From assembly GCA_037349315.1 (NCBI GenBank), contig JBAIAC010000008.1:39840001-39904000 (forward strand): a stretch of 64,000 nucleotides of DNA, in the 5' to 3' direction. A program made the position numbers and the translations under genes. The stretch comes from Chelydra serpentina (Eukaryota > Chordata > Testudines > Chelydridae). The stretch's first letter is position 1; each line of letters opens with the position of its first letter. Below the pieces are notes generated by a model. It worked only from the letters and a program-made list of their open reading frames with translations. It did not search any database and was not told the DNA's origin. Positions 1-64,000 of the stretch are shown piece after piece.

Positions 1-2975
1 GGCTGGTGCTTCACTCTGCGGGGTAGTGGGGCGCCCGCCCGCCTCGCTACAAGGAGATAAAATGTTTGTATATATTCTTTTAACTATATTACAAAAGACA
101 TAAGATCATTTTTAGCAGGATCGTAGTCCTTCTAGTAATGTAGCTATGCTACTTTATTACAGAACAGTTGGATGTACTGTATTCTCTTAATCCATAATAC
201 AATAAAGATGTAACCCTTTTATTGTCTGTGGTTCGTTCATCTGGTTTGTTCATTGTGGGTTAGCAATGCATCTTGCATTGTGCAAAGTCATGTTTCAGTT
301 GGCAGACATTAGTCTGTCTTTGTTTGTGATGATTATTCCTTTTTAGTATTCAGTGCATGGAAGAAAATGTGATGTAAGGGAATTGGTCTGCTGTCTTACA
401 GATTGATTCAGCCATTTATTTCTGTTTCCTTAAGGTATGAAACACTGCAATAAAAGTATTTCCTTTACCAAAAATGATTTTGCATAGAAATGCATATTAA
501 TCATAATTGTTGACTCTTTTAAAAAACTGGCATGTGAAAAATATAATAAAGGAAAAAAATACAGTATTTATATCTTAATTGAGCTTCTATTTTATATTTT
601 AAATTTATTCTTCAGAGTACATTTTACTAGTATTTTAAGGCTTTAAAGTTATGCATTAGCATACTTGCAGAAATGCAAATATAAATTTTATAATTAGCAA
701 GGAGAGATTCTTAAGGTTGCAAAAATCTCCGTTAAAAATAGATATTTTGTGAAAAAAGCTAAATATTTTCATCAATACTTGACACGATTAAAAATAATTA
801 AGTAGGAATTAAATCATGCTGTTGAGACCAGGAATTCTTGTGAGATTGGCAGAATGTTTTTTTTAACATTGAACATTTAACAGAGAAGCATTGCTCTCTA
901 GCTGGTGGTCCTATTGGGTTACACAAGAGAGCTGTATAGGAAATGGGCTTCCAGTATGCAACTGTAAAATAATTTTAGATTTCAGGGAAACAACATTTAA
1001 GAAGTTAAAGAATATGGGGCTAAATCTTACTGAGTCCAGAGAATATGCATGCAAGAGTATTAAATGACCTAGAAAACAAACTTACTACATTTTTTTTTTA
1101 AGTAATGGAAAACTGAGGTACCTGAATCTGGGGTGCTGGAATGGGGCGGGGGGAGCAATGGAGGGGAGAAAAGAAAGGGGGAATGATATACCAGACTTTT
1201 GTCAACTTTTTATAATAAAATTACAAAAAGAAGGGAAGGCAGTAGATTTAGTGTTTGTGTTTTAGTAAAGTATTGATTGCAACATGAAATCTTACACTCC
1301 AAATTAATTCCAATCAGCTGTCAGATGAACACTTGTACAATAAGAACAGGTTGAAGATCCATAACCAAAGGGTTATGAAAAAATGAATGGCTAAGTATCA
1401 AATTGCATTTAGGTAGGTGTCTAGCAGGGACCCAGAAAAATCTCTGTTGGATTAATTATTTAATTAGCTAGAAAAGAGTAAACAATATATAATGAAATTC
1501 ACAATTGATAATTGAGAAGAGCTGTGAACATGAATAACACAAATGGATGTCAAAAGGTCAGAAGTGAGGGGGGAGTAGTTTTAAACTTAGTTTAATGGAA
1601 ACTAATCATATGAGGAAAATATCCAAAATGCAAATTTCTGGACTTTTTCAAGTTTCTTCCTCTCACTGATTTTTTGCTATGTGTGAAGAGTTACCAGAAC
1701 AAAGCACATAAAAACCCAAACAAAAAAAACCCCTAACAAAAAACCCATCTAAACCCGACAACACACATAGCAGCAACTAGAGCCCTTAATGGAATTCTTT
1801 AGGAGGAAAATATAGAAATCCAAATATTGATGGTTTGGCAAAGAGATGACCGAGTGGGGACATGAGTTCACAAAGATTTGAAGGATCTGAACATCAAAGA
1901 GGGAGAGTAATTAATTAGCATACTAAAAGGAAACAAACAGAATTAATAGGGTAAAATTACAGTAAGAAAGTGAAAGTCAGGCTGTGTCCAGAAAATCTTA
2001 AATCTGTTAGTTGCGAAGTAATCTGGCAAATTTAGTGGTGATGTAAATCCCATTGCGTGGCACATTTAAAATTGGCCTGGCCATGATTTATATTTGACAC
2101 AATTTCAGATTTTGTTTATTTTTTGTGGGAATTTATTCTCTTGTCTCTAAAAGTTATTTAAGACATAAGGAAATAATAAATTGAATAGAATTAACATAAC
2201 ATTTCTTCTATCATCTCTTAAAATCCTTAAAGTTCTAAGGTTTAGAAATCTATCTGGAATGTGAAAATTGTATATTTCGAGTTATAAAGACACCATTTTT
2301 TCCCATGTTTATAATGTCGTGTCACCTACAATTCTCTAGTGACAAATTCACTTTCCTGGAAAGATGGTCCAATTTACAGTAGTTATTAAATATACTTTAT
2401 TTGTTACTATTCATAAGATATTGTAGGAGATGTCAGCAAGAATTGTATGGTATGTGTGCCATCTGAAAAGTTTGTATACTAAAGTAGCACTTCTACAGAA
2501 GAGGAAATAGTAATCATATAATTAATATGACTTAGATGATCTCATGCTAAATACTTGATCCTCTTTTCAGTTATATGAATGAGCATGGCCACATATCTTG
2601 TAAAATTTTGCTATTGTGTCAGTATTTAGTAGCCAGTTACACTGGTATGCATCACTGCATCTCTTTGAACCTGAGGATAGGATTGAGTCCTATAAATTTA
2701 GGCAAGTGACAAAACACATTTGTGTGATTTATAACATGCTTTCACATCATAGACATTCCAAAATAAAAGCACAGATAATTTTTAACTAGACTTTTGTTCA
2801 GTTCAAGGAAGGGAAATTTATTTGGAGCATTAATTAAGATTGCAACCAAGTTCCATTGTAAAGCCTATTTTTAGGCTCTATCTTCCCCCGTAATTTTGGC
2901 TATGAAAAGTATTTAGGCTGGATGAATTCCAGATTTATTCTGCAGCAAAGGAATAATTTTTTGCAAAGGCTGAAG
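1..2975. other. AT-rich intronic sequence
   Basis: No exon, RNA gene or classifiable repeat is visible. The first 50 or so bases are strikingly GC-rich compared with what follows and could be the edge of a repeat cut by the window start. The remainder is AT-rich with short A and T runs, as expected for a large vertebrate intron. Confidence 0.6.
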
Positions 2976-2979
2976 AATA

Positions 2980-3170
2980 CTGATTCATATATTATAAGGC
3001 CGAAGGGACTGTTATGATCTAGTCTAGTCTTCTGAATAACACAGGCCATAAAAATTCACCCAGTAAATTACTGCATCAAGCCCATATTGTCTGAGCTAGA
3101 GCATATCCTTTATCAAGACATCCAATTTTGATTTAAAGATGTCCAGTGATGGGCCTTGACATGGGCACAG
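2980..3170 (-). mobile_element. CR1 LINE 3' fragment
   Basis: Read on the minus strand this matches the CR1 3' untranslated region: the block about GGACTGTTATGATC, then AACACAGGCCATAAAAATTC and CATCAAGCCCATAT, in the order found in sauropsid CR1 tails. It is 5'-truncated and diverged. The same tail type recurs on the plus strand near 40200 and 63900. Confidence 0.7.
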
Positions 3171-3599
3171 GTTCATACCAGGAGATAGCATTGCAGGGTT
3201 GGTGTTTAAATGTGCATACTACATTTGTGTTAGGGTAGTTAAATGATCAGTCTTTTGGAACCTGAGGTCTATGGCAAGTACTGGGAAGGTGAACAGGGGA
3301 AGTATATTGACTTTTTAGTCCACATAAGGAAGGTAGTTGGAGTAGAGAGGCTTTTCTGTCTCATAATAGAATTGTGGATAAGGTTAGGGTGGTGTTTCAG
3401 AGTTAGATATGGCAAATAAGAAGAGCCAGCCATATATGATCTCTTGACCATAGTGAGAAGTTGACCTGAAGAGGGTCAAGTCTGTGATCAGTATATGGAG
3501 GGGAGGGACAAAATCATGTGTGGGAAAATTGACCCTACATTTTTTTTGTTCCAGGAGTAAGTTGACTAGTACCCTCCTCCCACTCTTCCCTGATCTTGA

Positions 3600-3815
3600 A
3601 AAAGGACATATGCTCCTTCATGTCCTCTCGCCTTCCTCCATGCAGATGCACAACCAGGCTGGTGGCCCCATCTTCACTATCATTGGTATCAAGTGGGAGC
3701 TGCCACGTCCCTGTAGCCCCTGTGGGGAGGGGCAGCTGGCTCCGCGCACTGCCCCCCATCCCCAGTGCTGACTCCGCAGCTCCCATTGGCTGAGAACTGC
3801 GGGTGTTTGGGTTTG
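3600..3815. repeat. GC-rich fragment of a non-autonomous hAT element
   Basis: The stretch ending in CAGCTCCCATTGGCTGAGAA matches the interior of the truncated hAT-type element near 53250, which carries the same CAGCTCCCATTGGCTGAG block. No terminal inverted repeat is present, so only an internal piece is supported. Frames that are open here follow from GC content and do not look like genes. Confidence 0.35.
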
Positions 3816-6800
3816 TGTGATTAGACAATTGGCAACCGTAACTCCCCTGCACTGGATTCTTTCTGCTCCCTCAGATCCTCCCTGCTCGCTCAGCAGCCTG
3901 CTGTTCACCAAGGTTGAATTTCCATTTCACTTGGACGAGCAAATGAGTGGGAGTTGTTTCAACCCTGGGCAAGATGCTGATGTATGGACGATAATGTGAT
4001 ATTGACCTGGAAGGTGGTGTGTGAGCCACATGGTGGATTATGGCTCTTGAAGACTTATCATCATATTCCCATATTGGAAACATCTAGGGAGAAAAATGTG
4101 TGTAAGAGGATGTTTGATCTATATGGGGAGAAGTGGTCTCTTTATTTTTTTGAAAGTGCAATAAGATCTTTAAGAGATTATAGAGCCTCACAGTTCATAC
4201 AAACACATCTACTTCAACTTTGGGTTGCTTTTTTTGTGTGTAGCATCTCTTGGTTCTTAGGATATCCTTTGCCCAAATCCTTGGACTTAAAAAAGTGAAA
4301 ATTTGGCCCTTCCCAGGATCATCTTTTCCTTTCTTCCTGGTCACTACTGATATCTCTGATACTTCTGAGTCACACTTTTACAGGAATTTTTCCCAGCATG
4401 CTGATCTGGTAGCAGACAGTTTAGATTTTCTAAACAATATGGCCATGACTTAAACTAAAAGTAACCACATTTATTTAATAGTTTCCTTTTTGTTGTACCA
4501 CACTGTTGTATAGCTTGTGTGATGTATGTTTAGTATGAGTTTCTATGTTTTCTCCCCTATTCTTTGTGCTGGCAAACAAGTTTTTTTTGGTAGAGAATAT
4601 TTCTGTGTTAATGTCAATGTATTTTCATAAATCCCAGTTGAAACAATTCTTTATGAAAAATAGTCTAAAGGTCAATGCATGGAAACGGACGTCATAAAGG
4701 ATTAGGTTAATAGAACTAGTAAGTATGATCCCCAGCACTCCTAAGTGCCCGGGAGAACTTCTAATTTTCATTTTCTGATCTTACTCTTTAGCAACCAAGT
4801 GATTTTTGTGCGGGGACCCCTTTTTTGCTCACTTCTACAGACGGAAAAACCAACTCGGCCATGCTGCTGTGAGTCTATGTAGCACTGGCATTGTAATAGA
4901 TACAGCAGATAAAGAATATTTAAAAGGACAGCTTTGATATAGTGATGGTACATGATATAGTGATATTCCCAAAAGCATCTCTGTTCTTATTGTAGAAACA
5001 AATAAACAAATGCAAGCTAAGACACAACTGTTCCCAAACACCAGGTTCCAGCTTTTGGTAATTTTTTTTTTTTAGCCAAATTCCTAGCCCTTAGAAACAT
5101 GGAAATTTAGCCCTTTCCCACAATTATTTCCCCACCCCCTCGTGATAGTAGTTACACTCACACTCACACACCAGTCCTGGAATGGTCAAACAGAATCCAG
5201 GCAATTCTTCTTTCAGGAATCTCAGCCCAACACTGATGCCTGATTCCCAGACAGCAACTCTGCCTTGAGAATGTCTCCAATTAGAGATGAAGGCAGAGAG
5301 CAAGTTCTCCTGCTGCTTGCCATAGCGTGTCTTTCCCAAAAACCAACACACAGTATTTCTTCCCAAGACTGAACATCAACTCACAACCTAAGAAAAACTG
5401 AAGACTGTCATACTACATGTATACATTTCCTTAACTTTTACCTTTCTTATACATGAGGAAATGGCACATGCGCACAAACGCTAGTTTCAAGACACTTACA
5501 AGACACTTTAACGACATCACACTATGAAATCAGCATTTCATTTATGTAGGAATTTTGCAGGGAGACAAAGAAGAGATTCTTTAAAAATATAAATAGCCTA
5601 TCAAACAACCAGAAAGACCCTTCATATCACGTTCCTCTGAGTTCCTTATTTCCTGGTTCTACTCTTGTCCAGCATTTGGCAGGGCCTGCTTCTCGGAATG
5701 CTTTTTCTCCCTTTTTAAAATCTTAGTTTCTATCCTCCTCATAACATCCTCCGCTGCCCCCAATGAATATGAATTACCTGGTATTTTATGAGACTGTCTT
5801 CGTTGCTTTATAAATTGGCTGCTAGAGGGCACTGAAGAAGCTGTTGCCTGCAATTCTTTCTCTGCAAGTTCAGCTGTTATTATGCATACCACTTGTGGCT
5901 TCTGCTAACTGCGGAATCTAAAGGCCTGTTTAAAAATAAATAAATAAATAAAACCCCTTGTCTCTACCAGTGGCATTTCTGAGTGCTGCTGTTGAGACTT
6001 TTGGGTATGTATAGCTCTTAAGATTCTGAAAGTATGGAGGGTTTGACAAAATGTCTTCCATGTTGTAGAGAGGTGCCCTAGATGTGGGATTGAATGACTA
6101 ATTATTTGACTGTAGAACAGGGTGGCAGAGGAGTAGGAGATAGGTGGCATGTCATAGTCATCCATGTTGAATTGTCTGTGGAACAACACTAATGTAAAAA
6201 CATTTAGATACTCACATTAAACATCAGATCAAGTTGTTAAATTCTAATATTTCTTAAAAATTTGCTAAATTATTGCATCCTGCGTGACGAAATATATATG
6301 TAATGGTGCAATGTGAGTGGCAGTCTTTAAAGTTATTCCAAACCCAATGTTCTTTGGTTTTTTTTTAAAAATCCCACAGTTAAAATGGGCAAGTAATAGC
6401 AATATATTTACCTGTCAAATCATTTAAAAAACCCAAGCACTTAAAGCAAGGAAAAGACATAAATCCTACAGTACTATACAGAGTGGATTTGATTTCAGCT
6501 CACTAACAACTCTGACTCAATAATTTTATTTTTAATTTTTGTTACCTTTATTAGAGTATCTAAATTATCTATTTAATGGCTTTTTCTGCCCTTAAGAAAA
6601 TATCGGTTAATATAGTTTTTCCAATTGAAGGACTATTTTTAGTTAAGTACTTACGTAAGTGTTGTTTCTTGAGAATAATCTTGAATATCCAGTGCAGCTG
6701 CAAAGAATTGTTGGATTGAAGTCACAGAAAAAACCCATGAATAGATATTGGGTGAAAAAAATGCAAGAAACACTGCTTTAACACCTCTATAGATTTATTA

Positions 6801-7175
6801 GGTGCAGTTTTACTCCCATTGAAGTCGATGGCGAACTCCCCTGGATTTGAGATTAGACCTCTAATATTCAATCATACTGAATGCCCTTTGCCTTGCAAAA
6901 GGAGATGGTGGGTGCTGACCAGGGGGTTGTTGGAGCAGGCTTGAGCACTTCTCAACACTGTGGATGGGGATAGGAAGGTAGGAGCAGAAACAAGATTGGC
7001 TTATCTTGGAGGGATCAGTGAGTGAGCAAGCTTCTCCTTTCTTTTTTGTTCTTTTGGGGGTAATAAAGTTTGGTATTTTGCTTCTCTCTCTCTGTTCATG
7101 GGATGCATTCTGGTGGGTGCCTTCTCACACTTTACCTTCAGGTTACCCCCACCAATTGAAAAGCCCGAGTCTAGA
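3816..7175. other. Intronic sequence, no gene recognised
   Basis: Nothing codes convincingly on either strand. A short AAAT run lies at about 5932-5951. Around 6810-6860 is a block with CTCCCATTGAAGTCGATGG, which resembles ancient amniote interspersed repeats but is too short to classify. Confidence 0.55.
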
Positions 7176-7183
7176 CTCTAGAA

Positions 7184-7615
7184 CAGGGGTGGGCAAACTA
7201 CGGCCCGCGGGCCCATCCTGCCCGGCCCCATAGCTCCCGGCTAGGGAGGCTATCCCCTCCCCTGCTGTCCCTCCTCCCCCGGAGCCATGCCGCCACGCAG
7301 GCAGTGCTTTGGGGGGCGGGGCTGCACGCTCCAACTGGGCCGCGCGGCTACCATGCTGCTCTGAGTGGCGTGGTAAGGGGCCGGGGGGTTGGATAAGGGG
7401 CAGAGGTCCCAGGGGGCAGTTAGGGGACAGGGAGCGGGGGGGGGGGTTAGATGGGTCGGGGATTATGAGGGGGGCAGTTAGGGGGCGGGAAGTGAGGAGG
7501 GCAGCTAGGGGGCGGGGGCCAGGCTGTTTGGGGAGGCCAGCCTTCCCTACTTGGCCCTCCATACAGTTTTGCAACCCCGATGTGGCCCTTGGGCCAAAAA
7601 GTTTGCCCACCCCTG
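7184..7615. mobile_element. hAT-type MITE, complete
   Basis: The ends are CAGGGGTGGGCAAACTACGG and its imperfect complement ending GTTTGCCCACCCCTG. They are flanked by a perfect 8-bp target duplication, CTCTAGAA (7176-7183 and 7616-7623), diagnostic of hAT transposition. The 432-bp interior is very GC-rich, has G-run repeats at about 7375-7515, and has no transposase. It is non-autonomous and must have been moved by a related hAT transposase. Confidence 0.9.
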
Positions 7616-7623
7616 CTCTAGAA

Positions 7624-8942
7624 GGTAAGATGTGATTCTACTACCACAGATTAAAGCTTTGTTCCCAGCTATGCCACAATATACCTATATAAATGTTGGC
7701 AAGTTTAAATAAACTTTTGTTCCTCGGTTTCACCTTCTGATTCTCTGTCCTGTCACTTCACGACAAAACCATCTGTCTTTTTAGGGCTGCAGTCTCCCCA
7801 AAGTCCCAGTTTCACAGTTTGATGGCTCATTCACAGGAAAACCAAAAACACACCTGACACCACCCTGAATGCTGGCACCTGCTGTTCCTTCCTTTCTCCA
7901 GCCTTCAGATTTTTGTATGTTTCAATATCTTAACCTGTTCATCACAGTGGAACAGGCAGGTAGGATGGAGGGTGTGTTGTGTTTTACATGAACACAAATA
8001 AAAATGAAATTGGTAGGTCTAAATGTTAGCACCATGAGCAGCAATAAGTGTCACTTTATAGACAACGTTCCATTTCCTCTCTTGTACTGCAATATATTGC
8101 AGAAATCTCATTAGCAAATGATGCTCTGACTTGGGTATGTTGCTATAGTACAGCATTATGGGATGAGTTAAGAAAGGACTACCTGTTTTTAAATTTTGAT
8201 TACTTTTCAAAGTGTAATGTTACTCAGTTTTTTTATAGCTTAAATTATTGAGCTTTAATTTTGGAAGCACTTTTTAGGAAGTCTTCACAACTACATCTAT
8301 TTCAAATTCAAAAATCTTTTATCTGATATGTGACGTAGAGTTGCTTTTCAAATAAATGGGAGTTAACTGATTTCTGGAAAATTTATACTTTCAGTTCTTA
8401 TAAAGGAATTATTAAAAATATTTAAATATTAACTAAAGCATATGAGAGGGACATATGCAAGTGGGGAAAATAACATTTTAAATTTAGAAGAAAAAAAAAG
8501 AATTTTTCTATTAAATTTGATCTTGATACTGTGAAAATGTATAGATAGTTCTTTTAAAATATACTAGTTTAAATTATGTTGATTATAGCGATTGAGCTGC
8601 TTTATACACCAGCAAGTTTTTAGGTTGGCATTCTTCTGGAGGATGTGTGGCAGCAGGCGAGAGTGTAGGGGTCATGTGTTGTCAAAGAATGATGGCATGT
8701 CTTGGCAGCTGAAGAGCTTGGTGTTGGGGAAGCTTGTCTTCAGGAGTAAAAGATTTTGGTAGCTGTTCAGGGAGGCGATGTGTTATCCTGGTGGTGTGAT
8801 AAGATTTTGCATTTGTGAGGGTGCTTTTTGAAAGTGCTTTCTGGGGTCTGTATGTATTAGGCTGTTGGTGGTGGTGATGTGGCTGTCTTAAATCATTTAT
8901 TACTGTTGTTATAGTTTTAGGAACCAACCTCTTCAGGGCTTC
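7624..8942. other. Intronic sequence, no gene recognised
   Basis: Mostly AT-rich. The part at 8600-8940 is open on the minus strand for about 85 codons with many His, Gln and Thr residues. I recognise no family and no splice or start context, so it is not called a gene. Confidence 0.5.
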
Positions 8943-8950
8943 AGTGTGAC

Positions 8951-9450
8951 CAGGGCCGGCCCTACCTTTTTGGCCGCTCCAAGCAAAAAAAACAACAACC
9001 CACAAGCGCCGCCCCCCCCCCCCAACAATGCCGCCCTGCCAAAACGCGGGGGGGGAGGGGGGAGGGGCCGGCGAGGAGGGCGGCATGCCCGCCGCTCCGC
9101 TCCCCCTGGTGGTGGGGAGCGCGGAACACCTGCTGCCCCGGCCGGGGCGCCGGCGGGGAGCGGAGTGCGCTGGTGGGGAGTGGAGCACGCCTGCTGCCCC
9201 ACTCCCCCGGCTGGGGCGCCGGCGGGGAGCAGAGCACGCCTGCAGCCCCGCTGCCCCAGCTGGGACGCCGGCCGGAGCGTGGCACCATGCACGCCAGCGG
9301 CCCTGCTCCCCCGGCAGGGGCGCCAGAGGACGATTAGTTTTTTTTAAAAATAAAAATACAAAAAACAAAAAAAAAACCTAGAGTGCCGCCCCCCGTCCAG
9401 GTGCCGCCCCAAGCACGTGCTTGGTAGGCTGGTGCCTGGAGCCGGCCCTG
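8951..9450. mobile_element. hAT-type MITE with internal GC tandem repeats
   Basis: The termini are CAGGGCCGGCCCTA and GGAGCCGGCCCTG, with a perfect 8-bp duplication AGTGTGAC at 8943-8950 and 9451-9458. The 500-bp body holds four or so degenerate GC-rich units of about 40 bp built around GGGGCGCCGGCGGGGAGC (9130-9320). The termini resemble those of the larger hAT at 17848-19589, so the two may have shared a transposase. Confidence 0.88.
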
Positions 9451-9458
9451 AGTGTGAC

Positions 9459-10520
9459 ACTTTTCTATTTGATAATGTGTAGACAGTCTTGCACTAGAGT
9501 ATAGGGTTGCAGATCTTGATCAAGTATGATACATGGTTGGGAGCGTCCCAGACTCCATTTCAAGTATGAGAATGCACAGTTCAGTTGAGATGTCCTGTAC
9601 GAGCCCAGAACAAAAGCAGGTGGATTCCAACGTTCTCTCATGTTGGTAGGGGAAATATTACATTGGAGATTGGTGACTGGAGGGAAGTCAGCTAGGCAGC
9701 CAGTTTTATATTAAGACTGGGATAAAATCTTGGTTTCCACATAACCGAAAGGTGCACACTTGTAAAATTAGAGCACACCTCCTGAATGAGGCTGGCAGGA
9801 TAGAAGGCAGGAACTCCAGGATGGAATGAGTGGGGTAATTCAGGCAATTGTCTGGGAGAGAGGAGTTTCCTGTCTCATTCTCTGAGCAGTAGGTGAAAGA
9901 GAGCTAAAGAAACCAGGCAGCAAGCATGGTATTGCCAGTAGGAGCCAGTTGTAGTGAAGTCGTCACTACCTGAACTTGAGGTGATGCCTCCTCTAATCAA
10001 TCGACTAGTTTCTGGGTGTATCTGTATCCTTCTATTAGCACTCTATGATATTTCAAGGAAATATATTTAAAAAATCATGTAAAAAGTAAAGGACGGAAAT
10101 TTTTTTAAAGGTCAGAGCATGATTAGTATCGGAGTATGATCCTTTGCATGATCACTGCTGAAGTGTGGGACAATGTGCGCGATATTGATTTGATACAGGA
10201 GAGGGAATATTAGATTCCAGATACAGGATTCCCCTTAAAATGGTTGTTGCTGGGGCATTATTCTGTCCTGCCCTTCAAAATCAGCAGCAGGGTCCCTCCA
10301 TTCCTTGCTTTTAAATTGGAATCAATTAACTCTTTACAAAATAAAGCCAAACAAAGCCAAGTTGGAGAAAATAGTTTGTGATCATGTAACCAAAGACTGC
10401 AGACAAAGAAGCTAAATTAAGAGTGCACAAGCAACCTTAACTCTGGCATTTTTAAACTTTTGAGTGTTTGACTTTGCAACTTTTATGTTCTTTTAATGCA
10501 GATTTTGTGTGTGCAATTTC
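9459..10520. other. Intronic sequence, no gene recognised
   Basis: No coding signal, no terminal repeats and no clear repeat family are seen in this stretch. Confidence 0.5.
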
Positions 10521-10524
10521 CTAT

Positions 10525-10625
10525 GTTTTTCAGGGACCGTATTTGTTCTGGGTTTGTACAGCACCTGGCACAATGGGGTCCTGGTTTGTGACCAATCCTG
10601 GGAGCTATTGTAATACAAATAACTG
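10525..10625 (-). mobile_element. L2/MIR-like repeat fragment
   Basis: The block with TTTGTACAGCACCTGGCACA followed by ATGGGGTCCTGG and a terminal GTAATACAAATAA matches the 3' end of ancient L2/MIR-type retroposons of amniotes. The element reads on the minus strand. It is old and short. Confidence 0.55.
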
Positions 10626-10800
10626 AAAAAAATCCATCTTTTTGCAACATATTGACACTGATGTGGGTCATCACCTGGTTTGGACCCTTTAGATGCCTGA
10701 CACAAACTTCTACCCCTTGAGTTAATGGAGTAACAGATAGCAATAGTAGGTTGTCATCCTCTGTGTGGACCAGCATTAGAGAATGGGAGACCTTGCCAGT
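10626..10800. repeat. Unclassified interspersed repeat, copy A
   Basis: The block running from GTGGGTCATCACC through AGTTAATGGAGTAACAGATA to CCTCTGTGTGGACCAGCA has a recognisable relative at about 42700-42895 in the same order. It is therefore a dispersed repeat, but I cannot name the family. Confidence 0.5.
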
Positions 10801-10900
10801 GGGCTTCAAGATATTTGCTGATATCAAAGGGATCATGAGACTTGGGTTTCATTCTAGACTCTGGAAGGGAATGTATTCTAGTGGACAGATTCTTCTGACC

Positions 10901-11683
10901 ACTCACCCCAAGCTTGACTCTCGTATCCCATTGTCTCCAGCCTGTCCGAGTCAGGTCTCTTCACCTAGCTGGTCTCAATCTACACTTGTCAGGCTTCTCA
11001 CCCCAGTCTTCTTCCCCAGCAGGTCCTAATCTCATGCCTTCAAATTCCCTGCTCTAGCCTTCCCTCTCCCTCAGCACTCTTCCAGTCTTAATGTCCGGCT
11101 GTTCCCAGTCCCTCTGCACCACATGCTCCTCATTCAATCTGTCTCTCTCCCCCCGCCCCCAGTCTGCCCTCCAGAAGCCACTTTGCCAATATTTATCATC
11201 CCCACTAGCTCCCAGTAATAATCTTCCTCCCTGGAGCCTTCTCCAATCTCAGAAACCCCATCCCTCCTGACTCCTTGTCCTAGTCTCTTTTCCCAGCCAT
11301 TGCTAGTTCTTTCCCACCGCCCCCAGCTTCTCATCAGATAGGTCTCCTGTTCCTCTTCACCTCCTTACCCTGCCCCACTGAATCTCAGTTCTAGTCTCTT
11401 TGCCCAGTTTGTCCCAATCTCCTTTATGATGACTCATCTGATCTCATATCAGCCCCCCCCCCCCCCACCCGCTACCCCCTGGGACCTGTTTCCCTCCCTG
11501 GCTCCCAGATCCCAATCTCCTTGCTCTGTCAGTCTCACCCCTCTGACCTCAACCTGTTCCTTCCATCCCACCAGCTTCATGTCCCAATCTACTCTGCCAC
11601 ACCCCTCCCACAGGTCCAACACTTGTCCCCTCTGCATTCACATCAGGCAGGTTCCTCCTTCACCCTGTCTTGGTTCCCTGGGA
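10901..11683. repeat. Pyrimidine-rich degenerate minisatellite
   Basis: About 780 bp in which the plus strand is dominated by C and T. Phrases such as CCCAGTCT, CCCAATCTCC, CTAGTCTC and TTCCCAGC recur at irregular spacing, suggesting an old tandem array that has drifted. It includes a C run near 11453-11466. Open frames here are low-complexity artefacts. Confidence 0.6.
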
Positions 11684-11712
11684 GTGTGTGTGTGAGTGTG
11701 TGTGTGTGTGTG
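11684..11712. repeat. (TG)n microsatellite
   Basis: A short TG dinucleotide run with one GA interruption closes the pyrimidine-rich tract. Confidence 0.85.
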
Positions 11713-12261
11713 ATTGAGATGACAGGAGAGACCGTCTCCCTTCTCTCAGTACAGGTGCCTGGACCTGTCATGGCCCACAGCAACCTAGAACTGCCATTGC
11801 AAGAAAAGTCCTGCTCAGCACCAGGTTTGAAGCGTCCATAGTGTGGAGGGAATCTTTGGGGGAAATTAGCTGCAACAATCTAAGGGTATGTCTACACTAC
11901 GGGACTAGTTCGATTTTTCTTTAACCGAACTTGTGAAACCGATATTGCAAGGTCGATCGTGCGAATCCACAGCAAGGACCTTAATTCGAATTTGTGAGTC
12001 CACAGTAACGGGGCAAGCGTCGACATTGCAAGCGGTGCACTGTGGGTAGCTATCCCACAGTTCCCGCAGTCCCCGCTGCCCACTGGAATTCTGAGTGTAG
12101 CCCCCAGGGTCTTCTGGGGCCAAAAATGTGCCGAGGGTGGTTATTGGTAAATGTCGTCACTCGACCCACACTCCCGCCCTCCCTACGTGAAAGTGCCGGC
12201 GGGCAATTAATTCGCGCCCTTTTCCGGTGATTGACAGCTCGGACGCCACAGGACAGCGAGC

Positions 12262-13545
12262 ATGGAGCCCTCCGCGATTATCGCTGCTGTTCTGTCCGTT
12301 GTCAACACCTTGTGCCTTATCGTCCACCTTTTCCAGAGGCAGATGCAGAGAAATCGGGCGAGAAGGCAACGGAAGCTCCGGGAGGACATGAACTCTGAGA
12401 GGGGCACAGACCTCTCGCAAAGCACGGGACCCCGGCCCGTAGAAATCATGGTGGCAATGGGGCACGTTGATCCTGTGGAACAGCGATTCTGGGCAAGGGA
12501 AACAAGCACTGATTGGTGGCACCGCATAGTGCTGCAGGTCCGGGATGAATCCCAGTGGCTGCGAAACTTTTGGATGCCTAAGGGCACTTTCCTGGAACTT
12601 TGTGAGTTGCTGTCCCCTGCCCTGAAGTGCCAGGACACCCGGATGCGAGCAGCCCTGACTATCCAGAAGCGAGTGGCCATAGCCCTGTGGAAGCTTGCAA
12701 CTCCTGACAGCTACCGGTCAGTCGCAAATCAATTTGGAGTGGGCAAGTCTACCGTGGGGGTTGCTGTGATGCAGGTAGCCCATGCAATCGTTGACCTGCT
12801 GCTCTCAAAGGTAGTGACCCTTGGAGACGTGCAGGTGATCAGAGATGGCTTTTCCGCTATGGGATTCCCAAACTGCAGCGGGGCTATTGATGGGACACAC
12901 ATCCCTATCCTCGGACCGGACCACCAGGGCAGCCAGTACATTAACCGAAAGGGCTATTTTTCTATGGTGCTGCAAGCACTAGTGGACCACAAAGGACGTT
13001 TTAGCAACATCAATGTCAGATGGCCGGGCAAGGTTCATGATGCTCGTGTTTTCAAAAACTCTGGTCTGTTTAGAAGGCTGCAAGAGGGTGTTTATTTCCC
13101 GGACAGCAAAATAATTGTTGGGGATGTGGAGATGCCTATAGTGATCCTCGGGGACCCGGCCTACCCGCTAATGCCCTGGCTCATGAAGCCATACACGGGA
13201 GCCCTGGACACTGAAAAGGAGCTCTTCAACTACCGGCTGAGCAAGTGCAGAATGGTGGTGGAGTGTGCCTTTGGCCGTCTGAAAGGTCGTTGGAGAAGCT
13301 TACTTACTCGCTCCGATCTCAGCCAAACAAATATCCCCATTGTGATTGCAGCGTGCTGTGTGCTCCACAATCTCTGTGAGAGGAAGGGGGAGACGTTTAT
13401 GGCGGGGTGGGAGGTTGAGGCAAATCGCCTGGCTGCTGATTACGCACAGCCGGACACCAGGGCGATTAGAAGATCACAGCGGGATGCGCTGCGCATCCGG
13501 GAAGCTTTGAAAGCTAGCTTCCAGAGCGAGTGGGGTAACCAGTGA
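12262..13545 (+). CDS. PIF/Harbinger DDE transposase, apparently intact (427 aa)
   Basis: This is a DDE superfamily (HARBI1-like) transposase, which cuts and rejoins element ends in the nucleus with help from the Myb partner protein. Visible parts: a hydrophobic N-terminal stretch at about residues 6-24, a basic segment at 28-40, a helix-turn-helix region around SYRSVANQFGVGKSTVG (150-166), and the catalytic triad at D210 (in AIDGTHI), D260 (in GKVHDARVF) and E334 (in MVVECAFG). The start is the first ATG, at GAGCATGGAG. The length suits the family. No stop or frameshift is present. An AATAAA lies 120 bp downstream. Copy 2 encodes nearly the same protein with one nonsense codon. Unusual: the membrane-like N-terminus is not typical of a nuclear enzyme. 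Confidence 0.93.
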   Translation: MEPSAIIAAVLSVVNTLCLIVHLFQRQMQRNRARRQRKLREDMNSERGTDLSQSTGPRPVEIMVAMGHVDPVEQRFWARETSTDWWHRIVLQVRDESQWLRNFWMPKGTFLELCELLSPALKCQDTRMRAALTIQKRVAIALWKLATPDSYRSVANQFGVGKSTVGVAVMQVAHAIVDLLLSKVVTLGDVQVIRDGFSAMGFPNCSGAIDGTHIPILGPDHQGSQYINRKGYFSMVLQALVDHKGRFSNINVRWPGKVHDARVFKNSGLFRRLQEGVYFPDSKIIVGDVEMPIVILGDPAYPLMPWLMKPYTGALDTEKELFNYRLSKCRMVVECAFGRLKGRWRSLLTRSDLSQTNIPIVIAACCVLHNLCERKGETFMAGWEVEANRLAADYAQPDTRAIRRSQRDALRIREALKASFQSEWGNQ

Positions 13546-13666
13546 CTGTGACGCTTGCTTAAACAGAAGCTGAACCTGCCCCCGTTTCTTTACCCAGTTT
13601 CGGTTGCCTATCCTCTCCAATTACCTACCCCCTTCCCCCCCCCTTCACTCAACGCTTTAAAAGTAT

Positions 13667-13672
13667 AATAAA
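13667..13672 (+). terminator. Poly(A) signal of the transposase gene
   Basis: AATAAA lies about 120 bp after the transposase stop codon and is the first such hexamer downstream. Confidence 0.6.
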
Positions 13673-14231
13673 GGAAACATTGTTTATTAAAACCGTCTCT
13701 ATTAATGATTTCTCGGTTAAGGGTTTAACCTGGGACGCATACCGCGGTTGGGGAGCGGGTGGAGTGTTGGAAAGTACGCTTCCAAACTCGGGGAATGACA
13801 TGCTCCTGCTCGCAGAGCAGTCCGAAGTGCTGGACTGATTGTTTCAAGGGAGCCATCAACCCCTCCTATTCGCAACTGTGTGTGGTGGGGCCTTTGTGAC
13901 TTTTTGGCCATGGATTGCGGCCACAGATCCCCTGCTGCATGGATCTGTCATGCAGGGTATCCCCGACCGCTAAAGATCTGCTGCCACCCTCCCCCACCAG
14001 AAAGTCACAGACCCCCCCGCCCCCCAGAGAACAAGACAACCCCCTCCCAGAATGACAAGTGTGCCCAGTGCATGCAATGTGAGAGTGACTGTATGTTGAT
14101 CCTTTCCCCCTATCTGTACCCTTGTTCAGGCTCCTGTCGTCGCTAATAACAAACCCCCTTACCCACTCCCCCAAAACCAAACCGTCCTGTGAAAGAAAGT
14201 CAGGGAAAAAGCACTGTGCAAAACAAACATT

Positions 14232-14237
14232 TTTATT
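14232..14237 (-). terminator. Poly(A) signal of the Myb gene
   Basis: AATAAA on the minus strand lies about 80 bp after the stop of the Myb exon 2 frame. It faces the transposase signal at 13667 across about 560 bp, so the two genes converge. Confidence 0.6.
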
Positions 14238-14315
14238 AAGGGGAGCATATTTTTTAGATGATACCTGGGCAGGGAAGTGTTGTGGGGTGCGGTTGGAGGG
14301 AGGGAAAGGACCCAT

Positions 14316-16623
14316 CTAAAGTTTTGGAAATGAGAGCCTTCTGCTACTGGAGCAGTCTGCAGGGGTGGAGTGATTATTTCCACGGCCCCTGCCTCCCCTT
14401 GTTCTAGTGACTTTGGGTGAGTGGAGGATTGGACTTTGTGGCGGGGGAGGGCGGTTGGAAATAACATATAGAGGTGCTCTTTCCTCCTGTCTCCTGTCCT
14501 GGAGAACGTCCACCAGGTGCCGGAGCATGTCAGTTTGCTCCGTCATTAGTCCCAGCAGTGTTTGAGTTGCCTGCTGGTCTTCCTGCCGCCACCTGTCCTC
14601 GCGAGCTTCAGCCCTCTGCTCCTGTTCGCTGACTGCTCGCTCGGACCTTGAGACGTCCTCTCTCCGCTGTGCCGCCTCCTTTCGGGAACAGACCATCAAT
14701 TCTGAGAACATGTCGTCCCGGGTTCTCTTTTTGCACCGCCTGATCAGCACAAGCCTCTGGGAGGGTGATCCACGGGTAGGGCGGGAGACACTCGCAGCTG
14801 TGGGATGAGAGAAAGGGAGTGAATTCCTCAGATACTTTTTCCAGAACAATGCCTATACTCTTTCCCTGTGAATAAGACCAAGCACAGTACCTATCACATG
14901 TCCACTTACTACAAGGTCGAATATTATGTCTTTATCCTGAGTGTCTGGGGTCCCGGTGTACAGATCCCAGAAGCCTTGCTGAACACTGGAAATCTGCTCT
15001 CCGGAGACCATGGTAAGCTGATGAGTTTGAACTGCCGAGAGCTTACTTAACAGCAGTGCTCTACTCCCATGTTTCAATCACTGTTCCTGGCGGCGGCCAG
15101 TTCCTGCTGCTGCCCAAACCGCTCATCTACAGCGGCTCGCCAATCCTTTACACCCCCCTCCGCGTGGCCGCTCCCAGGAACTGAAAGTGCCCGCGAACCG
15201 CTCTGTTTGAATGGCTCGCCTACCCTTTCCCCCCCTCCGCGTGGCCGCTCCCGGCAACTGAAAGTGCCCGCGAACTGCTCCGTTTGAACGGCTCGCCTAC
15301 CCTTTCCCCCCCTCCCCGTGGCCGCTCCCGGGTACTGAAAGTGCCCGCGAACCGCTCTGTTTGAACGGATCGCCTACACTTTCCCCCCCTCCGCGTTGCC
15401 GCTGCCGGGGACTGAAAGTGCCCGCGAACTGCTCTGTCTGAACGGCTCGCGTACCCTTTCGCCCCCGCCCCCCCGCGTGGCCGGTCCCGGCAACTCTCCC
15501 TGCCCGCGCACCACAAAGTTCGAATGGTTAGCCTCCCAACTCCCTCCCCCCCCGCGTGGATGGAAACCGCCGGGTGTCTTTCTTTAAAGGGAAAATGAAG
15601 ACTTCACTATACTAAAGAAACCACTCATTCAAACCAGGGCACCATGACTGATATCACTCTGATGAGGATCACGGAGACAGAGAAAGAGTGCATGCTGCGT
15701 CAATGCCAGCAAACCCCGGGGCCATATGCAGCCATGCTATGCAAGGCAATGATACCAGAGTACCTGCAGCTTGCATGGCGCGGGAAAGTATCCTACCATG
15801 GAGGAGACAATAAGGCCACTCTCCCTGGGAACCTGATACAAAAGCTTTCACTGTACCTCCAGGAGAGCTTCGCGGAGATCTCCGATGGGGATTTCTCCTC
15901 TATCCCTATACATATTGACAGACTTTTCGAGTAGCTGTACTGGAAAACGACTCAAAGCTGAAGCGCCTAAGGCCAATTAAGCAATACAAACACAGTGCTT
16001 ATACACCATGCCTATTGTATTCCAAAGAAATGTTTAAAACACTGACCTGCTGATCCTTCGCCTGGTTCCTGGTCAGGGATGCTGCCTTGGGAGGGTTCGT
16101 AGGGGATCTCAGTCAGGGTGATGAATAGATCCTGGCTGTCGGGGAAATCAGCATTGAAAGCGCTGTCGACTGCCTCGTCCTCCTCCTCTCCTTCCTCATC
16201 TTCACCGTCCGCGAAAACCTCCGACGACATGGCCGTAGATAAGACCCCGTCGTCGGAGTCCACGGACACTGGTGGGGTAGTGGTGGCAGCACCACCGAGC
16301 ATAGCATGCAGTGCCTCGTAAAAACGGCAAGTGTGTGGCTGCGATCCGGAGCGTCCGTTGGACTCCTTGGTCTTCTGGTACGCCTGTCGCAGCTCCTTGA
16401 TTTTCACGCGGCACTGCGTTGCATCCCGGCTGTATCCTCTCTCCGTCATAGCCTGGGATATTTTCTCATAAACTTTTGCATTCCGTCTTTTAGATCGGAG
16501 CTCGGATAGGACGGATTCATCTCCGCACACAGCGATCAGATCCAAAACTTCCCAATCAGTCCATGCTGGAGCCCTCTTTCTATTCTGGGATTGCATGGGA
16601 ACCTCTGTTGGAGAGCTCTGCAT
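14316..16623 (-). CDS. Harbinger Myb/SANT DNA-binding protein, two exons (about 352 aa)
   Basis: This is the second standard Harbinger protein; Myb-like partners bind element DNA and carry the transposase to the nucleus. Exon 1 (16623-16047) starts at the ATG of MQSSPTEV and has a Myb/SANT domain at roughly residues 16-105, with the KRAPAWTDWEVLDLI and QCRVKIKELRQAY motifs, then an acidic stretch near 150-165. The donor is GCAG|GTCAGT at 16046. Exon 2 (14797-14316) follows the acceptor CTCATCCCACAG and encodes a charged, probably coiled-coil region (EQEQRAEAREDRW) and a Gly/Arg-Pro tail. The phase fits: exon 1 ends with one base of a codon and exon 2 supplies two. The joined length is 1059 nt including the stop. 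Splicing is inferred. A longer frame extends upstream to 16704, and the inner ATG is the better start. The intron holds an antisense third frame. Confidence 0.82.
15110..15580. repeat. 77-bp GC-rich tandem array inside Harbinger copy 1
   Basis: The unit, on the plus strand, runs from a C-rich CCGCGTGGCCGCTCCCGG block through ACTGAAAGTGCCCGCGAAC and GTTTGAACGGCTCGCC to CCTTTCC. Four good 77-bp copies lie between about 15163 and 15470, with degraded units on each side. The array is CpG-rich, lies within the Myb intron and ends about 60 bp before the third frame. Copy 2 carries the same array with about one unit fewer. Confidence 0.85.
15644..15934 (+). CDS. Third Harbinger reading frame, unknown function (96 aa)
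   Basis: I do not recognise a family. The 96-residue product starts at GGCACCATGACTG, a reasonable Kozak context. Its core is PGPYAAMLCKAMIP at about residues 25-38, then a single W45, KVS, LP at about 60-61, and a helical, acidic C-terminus ending HIDRLFE. It has no signal peptide or membrane segment. It lies on the transposase strand, antisense inside the Myb intron, just after the GC-rich array. Copy 2 has the same frame open with three amino-acid changes, and the divergent Harbinger at 57291-57593 encodes a gap-free homologue. A CAG at 15635-15637 precedes the ATG in frame and could be a splice acceptor, so this may be a terminal exon instead of a one-exon gene. Confidence 0.7.
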   Translation: MTDITLMRITETEKECMLRQCQQTPGPYAAMLCKAMIPEYLQLAWRGKVSYHGGDNKATLPGNLIQKLSLYLQESFAEISDGDFSSIPIHIDRLFE

Positions 16624-17016
16624 CGTTGCCAGTGCTGCTGAGCTCGCCACGATGTCCAAACAGGAAATGAGATTCAAACTGGCCAGACAGGAAAAGGAAT
16701 TCAAATTTTCCCGGGGCTTTCCCTGAGTGGCAGGTCAGAGCATCCGAGTACGGATTTCTGTCCTGAGCGTCCACTGAGTGGTGCGCTGTGGGATAGCTCC
16801 CGGAGCTATTAGCGTCGAATTCCGTCCACAGTACCACGAATTCGACATGGCCATGTCGAATTTAGCACTACTCCCCTCGTCGGGGAGGAGTACAGAAATC
16901 GAATTAAAGAGCCATTTATGTCGAAATAAATTGCTTCCTAATGTGGACGGGTGCAGGGTAAAATCGAGTTAACGCTGCTAAATTCGACATAAAGTCCTAG
17001 TGTAGACCAGGCCTAA

Positions 17017-17839
17017 GTCTCTAGGCATCTGTAAACTGTGTCTTGATTTTTTCCCCCCCAAAGGCTTATAACTTGGTTAAATTTGGGCTGATTTCCACAG
17101 GGTTGGCAAAAGGCATATTCCTGACACAAGAGTCACCCACTGCCAAATTTCAAGTCCCAGATCCAAAGCATGGGGATGCTAAAGCTTTTCAAATAAAAGG
17201 TCATCAGAATTTAAAGCTAGCAAAACCAATGTATTTTTTCCTACTCTAGGTCTTGGAAATGGCTGAACTGTTTTGGCTGAAATTTTTGGGGAAAAAAATC
17301 AGCCCGAGACAGACACCCAGCATGGACAACTTCAGCCTAAACATCAATCTGTAAGCAACTGAAAAATGGGTTTTATAATGGGAAGTGTCAAGGGACATAA
17401 ATAGGTGGTGCTACCAGCCCCACCTATGTTAAAATGTTACAAGAATAGTATGCATACTGTAACTATGGAGAAAAGTCTTCATTTTGCTGTTCTTTACAGT
17501 CAAATTAAAAAGAAATATTGTCTGTAGCTCTAAATAGATCAAAACCACACATTTCCATTTATTTTCTTCTGCAAAAATCCATGTGCTAGCGGTGAGAAAA
17601 TATTCTGATTATTTTTTTAATTTGTGTTTGGGAATGGGGATTAAGTAATACTGTGTGATAACACAGGTCACAAATTCATAGACACAGGTTGTATTAAGTG
17701 CAGTTTTGAGTTTTGCACATGTATAGTATAATTGCTTTTTCTTTGATATATCTTTCTAAATTTGCCACAAGATGGCAGTATTTCAGAAGATTATTTCCAC
17801 CTTGTCTTTGGTTTTCAAAATTTCAGGTGTACAGAATTG
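17017..17839. other. Intronic sequence, possibly an old unclassified repeat
   Basis: No gene is seen. The part at 17060-17400, with CTTATAACTTGGTTAAATTT and related phrases, reads like an ancient dispersed repeat. I cannot name it and see no second copy in the window. Confidence 0.4.
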
Positions 17840-18162
17840 GCCATAGCCAGGGCTGCATTACCCAATAGGCAGACTAAGCACGTGCTTAGGGCACCAGCAA
17901 AGCAGGGGGCACCAAAAAAAATGAGGTGGTTTTTTTTTGAAAAAATTTGATATTTGATATTTTTTTTAAAAGCATCGAAGTACTCATCATGGGAGAAATC
18001 AGAACTTTGTTAGACTTCCTTATACTCCACTACACGCTCTTCCCCCGTTTTTCTGTTCTCTTTTTATTACTTATCCCCACCTAAACCAGGGGCGCGTCCT
18101 ACTAACGTCAATCGAAATAATGCGAGTATATTCTTCTGAGTTATATGTACTTGATTAGTTTC

Positions 18163-18241
18163 TTTCTATCTATCTATCTATCTATAAAGAAAAAAACTAA
18201 TCAAGTGTGTATATATATGTATATGTGTGTGTGTGTGTGTG

Positions 18242-18280
<39 letters not shown>
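18163..18280. repeat. TATC and TG/CA microsatellites
   Basis: A (TATC)n run is followed by AT-rich spacer, then (TG)n directly abutting (CA)n. The TG and CA blocks are mutually complementary and could fold into a hairpin. The array lies within the hAT element. Confidence 0.9.
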
Positions 18281-18281
<1 letters not shown>

Positions 18282-18478
18282 TAGTGCTGCGCACTCTCTC
18301 AATCTTGTTGGCCGCAGTGCTGTTGATTGTTGTCCAGTGGCAGTAAGGTTTTTCTCAACAGTCCAGTTACTTTATACGTTTTTCTCTGCCTCAGCACGCT
18401 GATTGGCAGTTCTTAAAACATATTTGGGCAATGATCGTGGGTTGAAATCTTTCTAATACTCGCTGGGAGGCACATGCA

Positions 18479-19445
18479 GTGGCAAGAAGTGCAATTCTGG
18501 AGTCCTACTCAAAGATTGTGGATGCATTAGAAAGTATAGCCGAAGACCAATCACAAAAGGGAGAAACTATACGAGAGGCAGAAAACATTGCAAAGAAGAT
18601 GCAAGAACTAGAGTTTGTATTGATGTTGACCATGTGGAATGAAATTTTACAACACTTTTACCACACAAGTCAAGCTCTCCAAGAAAAAGAATTGGATTTG
18701 AAAACGTGCAGACCTCTGTCAGTCATTAGCAAACCACTTACACACTTTGAGGAATGATTTCGAAAGATCTGAAGACACATCAAAAGATATCTTGCCTGAT
18801 ACTAACTACATAGAAGCCTAGTCCCGCAAGCGAAACAGGAAAAAACAAGCAAATGATAGCAGTGCAACAGAAACAGCATTGAATCCTAGAGACAAATTTC
18901 GCGTATCTACTTACTACGCTATAATTGATACACTTGAAGCTCATATGAAGAGGAGAGGTGAAGTGTATAAAAGTATCAAATAGATTTTCTTTTTTAAACG
19001 ATATGGACTTATCTGACGAACAATATTCACAAGGTTCCCAAAAGCTAGTTGACTCAAACCCTGTTGACTTGAACATGAATCTCCGGGGAAGAAGTATGGC
19101 AGTTCCACTGTTATATGCGCACAAAGTTTAATGAAACAGGAAAAATGAAATTCAGTCACATTGATCTTCATGACACAATATTGAAAGACAGAATACAATG
19201 TGTATTTCCAAATGTAGAAATCGCACTACGTATTTTTCTAACATTGATGATTACTAACTGTTCCGCAGAACACTCTTTCTCAGCTGAAAAAAATAAAAAA
19301 CCCTCGGAGAACAACAGTGTGTCAGGACAGACTTAATTCACTTTCCCTATTGTGTATGGAAGCGGACATGCTTTGTTGAGTCAGCTTCGATGAACTTATC
19401 CAGAGTTCTGCAATCAGAAAATCTAGAAAGAAGCTATTTTAATTT
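18479..19445 (+). pseudogene. hAT transposase remnant (ZMYM1-like type)
   Basis: Two blocks survive. The upstream one (18479-18757) is a charged helical segment (SYSKIVDALESIAEDQ). The downstream one (about 19115-19440) contains the hAT C-terminal dimerisation signature, here IFLTLMITNCSAEHSFSAEK, followed after frameshifts by SFDELIQSS and a basic tail. Family members have a long catalytic region between these blocks. It is largely missing here, with stops and frame changes around 18757 and 18990. The gene is dead. Confidence 0.75.
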
Positions 19446-19629
19446 CAGCATACATGTAAGTTTTGTGTCATTTTGAAAAAAAATGCATTTTACTGTATTG
19501 TTTTTATTTTGAATCCCGTATGGGGGGGTGGGGGGGGCACCATAATCTTTTCAGTGCTTAGGGCCTCTAAAGGTCTTAATCCGGCCCTGGCCATAGCATA
19601 TGCATATACCATATAATTTTGTGTGTATG

Positions 19630-19652
19630 CGAGAGAGAGAGAGAGAGAGAGA
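19630..19652. repeat. (GA)n microsatellite
   Basis: An uninterrupted GA dinucleotide run. Confidence 0.9.
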
Positions 19653-20103
19653 TCGCTAACATTTTAAAATTCAGAAATCTTATTACTTTTGTGGAATTAG
19701 TTTTTTGTGCTATGATTTATGCCTTTGGATACCTGCAGCTTCTGCATTTTTTGGGGAGATGTATTGATGTGCTCCTACTATGCAGCCAATTACAAGCAAA
19801 TCAAAATGTCCAAAAAGAATTGTTGATATAAACTTAGGATATGATCCCTCAAAGCCTTACTTTGTAATTTGGTGAAAATGTTGGCAGACATTGGTAACTG
19901 GACATGATGCATGAGGTAGGAATGCCTCAAAGTTTTCAGAAACAGAATGATGTTAGAACAGATTGTGAAGGCTTTGAAATGGGATTGATAGTTTTAAAAT
20001 TAATTCTAAATTAGAGTATTTGTTTAAACAAATCTATTTAATTTCTTTATAAAAGTGTATTTTAGTAAAGGAGTTTAGTTTATTAAACTTATTATGCTGA
20101 AAT

Positions 20104-20150
20104 AAATTTGTTAGTCTCTAAGGTGCTACAAGTTTTTCTTTCTTATTTTC
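20104..20150. repeat. Fragment of a turtle/crocodile short repeat
   Basis: TTTGTTAGTCTCTAAGGTGC followed by TACAAGTTTTTCTTTC matches part of a short element that I recall as common in turtle and crocodilian DNA. Another piece with GTGTTAGTCTGGAT lies at 38290-38335. Both are truncated. Confidence 0.5.
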
Positions 20151-20624
20151 GTTTAGTTTATTAAAGAGTTTTTAAAATGTAGCAGCTGAAAGCTTCTTTT
20201 ACATTTATTTTTTAAATAGAAGATGTTATGCAGTGAAACTAGCTCTATTTGTACTAACTCGTCTATGCAAAATAAAATGAGTAATGTAACTTGGATTAAA
20301 AAAAATGAAGAAAGATGTTAAACTATGCTTTCTAAAGATGTGTTTTCCTCTCTTGATATTTTTGGACTAAAAGACAAGGTATAAAGAGTAGTAATATTTT
20401 TTTTAAAGTAAATTGCTCATTTACTAGGTATCAAGTTTTATTGCAAAACTTTATATAATAAGAATTAAACTTCAAGATGGTTAATCTTCTTTCCAGGAAA
20501 TTTGTTCCTCCCTTATCTTGACTCTGCCTCTTGCAGAATAAATAAACTGAAGCCCAGAATAGCTGGAATTCAGCTTTGTTCAGCTGTGAAGCAGTGGTTA
20601 CTATAGTTTATTATATATATAACA

Positions 20625-21180
20625 TTTACAGTGTGGGCACTGTACAGAGAATCATGATGACAGTCCATTTTCTCAGGATCTTAAAATCCAAGTAGACAAT
20701 GTACAACTGACGCAGGTGGGTGGGATGTGACAAAAACACTGTGACTGACTGTGAAGTTTATTGCATATCTTGTTAATTCTTGGATTTTTGTTTGGGGGTG
20801 TGGGAGTAAAGACTTTCAATCACCAAGCTTAGTAATTCTGAGTAGAACTATGAACTCATAAAGAACTGTTTTAAGGTGGAGAGTAAGGGAGCATGGCAGA
20901 CCAGGTAATAAGGAGATTTTCCATATGTGAGAGCAAGACTAAGGAGAGGTACGCGGCTTGTGCAGAGTAAAGGGGACATGTATAACGAAAAGATACCTTT
21001 GGGCCAGTTTGTATAAATTCTTGAAAGAAAGGACAGAGGAGCTTAACTTTGCTGTGGAAAGTGAGCGGAAGCCAATGAAGGGGATTGAAGAGGTGGTTGG
21101 ATGAGTTTTACAGCTGCATTTTGAAGAGATGGTGACCTCTTCAAAAATGTACAGGGCGGATGGCCAGACTTTGCTGCATA
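20625..21180 (+). repeat. L2-like ancient LINE remnant
   Basis: GTGGGCACTGTACAGAGAAT, then a TTAAAATCCAAGTAGACAAT block, and further on AAGCCAATGAAGGGGATTGA resemble conserved words of L2-type 3' regions in amniotes. Divergence is high and boundaries are unclear. Confidence 0.4.
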
Positions 21181-23415
21181 GTTCCACCCATCCTCTCCTC
21201 CTCTCTGTGCCACTTAAACGTTGATTGACATGGAAACCCTTTAGTCTCTGAGGCAGCAGCCCATGGGACTCTTTGGCAGCACAGTCTGAGCTGGATCACA
21301 GTGCCTCTGGCAGATCTTCCCCAGACTTTCAGGTTTTTTTGCGGGGGGGAGTCAAACATCCTGCAACTCATAGGGTTGGAGGAAACCGCACTTCCTCTGC
21401 AGAAATTGGAAGAAGTCCCCACAAGTTCCAACCACCGATGTAGAAATAACATGTGTAAGGAAGCATCAGGCCCTTCATTTATTAAAGTGCAAAGGTTTAA
21501 GAGTGCATCTCTATACTGCCTGAGTGAGGGGAAGGATGTAATAAAAACAGCAATAAAACCTTTAATTTTTCTGAATCTCGCTTTCACCTTATGTTCCTTT
21601 CGTTTATCGTTCTTAGCTTTGCTGAGTGCTTCTCCTCACCCCCTCTCTTTCTGTTATATTTTTAAAAAAAATCTTTCGAGTATGTTCATTAGTATATGAT
21701 GGGTACTTCATGAGGGTCTTCAAAATGATCAACAGAAAAGACGGACAGGAGAGGGAGAAAGAGCATACAGCAACCTCAATAGTCTGAGGTGTGTACTATG
21801 GCTGAGGAAACCTTCAACAGTATGGGACAATAAAAATTCTTCTGTTTTTTTTTTTTGGCAGCTGGCCCAGTTGCATCTCTACATGTCAAATCAGTTAGAT
21901 CTATTAAAATATATTTAACATGTAGTCATTCTCTCGTTGCTATATGCAGTCTGTTGTAATTTTCCATTTGAAATTATTTTCTGTCATGTTGGCAGTAGTT
22001 TTTTTTATTTCCTCAAACCTCAAAATTCCACAGTGAAATGCAAGTAATTTAAGAACAATCTAAAAGTCCTCAAATGCTACTCTGCCCTCTCAACCACTGT
22101 CTAGATTTATTTATAAATTGCTTTTTGGTTCATTGTTTAAAAAAATTAAAAGGTAATTCAGTATTTTAAATTAGGAACAGTAGAGCTGAGAAAGCCAGAA
22201 ATAAATGTATGTTGCAGTATTTCATCCATACTTTTCTGTTTGATATGTCTGTAATAGATAGGTAAATCACATAGAATATAGTCTGCAAGCAGAAAAAACA
22301 TTGTCATAATTGCTCTGGCAGACAACCCACATATTCTAATAGCAGACAGATGAATATTCTATAGAATGGATTAGCTATTTTCCTAGCAGTGCTACATTGT
22401 CTGACTATGGAAATGGTTAGTTATCTTTAATCCCCTGCATAATAAGTACAACATGCATACATTCAGATAAAAACTCTCATCATCAGGTGTGCTTTGTATT
22501 TTCCACTGTCTCAGCTTCTTTCAATTTCTATAGGAAAACTTTGACATAGGAAATGCATAACATTAGAGGATGGTTGTCTTCCCTAGGAAAGAAATAAAAA
22601 CCAGGAGGCTTGAATCAGTTACTATATATTTTACCTCACGTATGTTATTCGGATCAGAGACATTTGTCAACTCATGGTATGGATATCTTTACGGTGTGGT
22701 ACTACAGATATACCAGTGAGTCATGTGAAACAAATATTTGTATTACTGAGTAGTAGGTGTGATTTGAAACACAGGCTGGAGATATTAAAAACCTGCAAGT
22801 ATTGTGTTGGGAGGCATGTGAAGCACTGTGTAATCACCACATGGAAACGTGCTGCAAACTTTTCCAAGTCTTTGTGGTCTGAGATGAAGCGCCCCCCCTC
22901 CCCCAGCTCTTGTTTGCATAGACTGCCACTAAAGTTTATATCTTGCTGCTAATCAGTATTTCTTCTGTCTGTAATCATTGTCAGTTTTCATTAGCTTACC
23001 CTTTTTTCCAAGTGTGCATAGTTTTTCAGCTTTGAATGGACTCCTCCCTCTTTTCAATACATGCTACTCTTTTTTAGGATTTGTCCCATTCAGAAATCAA
23101 TAAAATGTTTGTGCTGTCATTTGTTGTTGCAGAACAACAAATAGCTTTTACATACAATTTGGAGGTGAATTTTGTAGTAAATTGCTGCAGGTTTCAGCAT
23201 ACAAGTCATGGAGGCATGTGGCAGTTTAAATGTTTGAAGAATCTTGTCATGCTATAGCTTGTTAAGCCTCACCTGCAGTGAAGGAATTGAAAATTCTCAT
23301 TGGTACTACCTCTGGTAGCAGTTCTTTGTAAAATTCCTTAAGTTATACACAACATTAATAAGATGAGCAGAGTTTGGTTCTCTCATTTAAAATGTTGCAA
23401 CACCAGTGATCTCAA
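21181..23415. other. Intronic sequence, no gene recognised
   Basis: The longest open frames (21301-21699 and its complement) lack start context, splice sites or any family resemblance. A T run lies near 21846. Nothing else is identifiable. Confidence 0.5.
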
Positions 23416-23419
23416 TGAG

Positions 23420-23665
23420 TATGTCAACACTGCATTGTAAATCCGGATCTGCAGGACCCTGGCTTGTGAACATCCACACTGTGCTGCTGATGCTGGAGTT
23501 AGTGAGTCTGTGGCGATGCAGCAATTAATCAGGTATTAATCAAATCACTCTGTGTTGCTCCAGTGTTTTGCAGTTGGTTGCTCTCACTTGAGGTAGGCTG
23601 GCTTGAGCGGAGTAACTCCAGTGTACTAACTCAAGTTAACTTTGGCAGTTAAAGGCAAGCCCTAA
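23420..23665. repeat. Possible old Harbinger/hAT-like MITE
   Basis: GTATGTCAACACTGCATTG at the left recalls the GTATGTCTACACTGCA start of turtle MITEs, and the right part ends AGTTAAAGGCAAGCCCTAA. No clean target duplication is visible, so the call rests on weak terminal resemblance only. Confidence 0.35.
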
Positions 23666-24060
23666 ATGAAACATGCACAATCTAAATATTGTAATTATTT
23701 TATCTTCTTTAAAAAGTGGTCCAAAATGGAAACCTTTTTTTCCTGCTGAGTATTTTGCCAGTCGTTGTTTAGCAATTTCTAGCAGTCATGTGAGGTTTTG
23801 GATATTCCAGTATTGGCTAAACAAAAAGTTGTCAATTAGAAAAAAAAAACTTTTGCAATAAATGATTCTGCTTGGTTTAAGTGTGATACACTGCACAGTA
23901 CGTGCATTAGCAAGCATTATCTTTTGGACTACAAAGTATTTGTGTTAGTTACTTAAAACAAACCATGGCTGCATACTTGCTTAACAAAGCAAGGTTCAAA
24001 AGGCTGACTTTCTTTCAATCAGCAGTGTTTGAATATTTTAATTATGAACTTCAACTAGAA

Positions 24061-24629
24061 AGTTAATTGCGATTAATCGCTGTTTTAATCACACTGTTAA
24101 TAGAATACCAATTGAAATTTATTACATATTTTGGATGTTTTTCTACATTTTCATATATATTGTATTCTGTGTTGTAATTGAAATTAAAGTGTATATTATT
24201 TTTTATTACAAATATTTGCATTGTAAAAATGATTAAAAAAATAGTATTTTTCAATTCACCGCATACAAGTACTGTTGTCCAATCCTTGTCGTGAAAGTGC
24301 AATTTACAAATATAGACAATTTTGTTATATAACTGCACTCAAAAACAAAACAATGTAAAATTTCAGAGCCTACAAATCCACTCAGTTCTGCTCCTTGTTC
24401 AGCAAGGACAAACAAGACAAACAAGTTTGTTTACCTTTACAAGAGATAATGCTGCCCACTTCTTAATTACGTCACCTGAAAGTGAGAACAGGTATTTGCA
24501 TGGCACTACCATTTTGTAGCTGGCATTGCAAGTTATTTACGTGCCAGATATGCTAAAGATTCGTATGCCCCTTCATGCTTCGGCCACCATTCCAGAGGAC
24601 ATGCTTCCATGCTGATGACGCTCGTAAAA
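24061..24629 (-). pseudogene. hAT (ZBED-like) transposase 3' part, reversed
   Basis: On the minus strand the order is a degraded hAT C-terminal coding region (YESLAYLARK, with stops soon after) and a long AT-rich 3' tail containing TGTTTTGTTTTTGAGTGCAG. It ends in the GATTAATCGC repeats that close this transposon family. The adjacent segment 24630-24873 is the earlier part of the same family but reads on the plus strand, so the copy has been inverted internally. Confidence 0.6.
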
Positions 24630-24873
24630 AAAAGAAAAGAAAAAAAGTGTTAATTAAATTTGTGACTGAACTTCTTGGGGGAGAATTCCATGTCCCCTGC
24701 TCTGCTTTACGCACATTCTGCCATATATTTCATGTTATAGCAGTCTCGGATGATAACCCAGCACATGTTCGTTTTAAGAACACTTTCACTGCTGATTTGA
24801 CAAAACACAAAGAAGGTACCAATGTGAGATTTCTAAAGATAGCTACAGCCCTCAACCCAAAGTTTAAGAATCG
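24630..24873 (+). pseudogene. hAT (ZBED-like) transposase middle part
   Basis: The plus-strand words TTCTGCCATATATTTCATG, GATGATAACCCAGCACATG and GAAGGTACCAATGTGAGA belong to the mid-region of the same hAT family as the neighbouring reversed segment. It ends abruptly at 24873, where CR1 sequence begins. Confidence 0.55.
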
Positions 24874-24952
24874 GAAGTGGCAAAATTTGCAGATGATACA
24901 AAACTACCCAAGATAGTGAAGTCCCAGGTAGACTGCGAAGAGCTACAAAAGG
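24874..24952 (+). mobile_element. CR1 internal splinter (79 bp)
   Basis: This matches the CR1 reverse transcriptase coding stretch at 43068-43147 (GTGGCAAAATTTGCAGATGA, encoding the KFADDTK box, to GACTGCGAAGAGCTACAAAA). It has no CR1 3' end and no flanking duplication, so it did not arrive by ordinary CR1 insertion. Confidence 0.75.
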
Positions 24953-26192
24953 TTTTCAGCCTTCTTTGAAGTCTGAGAGTAAACCAATGGTAGTGCACTG
25001 AGGCAACTGCCATGCTGAGGCTCGAGTTGCTATTGCTGAGCTATGGGAACTGCCACAAGGGGAGATTCCCCCTCCCCCCCTCACACATTCTGACCAACCA
25101 GCATCACTACAGCCTGGTCTACACTAGGACTTTATGTCGAATTTAGCAGCGTTAACTCGATTTAACCCTTCACCCATCCACATTAGGAAGCAATTTATTT
25201 TGACATAAATGGCTCTTTAATTCGATTTCTGTACTCCTCCCCGACGAGGGGAGTAGCGCCAAATTCGACATGGCCATGTCGAATTCGAGGTGCTGTGGAT
25301 GGAATTCGATGCTAATAGCTCCGGGAGGTATCCCACAGCGCACCACTCAGTGGACGCTCAGGACAGCAATCTGTACTCGGATGCTCTGACCTGCCACTCA
25401 GGGAAAGCCCCGGGAAAATTTGAATTCCTTTTCCTGTCTGGCCAGTTTGAATCCCATTTCCTGTTTGGACATCGTGGCGAGCTCAGCAGCACTCGCAACG
25501 ATGCAGAGCTTTACAGCAGAGGTTACCATGCAATCCCAGAATAGAAAGAGGGCTCCAGCATGGAGTGATCGAGAAGTTTTGGATCTGATCGCTGTGTGGG
25601 GAGATGAATCCGTCCTATCCGAGCTCCGATCTAAAAGACGGAATGCAAAAATTTACGAGAAAATATCCCAGGTAATGACGGAGAGAGGATACAGCCCCGC
25701 GGGATGCAACGCAGTGCCGCGTGAAAATCAAGGAGCTGCGACAGGCGTACCAGAAGACCAAGGAGTCCAACGGACGCTCCGGATCGCGGCCACACACTTG
25801 CCGTTTTTACAAGGCACTGCATGCTATGCTCGGAGGTGCTGCCACCACTACCCCACCAGTGTCCGTTGACTCCGACGATGGGGTCTTATCTACGGCCACG
25901 TCGTCGGAGGTTTTCGCAGACGGCGAAGATGAGGAAGGAGAGGAGGAGGACAAGGCAGTCGACAGCGCTTTCAATGCTGATTTCCCCGACGGCCAGGATC
26001 TATTCATCACCCTGACTGAGCTCCCCTACGAACCTCCCAAGGCAGCATCCCTGACCAGGAATCAGGCGAAGGATCAGCAGGTCAGTGTTTTAAACATTTC
26101 TTTGGAATACAATAGGCATGGTGTGTAAGCACTGTGTTAGTATTGCTTAATTGGCCTTATGTGCTTCAGCTGTGAGTCGCTTTACAGTGCAA

Positions 26193-26483
26193 CTACTCGA
26201 AAAGTCTGTCAATATGTATGGGGATAGAGGAGTAATCCCCATCAGAGATCTCCGCGAAGCTCTCCTGGAGATACAGTGAGAGCTTTTGTATCACGTTCGC
26301 TGGGAGAGTGGCCTTATTGTCTCCTCCATGGTAGGATACTTTCCCGCGCCATGCAAGCTGCAGGTACTCTGGTATCATTGCCTTGCATAGCATGGCTGCA
26401 TACGGCCCCGGGGTTTGCTGGCATTGACGCAGCATGCACTCTTTCTCTGTCTCCGTAATCCTCATCAGAGTGATATCAGTCAT
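26193..26483 (-). CDS. Third Harbinger reading frame, copy 2 (96 aa)
   Basis: The frame is intact on the minus strand, with the same ATG, length and stop as 15644-15934. Comparing the two by eye I count about ten base differences, seven silent and three changing a residue (Gly to Ala, Leu to Val, Phe to Tyr). The PGPYAAMLCKAM core and the HIDRLFE end are unchanged. It lies antisense in the Myb intron (26081-27251), as in copy 1. Function is unknown. Confidence 0.68.
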   Translation of the reverse strand: MTDITLMRITETEKECMLRQCQQTPGPYAAMLCKAMIPEYLQLAWRGKVSYHGGDNKATLPANVIQKLSLYLQESFAEISDGDYSSIPIHIDRLFE

Positions 26484-26599
26484 GGTGCCCTGGTTTGAAT
26501 GAGTGGTTTCTTTAGTATAGTGAATGCTTCATTTTCCCTTTAAAGAAAGACACCCGGCGGTTTCCATTAACGCGGGGGAGGAGGGAGTTGGGAGCAAAA

Positions 26600-26950
26600 C
26601 CATTCGAACTTAGCAGTGCGCGGGCAGGGAGAGTTCCCGGGACCGACCACGCGAAGCGGGGTAAAGGGTACGCGAGCCGTTCATACAGAGCAGTTCGCGG
26701 GCACTTTCAGTTCCCGGGACCGTCCACGCGGAGGGGTGGGAAGGGTGTTCGAGCCGTTCAAACAGAGCAGTTCGCGGGCACTTTCAGTTCCCGGGAGCGG
26801 CCACGGGGAGGGGGGGAAAGGGTAGGCGAGCCGTTCAAACACAGCGGTTCGCGGGCACTTTCAGTTCCTGGGAGCGGCCACGCGTAGGTGGGGTAAAGGA
26901 TTGGCGAGCCGCTGTAGATGAGCGGTTTGGGCAGCAGCAGTTCCTGGCCG
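26600..26950. repeat. 77-bp GC-rich tandem array inside Harbinger copy 2
   Basis: This is the reverse-complement counterpart of the array at 15110-15580. The recurring words are GTTCGCGGGCACTTTCAGTT and GAGCCGTTCA. About three good units plus degraded ends are present, roughly one fewer than in copy 1. Confidence 0.85.
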
Positions 26951-28503
26951 CAGCCGGGAACAGTGAAATGAAACATGGGAGTAGAGCACTGCTGAGAAGT
27001 AATCTCTCAGCAGTCCAAACTCATCAGCTTACCATGGTCTCCGGAGAGCAGATTTCCAGTGTTCTGCAAGGCTTCTGGGATCTGTACACCAGGACCCCAG
27101 ACACTCAGGATAAAGGCATAATATTCGACCTTGTAGTAGATGGACATGTGATAGGTACTGTGCTTGGTCCTATTCACAGGGAAAGAGTATATACATTGTT
27201 CTGGAAAAAGTATCTTTCTTAGGAATTCACTCCCTTTCTCTCATCTCACAGCTGCGAGTGTCTCCCGCCCTACCCGTGGATCACCCTCCCAGAGGCTAGC
27301 GCTGATCAGGCGGCGCAAAAAGAGAACCCGGGACGACATGTTCTCCGAATTGATGGTCTGTTCCCGAAGGGAGGCGTCACAGCGGAGAGAGGACATATCA
27401 AGGTCCGAGCGAGCAGCCAGGGAACGGGAGCAGAGGGCTGAAGCTCGCGAGGACAGGTGGTGGCAGGAAGACCAGCAGGCGACTCAAACGCTGCTGGGAC
27501 TAATGAGGGAGCAAACGGACACGCTCCGGCGCCTGGTAGACGTTCTCCAGGACAGGAGACAGGAGGAAAGAGTCCCTCTCTATGTAATTTCCAACCGCCC
27601 TCCCCCGCCACAAAATCCAATCCTCTACTCACCCAAAGTCACTAGGACGAGGGGAGGCAGGGGCCGTGGAAATAATCACTCCACCCCTGCAGACTGCTCC
27701 AGTAGCAGAAGGCTCTCATTTCCAAAACTTTAGATGGGTCCTTTCCCTCCCTCCAACCGCACCCCACAACACTTCCCTGCCCAGGTTTCATCTCAAAACT
27801 ATGCTCACCTTAATAAAAATGTTTGCTTTGTACAGTGCTGTTTCCCTGACTTTCTTTCACAGGACGGTTTGGTTTTGGGGGAGTGGGTAAGGGGGTTTGT
27901 AATTAGAAACAACAGGCGCCTGAACCAGGGTACAGACAGGGGGAAAGGATCAACAGAAAGTCACACTCACATTGCATGCACTAGGCACACTTGTCATTCT
28001 GGGAGGGGGTTTTCATGTTCTCTATGGGGGCGGGGGGGGCCTGTGACTTTCTGGTGGGGGAGGGCGGCTGCTGATCTATTGCGGCCGGTGATAGCCTGCA
28101 TGACAGATCCATGCAGCAGGGGATCTGTGGCCGCAATCCACGGCCAAAAAGTCACACAGGCACCACCACAGACAGTTGGGAATAGGAGGGGTTGCTGGCT
28201 CCCTTGAAACAAGCAGTCCAGCACTTCGGACTGCTCTGGGAGCAGGAGCATGTCATTCCCCAAGCTTGGAAGCGTACTTTCCAACACTCCACCCGCTCCC
28301 CAACAGCGGTATGCGTCCCAGGTTAAAACCTTAACCGAGAAACCAGTAATGGAGACGGTTTAAATAAACAATGTTTCCTTTATTGTACGTTTAAGGCGTT
28401 GAATGAAGGGAGGGAAGGGGGTTGGTAATTGGAGAGTATAGGCAACCGAAACTGGGAAAAGAAACGGGGGCAGTTTCAGCTTCTGTTTAAGCAAGCGTCA
28501 CAG

Positions 28504-29787
28504 TCACTTGTTACCCCACTCGCTCTGGAAGCTAGCTTTCAAAGCATCCCGGATGCGCAGCGCGTCCCGCTGTGATCTTCTAATCGCCCTGGTGTCCAGC
28601 TGCGTGTAATCAGCAGCCAGGCGATTTGCCTCAACCTCCCACCCCGCCATAAACATCTCCCCCTTTCTCTCACAGAGATTGTGGAGCACACAGCACGCTG
28701 CAATCACAATGGAGATATTTGTTTGGCTGAGATCTGAGTGAGTAAGTAAGCTTCACCATCTCCCTTTCAGACTGCCAAAGGCACACTCCACCACCATTCT
28801 GCACTTGCTCAGCCGGTAGTTGAAGAGCTCCTTTTCGGTGTCCAGGGCTCCCGTGTATGGCTTCATGAGCCAGGGCATTAGCGGGTAGGCCGGGTCCCCG
28901 AGGATCACTATAGGCATCTCCACATCCCCAACAGTTATTTTGCGGTCCGGGAAATAAACACCCTCTTGCAGCCGTCTAAACAGACCAGAGTTTTTAAAAA
29001 CACGAGCGTCATGAACCTTGCCCTGCCATCCGACATTGATGTTGCTAAAACGTCCTTTGTGGTCCACTAGTGCTTGCAGCACCATAGAAAAATAGCCCTT
29101 TCGGTTAATGTACTGGCTGCCCTGGTGGTCCGGTCCGAGGATAGGGATGTGTGTCCCATCAATAGCCCCGCTGCAGTTTGGGAATCCCATAGCGGAAAAG
29201 CCATCTCTGATCACCTGCACGTCTCCAAGGGTCACTACCTTTGAGAGCAGCAGGTCAACGATTGCATGGGCTACCTGCATCACAGCAACCCCCACGGTAG
29301 ACTTGCCCACTCCAAATTGGTTCGCAACTGACCGGTAGCTGTCAGGAGTTGCAAGTTTCCAAAGGGCTATGGCCACTCGCTTCTGGATAGTCAGGGCTGC
29401 TCGCATCCGGGTGTCCTGGCGCTTCAGGGCAGGGGACAGCAACTCACAAAGTTCCAGGAAAGTGCCCTTACGAATCCGAAAGTTTCGCAGCCACTGGGAT
29501 TCATCCCAAACGTGCAGCACTATGCGGTCCCACCAATCAGTGCTTGTTTCCCTTGCCCAGAATCGCCGTTCCACAGGATCAACGTGCCCCATTGCCACCA
29601 TGTTTTCTACGGGCCGGGGTCCCGTGCTTTGCGAGAGGTCTGTGCCCCTCTCAGAGTTCATGTCCTCCCGGAGCTTCCGTTGCCTCCTCGCCCGATTTCT
29701 CTGCATCTGATTCTGGAAAAGGTGGACGATAAGGCACGAGGTGTTGACAACGGACAGAACAGCAGCGATAATCGCGGAGGGCTCCAT
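28504..29787 (-). pseudogene. Harbinger transposase, one nonsense codon
   Basis: It has the same 428-codon frame as 12262-13545. The catalytic residues are present (AIDGTHI, GKVHDARVF, VVECAFG). An in-frame TGA at 28753-28755 replaces the Arg after KGRW, ten residues past the catalytic Glu. Downstream the frame continues unshifted to the normal stop, so this single change is the only break I see. The truncated product would keep the whole DDE triad but lose about 80 C-terminal residues. Confidence 0.88.
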
Positions 29788-30281
29788 GCTCGCTGTCCTG
29801 TGGCGTCCGAGCTGTCAATCACCGGAAAAGGGCGCGAATTAATTGCCCGCCGGCGCTTTCACGTAGGGAGGGCGGGAGTGTGGGTCGAGTGACGACATTT
29901 ACCAATAACCACCCTCGACACATTTTTGGCCCCAGAAGACCCTGGGGGCTACACCCAGAATTCCAGTGGGCAGCGGGGACTGCGGGAACTGTGGGATAGC
30001 TACCCACAGTGCACCGCTTGCAATGTCGACGCTTGCCCCGTTACTGTGGACTCACAAATTCGAATTAAGGTCCTTGCTGTGGATTTGCACGATCGACCTT
30101 GCAATATCGGTTTCACAAGTTCAGTTAAAGAAAAATCGAACTAGTCTCGTAGTGTAGACATACCCTACAAGTACATGAAGGATATAGCAGTGCTGCTGGT
30201 ATCATGCTAAGTCTCTGCTTCTGTACTTAGTCAATGTCTGAGAGCTGCTGCAGTTTGCCTGTTTCTCCTGTCAGTCCCTGT

Positions 30282-30405
30282 TAGGGTGACCAGACAGCAA
30301 ATGTGAAAAATCGGGACAGGGGGTGGGGGGGTAATAGGAGCCCATATAGGAAAAAGACCCACAAATCGGGACTGTCCCTATAAAAGCGGGACATCTGGTC
30401 ACCCT
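30282..30405. mobile_element. hAT-type MITE (TAGGGTGACCAGA family), copy A
   Basis: The ends TAGGGTGACCAGA and TCTGGTCACCCT are flanked by a perfect 8-bp duplication GTCCCTGT (30274-30281 and 30406-30413). The element is 124 bp and non-autonomous, with the inner repeats AATCGGGAC. It sits about 150 bp upstream of the CADPS2 exon. Copy B is at 31928. Confidence 0.88.
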
Positions 30406-30554
30406 GTCCCTGTCTCCTCTGCCAGGGCTTTAAAGAACCAGTACTTTGAGGGAGCCTATTTCTTTTCCAATCCCTGCCCCCAAAAGGAAATTATTTTGAT
30501 GTTGTAAAAGATTTTCAAGATGGTACTAATTGCATTTACCTTTTTCTCCCACAG

Positions 30555-30668
30555 CTCAACAGACAGCAATTACAGATACTTAAGGAGCGTTTCCAGGCCT
30601 TCCTGAATGGAGAGACACAAATTGTAGCAGATGAAGCATTTTGCAATGCAGTGAGAAGTTATTATGAG
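30555..30668 (+). CDS. CADPS2: CADPS2 early coding exon (38 codons)
   Basis: The open 114-bp block is preceded by a polypyrimidine acceptor (CTTTTTCTCCCACAG). It encodes [19 protein letters not shown] and then CNAVRSYYE, which I recognise as CAPS-family sequence. The residues [13 protein letters not shown] fit CADPS2 better than CADPS. The exon begins and ends on codon boundaries (phase 0-0). CADPS2 is a cytosolic protein with C2, PH and MUN domains that primes dense-core vesicles for calcium-triggered release; this exon encodes part of the N-terminal region before the C2 domain. It is probably the third coding exon, by recall of the human gene. The downstream donor is GAG|GCAAGT, a GC-AG intron. 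No other CADPS2 exon is visible, so the window is mostly its flanking introns. Confidence 0.9.
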
Positions 30669-30674
30669 GCAAGT
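30669..30674 (+). promoter_or_regulatory. Non-canonical GC 5' splice site of CADPS2
   Basis: The exon ends TATTATGAG and the intron begins GCAAGT. Apart from C in place of T at +2, every position matches the donor consensus (GAG|GYAAGT), the pattern typical of functional GC-AG introns. Confidence 0.75.
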
Positions 30675-31920
30675 TGAACACACTGTTTTCTGTGCTGTTT
30701 AAAAGTTAGTTCACAAGACTGTTCTTTTTAAATAATCCATTTACGTGGAAGGAATTGTAAGGTTCCAAGCCTGTGAGCTTGAAAACCTCCTGAAAACATT
30801 TTCAATACTAGTTTGCAATTTAAAAAATTTAAATCCACTGCCTGGGCATAAGAGATAAAGTGAACTGGAAAATATCCACTTCTTTTGGGAAAACAAAACA
30901 AACAAACAAAATCCTGGTGCTAAAAATCTTTCTGGCAATGTTTGATACAAATGAGTACTGCTATCTTTATCTCCATATGTCTAAATTACCCCCTTTTAAT
31001 CAAGGTTTCAGCTGTATATTACCATCTTGAGATACATGTCCCCTGGCCTTTTACATTTTTAGGGACAGTAGAGAATATTTTAGGGACAAACTGCTCTTTT
31101 TTTCTTCCAGAAGCTGCCAACGCAGCTATACCAAGTCTCTTGAATTCAGCTTGTGACTTCCAAGGGATTCTGTGTGGTTAACACCGCCAACACCAGTTTT
31201 CACTTGTGCTCTATAATTGCTTAAGGGAGATGCCCTTTTCTGGGGAAGATAAAAATGTCCCTCTGATATCATAGGTAACACATAACCGGGGAATATATTC
31301 CTTACACTGTGCAGAAAGCAGCCACTGTGAATACAGCATTTATCTATATAACAAAAAAACTCAAATTTCTTCAGCATATCATCAAGGCTGCACATTTAAA
31401 CTTGATTTAGTTTTCTTTGAGTTGTTTGCTTCCTAATTTCACTGTATTGCTTTGTTCTTTTTCAGATTACTCTCATATTTTCTTTTAGGATATTGTTCCT
31501 TCTTATTTCCTACTGGTGTACTTCCTTTATTGGGCAAAGACATTTCTTGATGTAGAAAGAATTATATCGGCTAATAGTGGTATGGACTGTTACATTTTGT
31601 GCTGAACAACAAATTTAGATGAAGCAGCTTGGCTACAAAGCTTGGGAAGTGTGTCAGGACTCAGGGTGAGAGGTTCTCCTTTGCACCAAGTCATGGAGAA
31701 GAAAGAGTGTTAGCAGTGGAGAGACAGAGAGAGCCTACATTTGTGGAGAGGTTAGGTGAAGGCCATAGTTATCAAGGTTAGAAGCCTGGTTCACAAGGTG
31801 GATATTGGGAAGCCTGAAATGTTGTTAACGGTGATAGGCAAATAGGTAAGGGGAGGCATTTGAGGCAACTAAAAAGTAGATATGATACTGGATAGATGAA
31901 GAAGTGAGGAGTAGGAGGCA
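30675..31920. other. CADPS2 intron, no further feature
   Basis: The sequence contains no exon-like open block with splice sites. Some stretches at 31640-31900 read like an old L2-type repeat, without a clear boundary. Confidence 0.5.
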
Positions 31921-31927
31921 AGATTGC

Positions 31928-32051
31928 TAGGGTGACCAGACAGCAAGTGTGAAAAATCGGGACACGGAGTGGAGGGTAATAGGAGCCTATATAAGAAAAA
32001 GACCCCAAAATCGGAACTGTCCCTATAAAATTGGGACATCTGGTCACCCTA
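31928..32051. mobile_element. hAT-type MITE (TAGGGTGACCAGA family), copy B
   Basis: It has the same family, length (124 bp) and orientation as 30282-30405. The flanks AAGATTGC and GTGATTGC agree at six of eight bases, a decayed target duplication. Confidence 0.82.
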
Positions 32052-32225
32052 GTGATTGCTGATCCAGTCACCCAATAGAAGGGTTTAGAGAGAGAAGGGC
32101 GGGCCATGGACAAAATCTTTGGGGACATTGAAAGAGTGGGATAGAAGTGAAGAGAATTTATTATTTAATAGTATAGTTCTTACCATTTGTTCAGCTCTTC
32201 ATATCTTCAAAGTGTTAACATAAGG

Positions 32226-32446
32226 CAGGAGTTCTCAAACTGGGGGTCGGGACCCCTCAGGGGGTCACAAGGTTATTACATGGAGGGTCGTGAGCTGTCA
32301 GCCTCCACCCCAAACCCTGCTTTGCCTCCAGGATTTATAATGGTGTTAAATATATAAAAAAGTGTTTTTAAATGTATAAGGGGGGGTCGCACTCAGAGGC
32401 TTGCTGTGTGAAAGGGGTCACCAGTGCAAACGTCTGAGATCCCCTG
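32226..32446. mobile_element. hAT-type MITE (221 bp)
   Basis: The left end is CAGGAGTTCTCAAACTGGGG and the right end GTCTGAGATCCCCTG, imperfectly complementary. The flanks ACATAAGG and ACAAAAGG match at seven of eight bases. The body has no coding sequence. Confidence 0.8.
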
Positions 32447-32735
32447 ACAAAAGGAGCCTCAGAAGGAAATGGTGAAGGAGTATTTGGGTAAGAAAAGAAC
32501 CAGAAGAATACACCAACATAGAACCCCAAATAGAAGGCAGCAGATTAAGAAGAATTAGGATTGAAAAGCATTAGACATGGACTGTCTAGAGAGACTGATT
32601 TAATGCCACAAGGAAGTAGCTTAGTGGTGGCCAGAAAGAGAGGCATGATGGACTGACAGATTTCTTGTGCTAAAACTGTAATGATAAAATCAAGGGAGAG
32701 AGTTGTTCATTTTAAGGATTCTTCCTCATCTAGAC

Positions 32736-33564
32736 CAGGCCTGCACAACTCGTAAAGCGGCGAGAGGGCCATATTACTCCAAAGAAAACAGCTGAGGGCC
32801 GAAACCCCCCAGCCCCGTGGAAACACCCAACCCCCACCCCATGGAAACAACTCCTCCTTCCCCAACGCTGGGGTGTGGAAGCCTGTAGAGGGGGGAAAGA
32901 AACATCACGCATAGGGTGACCAGATCACAGCAATAAAATAGGACCCCCACCCCCTCACCGCTCGGCCCCCCCATCACCCCCCTCTTCACCCCCCCCAGGG
33001 GTCACTATATTACTGCACACAACAGTCAATCAATGCAGTTGTAGATAAATCTCTGCATTATGCATTTTTGTATAACTTTTATATGACTTTGTATTGAACC
33101 TTGGTAATATGTTATAGCGGGCCCCTAAAGTAGTATAATTAAGGTAAAAGAAAAATTTATTTTTGCTAGAAGTAGAATAAGATCTTCCCCCCACTTTGTA
33201 TTCAATTGCCCTGTTGAATGAATGAGGTGTGAATGAGGAAGGTGTGGAAGGCAGGCACCTCCAGACAGCTGCAACCCTTGGAGAGGGGATGGGAACCAGA
33301 CCAAGGACAATCAAACTTGTCAAGTGGTCTGACTAGAGAAGAGCAGACATACTGACAGCCTCGGGGGTTAGAAGCAAGCACCTTCCTTTGGGAACACCCT
33401 TTTTGCAGCATTGGGACAACCCCCAGCCCAGAGACAAGCAGCAAAAAGGACCAACGGACACAATCCCAGATTTTGGGCCGCACAGTGAGCCCACCTACTC
33501 ACCCCCCCACCCCACCCCCGGGCCGCACAGTGAGCCCACGCGGGCCGCATGTTGTGCAGGCCTG
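32736..33564. mobile_element. hAT-type element with nested insert
   Basis: The ends CAGGCCTGCACAACTCG and GTTGTGCAGGCCTG lie inside a perfect 8-bp duplication ATCTAGAC (32728-32735 and 33565-33572). Only the outer parts belong to this family. From about 32912 a different element starts with ATAGGGTGACCAGAT, and 33015-33460 holds further foreign sequence. Confidence 0.85.
33015..33460. repeat. Unclassified insert within the hAT element
   Basis: The AT-rich part (TTTATATGACTTTGTATTGA) followed by GGTGTGAATGAGGAAGGTGT and AAGCAAGCACCTTCC reads like an LTR-derived repeat. No duplication or terminal TG/CA could be fixed. Confidence 0.3.
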
Positions 33565-33572
33565 ATCTAGAC

Positions 33573-34442
33573 ATTTTCGGTGTTCAACCAGCAACTACAA
33601 TAATTGCATTCTTAAAAGCGGGAAACAATTGCATGTATCCATAAATTTCTGGCATTTTTGAACTCTTGAAAGACACTTTTTCTGGGCCTCTTTCACTTAC
33701 GACAGCTATGTTCTTGAGGAACACTAGAATTGTCTGCTTCCAAAATATGGCTTGTGTATGCCAGAGATGGGGCTTTTTGGATGGCTGACAGATGAATGTG
33801 GAATTAGCATTTGCAAGAATGCAGAGCAAGCATGAATCTGAACTCCTGTAAGACTAATGCAGAGCTGCTTTGACAAAGTCTTCACACGCCGCACAATATT
33901 TAAAGAAAAACATTCACTAAAACCCTTTTCTGGGATGAAGAAAGAGAACAAAAGTCAAGAATATGTTATATGTCTTAATTGCTTTTTAACTTAAGGTGCT
34001 AAATTACTTGAATGAGGATCATGATACAAATACCTAATTAGAAAATCTTGTCAGTTGAGTAAACTTACTTGTTCATCAGACTATATTGACTCATATAGAA
34101 GCTACTCTGCCCTTTCCAACAACTCAGTTTAATACAATGAGGAGTATGGCCTAGTAAAAATAAGGCCATGTATTGAGTGGAAGATGTCAGTTCTTCAGCT
34201 GTGTTACATAGTATCCTCTCTTAGCTCTGGTAGGATAGCTGGGATATTTGTACACAATGCTCTTTCTCAAACGTTGGAATTTCAAATGACTTCCCTCTAG
34301 AGGTGGTCTTGGACCTAATTTTGAAGCCTGGCATGAACCTCAGTAGATTACACCCAATCCTGAGGGTGTGGAGCTGTTTCATACCCGACCTGCCGTGAAA
34401 AGCTCCCCAAATAAAATAATTCCAAACATATATGCTTCAAAT
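33573..34442. other. Intronic sequence, no gene recognised
   Basis: Nothing codes convincingly, and I see no classifiable repeat. Confidence 0.5.
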
Positions 34443-34445
34443 TAA

Positions 34446-34737
34446 GGGCTTGTCTACACAAACAATTGATTCATTGCAAGATGGGGGTGAATCTACTCTG
34501 CATTAGTCTGCGGTGGACTAACTGTCCTTGAGCACCCTGCTCACATGATCACTAACGGTTCATAAACGTGCTTTGATCTAGTCCCATTTCAAAGAAGACT
34601 AGATCAAAGTGCATTAAGGAACCGTTAATGAGCACCAGCAGGGTCAATGTGGACAATTAGTCTGCAGCAGGCTAGTGTGGGGAGATTCACACCCCATCCC
34701 AGCTTGCTGCAAGCTGGTGGTTTGTGTAGACAAGCCA
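34446..34737. mobile_element. Palindromic Harbinger-like MITE
   Basis: The left end GGGCTTGTCTACACAAAC is complemented by GTTTGTGTAGACAAGCC at the right, and the interior is also largely self-complementary (ACTAGATCAAAG and its complement near the centre). TAA precedes the left end; AAA follows the right, compatible with a decayed 3-bp site. The GTCTACAC core is shared with the large Harbinger termini. Confidence 0.7.
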
Positions 34738-34740
34738 AAA

Positions 34741-35862
34741 GGCACATTCTGAACAACCCCAGTACTGTGCACTTTCTGGTCTGAGTGGCAACACATTTGT
34801 GATAGCTAGACTGAGATTATAATTACGAAGACTCGGGGGACACTCTCATTAGCTGTGCTATCATAATGGGGTTGCCCACAATAAGGCAATATTATCCTCT
34901 TGGCTTCCAACTCCAAGAAGAAAGGCCCTCCCCAAGGCATATATTAGCTATAACGAGCAAATTTCTTAGCCTTTAGAAACAGCCTTTCATAGGAAAAAAA
35001 AAACAGTACAGACTATGGAAAAAGACAATGGAAAAATACCAAATATATCCTGCTCATAAGTCATCTCAAGTTTTTTCTTCTTCAGTTTTATATTTACTGA
35101 GGTTAAAAAAATATGCAAAGAGTCCCCAAGACTCCTCATTTATTAAAAATTGATATTCATTTAACATTCAAACAGCAAAGTGAATGGTCAACAGAAATAT
35201 TAAACCAAGACAGCAGCTTTTAATAACTATGTGATTTCTTACTGTAGACCAGGGATCATGCAGTGTCCATCTTCTTTCAATAATATGCAATTCAAAAAGT
35301 CTTTACTGATCTGTGATAAATATAATTTTAGCCTTAGTCAAGTTAAACTGGATAGGTAAAGTTATTAAATCCCTCTTAACAGAAGCCAAAATCATTAATA
35401 AAAAACCTGTTCTACAAAATGTCATTTAAGAAAAGAATAGAGTCGCTGGTTGATGGCTTGAGGACAGGCCTCCGCTGGGGAATCATCCTTCAAAAGACAC
35501 TGAAGTTCCTCTTGCTGCTGCTGCTGGCTGGCATATATATAGCACACTTCTAGCCAACATGGCCAGCGCTGTGTTCCTTCCACCAGTTAGTTCAATGTAT
35601 CCTGTTCATTTTCCATTGTGGCTGCCTATGGTGTATACCGCTGCACTTCATCTTCTAGTCTATCACCATCATGTAGATTCTCCCATTCAGCAAAGTCAGT
35701 CAGTCTGCTTTTATGGCAGCAGTAAGCAGATTGTCAATGTTGCCTTGCTTTACAGGGTCTGCTTTGCCTCCTTTGATTAGTCTGTACACTTCAGAGTTAA
35801 CTTGACATTCATTGCATTCATGGATTACATTTAGGCCAGAGAAGTCATTCTATCTTGTGTAG
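34741..35862. other. Intronic sequence, no gene recognised
   Basis: The frame at 35559-35780 has neither splice context nor family resemblance. A short CTG run lies near 35513. Confidence 0.5.
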
Positions 35863-35867
35863 GTCAT

Positions 35868-37048
35868 TGTGACGGGTTGGTATCACAGAAACCCCCTTGG
35901 AGCTGCCACCTGGTGTGCCAAGACTACTTCTGCCCCTGCTTTCCTGCCTTTTCCAGCTTGGGACTCCAGAATCCTGTCTGTTTTGAGCCAGGCCCGTCAG
36001 CCTGCTGCAAACCCAGACCCAGGTCTGAACCACGTCCACTAACAGCTGTAGGCCTGCCTGGAAGCAGCTCAGGAAGTGCTCTTGCCTTTGACACCCAGGT
36101 GCCCAACTCCCAGTGGGGTTCAAACCCTGAATAAATCCGTTTTACCCTTTATAAAGCTTATAGAGGGTAAACTCATAAATAGTTCGCCTTCTATTTCAAA
36201 GATAGAAAGATATGCACAGCTGTTTGCCCCCTCCAGGTACTAACACATACTCCAGGTAACTTAATAAGTAAGAAGTGATTTTAATAAGTACAGAAAGTAG
36301 GATTTAAGTGATTCCAAGTAGTAACAGACAGAACAAAGTGAATTACTACGTAAAATAAAAAAAACACGCAAGTCTATGTCTAATCACACTATATACAGAT
36401 AAAAACCTCACCAGTTCCAGCAAACTTCCCTTTACAGGCTATATTCCTCCTAGCCTGGGTCCAGCAATCGCTCACACCCCCTATTGTCTTTGTCCTTTGT
36501 TCAGTCTCTTTCAGGTGTGTCCTTGGGGAGTGGAGAGTCTCTCTCTTTAGCCGGCTGAAGACCAGACGTAGTGGTCTTCCTGGGGTTTAAATAGATTTTC
36601 TCCCCTGGATGGATGCTCCTTCCCACTCCCTGTTTAGCATCATGTTACCCTGGAGTTTTGGGATCACATGGGCAAGTCACATGTCCATGCACAATTCAGT
36701 AACTAGCCCAGTGACATTCTTGGCCAAGCTCGGATGTGGATTGGTGTCTGCAACTTCTTTTGTCTACGAGTTTCTTGATTGGGCTCCTTACCTGCACATT
36801 CCTTTCTCAAGACATGATCCCATCCTCTTACAAAGACTATGTATAAAACCAGCAAATATACAACTAATATTCATAACTTCAACTACAACAATGATACATG
36901 CATACAAACAGGAGGAATAGATTCAGTAGATCATAACTTTTACAGAGATATGTTACATGGCACATGTAGCATAAAAAAGATATTCCAGTTACATCATCTA
37001 TACATTTATAAGCATCTCCCCAGAAAGTCCTATGGGGACACCGTCACA
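35868..37048 (-). mobile_element. Solo LTR (1181 bp)
   Basis: It starts TGTGACGG and ends CCGTCACA, the short inverted ends of an LTR, between 5-bp duplications GTCAT (35863-35867 and 37049-37053). There is no internal retroelement sequence, so it is a solo LTR left by recombination. The same family is at 56103-61229 in the opposite orientation, where the LTR measures 1184 bp once an insertion is removed. A 5-bp duplication fits an ERV-L/ERV3-like or a Gypsy-like source; I cannot decide. Confidence 0.85.
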
Positions 37049-37385
37049 GTCATGTTTCCATTTTTTTTTAACTAGGCACTTATAGTGTCATTGCCTGGTC
37101 AATGGCACTGAATGGTTAGTTTAAAAAGAAAAAGGGCAAAAATACATGACCAACACAAGACATCTGCTTGCACTGGAGTATCTGAAGACACTTACTGTGC
37201 ATATCTTAGGGTAAAGCTTCATTCACATGGGATGATTAACAGACAGACAAAAAGGAAGTTGGATGAGACCTTTAGGAACAATGTGATAATGCCACGTGGC
37301 AGTGCACAATGAAGAAAAAATGGAAAAGTAAGGAAAGACTCTTTGGCTTACAGTTGCAAACAATAGCACTGTAATTGGACCCTGC

Positions 37386-37665
37386 ATCCATATTAAACTC
37401 AGAGCTTGTCTACATCAACATTTTGTTTGTGGCAAGCTGGGTTGTGTTCCTCCTATGCTCAACAATCTGTTACATCTTGCATTTAGCTGTGACGCTCAGA
37501 GTACCTTTCCCAGATCCGAAGAAGAGCTTCTCTGTGGCTCAAAAGCTTGTTTCTTTCACCAACAGAAGTTAGTCCACCAAAAGATATTACCTCATCCACT
37601 TTTTGTCTCTCATATCCTGAAACTGACACAACTACAACTACACGGCATACAACAATGTGATCTGT
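37386..37665. repeat. Two joined short repeats
   Basis: AGCTTGTCTACATCAACAT resembles the left end of the 34446 MITE. From about 37480 it changes to a block with CACCAACAGAAGTTAGTCCA and AAAAGATATTACCTCATCCA, a repeat I recall as frequent in turtles and crocodilians. Both are truncated. Confidence 0.5.
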
Positions 37666-37669
37666 CTAG

Positions 37670-39340
37670 CAATTTTTTACTCTGAAAATTATTTCTATCA
37701 GTTCCTCCTTGATTCTATGCAGGGATTTTGTGACATAAGCTCTTCAAAGCCAGGCCACTTTACCTTTCAATTACGTTGAATAAAAAGGCTCTTGAAGTGG
37801 CTGTTTTGCATGTGTGACTCATAAACAGTAAGCTGAATCTGTTCAATATTAGTTCCTTCAGTAAAATGAAAAGCCTGTTTTTTACTGTATGATTCCAGTC
37901 ATAAATGCGTTGATGGTTTGTGCTGTTCCAAGTTAACTCAACTCAAGTGATCTGTGACTATTACATAGCTCAGTTTTTCTTTTGCTATAGGAGGATCCTG
38001 TCATTGTCCTGTTGTCTATTTACTTTTCTTAAAAGGGTAATGTTGGAGGAGCAGTTTTCTTTTGTAAAGTACATCTATGCAATAATTTCAGTCAGTTAGA
38101 TCCAGTCATGGTCCTGTGCCTGCATTATTTGGAAGTTTATAGTGATAACTTTTTGTCAGCTTGTCTCTGCCATGATGTCTGTTTTAGTGTTGTTGTTTTT
38201 TTAAAAATGTTTTAGTATTACTCTTGGGATCCTTTTTAGTTACCTTGAAAACCACATGGGAGAGGAATTGCTAGGAAATGCATTAACTCAAATTTTCATG
38301 TATCAGAGGGGTAACCGTGTTAGTCTGGATTTGTAATTTTTCATTTTATTTATCCCAAGAATTTACCTTTGTTTTCCCCTTCCTTCTAACCTTGCTCTAT
38401 ATAATTGTGAATCTTTGTGTCTTGGTCTTTGCATAATTAAAAATGTATCCAAGGCTTCAATAGAAGTCTGATCTGATTTTATCACTTCCACCCTTAATAT
38501 ATGATTGAATAGAAAAAATGTCTCCCCTCCTCCCCCCATGTGTGTGATTACTCTTAGGGCTATAGTAGAATTTTATTGAGCCCAGATTCTAATCTGCTTA
38601 GAACATTAGTTGTTGGTGATTTTTAGATAAAAAGGAAAATTCAATCATATGGCAGTTTATTATGAGTAATTATATTGGACACACTAAGTAAAATTTAAGT
38701 GGGAAAGTGATTTTTGAAATAAAGTATTCCTTTGCATGTTTTAGTCCAATTAGTTCAGACAAAAACCAACTCAGTAAAATAGTAGGCACAGATTCATGCT
38801 CTTAAACTTCAGACATGGTAGGTGGAAAGCATCCAGCATAAGATCTGTATTCAGAGGTCCAGCACAAGATGTATATGGACCACTTAAGCCATATTTTGAA
38901 AACTTAAGTGGAACTTAAGTGATTCATATAAGACTTGTGCTAGCGTTCTGCGCAGGAGTGATTTTTTACTCTTGGTAATCTCAGAAAATCTTGGTGTTTA
39001 ATCTCAGAAAAAATATGTAAATAGGTGACAAGAATGTCTGAAATGTGACATTGAGATTGGTGACTTGATTCATATTTTCTGGAACTAACTGGTTATTCAG
39101 AAGTTCTGGATTGCATTAAGAACCACTGTAGATGTTGTAGAGATGCAAGGTTTACTACAACCACAGGTTTGTATTATTAATGATATTTTCAAACATTGCC
39201 TGGACAGATGTAAAAACAAATGACTTGGAATGTCCTTAGTAGTAGCTAAGGATTTTTAAAAGGCATAGTTTGTACTGGCTGTTTTTTTGTTTATATTCCT
39301 TTAAAATAGCCTTTTGCTATTTTGTAAAGTCTGGAGCCTT
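37670..39340. other. Intronic sequence with one short repeat fragment
   Basis: At 38290-38335 lies TATCAGAGGGGTAACCGTGT followed by TAGTCTGGAT, the 5' end of the short turtle/crocodile repeat also seen at 20104. Nothing else is identifiable. Confidence 0.5.
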
Positions 39341-39342
39341 AA

Positions 39343-40254
39343 ATGTTGATGGTAGTAAAACAACAATGTGATGCTGTAGCTAAGAGGGCTAATGTGATCC
39401 TTGGATGTATAAGCAGGGGACTATCAAGTAGGAATAGGGAAGTGGTGTTTTTTCTGTGCACTCCATTAGTGAGACCATTTATTGGAATAATGTGTTCGTT
39501 TATAGTGTCCATAGTGGAATATAGCATGTCCCTTTCTGGTGTCCACACTTCCAAAAAGGCTGGTGACAGATTGAAAAGGATTCAGAGAAGAGCTACAAGA
39601 ATGATTAAAGATCTGGGAAACATGCCTTATAACAGGGGTCTCAAACTCTCGGCCCGCAGGCCACATGCGGCCCGTGGAGTTATTTCCTGCGGCCCGCCAT
39701 AGGCACCGATTCCACTGGCAGCCAAGCTCCAAACATTACTGAGTGTTTATATTTTATTAAAACCCCTCTTTGCATTACAGTTTTTAAAAAGTTAATACAT
39801 TGACTTTTAATAGAATACTATATTCCTCTTCATTTTTTTCATTTTTGACTATACTTTTGTATCATTGTATGAAAAGGTTTCAGTGATGCGGTCCTCGGGC
39901 CAATTTACTAATTTTCATGTGGCCCTTGTGGTAATTTGAGTTTGAGATCCCTGCCTTATAATGAGCCTGAAAAAGTACAGTATATTTAGTTTATCCAAGA
40001 GAAAATTAAGAGGTGACTTGATTTGTGTACAAGTTCCTAAAATGGGGTAGAAATTTCTGATAGTAAAATGCTCTTTAATTTATCAGAAGAAGTTATAACA
40101 AGAGTCTTTCTGAAAGCTATGCTATATCTCAAACAGAAGTTACGAGCTTGATGCCAAGAATCACTTGGTGATATTCTATGGCTTGTATTATCTAAAAGGT
40201 CAGACTAGATGATCACAGTGGTCCCTTAAGGCCTTAAAATCCATGAATCTATGT
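39343..40254 (+). mobile_element. CR1 LINE 3' part, split by a hAT MITE
   Basis: The plus strand encodes the C-terminal end of CR1 ORF2 (VAKRANVILGCISRG, then RIQRRATRMIKDLG). It continues after a MITE insertion into the CR1 tail with GGTCAGACTAGATGATCACA and the ATCCATGAATCTATG terminal repeat. It is 5'-truncated, with several frame changes. Confidence 0.85.
39633..39953. mobile_element. hAT-type MITE inserted in CR1
   Basis: The termini CAGGGGTCTCAAACTC and GAGTTTGAGATCCCTG sit inside the perfect 8-bp duplication CCTTATAA (39625-39632 and 39954-39961). The element splits the CR1 copy and is therefore younger than it. Confidence 0.9.
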
Positions 40255-40834
40255 ATAAGCTGGTATGATTTTAGTCTTTGTAACTGTCTAGTAAAAAATC
40301 AATAACAGATGCAGTAAAATAAATGACAGCAAAGGTTTTTATAATTCATTATAGAAATTTGTATAGATATGCTGAAAAATCTTAAGGCGAAAAAGGTTGA
40401 TGGCTTGAATTCATCTATTAACTGACTTACCACGTGTGTGGATGAAATCATTACAAGTCTGAAAAATGAATACCGCAGTTCCATTATTTTTTTTCGAACA
40501 AGGTGAAAAAAATCTATATGATCAGTCTTATGAAACTGATCATTTGAGTTGATTTCTTATGTGTGCACAAAAAGGAGAATGTATGTATTTATTTTACATT
40601 CTCTGGCAACAAGAATGCAAGGAAATTTAATGGGAAATCTTTATCAGAACTTACTCTAAAATTTCTGTGTAATCACAAAACTAAACACTGCAAGGAATTA
40701 TTGGAGAATGAGAGTTTTTTCCTCTAGGTGTATGAGATGGTTTGTTTAAAAGATTCAGTACTAAATTACCAGAGCTTAATATGTTGGAATTGAGAGATGA
40801 TCTTGTTAATATTTTTATTTAAAAATTTACCATT

Positions 40835-41283
40835 TGTGACAGACCCAGACAAGTGGGATACAGAAATCTCATAGAAGGCAAATATACTGGCCATTGGATG
40901 AATAGTTTTCTGTTCCCTGAGTGACCAGAGCAGGGGCTGCACTAGAACAAGCAGGAACTTTCTGGAACCAATTTAAGGCAGGCAGGCTAATTAGGACACC
41001 TGGAGCCAATTAAGAAGAACCTCCTAGAATCAATTAAGACAGGCAGGCTAATCAGGGCACCTGGGTTTAAAAAGGAGCTCACTTTAGTTTGTGGTGTGGC
41101 GTGCGAGGAGCTGGGAGCAAGAGGCACACAAGGAGTTGAGAGGGAGAAGAGTTGAAGGACTGAGGAGTACAAGCATCAGCAGACCATCAGGAGGAAGGTC
41201 CTGCAGTAAGCGTAAAGAAGGGGTTGGGAGGAGGCTGTGGGGAAGTAGCCCAGGGAGTTGTAGCTGTATACCCAGTGAGATAT
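40835..41283 (+). mobile_element. LTR fragment, Gypsy-like
   Basis: It starts TGTGACAGACCCAGACAAGT and contains two related blocks, GGCAGGCAGGCTAATTAGGA and GACAGGCAGGCTAATCAGGG, then TTTAAAAAGGAGCTCACTT, which looks like a promoter and start region. I recall this LTR type from turtle genomes. The right half is missing, so no target duplication is seen. Confidence 0.55.
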
Positions 41284-42535
41284 TGAACACATACTTCACT
41301 GTCTGTGTCTGTGTGTGTGAGAGAGAGAGAGATATGACACAAGTGTGTTTAAGTAGTACACAGGTCATCCTGACTCACTGTACAAAGGTGAATTTTTTGT
41401 TATAAGAATTACTCTTTAAAATTGCCAGTGCAAGTAAACTTGGCACCGTTTATCGCAATTTATTAGAATCATGTTTTCTAGCAATCATTTTTCTTTTTCT
41501 TAGTCTTGATTACTTTTGGTTTTATTTCTAACATTTTACTTCAGTAGTTTAGGAGCCAAAAGGGTGCAATCAGGCTTTAGGATTGCATCAACATATAATA
41601 AGAGAGAGTTTGCTCTGAAGAGTAGACAGTTTTTTGTTTTTGTTTTTTAAAGTGTGTGTGAGAGGGGGGGAGAGAGAAAATTTTGTATCAAAGTGATGAG
41701 GATAATTGCAGATGTACACATTAGTTCCATTTCTTCCTTACATCTTTCCTTCCTTCCTTTTTAATTAATATATGTTCATATTGCATAAAAGCCCTACATT
41801 AAAAGATTGTTAAGGTTGCAAAGAGAAGAACTTAAAAATTAGGAAATACTAGAATGATGGTTACCTGCGCAACTTCAAGTTGAGCCCCTGGTATAATGCA
41901 TTATGATAGTCTTTTATGACGTGATCATGTATAATTCCCAGAGGATGCCTGCCTCATTCAATGCACAGGATGGATAGTGCACACTGAGCAGCTACTTAAT
42001 AATTGTTTTTATCCTCATCTTTCAGTATGTGCCCCCAGGCTTTATTTACTGTGCACCATATAAACCATCCACTGAATACAGAATTCTCGACTTTTTTCAG
42101 AGTACTTAGCATTTTTATAGCACTTTATATGTTCAGATAATTCCTATTGGTTGAAGTTGCTGTTGTGAGTGCTCAGCACATCTACAGCTCTTATGTTGGT
42201 AATCCAGAAAATCCAGGAGCTCACAGTAGCCACCTGGGAAAAATGTGGTTTAAGTGATTTGCCTGGCAGAGTAGGGGTAGAATCCAGTACTACAATGGGG
42301 ATTTCATCTACTTTAATCACAAGACCACCCTTTTTCTTCCTGCACTGCCCACACTCATTCATCACACACCTTCCAACTTCTGTAATAAGTAAGGCAAGGG
42401 TCCTATAGGGAACACCCTTCTCCATTACGCAAAACCCTGAATCCTCCCTGACATCCTGTGCGCTGGATGAGGGAGGATCCTATGGGACAGAAGTACATGA
42501 TCCTGTACTACAATGCATATGCAAAGTCTGCTGAA
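41284..42535. other. Intronic sequence with TG/GA microsatellite
   Basis: A (TG)n-(GA)n run lies at about 41301-41332. The rest shows no gene or clear repeat. Confidence 0.5.
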
Positions 42536-42539
42536 TTAA

Positions 42540-42895
42540 GGTTGCACAGGCATTATTAATTCAGACGTTCTTTGACTTTTGAGTGATTGACTTTGCAATC
42601 TTAATAATGTTCTTTTAACATCGTGTAATGTAGTTTCTTCAGTGTTTTAAAAATATTAAACCAAAAAAAAAATTCCCTCACATAAAACCGTATTGTTTCT
42701 TCACGTGGGTCGTCATCGGGGTTGGGAGCTTCTAGATTAATAGCAGGTTATGTTCCATACTAACCTCATTGGAATTGGAAAAGGTTCAGAAAAGGGCAGC
42801 AAAAATGATGGTTCCATACGTAACCTCTGTTACTTGAATTAATGGGGTAACTGGTAGCAGTAGTAAGCAGTTACCCTCTGTGTACCAGTCACTAA
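42540..42895. repeat. Unclassified interspersed repeat, copy B
   Basis: Blocks with GACTTTGCAATCTTAATAAT, GTGGGTCGTCATC and GAATTAATGGGGTAACTGGT, then ACCCTCTGTGTACCAGT, parallel 10460-10790 in order. A CR1 splinter interrupts this copy at 42769-42809. Confidence 0.5.
42769..42809 (+). mobile_element. CR1 internal splinter (41 bp)
   Basis: TTGGAATTGGAAAAGGTTCA and the following GAAAAGGGCAGCAAAAATGA match CR1 coding sequence at 43496-43536 of the nearby CR1. The host sequence GTTCCATAC...TAACCTC is present on both sides of the splinter. Confidence 0.7.
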
Positions 42896-42899
42896 AGGG

Positions 42900-44087
42900 C
42901 AGGTTCTCTCATGGATCGGTAACTGGTTAAAAGATAGGAAACAAAGGGTAGGTATAAATGGTCAGTTTTCGGAGTGGAGAAAGATAAATAGTGGTGTCCC
43001 CTAGGGGTTTGTTCTGGGACCAGTCCCATTCAACATATTCATAAATTATCTGGAAAAGGGGGTAAACAGTGAGGTGGCAAAATTTGCAGATGATACAAAA
43101 TTACTAAAGATAGTTAAGACCCACGCAGACTGCGAAGAGCTACAAAAGGATCTCTCAAAACTGGGTGATTGGGCAACAAAGTGGTAGATGAAATTTAATG
43201 TTGATAAATGCAAAGTAATGCACATTGGAAAACATCCCAACTATACATTTAAAAAGATGGCGTCTAAATTAGTTGTTACTACTCAAGAAAGAAGTCTTGG
43301 ATTCATTGTGGCTAGTTCCCTTAAAACATCCACTCAATGTGCAGTCAAAAAAGCGAACAGAATGCTGGGAATAATTAAGAAAGTGATAGATAATAGGACA
43401 GAAAATATCATATTGCCTCTACATAAATCCATGGTACGCCGACATCTTGAATACTGTTTGAAGATGTGGTCCCCCCATCTCAAAAAAGATGTCTTGGAAT
43501 TGGAAAAGGTTCAGAAAAGGACAACAAAAATGATTAGGAGTATGGAACGTCTTCTGTATGAGGAGAGATTAATAAGACTGGGACTTTTTAGCTTGGAAAA
43601 GAGACTGCTAAGGGGAGAAATGATAGAGGTCTATAAAATCATGACTGGTATAGCGAAAGTAAATAAGGAAGTGTTGTTTACTCCTTCTCCTAACAGAAGA
43701 ACTAGGGGTCACCAAATTAAATTAATAGGCAGTAGGTTTAAAACAAACAAAAGGAAGTATTTTTTCACACAATGCACAGTCAACCTGTGGAACTCCTTGT
43801 CAGAGAATGTTGTGAAGGCCAAGACCATAACAGGGTTAAAAAAAGAACTAGATAAATTCATGGAGGATAGGTCCATTAATGGCTATTAGCCAGGATGGGC
43901 AGGAATGGTGTCCCTAGCCTCTGTTTGCCAGAAGCTCGGAATGAGCAACTGGGGATGGGTCACTTGATTACCTGTTCTGTTCATTCCCTCTGGGGCCCCT
44001 GGCACTGGTCACTGTCAGCAGATAGGATACTGGGCTAGATGGACCCTTGGTCTGACCCAGTAGGGCCGTTCTTATGTTTTTATGAAT
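42900..44087 (+). mobile_element. CR1 LINE, 5'-truncated
   Basis: It contains CR1 reverse transcriptase coding sequence from the GVPQG box region through KFADDTK and the C-terminal extension, then a 3' tail with GGTCTGACCCAGTAGGGCCG and TTCTTATGTTTTTATG. Two nonsense codons are visible: TAG in place of the Q of GVPQG near 43003, and TAG before [10 protein letters not shown] near 43186. After the second stop a frame of 233 codons stays open to 43889. It is dead for retrotransposition. Confidence 0.88.
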
Positions 44088-44089
44088 CT

Positions 44090-44606
44090 GTTCTTCTATG
44101 CAAAGACTGACTCAGCAGTGTTTTGAGATGCTAATTAGGATAGTTTTGGATTTTGCCAATTTGAGGGAGCTTCCTAACAACAAATGTGTTCTCTTATAGG
44201 TGGAGGTGATAGTGTCTCGTGTACTTAAGGTAGCCCGATACTTCTCATTATAAGTCCCTGTTTTCAGTTTATCAAGTTATCAACCTTTAGCCATTCGGAT
44301 TTACATTTTTCATGAGAGGGACTGGACTTCTAAAATTATTTACCTTCAAATTTCCTTCCTCTTCTTTCCATTACTAAGTATCAATAATATTTTAGTGCAG
44401 ATTGTATTGATTTTTTTCTTTCTAGTCCTTTAGATAATATAATTTGACAACTTGGTAAAGAATATTCAGAGAAAAGTCATGATATTGAATCTTAGATATA
44501 TTTATGACTATGGAACAAGTAACTCATAGTATTTATGTATAACTTTACTTCAAGCTGCTATTACCTTGTTGCATTCTTTCTGTGGAATGGTGTTAACTCT
44601 GAATTC
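44090..44606. other. Intronic sequence, no gene recognised
   Basis: AT-rich, and nothing is identifiable. Confidence 0.5.
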
Positions 44607-44614
44607 CCCTATAT

Positions 44615-45050
44615 CAGGGGTGGCCAACCTGAGCCTGAGAAGGAGCCATAATTTACCAATGTACATTGCCAATGAGCCACAGTAATACGTCAGCAGCCCC
44701 CATCAGCTCCCCCACCATCCCCGCTCCCAGCGCCTCCCGCCCACCGGCAGCCCCGCTAATCAGCGCCTCCCCCTCTCTCCCCACACCTCCCGATCAGCTG
44801 TTTCATGCCGTGCAGGAGGCTCTGGGGGGGAGAAGCGAGGGTACTACAGGGGAGGGGGAGGGGGCGCGAAGGGGTGGAGTGGGGGCAGGGCCTGTGGCAG
44901 AGCCAGGGGGTTGAGCATTGAGCATCCCACAGCACATTGGAAAGTTGGCACCTGTAGCTCCAGCCCCGGAGTCGGTGTCTATACAAGCAGCTGCATATTA
45001 ACTTCCGAAGAGCTGCATGTGGCTCCAGAGCCACAGGTTGGCCACCCCTG
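44615..45050. mobile_element. hAT-type MITE (436 bp)
   Basis: The ends CAGGGGTGGCCAACCTG and CAGGTTGGCCACCCCTG are perfect complements, and the flanking 8-bp duplication is CCCTATAT (44607-44614 and 45051-45058). The GC-rich interior has no transposase. Confidence 0.92.
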
Positions 45051-45058
45051 CCCTATAT

Positions 45059-46025
45059 CTTCCACCCATCATAATTAGCTAAGCGTAACTGGACTCTTTT
45101 CTGCTTTCATGGGCTGAATATCCTACCTTCACTCAAATGCATGATGATCCAAGATATTGGAGACCATGCTGGAGAATCAAAATCAGTTTGCTATATGGTA
45201 GTACAGAGATGATCAGTAGGCTATTGAATCTGTGCCTGCTGTTCAGTCTGTTTTGGCATTGGTATTTTTCTATTATCATTGTTAAATTGACTGAGAATGT
45301 TATACAGCTGCTTTATCCATTTTATGGGTATAATTATAACAAACTTATTTCAAACTTTTAAATACAGTGGCTGAAATAAAGCCATTATTACACTATAATT
45401 TTATCTATCCCTGGATTTGCAGGTGATGTGTTCTGGTTGGAAGAGAGCTGGAGAACTTGCTTACTGAATTAAATGAACAGTTTCTCTTAATGTTTGTAGT
45501 TTTAAATTGTTCTCTCTCACCTTTTGTGAAGGTAGTTACCCTGGCAGAATGAGGAAGTCTCTCACAAATTGGACACGATAGTGTGGAAGTAATTAGTTTG
45601 AGTAGTCAGATACTTTACTACTTTGTAAGCAATAGATGAAATCGCTCACTTATTCATTACGCTAATTCTGCTTGTCTTCTAATCAGAATACACCAGTTAC
45701 AAACTAAAGAATGGCTCAAAATGTTATGCATCAGTGGACTTAATCTGCTTGTTTTTAATTATTTTACTACTAATCCCCATGCTGTTTTGTTGTGGATTTT
45801 CCCCCCTAGAAAACAGTTTATCTGGACTTTGGTTTTGCACTGTTAACAAATTGCACTGAGAGACTTGGAATACACACACTTATTTTTATTAAATATTTTT
45901 CTGGACAATTAAAGTTGATAAGCTTGTATTTTAACCAGCACAATGCTGATATGGGAATATATTAACAAAATGTTCATGGGGCAGAAATCCTGAAGGCTTC
46001 AGAAATATTCTGAAATTATTGACTT
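45059..46025. other. Intronic sequence, no gene recognised
   Basis: No gene or recognisable repeat is seen. Confidence 0.5.
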
Positions 46026-46029
46026 TTTA

Positions 46030-46125
46030 TTATTAATTGTATTAATGTTCCACCTAGGAGCCCTCATGGATTGGAACCCTATTATGCTAGGCACTGCACA
46101 AACTCAGAAAAGATTATAATTCTGA
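46030..46125 (+). mobile_element. L2/MIR-like repeat fragment
   Basis: CCTAGGAGCCCTCATGGATT, then CCCTATTATGCTAGGCACTG and CACAAACTCAGAAAAGAT follow the conserved 3' order of ancient L2/MIR retroposons. It is the opposite orientation of the fragment at 10525. Confidence 0.6.
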
Positions 46126-46445
46126 AGCAGTGGAGGGCCAAAAGCCACATTATTCGCTTCCTCACAGAAAAGGCAGAGGGAGGGAGAATAAATATTCAAC
46201 TTGCTCAACAAGAATGTTGGCAATATTAAAAATGGTGGTAGCTCTCAATGCCACACTGCCCCTAGTCCCTCGCGAAGGTGGAGTCTGCAGATTGGAAATA
46301 ATTCTTCAAAGAGCTTTGAATATGACATGTATGGTAATATACTCACATCTATCTCATACTCTTCATTTTGAGTCTAGATGATCCTAAAGACCCCCAAAAA
46401 TACTGGGGAGAAAGGAGGACCACCATCACTCTACTTTGTCTTTTG

Positions 46446-48126
46446 AGTGATTGTCCATGTGCCCATTCCACTGATGGTACACATGCGTCTCAGGTGGTGG
46501 AGATCGGAGTTTTTGGCCAGCAGAACCGGTAGGGTTTGCGTGTGCTCTCCAGTCTTTGTGCTCTGTTGTGGGGGCACATAAGGGTGAAGTGCACCCACTG
46601 CCATTCAGTTCCTCTCACCACTTCACAGCTTAGAGACAGAGTCCAAGAGACCACCAGCCTTCTAGGTAGCTACGAAGCTACATATTTAGTGTTAGTAGTT
46701 GAATAATCATTGGTTCAATTGCCTGTTGCAGCCTTTACTAGTTGTTCGCTAGGGTGTTGCTCGTTTCGTTCAGGTTTAAACACTGCCCCTTGTGTGAGGG
46801 AGTTATCTGAGCTTCAGGTGAACACTCAGTGTCTCCATCGTCTGGGATAGATGCACATACTGAAGAAATGTGTGATTTGTAAGTCCTTCAACCCCAGAGC
46901 TAGGAAGGGTAGGGAGGCTCAACTTTGGGTCTTCCTAATGACCAAATCAATAAGACCAGCTTCCCAGCCAAGCTGTCTTGTAGAAGGGCCTTCTGAACTC
47001 AAGAGCATCAGTGTGGGCTTTTTGATATGGAGCTGGAAGCTCCAGGGGTAGGTCGGTCACCAGGGCTTCCTCTAAGAGGAAGATCTTCCTGTTGCACTGT
47101 ACATCCCACAACTGTCCTCTCTGTCTCTCAATCCAACTGCAAATGTCAGAGATTCTGCTCAAGAGGAGGGAGGAGTCCAGGATCTGTAGTAGATACATTC
47201 CTGATACCATAGTCAGGCAGTCTGATGTATGCTTACCCTTTGACCTCATTAATCCCCAAAGTGTTCTGCAAACTCAATCAAGACTCAGCCAAGCATTAAT
47301 GTCTGACCCACCATGTACAGCTTTCCATATTGTATAAAGTATCAATGAGAACACATTCTAAATTCCTTCTGAAGGTAGTCATAGAATTTCTCCTTAACCA
47401 ACCAATACACCTCTTGGTATATTCCCAAAACACCCTACATACAAATCTGAGGCAATGATACATACTTTGGATATGAAGAAAGCCTTGGCCTACTACTTGA
47501 ATAGAACAGAGCCTTTCAAAACATTGCCAGGATTGTTTGTGTCCATTGGGCAAAGAATGAAAAGCTCTGCACTCGCCATGATTAAGATACATTCCACCAG
47601 CACTTAAGCAACAGCCCTCAAACTTACCAATATCAAATGTTTGTAAGGCAGCTACTTGGGCACCAATCTACATGTTTACTCCACATTATTGTCTTGATGT
47701 AAAGCCTCTCAATCTGATGCTGTGTTTGGTAAAGCTGTCCTTCAAGAGCTCCCACTTCTTTAACAAGATAACTGCTTGGGAGACACCATCAGTGGAATGG
47801 GCATATGGACAGTCATGCAAAGGACAAAGGAAAGTTACATACTGTGCACAGTATTCAGAGTTCTTCAAGATGTATTGTCCATATACACATTCCATGGTGA
47901 CCTTGCCATCTCCTCTACCTTGGAGTCCTCTTCTAAGGGGTTCTGCAGTAAGAAGGAACTGAATTGTGGTGAGTATGCCTTGCCCATATATGCCCTCTCA
48001 GGTGGAGTATGAGGACTGGAGAGCACATGTGTGCCCTATGGGTACTGCTGACCAAAAAGACTCTGCTGTCCACCACATGAGACACATGTGCACCATCAGT
48101 GGAATGTGTATATGGACAACACATCT
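46446..48126 (+). mobile_element. DIRS-like retroelement, internally deleted
   Basis: The left end (46446-46550) and the right end (48018-48126) are inverted copies of each other, sharing for example CATTCCACTGATGG and its complement CCATCAGTGGAATG. A third, direct copy of the outer tip lies at 47862-47905 beside the right end, as expected for the internal complementary region of DIRS elements. Between them are gag-like remains (46850-46950, CVICKSFNPRARKGREAQ) and a decayed tyrosine recombinase C-terminus at about 47450-47780 (ALAYYLNRTEPFK, VCKAATWAPIYMF). The reverse transcriptase is missing. DIRS elements integrate by recombinase and leave no target duplication; none is seen. Confidence 0.72.
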
Positions 48127-48129
48127 GGA

Positions 48130-49840
48130 AGGACTCTAGTTACTGTACATGGTAAGTAACTTTCTTGCTTTCATCAGCTTGCACATTTGGTCCCTTCTGC
48201 AGTTTGCTAGCTTTTTATTCTAGTCAGAAGAAAGCATGTGGCACCAAACTAGTAGTATACTACTTCAGAATAGAAGAACAAGAGAAAATTTCCACTGATA
48301 TTCTGTGAATTAGCTGCAAGTGGCTGTTAAACTCAGTGAATCCAGATCTTTGCAACCAGTATTTCTGTGAAGGCTGAGGACTTCCATCAACCCGGATCTT
48401 TGGGTTCTGAAATCCATCTGGATACCTCAGGAACCACCATTGTGCTATTATGATAGACATTGGTTTTTTAAAAAAATAGTCTTTACCATTTGATGTGATA
48501 AGTAAAATAACAGCTAAGGAGTTTCTTGAGAAAAGAAAGGTGGTGATTTTTCTGTATCATCATACTGGATAATAGTCCATTTTTGGGACTGGTATTTATC
48601 TTAAGGGTTATTTCATTGTCATTGTTTTCGCCACCAAGTAGAAATCTGTTCATTTACATATTTTGATTGAAATTCTATGATAACATCTTACTTGAATAGA
48701 AAGATTTGAGATTTAACTCTCAAATCCCTAGAGATATGTGACCTGTCAGCCTCTTCTAAACTTTGAAGTAAACTTTGAAAAAACAGATATTTTTTTCTGG
48801 CGAATTGATAATCCCTAAGTAAGCCAAGCTATGCAGCATGTGGCAGTAAGCGATAAAATAAGTCAACAAATTCATAGCTGAAATCCAGACACTAGTAATG
48901 TGAAGTGAGGTATTAAATTCACATTGATCTCTCTTGATCAAGTTTTATTTGTTTTCTATTATTAACCTTATCAGAAAACAAATTCTTATATCAGAATAGC
49001 TGTTTCACTTGTGGTAGAGCAGCCCTTGCAATAATAATGTAAATACTTTCTTTGTGGTTATTTTCAAACTTTGTTACATTTACATTTCCCATCACTCTGC
49101 TGAAAAGAGCAAACTGGGAAATCAGATTCTTCACCAGTTTGTATTCTCTGAAGTAACCATTCTAATGCTATAGAGAGGTTGTTCCTATTTCATGTTCCCT
49201 GTAAAGACTATTACCGCATCCATTGAAGAAGAAAGAGCCTTCTTTACTACTAAAACTAGGCCTAATGTCCCTGCTCATTTAATTTTATTTTTGTTGAGAT
49301 ATAACTTAAAACAACATAATAAGAGAAAATTAATTATCTAGCCTATTTAAGTTTGTAAATACCATTGCTTAGAGCACCTCTATTTAGTTAGCAATAGCTA
49401 CTTCATTAAGGAAACTATTTGACTATCTGATAGCCCTTGCCGTCAGACAGTTTTCTTTAATTTCCTAGTTTAACTTTTCCTTTATTAACTTAAGCTTGTT
49501 GCTTAACTCATTGTTTTTCTATGTAAATAGTACATTTCCTATCCTTACTTTATTACCCTTTAAGTATTTATATGAGACTATCATGTGCCTACTTGCCATA
49601 TGAAAAAGGCTTAATAAATTAAGTGACATTAACCTGTCCTACTTAATCATTAATCTCAAGTTTTTATTACTTTGGTTGTCCTCTTTTGAACCTCTTAAAA
49701 GTTTTTCTCTCTCTCAAGTGCAGGTTTCTAAAATGGCACAGTAGTACTGATGTGGTTCTAACACTTTAACCTACAGAGTTGCATTATATCTTCTCATCCT
49801 GTAGTTGATCCCTCTATATAAATATTGGATATGCATTTTT
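48130..49840. other. Intronic sequence, no gene recognised
   Basis: AT-rich throughout, with no coding or repeat structure that I can support. Confidence 0.5.
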
Positions 49841-49844
49841 ATTG

Positions 49845-50775
49845 CTCCTGAGGTAATTCTGCACCACTGTGCATGCACAGAATTCATGAGTCGTACAGAA
49901 TTTTTTCTGCCACAGAAAATACTTTCTGCTGGAAAGGTGCTACAGTTACACCTTTCGTCCATGAGGGGCCGCTGTGGTGTCAGAACAGAGCAGCCGCTCC
50001 CAGGCAGGAGCAGTTTGAGCTGTGGATAGGGAAGAGAAAGAGGCTGCCTTCCTCACAGCACTCTGCCTGTGGGGCCAACTTAGGAAGAACAGGACTGGAC
50101 AGTGTGGGGCTGGACAGTGTGGGGCACATGGGGCTGCTGGGAATCACAGACTGGGGTTCAGAAGGACTAGTGGGTGGGGATAGACTAGGCGGCGGCTGAA
50201 TGGGAATGGGGGTGCAGGGACACATGGGGATGGGGGGGTGCAGAGACATGCGGGGACAAGGCAGATGTATCTGACTGAGAAAAGCTAAGGGTCAGCTGGG
50301 GTCAGCCAGGGTCTGCATGGTGGAGGCTCCCTAACAATCCCTCCCTGCCCAAAAAACCCCTCTGTTCCGTATTTCTGCCACCCACATCCAACAACCCTCC
50401 AAGTTCACACTCAGGCTCCTTCCCATCAATGACTTCCCTCTCTCTGAGCTCTTCTGTTATCCCTGATTCCCCCAAGCCTTTGCATGGCTTCTGAAGGGTG
50501 CAATAAATACATTTCTGTATTGTAGTTTAAATGAATGATTACTCAGAGTTCTGTATTAATATGCCTAGTAAGAAATCTATTTGTCAAAACCATTTCCTCA
50601 ATCTTTCTTGTTGTCTGTATCATTACAGACATAGATGCTGATAGATATTTTGAAATACATTACCAAAATAATTGAAACTGGTATAATTATATTGTGTTAT
50701 TTTGACAAATATGCAGAATTTTAAAATAATGTGCGCAGAATTTTTATTTTTTTTGGTGCAGAATTCCCCCAGGAG
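49845..50775. mobile_element. Non-autonomous DNA transposon, class unsure
   Basis: CTCCTGAGGTAATTCTGCACC without its last base at the left is complemented at the right by GTGCAGAATTCCCCCAGGAG. Subterminal GTGCATGCACAGAATTC is echoed by GTGCGCAGAATTTTT near the other end. No convincing target duplication is visible. The interior has short GC-rich repeats (GGACAGTGTGGGGC, twice) and no transposase. Confidence 0.65.
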
Positions 50776-50924
50776 TGTTTGTGTGAACAAAAAGAACCCA
50801 AGTAGACTGTTCAGTATGGGTACTGAATTGCCGTAAGTACAGTGTGACCTTTGAAACAGTAAATTATTTCTAAGTGGACCAAAATATTATAGTGCTAGAG
50901 ATTGCTTTTGGTATTAAGAACTCG

Positions 50925-51094
50925 TCTACACAAACTCAGTCCATGACAAGCTGGAGTGTGAATCTATCCCACAATGGCCTGTTGTGCACTAACTTTCAAT
51001 GTGGACCCTGCTGATGTGCTCTGACAGTTGCTTAGTGTGCTTGAAGTGAACAGTTGGTATGGGGTATAGTCACACCTAGTTTGCTGTGGACTGA
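50925..51094. repeat. Left half of a Harbinger-like MITE
   Basis: CTCGTCTACACAAACTCAGT and the following GTGTGAATCTATCCCACAA parallel the left part of the MITE at 34446. The copy is cut where the next MITE begins. Confidence 0.5.
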
Positions 51095-51362
51095 GGCCTA
51101 GTCTACAGTACAAAGTTAGGTTGGCTTAACTACATTTCTCAGGGCTGTGAAAAATGTCATTTATAATGTAATTAAGCCAGCCTAAGCTCCAGTGTAGACA
51201 CTGCTAGGTTGATGGAATAGTTCTTCCTTTGACCTAACTGCCACCTCTCGGAGAAGTGAAATTACTACAGTGAGGGAAGATCCTCTTCCGTTGCTGTAGT
51301 ATGTGTCTACACTAGAAACGCTACAACAGCACAACCGCAGCATTTCTAGTGTAGACATACCC
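51095..51362. mobile_element. Harbinger MITE (268 bp)
   Basis: The left end GGCCTAGTCTACAGTA and the complement of the right end, GGGTATGTCTACACTAG, reproduce the asymmetric pair of ends of the 5-kb Harbinger at 11884. A 3-bp TGA duplication flanks it (51092-51094 and 51363-51365). This makes it a likely non-autonomous passenger of that family. Confidence 0.82.
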
Positions 51363-51365
51363 TGA

Positions 51366-52855
51366 ATATGTAGAGCTTGATTCTGCACAGCATTGCTTAT
51401 AGACTGTGTAGATTAAATAAAAGGTCCTCTTCACCCCCGCCCTGCAAAAAAGGAAAAAGTGACAGGTGAGTCAGATGTGCATGGCAGCCTGATCCCATAT
51501 GAAAGAGAACTGAGTGAGACGACAGCGATTTCTGTTTAGCAACAGAAGACTGTCCAAAAAGGGGAGTGTGTATCTATGCACCTCCATTTGTATGCTGAAG
51601 ATTTCCCATATGTCCTAAAACATGCCTCTTCTACATCCACACACCATTTCTCTAGACCAGACTCTTGCTAATAAGGGTGTCACCATATAAAAGTCTTAAC
51701 ACTTAAAATGCTTAAGGCTTGTCACTCAGTGGGGTAGGCTAAATGTTGGCCAGTATTCTCATACTAAAGTGCCAGGTCACCTAAAACTATTTTTAGGTAC
51801 TCAGGGCTACTGTGTGTCACACATCTGGCAGGACTTTCACATAGGTGGCAGCCTTGTCACGCCTGCCCACATTCCAGTCCTTTTTTGAGTTTATAATTAT
51901 TTGAAGCTTTAGTTATTAGTTGAGTTTTCTATTCTTATTGTTTTACATTTGTAAATTAGGTTTTCTAAAATCTGTTTCAGTTTTAGCATCTATTTTCTCA
52001 AATTACACGTCTTATTTTTTTCCCTTTCATTTGGTGCTTGTTTTATTGATTGGTTTGACTGTTCAAAATTGTCCATGCTCTCTTAAATTCTTTGATTCAG
52101 CAAAGTCTCATTGTGATAAATATTCACAGTAAATAAAATGTTGTTGTACCCACCATCTACCGGATAGTGATTTCTCTGCATAGTCTTCCAATTTATGCAA
52201 AGTAAGTTCTCCTTTTCTTTGTTATGAAGTTAAGTTTTCTCTCAAACTTCACTTTCTTCCTGCTTGTTTTAAAAATACCCCCTAGATATTTTTGAGTGCC
52301 TTTCCTACTATATTTTATGTTCTCCCTTTAAACATGCCTTGACCACTTCTTGTCTTAACTATTCTAATTCCTTCTTTTATAGTCTTCCTACATTCCTCTT
52401 TTTTTAGCTCCAGGCATTTCAGAAAAAAAGTATTTTGCTACATTTCCTGGGTAGTACCTTATTACTGTCCCCCATCTTCATTGTTTTCTAAGTCATGGCT
52501 GAATCCAATTCAACTTTTACTACTTAAAAATTTTCCCTAGGTTTGCTCTATAAACATCTTGTACTATATTAAATCTTTTTTTACTAATGTAACTGTCCAG
52601 TTCTCCATTGTTGCATTCTCCTTGCAATTGCTGGAATGTACTATGGCATGCACAGAATAATAAAATGTACGGAGATTTACATGCTGTTCCAAGTATGCAG
52701 GCTTTACTGTAGATGCTTGTTTTTTTGTTGCTCTTGGACTATTTTTTCAAATGTTGTTTGCAATAACTACCTTGGTGTAGTAGTGCATCTATTCTATACC
52801 GAGAATACACCCTACACCTAGCTTCAAGTTTCAGAGTTCACCTGAAGACTTTTTA
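51366..52855. other. Intronic sequence, no gene recognised
   Basis: T-rich in parts, with no features that I can support. Confidence 0.5.
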
Positions 52856-52859
52856 GTTT

Positions 52860-53265
52860 AGGGGTGGGCAAACATTTTGGTCCAAGGGCCACATCTGGGT
52901 ATAGAAATTGTATGGCGGGCCATGAACGCTCACAAAATTGGGGGTTGGGGTGCGGGAGAGCTTGAGGGTCTCCGTCTGGGGGTGGAGGCTCTGGGGTAGG
53001 GCTGGGGATGAGGACTTGGGGTGCGGGAGCATGCTCCGGGCTGGGACCGAGGGGTTTGGAGTGTGGGAGGGGGATCAGGGCTGGGGGATGGGGTTGGGGC
53101 ATGGGAGAGGGTCAGGGGGGCAGGCTCCGGGCAGCACTTACCTCAAGCAGCTCCCAGAAACAGCGGCATGTCCCCCGCTCCAGCTCCTACACGGAGGCAT
53201 GGCCAGGCGGCTCTGCGTGCTGCCCTGTCTGCACGTGTCGCCCCTGCAGCTCCCATTGGCTGAGG
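52860..53265. mobile_element. hAT-type MITE, right end missing
   Basis: The left part AGGGGTGGGCAAACATTTTG matches the terminal repeat style of the 7184 element, and the body is G-rich. It ends at CTCCCATTGGCTGAG without a right terminal repeat, so the copy is truncated. The same inner block occurs at about 3778. Confidence 0.65.
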
Positions 53266-53274
53266 TTTAGAATT

Positions 53275-54190
53275 AAAATGTCATTTTTGCTGCTTTAACA
53301 AAGTTATTTTTAGTCACTAGCTTTCTTTTCTGCCTCTGCATTTTACTTATGCTGTGGGGGGGAGCAGAAGTGACACAAAATACAAACATTTCCCTTGTGT
53401 TCACTGGTCTTCTGTTCTAACAAGTATAAACCTGTTCAGCTGTAAAAAGACAATCCAGGAAAAAAACCCAGGGCCTTAGTCTCTAAAATAATCTACACAG
53501 CTGTTATGGTGTGGAATCTTGTTTAAAGAAGATGAAAAAAATTCTGGATCTGAGGTTTTTAGTTTTATTTCTGTTAATTGTAGGTGTTACCTCTCTCCTC
53601 CCTCCCATCCCCTCAGTCATGCTTCAGTACTTTATAGATGGAGAGGAATTATAATTGAATTTAAAATCACATTCCCTTCATTTCTCTTTCCTTGTAACCC
53701 CATTTCCCCTGTTCATGTACCTTCTCCTAGCCTTGATTGTATGAGACTTTTCTTCTTCCTTCCTGGGACTTAGGCCTTACGGGAAATAAACCTGTAATAT
53801 GATTTTTGTCTCAAGACCCCTCACACTCTCACTGCCTCCCCAGATGGTTGCTACACAGTTCATTTTGATGCTTTACTCCTCTGTCTTTCCTCCTGCCTGG
53901 TTATGGGGAACCAGTACCTGAGCACAGGAATTACTTGGAAAGCAAAGAATTTGCTTTCCAAGGCACATAGAGGGTTGAGTAGTCACAAAGTGGTTAGGAC
54001 CACTAATGAGCAGGATAGGGAGAGAAGTCCACACCCCATTAATCTCTCTAGGTAGTGGGTGTTGTGTAAGTGTGGATCCCAGTGTAGATGCGCGTGCATC
54101 TCATGTTGAGATCAATTTTTTTTAATAGTAGTGTCAGAGCGGCACAACAAAATGGTCTTTGTTCGCGAGTGTGCCTTTTGTTGATTTTCG
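53275..54190. other. Intronic sequence, no gene recognised
   Basis: Nothing is identifiable beyond short C/T-rich stretches. Confidence 0.5.
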
Positions 54191-54206
54191 GGTGCAAGGC
54201 CTACTT

Positions 54207-56096
54207 AGAATCATAGAATCTCAGGGTTGGAAGGGACCTCAGGAGGTCATCTAGTCCAACCCCCTGCTCAAAGCAGGACCAACCCCAACAAAATCATCCC
54301 AGCCAGGGCTTTGTCAAGCCTGACCTTTAAAACCTCTAAGGAAGGAGATTCCACCACCTCCCTAGGTAACCCATTCCAGTGCTTCACCACCCTACTAGTG
54401 AAAACGTTTTTCCTAATATCCAACCTAAACCTCCCCCTCTGCAACTTGAGACCATTACTCCTTGTTCTGTCATCTTCTACCACTGAGAACAGTCTAGATC
54501 CATCCTCTTTGGAACCCCCTTTCAGGTAGTTGAAAGCAGCTATCAAATCCCACCTCATTCTTCTCTTCCGCAGGCTAAACAATCACAGTTCCCGCAGCCT
54601 CTCCTCATAAGTCATGTGCTCCAGCCCCCTAATCATTTTTGTTGCCCTCCGCTGGACTCTTTCCAATGTATCCACATCCTTCTTGTAGTGTGGGGCCCAA
54701 AACTGGACACACTACTCCAAATGAGGCCTCACCAGTGCCGAATAGAGGGGAATAATCACGTCCCTCGATCTGCTGGAAATGCCCCTACTTACACAGCCCA
54801 AAATGCTGTTAGCCTTCTTGGCAACAAGAGCACACTGTTGACTCATATTCAGCTTTTCGTAACCCCTAGGTCCTTTTCTGCAGAACCGCTGCCCAGCCAT
54901 TCGGTCCCTAGTCTATAGCAGTGCATGGGATTCTTCCGTCCTAAGTGCAGGACTCTGCACTTGTCCTTGTTGAACCTCCTCATATTTCTTTTGGCCCAAT
55001 CCTCTAATTTGTCTAGGTCCCTCTGTATCCTATCCCTACCCTCCAGCGTATCTACCATTCCTCCCAGTTTAGTGTCATCTGCAAACTTGCTAAGGGTGCA
55101 GTCCACACCATCCTCCAGGTCGTTGCTGAAGATATTGAACAAAACCGGCCCCAGCACCGACCCTTGGGGTACTCCACTTGATACCGGCTGCCAACTAGAC
55201 ATGGAGCCATTGATCACCACCTGTTGCGCGTGACCATCCAGCCAGTTTTCTATCCACCTTACCGTCCATTCATCCAGCCCATACTTCTTTAACTTGCTGT
55301 CAAGAACACTGTGGGAGACTGTATCAAAAGCTTTGCTAAAGTCAAGAAATAGCACATCCACTGCTTTCCCCTCATCCACAGAGCCGCAGAAGGCAATTAG
55401 GTTAGTCAGGCATGACTTGCCCTTGGTGAATCCATGCTGACTGTTCCTGATCACTTTCCCCTTCTTTAAGTGGTTCAGAATTGATTCCTCGAGGACCTGT
55501 TCCATGATTTTTCCAGGGACTGAGGTGAGACTGACTGGCCTGTAGTTCCCCGGATCTTCCTTCTTCCCTTTTTTAAAGATGGGCACTACATTAGCTTTTT
55601 TCCAGTCATCCGGGACCTCCCCTGATTGCCATGATTTGTCAAAGATAATGGCCAATGGCTCTGCAATCACATCGGCCAACTCCTTTAGCACCCTCAGATG
55701 CAGTGCATCCGGCCCCATGGACTTGTGCTCGTCCAGCTTTTCTGAATAGTCCCGAACTACTTCTTTCTGCACAGAGGGCTGGTCACCTCCTCCCCATACC
55801 GTTCTGTGGAGTGCAGCCGCCTGGGAGCTGACCTTGTCTGTGAAGACAGAGGCAAAAAAAGCATTGAGTACACTAGCTTTCTCCACATCCTCTGTCACTA
55901 GGTTCCCTCCCTCATTCAGCAAGGGACCCACACTTTCCTTGACTTTCTTCTTGTTGCTCACATACCTGAAGAAACCCTTCTTGTTACTCCTAACATCTCC
56001 GGCTAGCTGCAACTCCAAGTGTGATTTGGCCTTCCCTGCAACTCCAAGTGTGACTTGTCCATCTCTCTGCAACTCCGGGGGCAAATTATTAGGCAT
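54207..56096 (-). mobile_element. CR1 LINE, 5'-truncated, well preserved
   Basis: On the minus strand the element ends in the CR1 tail, with GAGGTCCCTTCCAACC and a terminal GATTCTATGATTCT. The upstream end lies within ORF2 between the endonuclease and reverse transcriptase regions, so the 5' half, including the endonuclease, is absent. It is less decayed than the other CR1 copies here. Its truncated end stops about 7 bp from the LTR at 56103. Confidence 0.9.
54849..56096 (-). pseudogene. CR1 ORF2 reverse transcriptase, partial
   Basis: The 415-codon open frame holds most of the reverse transcriptase: [21 protein letters not shown], less its last residue, then [22 protein letters not shown] and [10 protein letters not shown] with the catalytic Asp pair. 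LINE reverse transcriptase copies its own RNA at a nicked chromosomal site. A frame change follows LGVTKS, and the C-terminal part continues in other frames (54712-54900 and 54268-54582). With no 5' half and a broken C-terminus it cannot act alone. Confidence 0.88.
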
Positions 56097-56716
56097 TCAC
56101 AGTGTGACGTTGCACCTCATAAGGCTTTATGAAAATATGGTTATTAATGTATATTTGACATAACTGGAATATGTTTTATGCTACATATGCCATGTAACAT
56201 ATCTCTGTAAAGGTTATGATCTACTGAATCTATTCCTCCTATTTGTATGCATGTATCACTTTTGTATTCAAAGTTATGAATATTGGCTGTGTACTTGCTT
56301 GATTTTAAGTAGCCTTAGGGCATGGCTACACTTGTGATTTAGAGCGCATTAAAGCATCCCCGTGCGCTCTAACTCATGCAGCCATACTGGCAAGGCACGT
56401 AGAGCGCCCGGACTCCGAGGCTAGAGCGCTCCTGGTACTCCACCTCGGCGAGTGGAATAACCTTTGATGCGCCCCCGCTGGAGCGCCGCAGCGCCAGTGT
56501 GGACGCCCTGGTCTGTTAATGCGCTCTGATCGGCCTCCAGAAGTGTCCCACAATGCCTGTTCTAGCCACTCTGGTCATCGCTTTAAACTCTACTGCCCTG
56601 CCCTCAGGTGACCAACCGTCAGACCCACCCTTTAAATTCTCTGGGAATTTTGAAAATCCCCTTCCTGTTTGCTCAGCCAGGCGTGGAGTGCTCTCAGCGA
56701 ATCTTTCCAGGTGACC

Positions 56717-58440
56717 ATGCCTCCACGTGCCAGGCGATTTCCAGTATGGAGCAATGGCGAGGTGCTGGACCTCATCAGTGTTTCGGGGGGACGAAGCTGT
56801 CCAGTCCTAGCTGTGCTCCAGCTGTAGGAATTACGATACCTTCGGGTAGATATCAAGGGACATGATGGAAAGGGGCCATGACCGGGACGCAGTGCAGTGC
56901 AGGGTTAAAGTGAAGGAGCTGCGGAATGCCTACCGCAAAGCCCGCGAGGCAAACTGCCGTTCCTACAAAGAGCTGGACACGATACTTGAGGGGGGACTCC
57001 ACCTCCACTCCGAGGACCACCATGGACACTTCAGAGCCCAGTTCAAGCAGGCAGGAGGAGGAGGAAATTGGGAGTGAGGGTGCCGAGGAAGAGGAAGACA
57101 CCCCGGAATCCCTAGATGAATGCAGCCAGGAGCTGTTCTCAAGCCCAGGAGGAAGGTAGCCAATCGCGGTGGCCAGTGCTTGGGGAAGGACAAACACCAG
57201 AGGAGGTTCTCGGTAAGCTGCTCTTATTTTGGGAAGGAAGTTGTTCGGTGCGGGCTCTTGGGGCAAGGAGGGTTAGGGCTGAATGCATGCCTAGATGCGG
57301 AATAGGGCATTGATGTGCTCTCTCACATTGCGGTAATCGGCCTCAGTGATCTCCTCAAAGATCTCAACCAGAACTTGGGCAATGCGCTTATGCAGGTTTG
57401 TTGGGAGAGCTACTGTGGTCCTTGTCCCAGTCAGGCTAACATGTCTGCGCCACTGTGCCGTGAGGGGCAGGGGGACCATTGCTGTACACAGGCAAGCTGC
57501 ATATGGGCCAGGACAGAAACCACATTTTGTTAGAAGACCCTCCCTTGCTTCCAAGGTCACCCTCAGCAGCGAGATATCTTCCAGGACGAACTCCTGTGGA
57601 AAATGTGGGGACAGTGTTCAGTATAGGGGCCCCCTGCAAATGTTGGCTCTCTCCAAGGCACAGAAACCCAGAGGACAGTATGGCTGTGAAACAATCAGTC
57701 CCCCTTGACCCTGTGCTTACTCACCATTTTGGGGCTCCCATGGGTTATGTGCACTCGCTTTGGGACGGGCAAATTATGCTAATGTGCAGACTGTGCTTGC
57801 CCTTAAGTATGGGGGAATCATTGCTCTGTCTGGTGTGAACAATGCTGCCTCCGTTAAGTGTTGCATTTTGCCTTTACAGATGCAACCTTGAGATCTCAGC
57901 CGTCCATGTTATCACTGGCCGAAAGACTCCAAAGAATTAGGAAGAGGCCACATAGAAGCAAAGAAGACATGCTGCATGAAGTAATGCAGCAGTCCCTTAA
58001 CGAGAGTCTAAAAGCGCAGGAGTGGAGAGTGAAAGGTGGATCCACCAGCAGAATGAGGAGCACCTGCACAAAAGCGTGGAGCTCCGGCAGCGAAGCACGG
58101 ATCGACTGATAAACATCATGGAGCGCCAAGCGGACTTGATTCAGGCACTCGTAGCCATGTGGGTGGAGCACTACCGCGCCTGCCCCCACCCTGCAGCCCT
58201 TGTCCCAAAACTCTTTCCCTTGTGCCTCCATGTCACCTCCAACCCACTTTCCCCAACATCCCGGTTCTTACTGCCACCAGCTACCTCCAATACCTGTAGC
58301 TTCACCACCCAGTCCTGAAAACTACGACCCTTACCTACTGCACTCAACCCCCATCACCATGCATTATAGCCATCCTGAAGTGCAGCACTCATTGCGCAGC
58401 ACTCCAGGCAGGAAGGCTGAGTATGATAACAGGACATACG
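56717..58440 (+). pseudogene. Harbinger Myb/SANT gene of the third element, decayed
   Basis: Exon 1 starts at the ATG of MPPRARRFPVW and contains pieces of the Myb domain in different frames (GEVLDLISV, then MERGHDRDAVQCRVKVKELR less its last residue, at 56862). An early stop follows CPVLAVLQL. The donor TCTCG|GTAAGC at 57213 and the acceptor GCCTTTACAG before 57880 give a canonical GT-AG intron. Exon 2 encodes a charged region (ERLQRIRKRPHRSKEDMLHEV less its last residue) aligned with exon 2 of copies 1 and 2, then a frameshift near 58030. An AATAAA lies at 58515. The gene is dead. Confidence 0.75.
57291..57593 (-). CDS. Third Harbinger reading frame, divergent homologue
   Basis: The minus-strand frame aligns without gaps to the 96-aa frame of copies 1 and 2 from DISLLRV to HINALF. 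About 31 of 80 positions are identical from the shared Cys onward by my count, including PGPYAA, LC, AM, W, LP, NL and the HI..LF end. No ATG opens it: the frame runs upstream through CTG GAA GAT ATC to a CAG at 57594-57596, which could be a splice acceptor (ATTTTCCACAG). It ends with a stop just after LFRI. It is antisense within the Myb intron (57213-57879). Function is unknown; it may be an exon, or its start codon may be lost. Confidence 0.6.
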   Translation of the reverse strand, partial: EFVLEDISLLRVTLEAREGLLTKCGFCPGPYAACLCTAMVPLPLTAQWRRHVSLTGTRTTVALPTNLHKRIAQVLVEIFEEITEADYRNVREHINALFRI

Positions 58441-58651
58441 CAAATCTGTGATTGTACCGTTCCCCACCCCACTCCCTTGCCCTTTCTGTTTCCCAAGCAG
58501 TTGTGTTTCTTTTCAATAAATTGATTTTTTGGCTTTGAAAACATTCTTTGTTATTGCATAAAGTAAAAGATACCTTAGCCCAGGAAAGCAACAGGCACTG
58601 CAAGTCAGCGTAGCAAACACAGATTCCTACTAACATTGGAACCACTGCACT

Positions 58652-59904
58652 TCACTCCCGTGCAGGGCACAGACATTGCTGGTGGCTTTCAGCCTCAAAT
58701 TGCTCCCTCAGGGCATCCCTAATCCTTGCAGCCCCTCTAATAGCCCTGCTCTCTGGCTGTTCAAATTCAGCCTCCAGGTGTTGAACCTCCGAGTTCCATG
58801 CCTGAGTGAATCTTTCCCTCTTCCCTTTACAAATGTTATGGAGGGTACAGCATGCGGATAAAACCCCGGGGATGTTGTCATCAGCCAGGTCCAACTTCCC
58901 ATACAAAGAGTACCAGCGGTCCTTTAAATGGCCAAAAGCGCACTCCACAGTCATTGTGCATCGGCTCAGCCTGTTGTTGAACTGCTCCTTGCTGCTGTCA
59001 AGGCTCCCTGTGTAGGGTTTCATGAGCCACAGCATTAAAGGGTAAGCGGGGTCTCCAAGGATCACAACGGGCATTCGACTTCCCCTATGGTGATCTTCTG
59101 GTCTGGGGGAAAAAGTCCTAGATTGCAGCTTCCTGAACAGGCCAGTGTTCCAAAAGATGCGTGCAACATGCACCTTTCTGGGCCAGCCTGCGTTAATGTT
59201 AATGAAATGCCCACGGTGATCCACAAGCGCCTGGAGAACCATAGAGAAATACCCCCTTCCAGTTAATGTACTCGAAGGTTAGGTGGGCTGGTGCCAGAAT
59301 TGGAATATGTGTCCAAGCTATCGCCCCTCTGCAGTTAGGTAAACCCATTTGTGCAAAGCCAGCCACAATGTCATGCACATTACCCAGAGTCATGGTTCTT
59401 CTGAGCAGGATGTGATTAATGGCCCTGCAAACTTGCATCAACAGGATTCCAACGGTTGACTTTCCCACTCCAAACTGGTTAGCGACTGATCGATAGCTGT
59501 CTGGAGTTGCCAGCTTCCAGATTGCAATAGCCACCCGCTTCTCTACCGTCAAGGCAGCTCTCAATCTCGTGTCCTTGTGTCGCAGGATGGGGGTGAGCTC
59601 CTCACACAGTCCAATGAAAGTGGCTTTTCTCATCCGAAAGTTCTGCAGCCACTCCTAGTCATCCCAGACTTGCAGGACGATGTGATCCCATCACTTAGTG
59701 CTCGTTTCCCAAGCCCAAAAGCGGCGTTCCATGGTGGTGAGCATTATCCGTGAATGCCACAAGCAATCTCGTGTCGTATGCGTTACTCGAATTGATGTTG
59801 TCGGAGTCCTCACTGCCAGTTTGGATCTTAAGGAGTAAATCAATTGCCAAACGTGACATGCTGGCGAGACTCGTCAGCATATTCCTCAGCAGTTCGGGCT
59901 CCAT
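58652..59904 (-). pseudogene. Harbinger transposase of the third element, inactive
   Basis: A likely start is the ATG of MEPELLRNML at 59904. A nonsense codon lies near 59657 (VWDD-stop-EWLQ). The helix-turn-helix SYRSVANQFGVGKSTVG is kept. The first catalytic Asp is lost (AIAWTHI in place of AIDGTHI) and the second is Val (KVHVARIF in place of KVHDARVF); the Glu is kept (MTVECAFG). A frameshift near 59220 joins two frames. With two catalytic residues gone it cannot cut DNA. Confidence 0.88.
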
Positions 59905-61229
59905 TCCCACAGACCAAAAGGGAAGACAGAGCGCGCAGTACAAGAAAGATGGTGCCAAATGTGGACGGAAGCACGGGGATTGCTGGGATGCGAACCGATG
60001 CATCACGGGGTGTTGGGACAGGACCAAGAATGCCCCGCCCCCTTCCCAGAAGCCACACCGCCAGAATGGGAAGAGGTGCTCTGTGGGATAGCTGCCCATA
60101 ATGCACCGCTCCCAATGCCTCTGCAAGTGCTGCAAATGTGGCCATGCCAGTACGCTTGCGGCTGTCAGTGTGGACAGACTGCAGCGCTTTCCCTACTGCG
60201 CTCTATGAAGGCTGATTTAACTCAAAGCGCTGTACATTTGCAAGTGTAGCCATGCCCTTAGTAAAGCATTTGGTCAGCTTCTTGAGAAAGGAATGCGCAA
60301 GTGAAGTGCCCAATCAAGGAACACTTAATGGACAATTGATCTTGGAAGGCTCCAATCCACATAAGAAGTCTACTTGAGGACGTTCAAGGTAGCATGTGAA
60401 CCATGGCTGTTACCTGTAAGTTCTGAGTCATGCGTGGACATGTGACTTGCCCATGTGACTCCAAATCTCCATCTTATAGCTGGGGTTCTACACAGGGGGA
60501 GGGAGAGGTGTCCACCCACAAGAGAGAGTCTGTTTAACCCCCTGGAAGAGCCCTCCATTTTGTCTTCAGCTGGCTCAAGAGATATCCTTGGAGGTGGAGA
60601 GGCTACCTGAAAGAAACTGGAACAAAGGACAGTAACCACAGGGGCTGTGAGTGATTGCTGGACCCTGACTAGAAGGAGACTAGTCTGTAAAAGGTAGCTT
60701 ACTGGAACACCTCTGAGGGTAAGGTTTTATCTGTATTCAGTTTTCTTACTGTATTAGGCATAGATTTGCGGGTTCTATTTTATTTTGCTTGGTAATTCAC
60801 CTTGTTCTGTCTGTTACTACTTGGAACCACTTAAATCCTACTTTCTGTATTTAATAAAATCACTTTTTACTTCTTTAACCTGGAGTGTGTATTAATACCT
60901 GGGGGGGGGGGCAAACAGCTGTGCATATCTCTCTATCAGTGTTATAGAGAGCGAACAATTTATGAGCTTTATACAGGGTAAAACGGAGTTATTTGGGGTT
61001 TGGACCTGAGTGTTAGAGACAGGAACACTTCTTATGCTGCTTTCAGTTAAGCCTGCAGTTTGTGGGACGTGGTTCAGACCTGGGTCTGTTTGTAGCCGGC
61101 AAGTGTGTCTGGCACAACCAGGCAGGGTTCTGGAGTCCCAAGCTGCCAGAGCAGGAAAGCAGGGGCAGGAGTAGTCTTGGCACATCAGTTGGCAGCCTCA
61201 AGGGGGTTTCTGTGATCCAACCCATCACG

Positions 61230-61905
61230 CGCAGAATATAATTTAGTGATGTGTAAGTAGGTTACTCCCTTTCATGCAAAAAATACTACAGGTCTTTAGG
61301 GAGAAGTTGAAAGGCACAGCCTAAGAAGATCAAATGAAGGCCAGATCAGCGCTGCAGGCATACACAGTTGGCAGCTGTTAGCGTTCGGAATACCAAGGGA
61401 GGTCCAGAACATCATTCACGCCTCTCATTCAAGGAAATGGAGCTCTTTAGCAAAAGAACCGACTAAGCATTCCACTCTTTAAAGGACTCAAGGCTCATCC
61501 TGCGATCACTGGGGATCTGCACACCAACCTTCTACAAGAAGCTCTATAGGTATCAGCCTCAATTGAAACAGTAGGCTCATCCATAGTCTCAGGGTAGATG
61601 ACCACAGTCCTAATTGAAAAAATTATCATGATACGCCTGTCATTTGCCTCTCTCACCCACCCAACACAATCAAGACAGCAGATTTGACTGAAGGTGTCAG
61701 CAGACACATTGAAAATGATCAGGAGCCAGTCTTCAGGAGCTGCCTTGCTCTGTTCCTTTGGCTTGGTATGATACGTCACCATGGACATATCTGCCTATGG
61801 TTATCCCATTCAGTTCTATGGCCTTCTCTGTACTTCTTCGGGGACCCTTCTGACAAAAACCTGTTGGAAAAAATGGCCTCGTTGATTCAACTGAGAGGCA
61901 CAGAA
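61230..61905. other. Intronic or decayed repeat sequence
   Basis: The stretch leads into the DIRS-like remains and may include their upstream part, but I cannot align it to a known domain. Confidence 0.4.
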
Positions 61906-63745
61906 GAGATTCCTTAGGAGTACAGGGGAAGAGACTTCCACTCTCAATGTTTCCTTTTCCCAAAGAAAGAGGTTTTCATCCTGTCCTAGATCTGATTTGA
62001 TTGAAAAAATACATATGCTGCCTCAGATTCAGCATGGTTACGCTTGCCTCCATCATTCCATCTCTTCAGATTCAAGACTGGGTTGTGACTCTTGACTTGC
62101 AAGACACATAATTTCACGTAGCTGTGCATCCACCCCACAGGAAAGGAAAATCTTGAGATTCCCAGTGGGACCAAATCATTACTAGTACAGGGTACTGCCA
62201 TTTGGACTCTTCATTTGGGGCGCAGCTGCTGGGACTCGGGGCTTCAGCAGGAGAGGGGCTGAAGTCCCGAGCCCCGGCAGGTGTTCCCCGGCTCTTGAAC
62301 TTCTAAAGATTATCATATGCGGCTTGGAGGGTCAGTAAGTTTGGCCACCCCTGGTCTAGTGTGTTCTATCCCTCTTTGCCTGGCTGGGCCTACTAGTGAA
62401 CTACAAAAAATAGTCATTCACACCGTCTCATATAATACAGCTCATAGGAGCTGTGATAGACTCCAGATAAGAAAAAGCATACGTGCCTGAGGACAGATTA
62501 CAGCTGTAACAAGCACTCGTCCTCCAACTTAATTCAAAACAGCTAGGAGAGTAGGGGATTGTCTCACAGTATTAGTCCGCATGTCGTTGTGCAAGAACGT
62601 GATGCCACTTGCCAAACTTCACCTGCAGCCCCTCTAACTCTGGCTCAGGCCAGTCTATTCTGCAGCAAGTCATCAAATAAACAGGAAAGTTTCATTGCCC
62701 CAGCACATCTTTGTAGAGCTTGCTTGATGATTGGACCCCACAAATGCATGATGAAAGGTGGCCTTTTCAATCTTCCCTGACAAACATGCTAATCATGGAC
62801 ATGTCAGGGACAGGCTGGGGAGCTCACTTGGATCGCTGACAGATTCAAGGAACTTGGTCCCTGCGTGATATGGAGTTGCACACGAATGTCCTGGAGCTCA
62901 GAGTGGCCTGTGTAGCATTCCTGCCTGTCCTCTGGAATTCAGTAGTGCAAATCTTCACAGACACGATTGCAGCTATACATTTCATAAACAAACATGGGGC
63001 ACCTATTCCTTGCCCTTGTGTGTGAAGGCTATCAAGTTTTGGACTGGTGCCATCAGAACAGAGTGACCCTGAAGGCTCTTCACCTTCCAGGAATCAGCAA
63101 CAACTTGATGGATTTTTTGAGCAGGTAGACATGACCAATCATAATGGTCCTTGCACAGATCTAACATAGGACCAATATTTCATCATTTGTGCTCCCTGGA
63201 TGGTCTTGTTTGTCAAAACGTGCTCCATGAGAGAACTGGGCTGTATGGAATAAAGATCACGTGTTCAAAAGAGGTACATGAGGTATTGCTGAACAGTAGA
63301 AAGGTGTTGATATATCTGCAGAAGTGGAAGAGCTTCTACACTGGTGTACCCTTTCAGCATCTGTTCCCTGTTGACTCTTCCTTATCTGATGTCTAGGATT
63401 ACCTTTTGGGTTTGAAGAACTCAGACCTTTCTTTCAGTTGTTAGCGTCCATTTAGCAGCCATCACAGCTTTCCGTTTCCCAGTTGAAGAGCTTTCAGTGT
63501 TTACTTACCCCACAACTTCCTGGCTAATCAAGGGATTAACTAACCTTTTTCCACATCTTAGGGAACCTACCCCTACATAGAACTTGAATTTGATCTTCAA
63601 TTCGCTATTAAAGCCTCCTTTGAGCTACTAGCTAAATGTTCCCTTCTCCATTTGTCCATGAAAACTGTCTCTAGTGACTATCACCTCTTCTAGAAGAATC
63701 GGTGAGCTAGGAGCTCTAACAGTGATTTCTTTTATCCATGTTCCT
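61905..63745 (+). pseudogene. DIRS-like pol remains (RT, RNase H, recombinase)
   Basis: Scattered plus-strand blocks keep the DIRS order. CFLFPKKE near 61950 and LDLQDT-stop-FHVAVHPPHRK near 62090 are reverse transcriptase. GWGAHLDR near 62815, TNVLELRVACVAFLPVL near 62884 and ALHLPGISNNLMDFLS near 63077 are RNase H. ITSSRRIGELGAL near 63680 is from the tyrosine recombinase. Many stops and frameshifts, and no ends, are seen. A hAT fragment interrupts the copy at 62205-62351. Confidence 0.6.
62205..62351. mobile_element. hAT-type MITE right end
   Basis: GGAGGGTCAGTAAGTTTGGC followed by CACCCCTG is the right terminal repeat of a CAGGGGTGGCCAAAC-type hAT element. GC-rich self-complementary words (CGGGGCTTCAG and GAAGTCCCGAG) precede it. 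The left end is missing. Confidence 0.65.
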
Positions 63746-63847
63746 ATAGAATGGAAGCTTTAGCTTTTTGGCATCCTGTGAGGGAAATTATGGAACTCTC
63801 AGCTAGTTTTAATTGGACAACCAACCCGGTCCTGACCTTTTTGATTG

Positions 63848-63945
63848 CAGGAGTGGGTGGGCGAGATTCTGTGGCCTGCATTGTGCAGGAGGTCAGACTA
63901 GATGATCATAATGGTCGCTTCTGACCTTAAAGTCTATGAGTCTGA
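63848..63945 (+). mobile_element. CR1 LINE 3' tail
   Basis: AGGTCAGACTAGATGATCAT, then AATGGTCGCTTCTGACCTT and the TATGAGTCTGAATCTAT end are the CR1 3' terminus. Only about 100 bp remain. Confidence 0.75.
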
Positions 63946-64000
63946 ATCTATCTTAACTGAAATACTAGGAAGTGTCACTGGGAGAAATGAGAAATCCCAT

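Follow-up and report, generated by a model that had tools for sequence, protein, structure and literature searches.

A probable third gene, nested antisense within the Myb intron, in PIF/Harbinger transposons of Chelydra serpentina

Can a PIF/Harbinger transposon carry a third gene, concealed in the intron of its Myb-like gene and read from the opposite strand? In passages of the published work, every PIF element known from plants or animals is said to have two genes (PMC9710019), Harbinger elements are described with two ORFs (PMC9179366), and mobilisation is stated to require two element proteins (PMC2836001, PMC9179366). The question is raised by a short open frame, here called ORF3, in a stretch of 64,000 nucleotides of Chelydra serpentina DNA (contig JBAIAC010000008.1, positions 39,840,001 to 39,904,000), which was analysed as a whole and is referred to as the window.

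Three PIF/Harbinger elements and the position of ORF3

The window contains three elements, of which the following parts are relevant here.

11884..17013, plus strand: element 1, PIF/Harbinger family 1 (identified from its sequence)
12262..13545, plus strand: DDE transposase of element 1, 427 aa (PF13359, E 6e-36)
14316..14797, minus strand: Myb exon 2 of element 1, C-terminal part (by eye resembling a coiled coil; preceded by the acceptor CATCCCACAG, whose end is at 14798)
16047..16704, minus strand: exon 1 of the Myb/SANT-like gene of element 1 (PF13837, E 1e-20; start codon position provisional)
25111..30165, minus strand: element 2, a family-1 copy in inverted orientation (approximate boundaries)
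56318..60257, minus strand: element 3, PIF/Harbinger family 3 (terminal repeats GGGCATGGCTACACTTG)

Elements 1 and 3 possess the attributes of the superfamily, namely a DDE_Tnp_4 transposase, a Myb/SANT-like protein, and terminal inverted repeats with a 3-bp target site duplication. Element 1 is bounded by the repeats GGGTATGTCTACACTA... / ...TAGTGTAGACCAGGCC and by the duplication TAA (11881-11883 and 17014-17016), and both its PF13359 (DDE_Tnp_4-type transposase) match and the PF13837 match of Myb exon 1 exceed the profile cut-offs. Element 3 is flanked by TTA (56315-56317 and 60258-60260), and its transposase reading is split across two frames; since the transposase pieces are 56% and 64% identical to those of element 1 and the terminal repeats differ, we treat it as a separate family. 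Two further observations concern the surroundings of element 3: a 415-aa open frame at 54849-56096 (minus strand) resembles, by eye, a reverse-transcriptase fragment of a non-LTR retrotransposon, and short stretches at 51191-51357 have TGTCTACACT-type ends resembling the terminal repeats of element 1, possibly representing small non-autonomous relatives.

The Myb intron of element 1, as predicted from the sequence, starts at 16046 with the donor CAG/GTCAGT, and the joined Myb frame continues into the downstream minus-strand frame that constitutes exon 2. In element 3, the corresponding intron is predicted between a donor at 57213 and an acceptor ending at 57879; donor and acceptor read as standard in both elements. 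ORF3 lies antisense within this intron in both, with the parts listed below.

15133..15466, plus strand: 77-bp tandem repeats, rich in GC and CpG, located upstream of ORF3 in element 1 (candidate promoter)
15644..15934, plus strand: ORF3, the probable third gene of element 1, a single exon with ATG, 96 aa and a stop (by translation)
16025..16030, plus strand: decayed ORF3 poly(A) signal of element 1 (AATAAA in the family consensus)
26193..26483, minus strand: ORF3 of element 2, intact (by translation)
57291..57593, minus strand: ORF3 exon 2 of element 3 (by translation), with the acceptor TTTTCCACAG immediately upstream
57594-57724, minus strand: ORF3 intron of element 3, 131 nt (from the sequence)
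57725..57727, minus strand: ORF3 start codon of element 3, an ATG directly before the donor GTGAGTAAG (from the sequence and the family consensus)

The original prediction, a 96-codon frame on the transposase strand inside the intron of the opposing Myb gene, is borne out in element 1, where the 96 codons and the stop fall between the Myb donor at 16046 and the acceptor at 14798. The second, intact copy was also confirmed, on the minus strand and with a protein 97% identical to that of the first; in elements 2 and 3, whose transposases are encoded on the minus strand, ORF3 is readable on that strand only. The predicted gap-free homologue in a clearly different Harbinger was found in element 3 (41% identity to element 1, 39/96 residues; different target site duplication and terminal repeats), but the frame at 57291-57593 is not complete in itself: it has no in-frame ATG because the start codon sits on a separate exon. 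When the two families are compared, all five remaining frames are interrupted, by 1 to 6 stops each, in both of the window sequences. Along 25420-26112 of the window, the Myb exon of element 2 matches piecewise in different frames, whereas its ORF3 is intact.

The 77-bp repeat upstream of ORF3 is present in 1 to 6 units among 22 family-1 copies, and its CpG is not depleted (observed/expected 1.07 in copy 1). The repeat looks like a reiterated promoter unit, and an element-encoded protein might bind to it. A 77-bp repeat is also seen in element 2, at 26632-26911.

Gene signals and coding constraint in three lineages

The genome searched comprises 2.28 Gb in 806 contigs. With family-1 ORF3 as the query, the best 150 of 13382 candidates are all at least 95% identical to it and 148 of them are stop-free, although copies were picked by protein score, so that the stop-free fraction should not be taken as unbiased. 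Twenty family-1 copies drawn from these best 150 all contain ORF3 and Myb exon 1, and in 19 of them (L012 being the exception) the transposase and Myb exon 2 are at least partially present. The best 150 of 12989 candidates obtained with the element-3 homologue are 75-100% identical, 25 of them with a stop, and a further lineage, termed 3b to distinguish it from the 3a lineage of the same family, was found among the lower-scoring of these; used as a query, 3b again gave a best 150 that were all at least 95% identical, with 148 stop-free. A genome search with the Myb domain gave 12922 candidates, of which the best 150 were scored and located by their coordinates. ORF3 is thus carried by three Harbinger lineages, family 1, 3a and 3b. 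The observation that bears on transposition activity is the presence of near-identical copies in the best-150 lists of family 1 and 3b.

The family-3 gene opens with a mini-exon that terminates in the start codon (ATG/GTGAGT); the 131-nt intron comes next, and then CAG/GAGTTC. The consensus of 30 family-3 loci reads AAAATG directly followed by GTGAGTAAG. Start and donor are kept at 25 of the 30 loci, exactly as ATGGTGAGT in 24 and in a near form in one more; of the five exceptions, L031 and L043 lack the donor G, L036 and L055 lack the start codon, and L038 is wholly different. The acceptor is kept at 29/30 loci (CACAG in 28, CCCAG in one) and is lost in L036. Within the 12 codons upstream of the ORF3 homology, an ATG was found in 0/30 family-3 loci, and a stop was present there in 21/30. 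The intron is likewise 131 nt long in lineage 3b, with the joined start MEFVLEDISLLRV in L079 and L081; L080 shares the same donor, and L082 has no exact donor string. Downstream of the ORF3 stop, AATAAA is found in 19/22 family-1 copies, 21/30 family-3 loci and 4/4 family-3b loci, at a position (about 90 nt beyond the stop in family 1) that still belongs to the Myb intron; elements 1 and 3 of the window have a decayed form of this signal. The nested arrangement recurs in the 3b locus L079, where the C-terminus of the transposase lies on the ORF3 strand and Myb frames lie to both sides on the opposite strand.

These signals bear on the possibility that ORF3 is an alternative terminal exon of the transposase transcript and no separate gene. 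The family-3 frame does begin at a splice acceptor, with the transposase upstream on the same strand, as such an exon would; yet the conserved start codon, which abuts a donor 131 nt upstream, is all that is needed for a complete short gene, and family-1 ORF3 has an ATG of its own, which makes this explanation improbable.

Selection on the frame was assessed between and within lineages. Between families 1 and 3, dN is 0.58-0.61 and dS about 1.9, giving dN/dS of 0.30-0.31, ratios that are rough because dS is near saturation; between 3a and 3b, dN/dS is 0.47 (11 synonymous and 16 nonsynonymous changes). Among variants shared across the 30 family-3 loci, N:S in the sense frame is 0.51 of neutral, as compared with 1.8 and 3.5 in the shifted frames and 2.1, 0.54 and 4.0 in the antisense frames. 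The counts within family 1 (5 shared non-CpG ORF3 variants, 3 of them nonsynonymous) are too small to be given weight. As judged from the other comparisons, the substitution pattern of ORF3 is one of purifying selection. The sense frame is open in 20/22 family-1 copies, 25/30 family-3 loci and 4/4 3b loci, and it alone is stop-free across the three consensus sequences (family 1, 3a and 3b).

A frame overlapping a Myb intron in antisense might also be open by chance, or through constraint on the other strand or on a regulatory RNA, such as an antisense RNA against Myb. Antisense frame 1 would be the candidate for such a constraint, with its N:S of 0.54, its 35/95 residues identical between the families and its openness in 4/4 3b loci, but the low N:S arises because the third codon positions of this frame coincide with those of the sense frame, which it must therefore mirror. 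Moreover, antisense frame 1 has two stops in the family-1 consensus and one in that of 3a, and it is closed in 22/22 family-1 and 30/30 family-3 copies, whereas the sense frame has a similarity score of 206 against 106 for antisense frame 1. Comparison of the family-1 and family-3 Myb introns by blastn matches only pieces of 11-31 nt, so that what is conserved is the ORF3 protein, and the splice and poly(A) signals belong to the sense strand. We consider openness by chance or through the other strand even less probable than the terminal exon. In the 3b locus L079, an antisense frame of 184 codons (1247-1799, minus strand), with an ATG near the ORF3 stop, is open over ORF3; it is closed in families 1 and 3a.

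Because the gene structure (splice sites and poly(A) signals), the occurrence in three lineages and dN/dS values of 0.30-0.47 concur, the third component proposed in the original prediction is very probably real.

Predicted fold and possible role of the ORF3 protein

The ORF3 product is probably a helper or regulator protein of the transposon. Searches of Pfam, NCBIfam and PDB sequences gave no significant match; weak Pfam matches to UNC45-central (E 0.033, 3/21 proteins), DMAP_binding (E 0.062, 3/21) and Mid1 (E 0.16, 1/21) were taken as chance. No relatives were found in collections of viral contigs and prokaryote genomes, as expected for an animal transposon. Structure prediction was suggested together with the Pfam search when the frame was first described; two AlphaFold models, for family 1 and family 3b, are all-helical, and both are of low confidence.

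The BEN domain consists of five helices, and its C-terminal helix (helix 5) reads DNA in known BEN domains. For the low-confidence family-1 model, BEN domains rank first in two structure libraries, and in the PDB their TM-scores are clearly separated from those of unrelated folds; the low-confidence family-3b model has no BEN match. At the sequence level, the Pfam BEN profile PF10523 matches 0/21 ORF3 proteins, and the 10 places that it matches in the genome do not include ORF3. At one locus, L065, a host BEN exon match lies near minus-strand frames that resemble, by eye, retroelement coding sequence. In profile comparison with known BEN domains, the ORF3 score falls within the controls, a reversed control scoring higher, and in pairwise comparison family 1 alone scores above shuffles. 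Of the 15 residues that differ between the 3a and 3b consensus, 5 lie in the C-terminal helix; in family 1 this helix has few basic residues. The guess that ORF3 encodes a small helical DNA-binding module agrees with the helices of both models and with the BEN-like match of one, but the DNA binding is putative, and the sequence tests do not establish BEN. A BEN-like accessory role in binding DNA or chromatin is, at about even odds, our best guess and is unproven.

The strongest competitor is a genuine third protein with another helical fold, acting by protein contact, for example by binding Myb or the transposase and tuning transposition. The unmatched 3b model, the lack of significant matches in the sequence libraries searched and the scarcity of basic residues in the family-1 helix are in its favour, set against the first rank of BEN for the family-1 model; we regard it as a serious but somewhat weaker possibility.

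Our preferred explanation, to which we assign a probability of roughly 0.5 as a whole, is a three-gene PIF/Harbinger lineage in which ORF3 is expressed as a BEN-like nuclear accessory protein. Here, a protein of about 96-101 residues would be made from a compact gene, contained entirely in the Myb intron but read from the other strand, that has a start and a poly(A) signal of its own and, in family 3, a small intron as well. Expression would be driven from the CpG-rich upstream stretch, which in family 1 is the 77-bp tandem repeat. The protein, predicted to be all-helical, BEN-like and nuclear, would bind DNA or chromatin and might act with or on the transposase and Myb: it could regulate how the element is expressed, or take part in the transposition complex, for example by serving as a cofactor where the transposon ends. 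The antisense nesting could additionally couple ORF3 and Myb expression through transcription of opposite strands.

Comparison with known systems

Among the matches listed from the open-access full-text literature, we found neither a Harbinger element described with a third gene nor a DNA transposon described with a BEN domain. The elements described here resemble two-gene PIF/Harbinger transposons in their DDE_Tnp_4 transposase, Myb-like second gene, terminal inverted repeats and 3-bp TAA/TTA duplication, but differ in the additional gene nested antisense in the Myb intron, whose product would be a third protein and cannot be assigned to a family with confidence. The Harbinger-like group ISL2EU likewise pairs a DDE transposase with a protein other than Myb, which a passage of PMC9179366 describes as a YqaJ exonuclease. 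Unlike it, ORF3 has no significant Pfam family and is additional to Myb.

A third, selected gene in abundant families suggests that the Harbinger system may have a part that has not yet been studied. It also illustrates that a gene can hide within an intron on the opposite strand; ORF3 is easily missed because it is short and, in one family, has its start codon on a separate exon. Host genes derived from ORF3 may exist.

With BEN proteins (BEND3, BANP, NACC1, BEND6 and a poxviral BEN protein), ORF3 shares its predicted helical nature, and they are the best structural match of the family-1 model, whereas the family-3b model has no match and ORF3 differs in having neither a Pfam BEN match nor established sequence similarity, and in that its product stands alone, at 96-101 aa, and comes from a DNA transposon. 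Tentatively, and at slightly below even odds, we propose a eukaryotic DNA transposon whose third gene, nested antisense within the intron of Myb, specifies a protein with a BEN fold that would bind chromatin or DNA and regulate the spread of the transposon itself. If this is true, transposons would join animal chromatin factors and poxviruses as carriers, and possible sources, of BEN domains.
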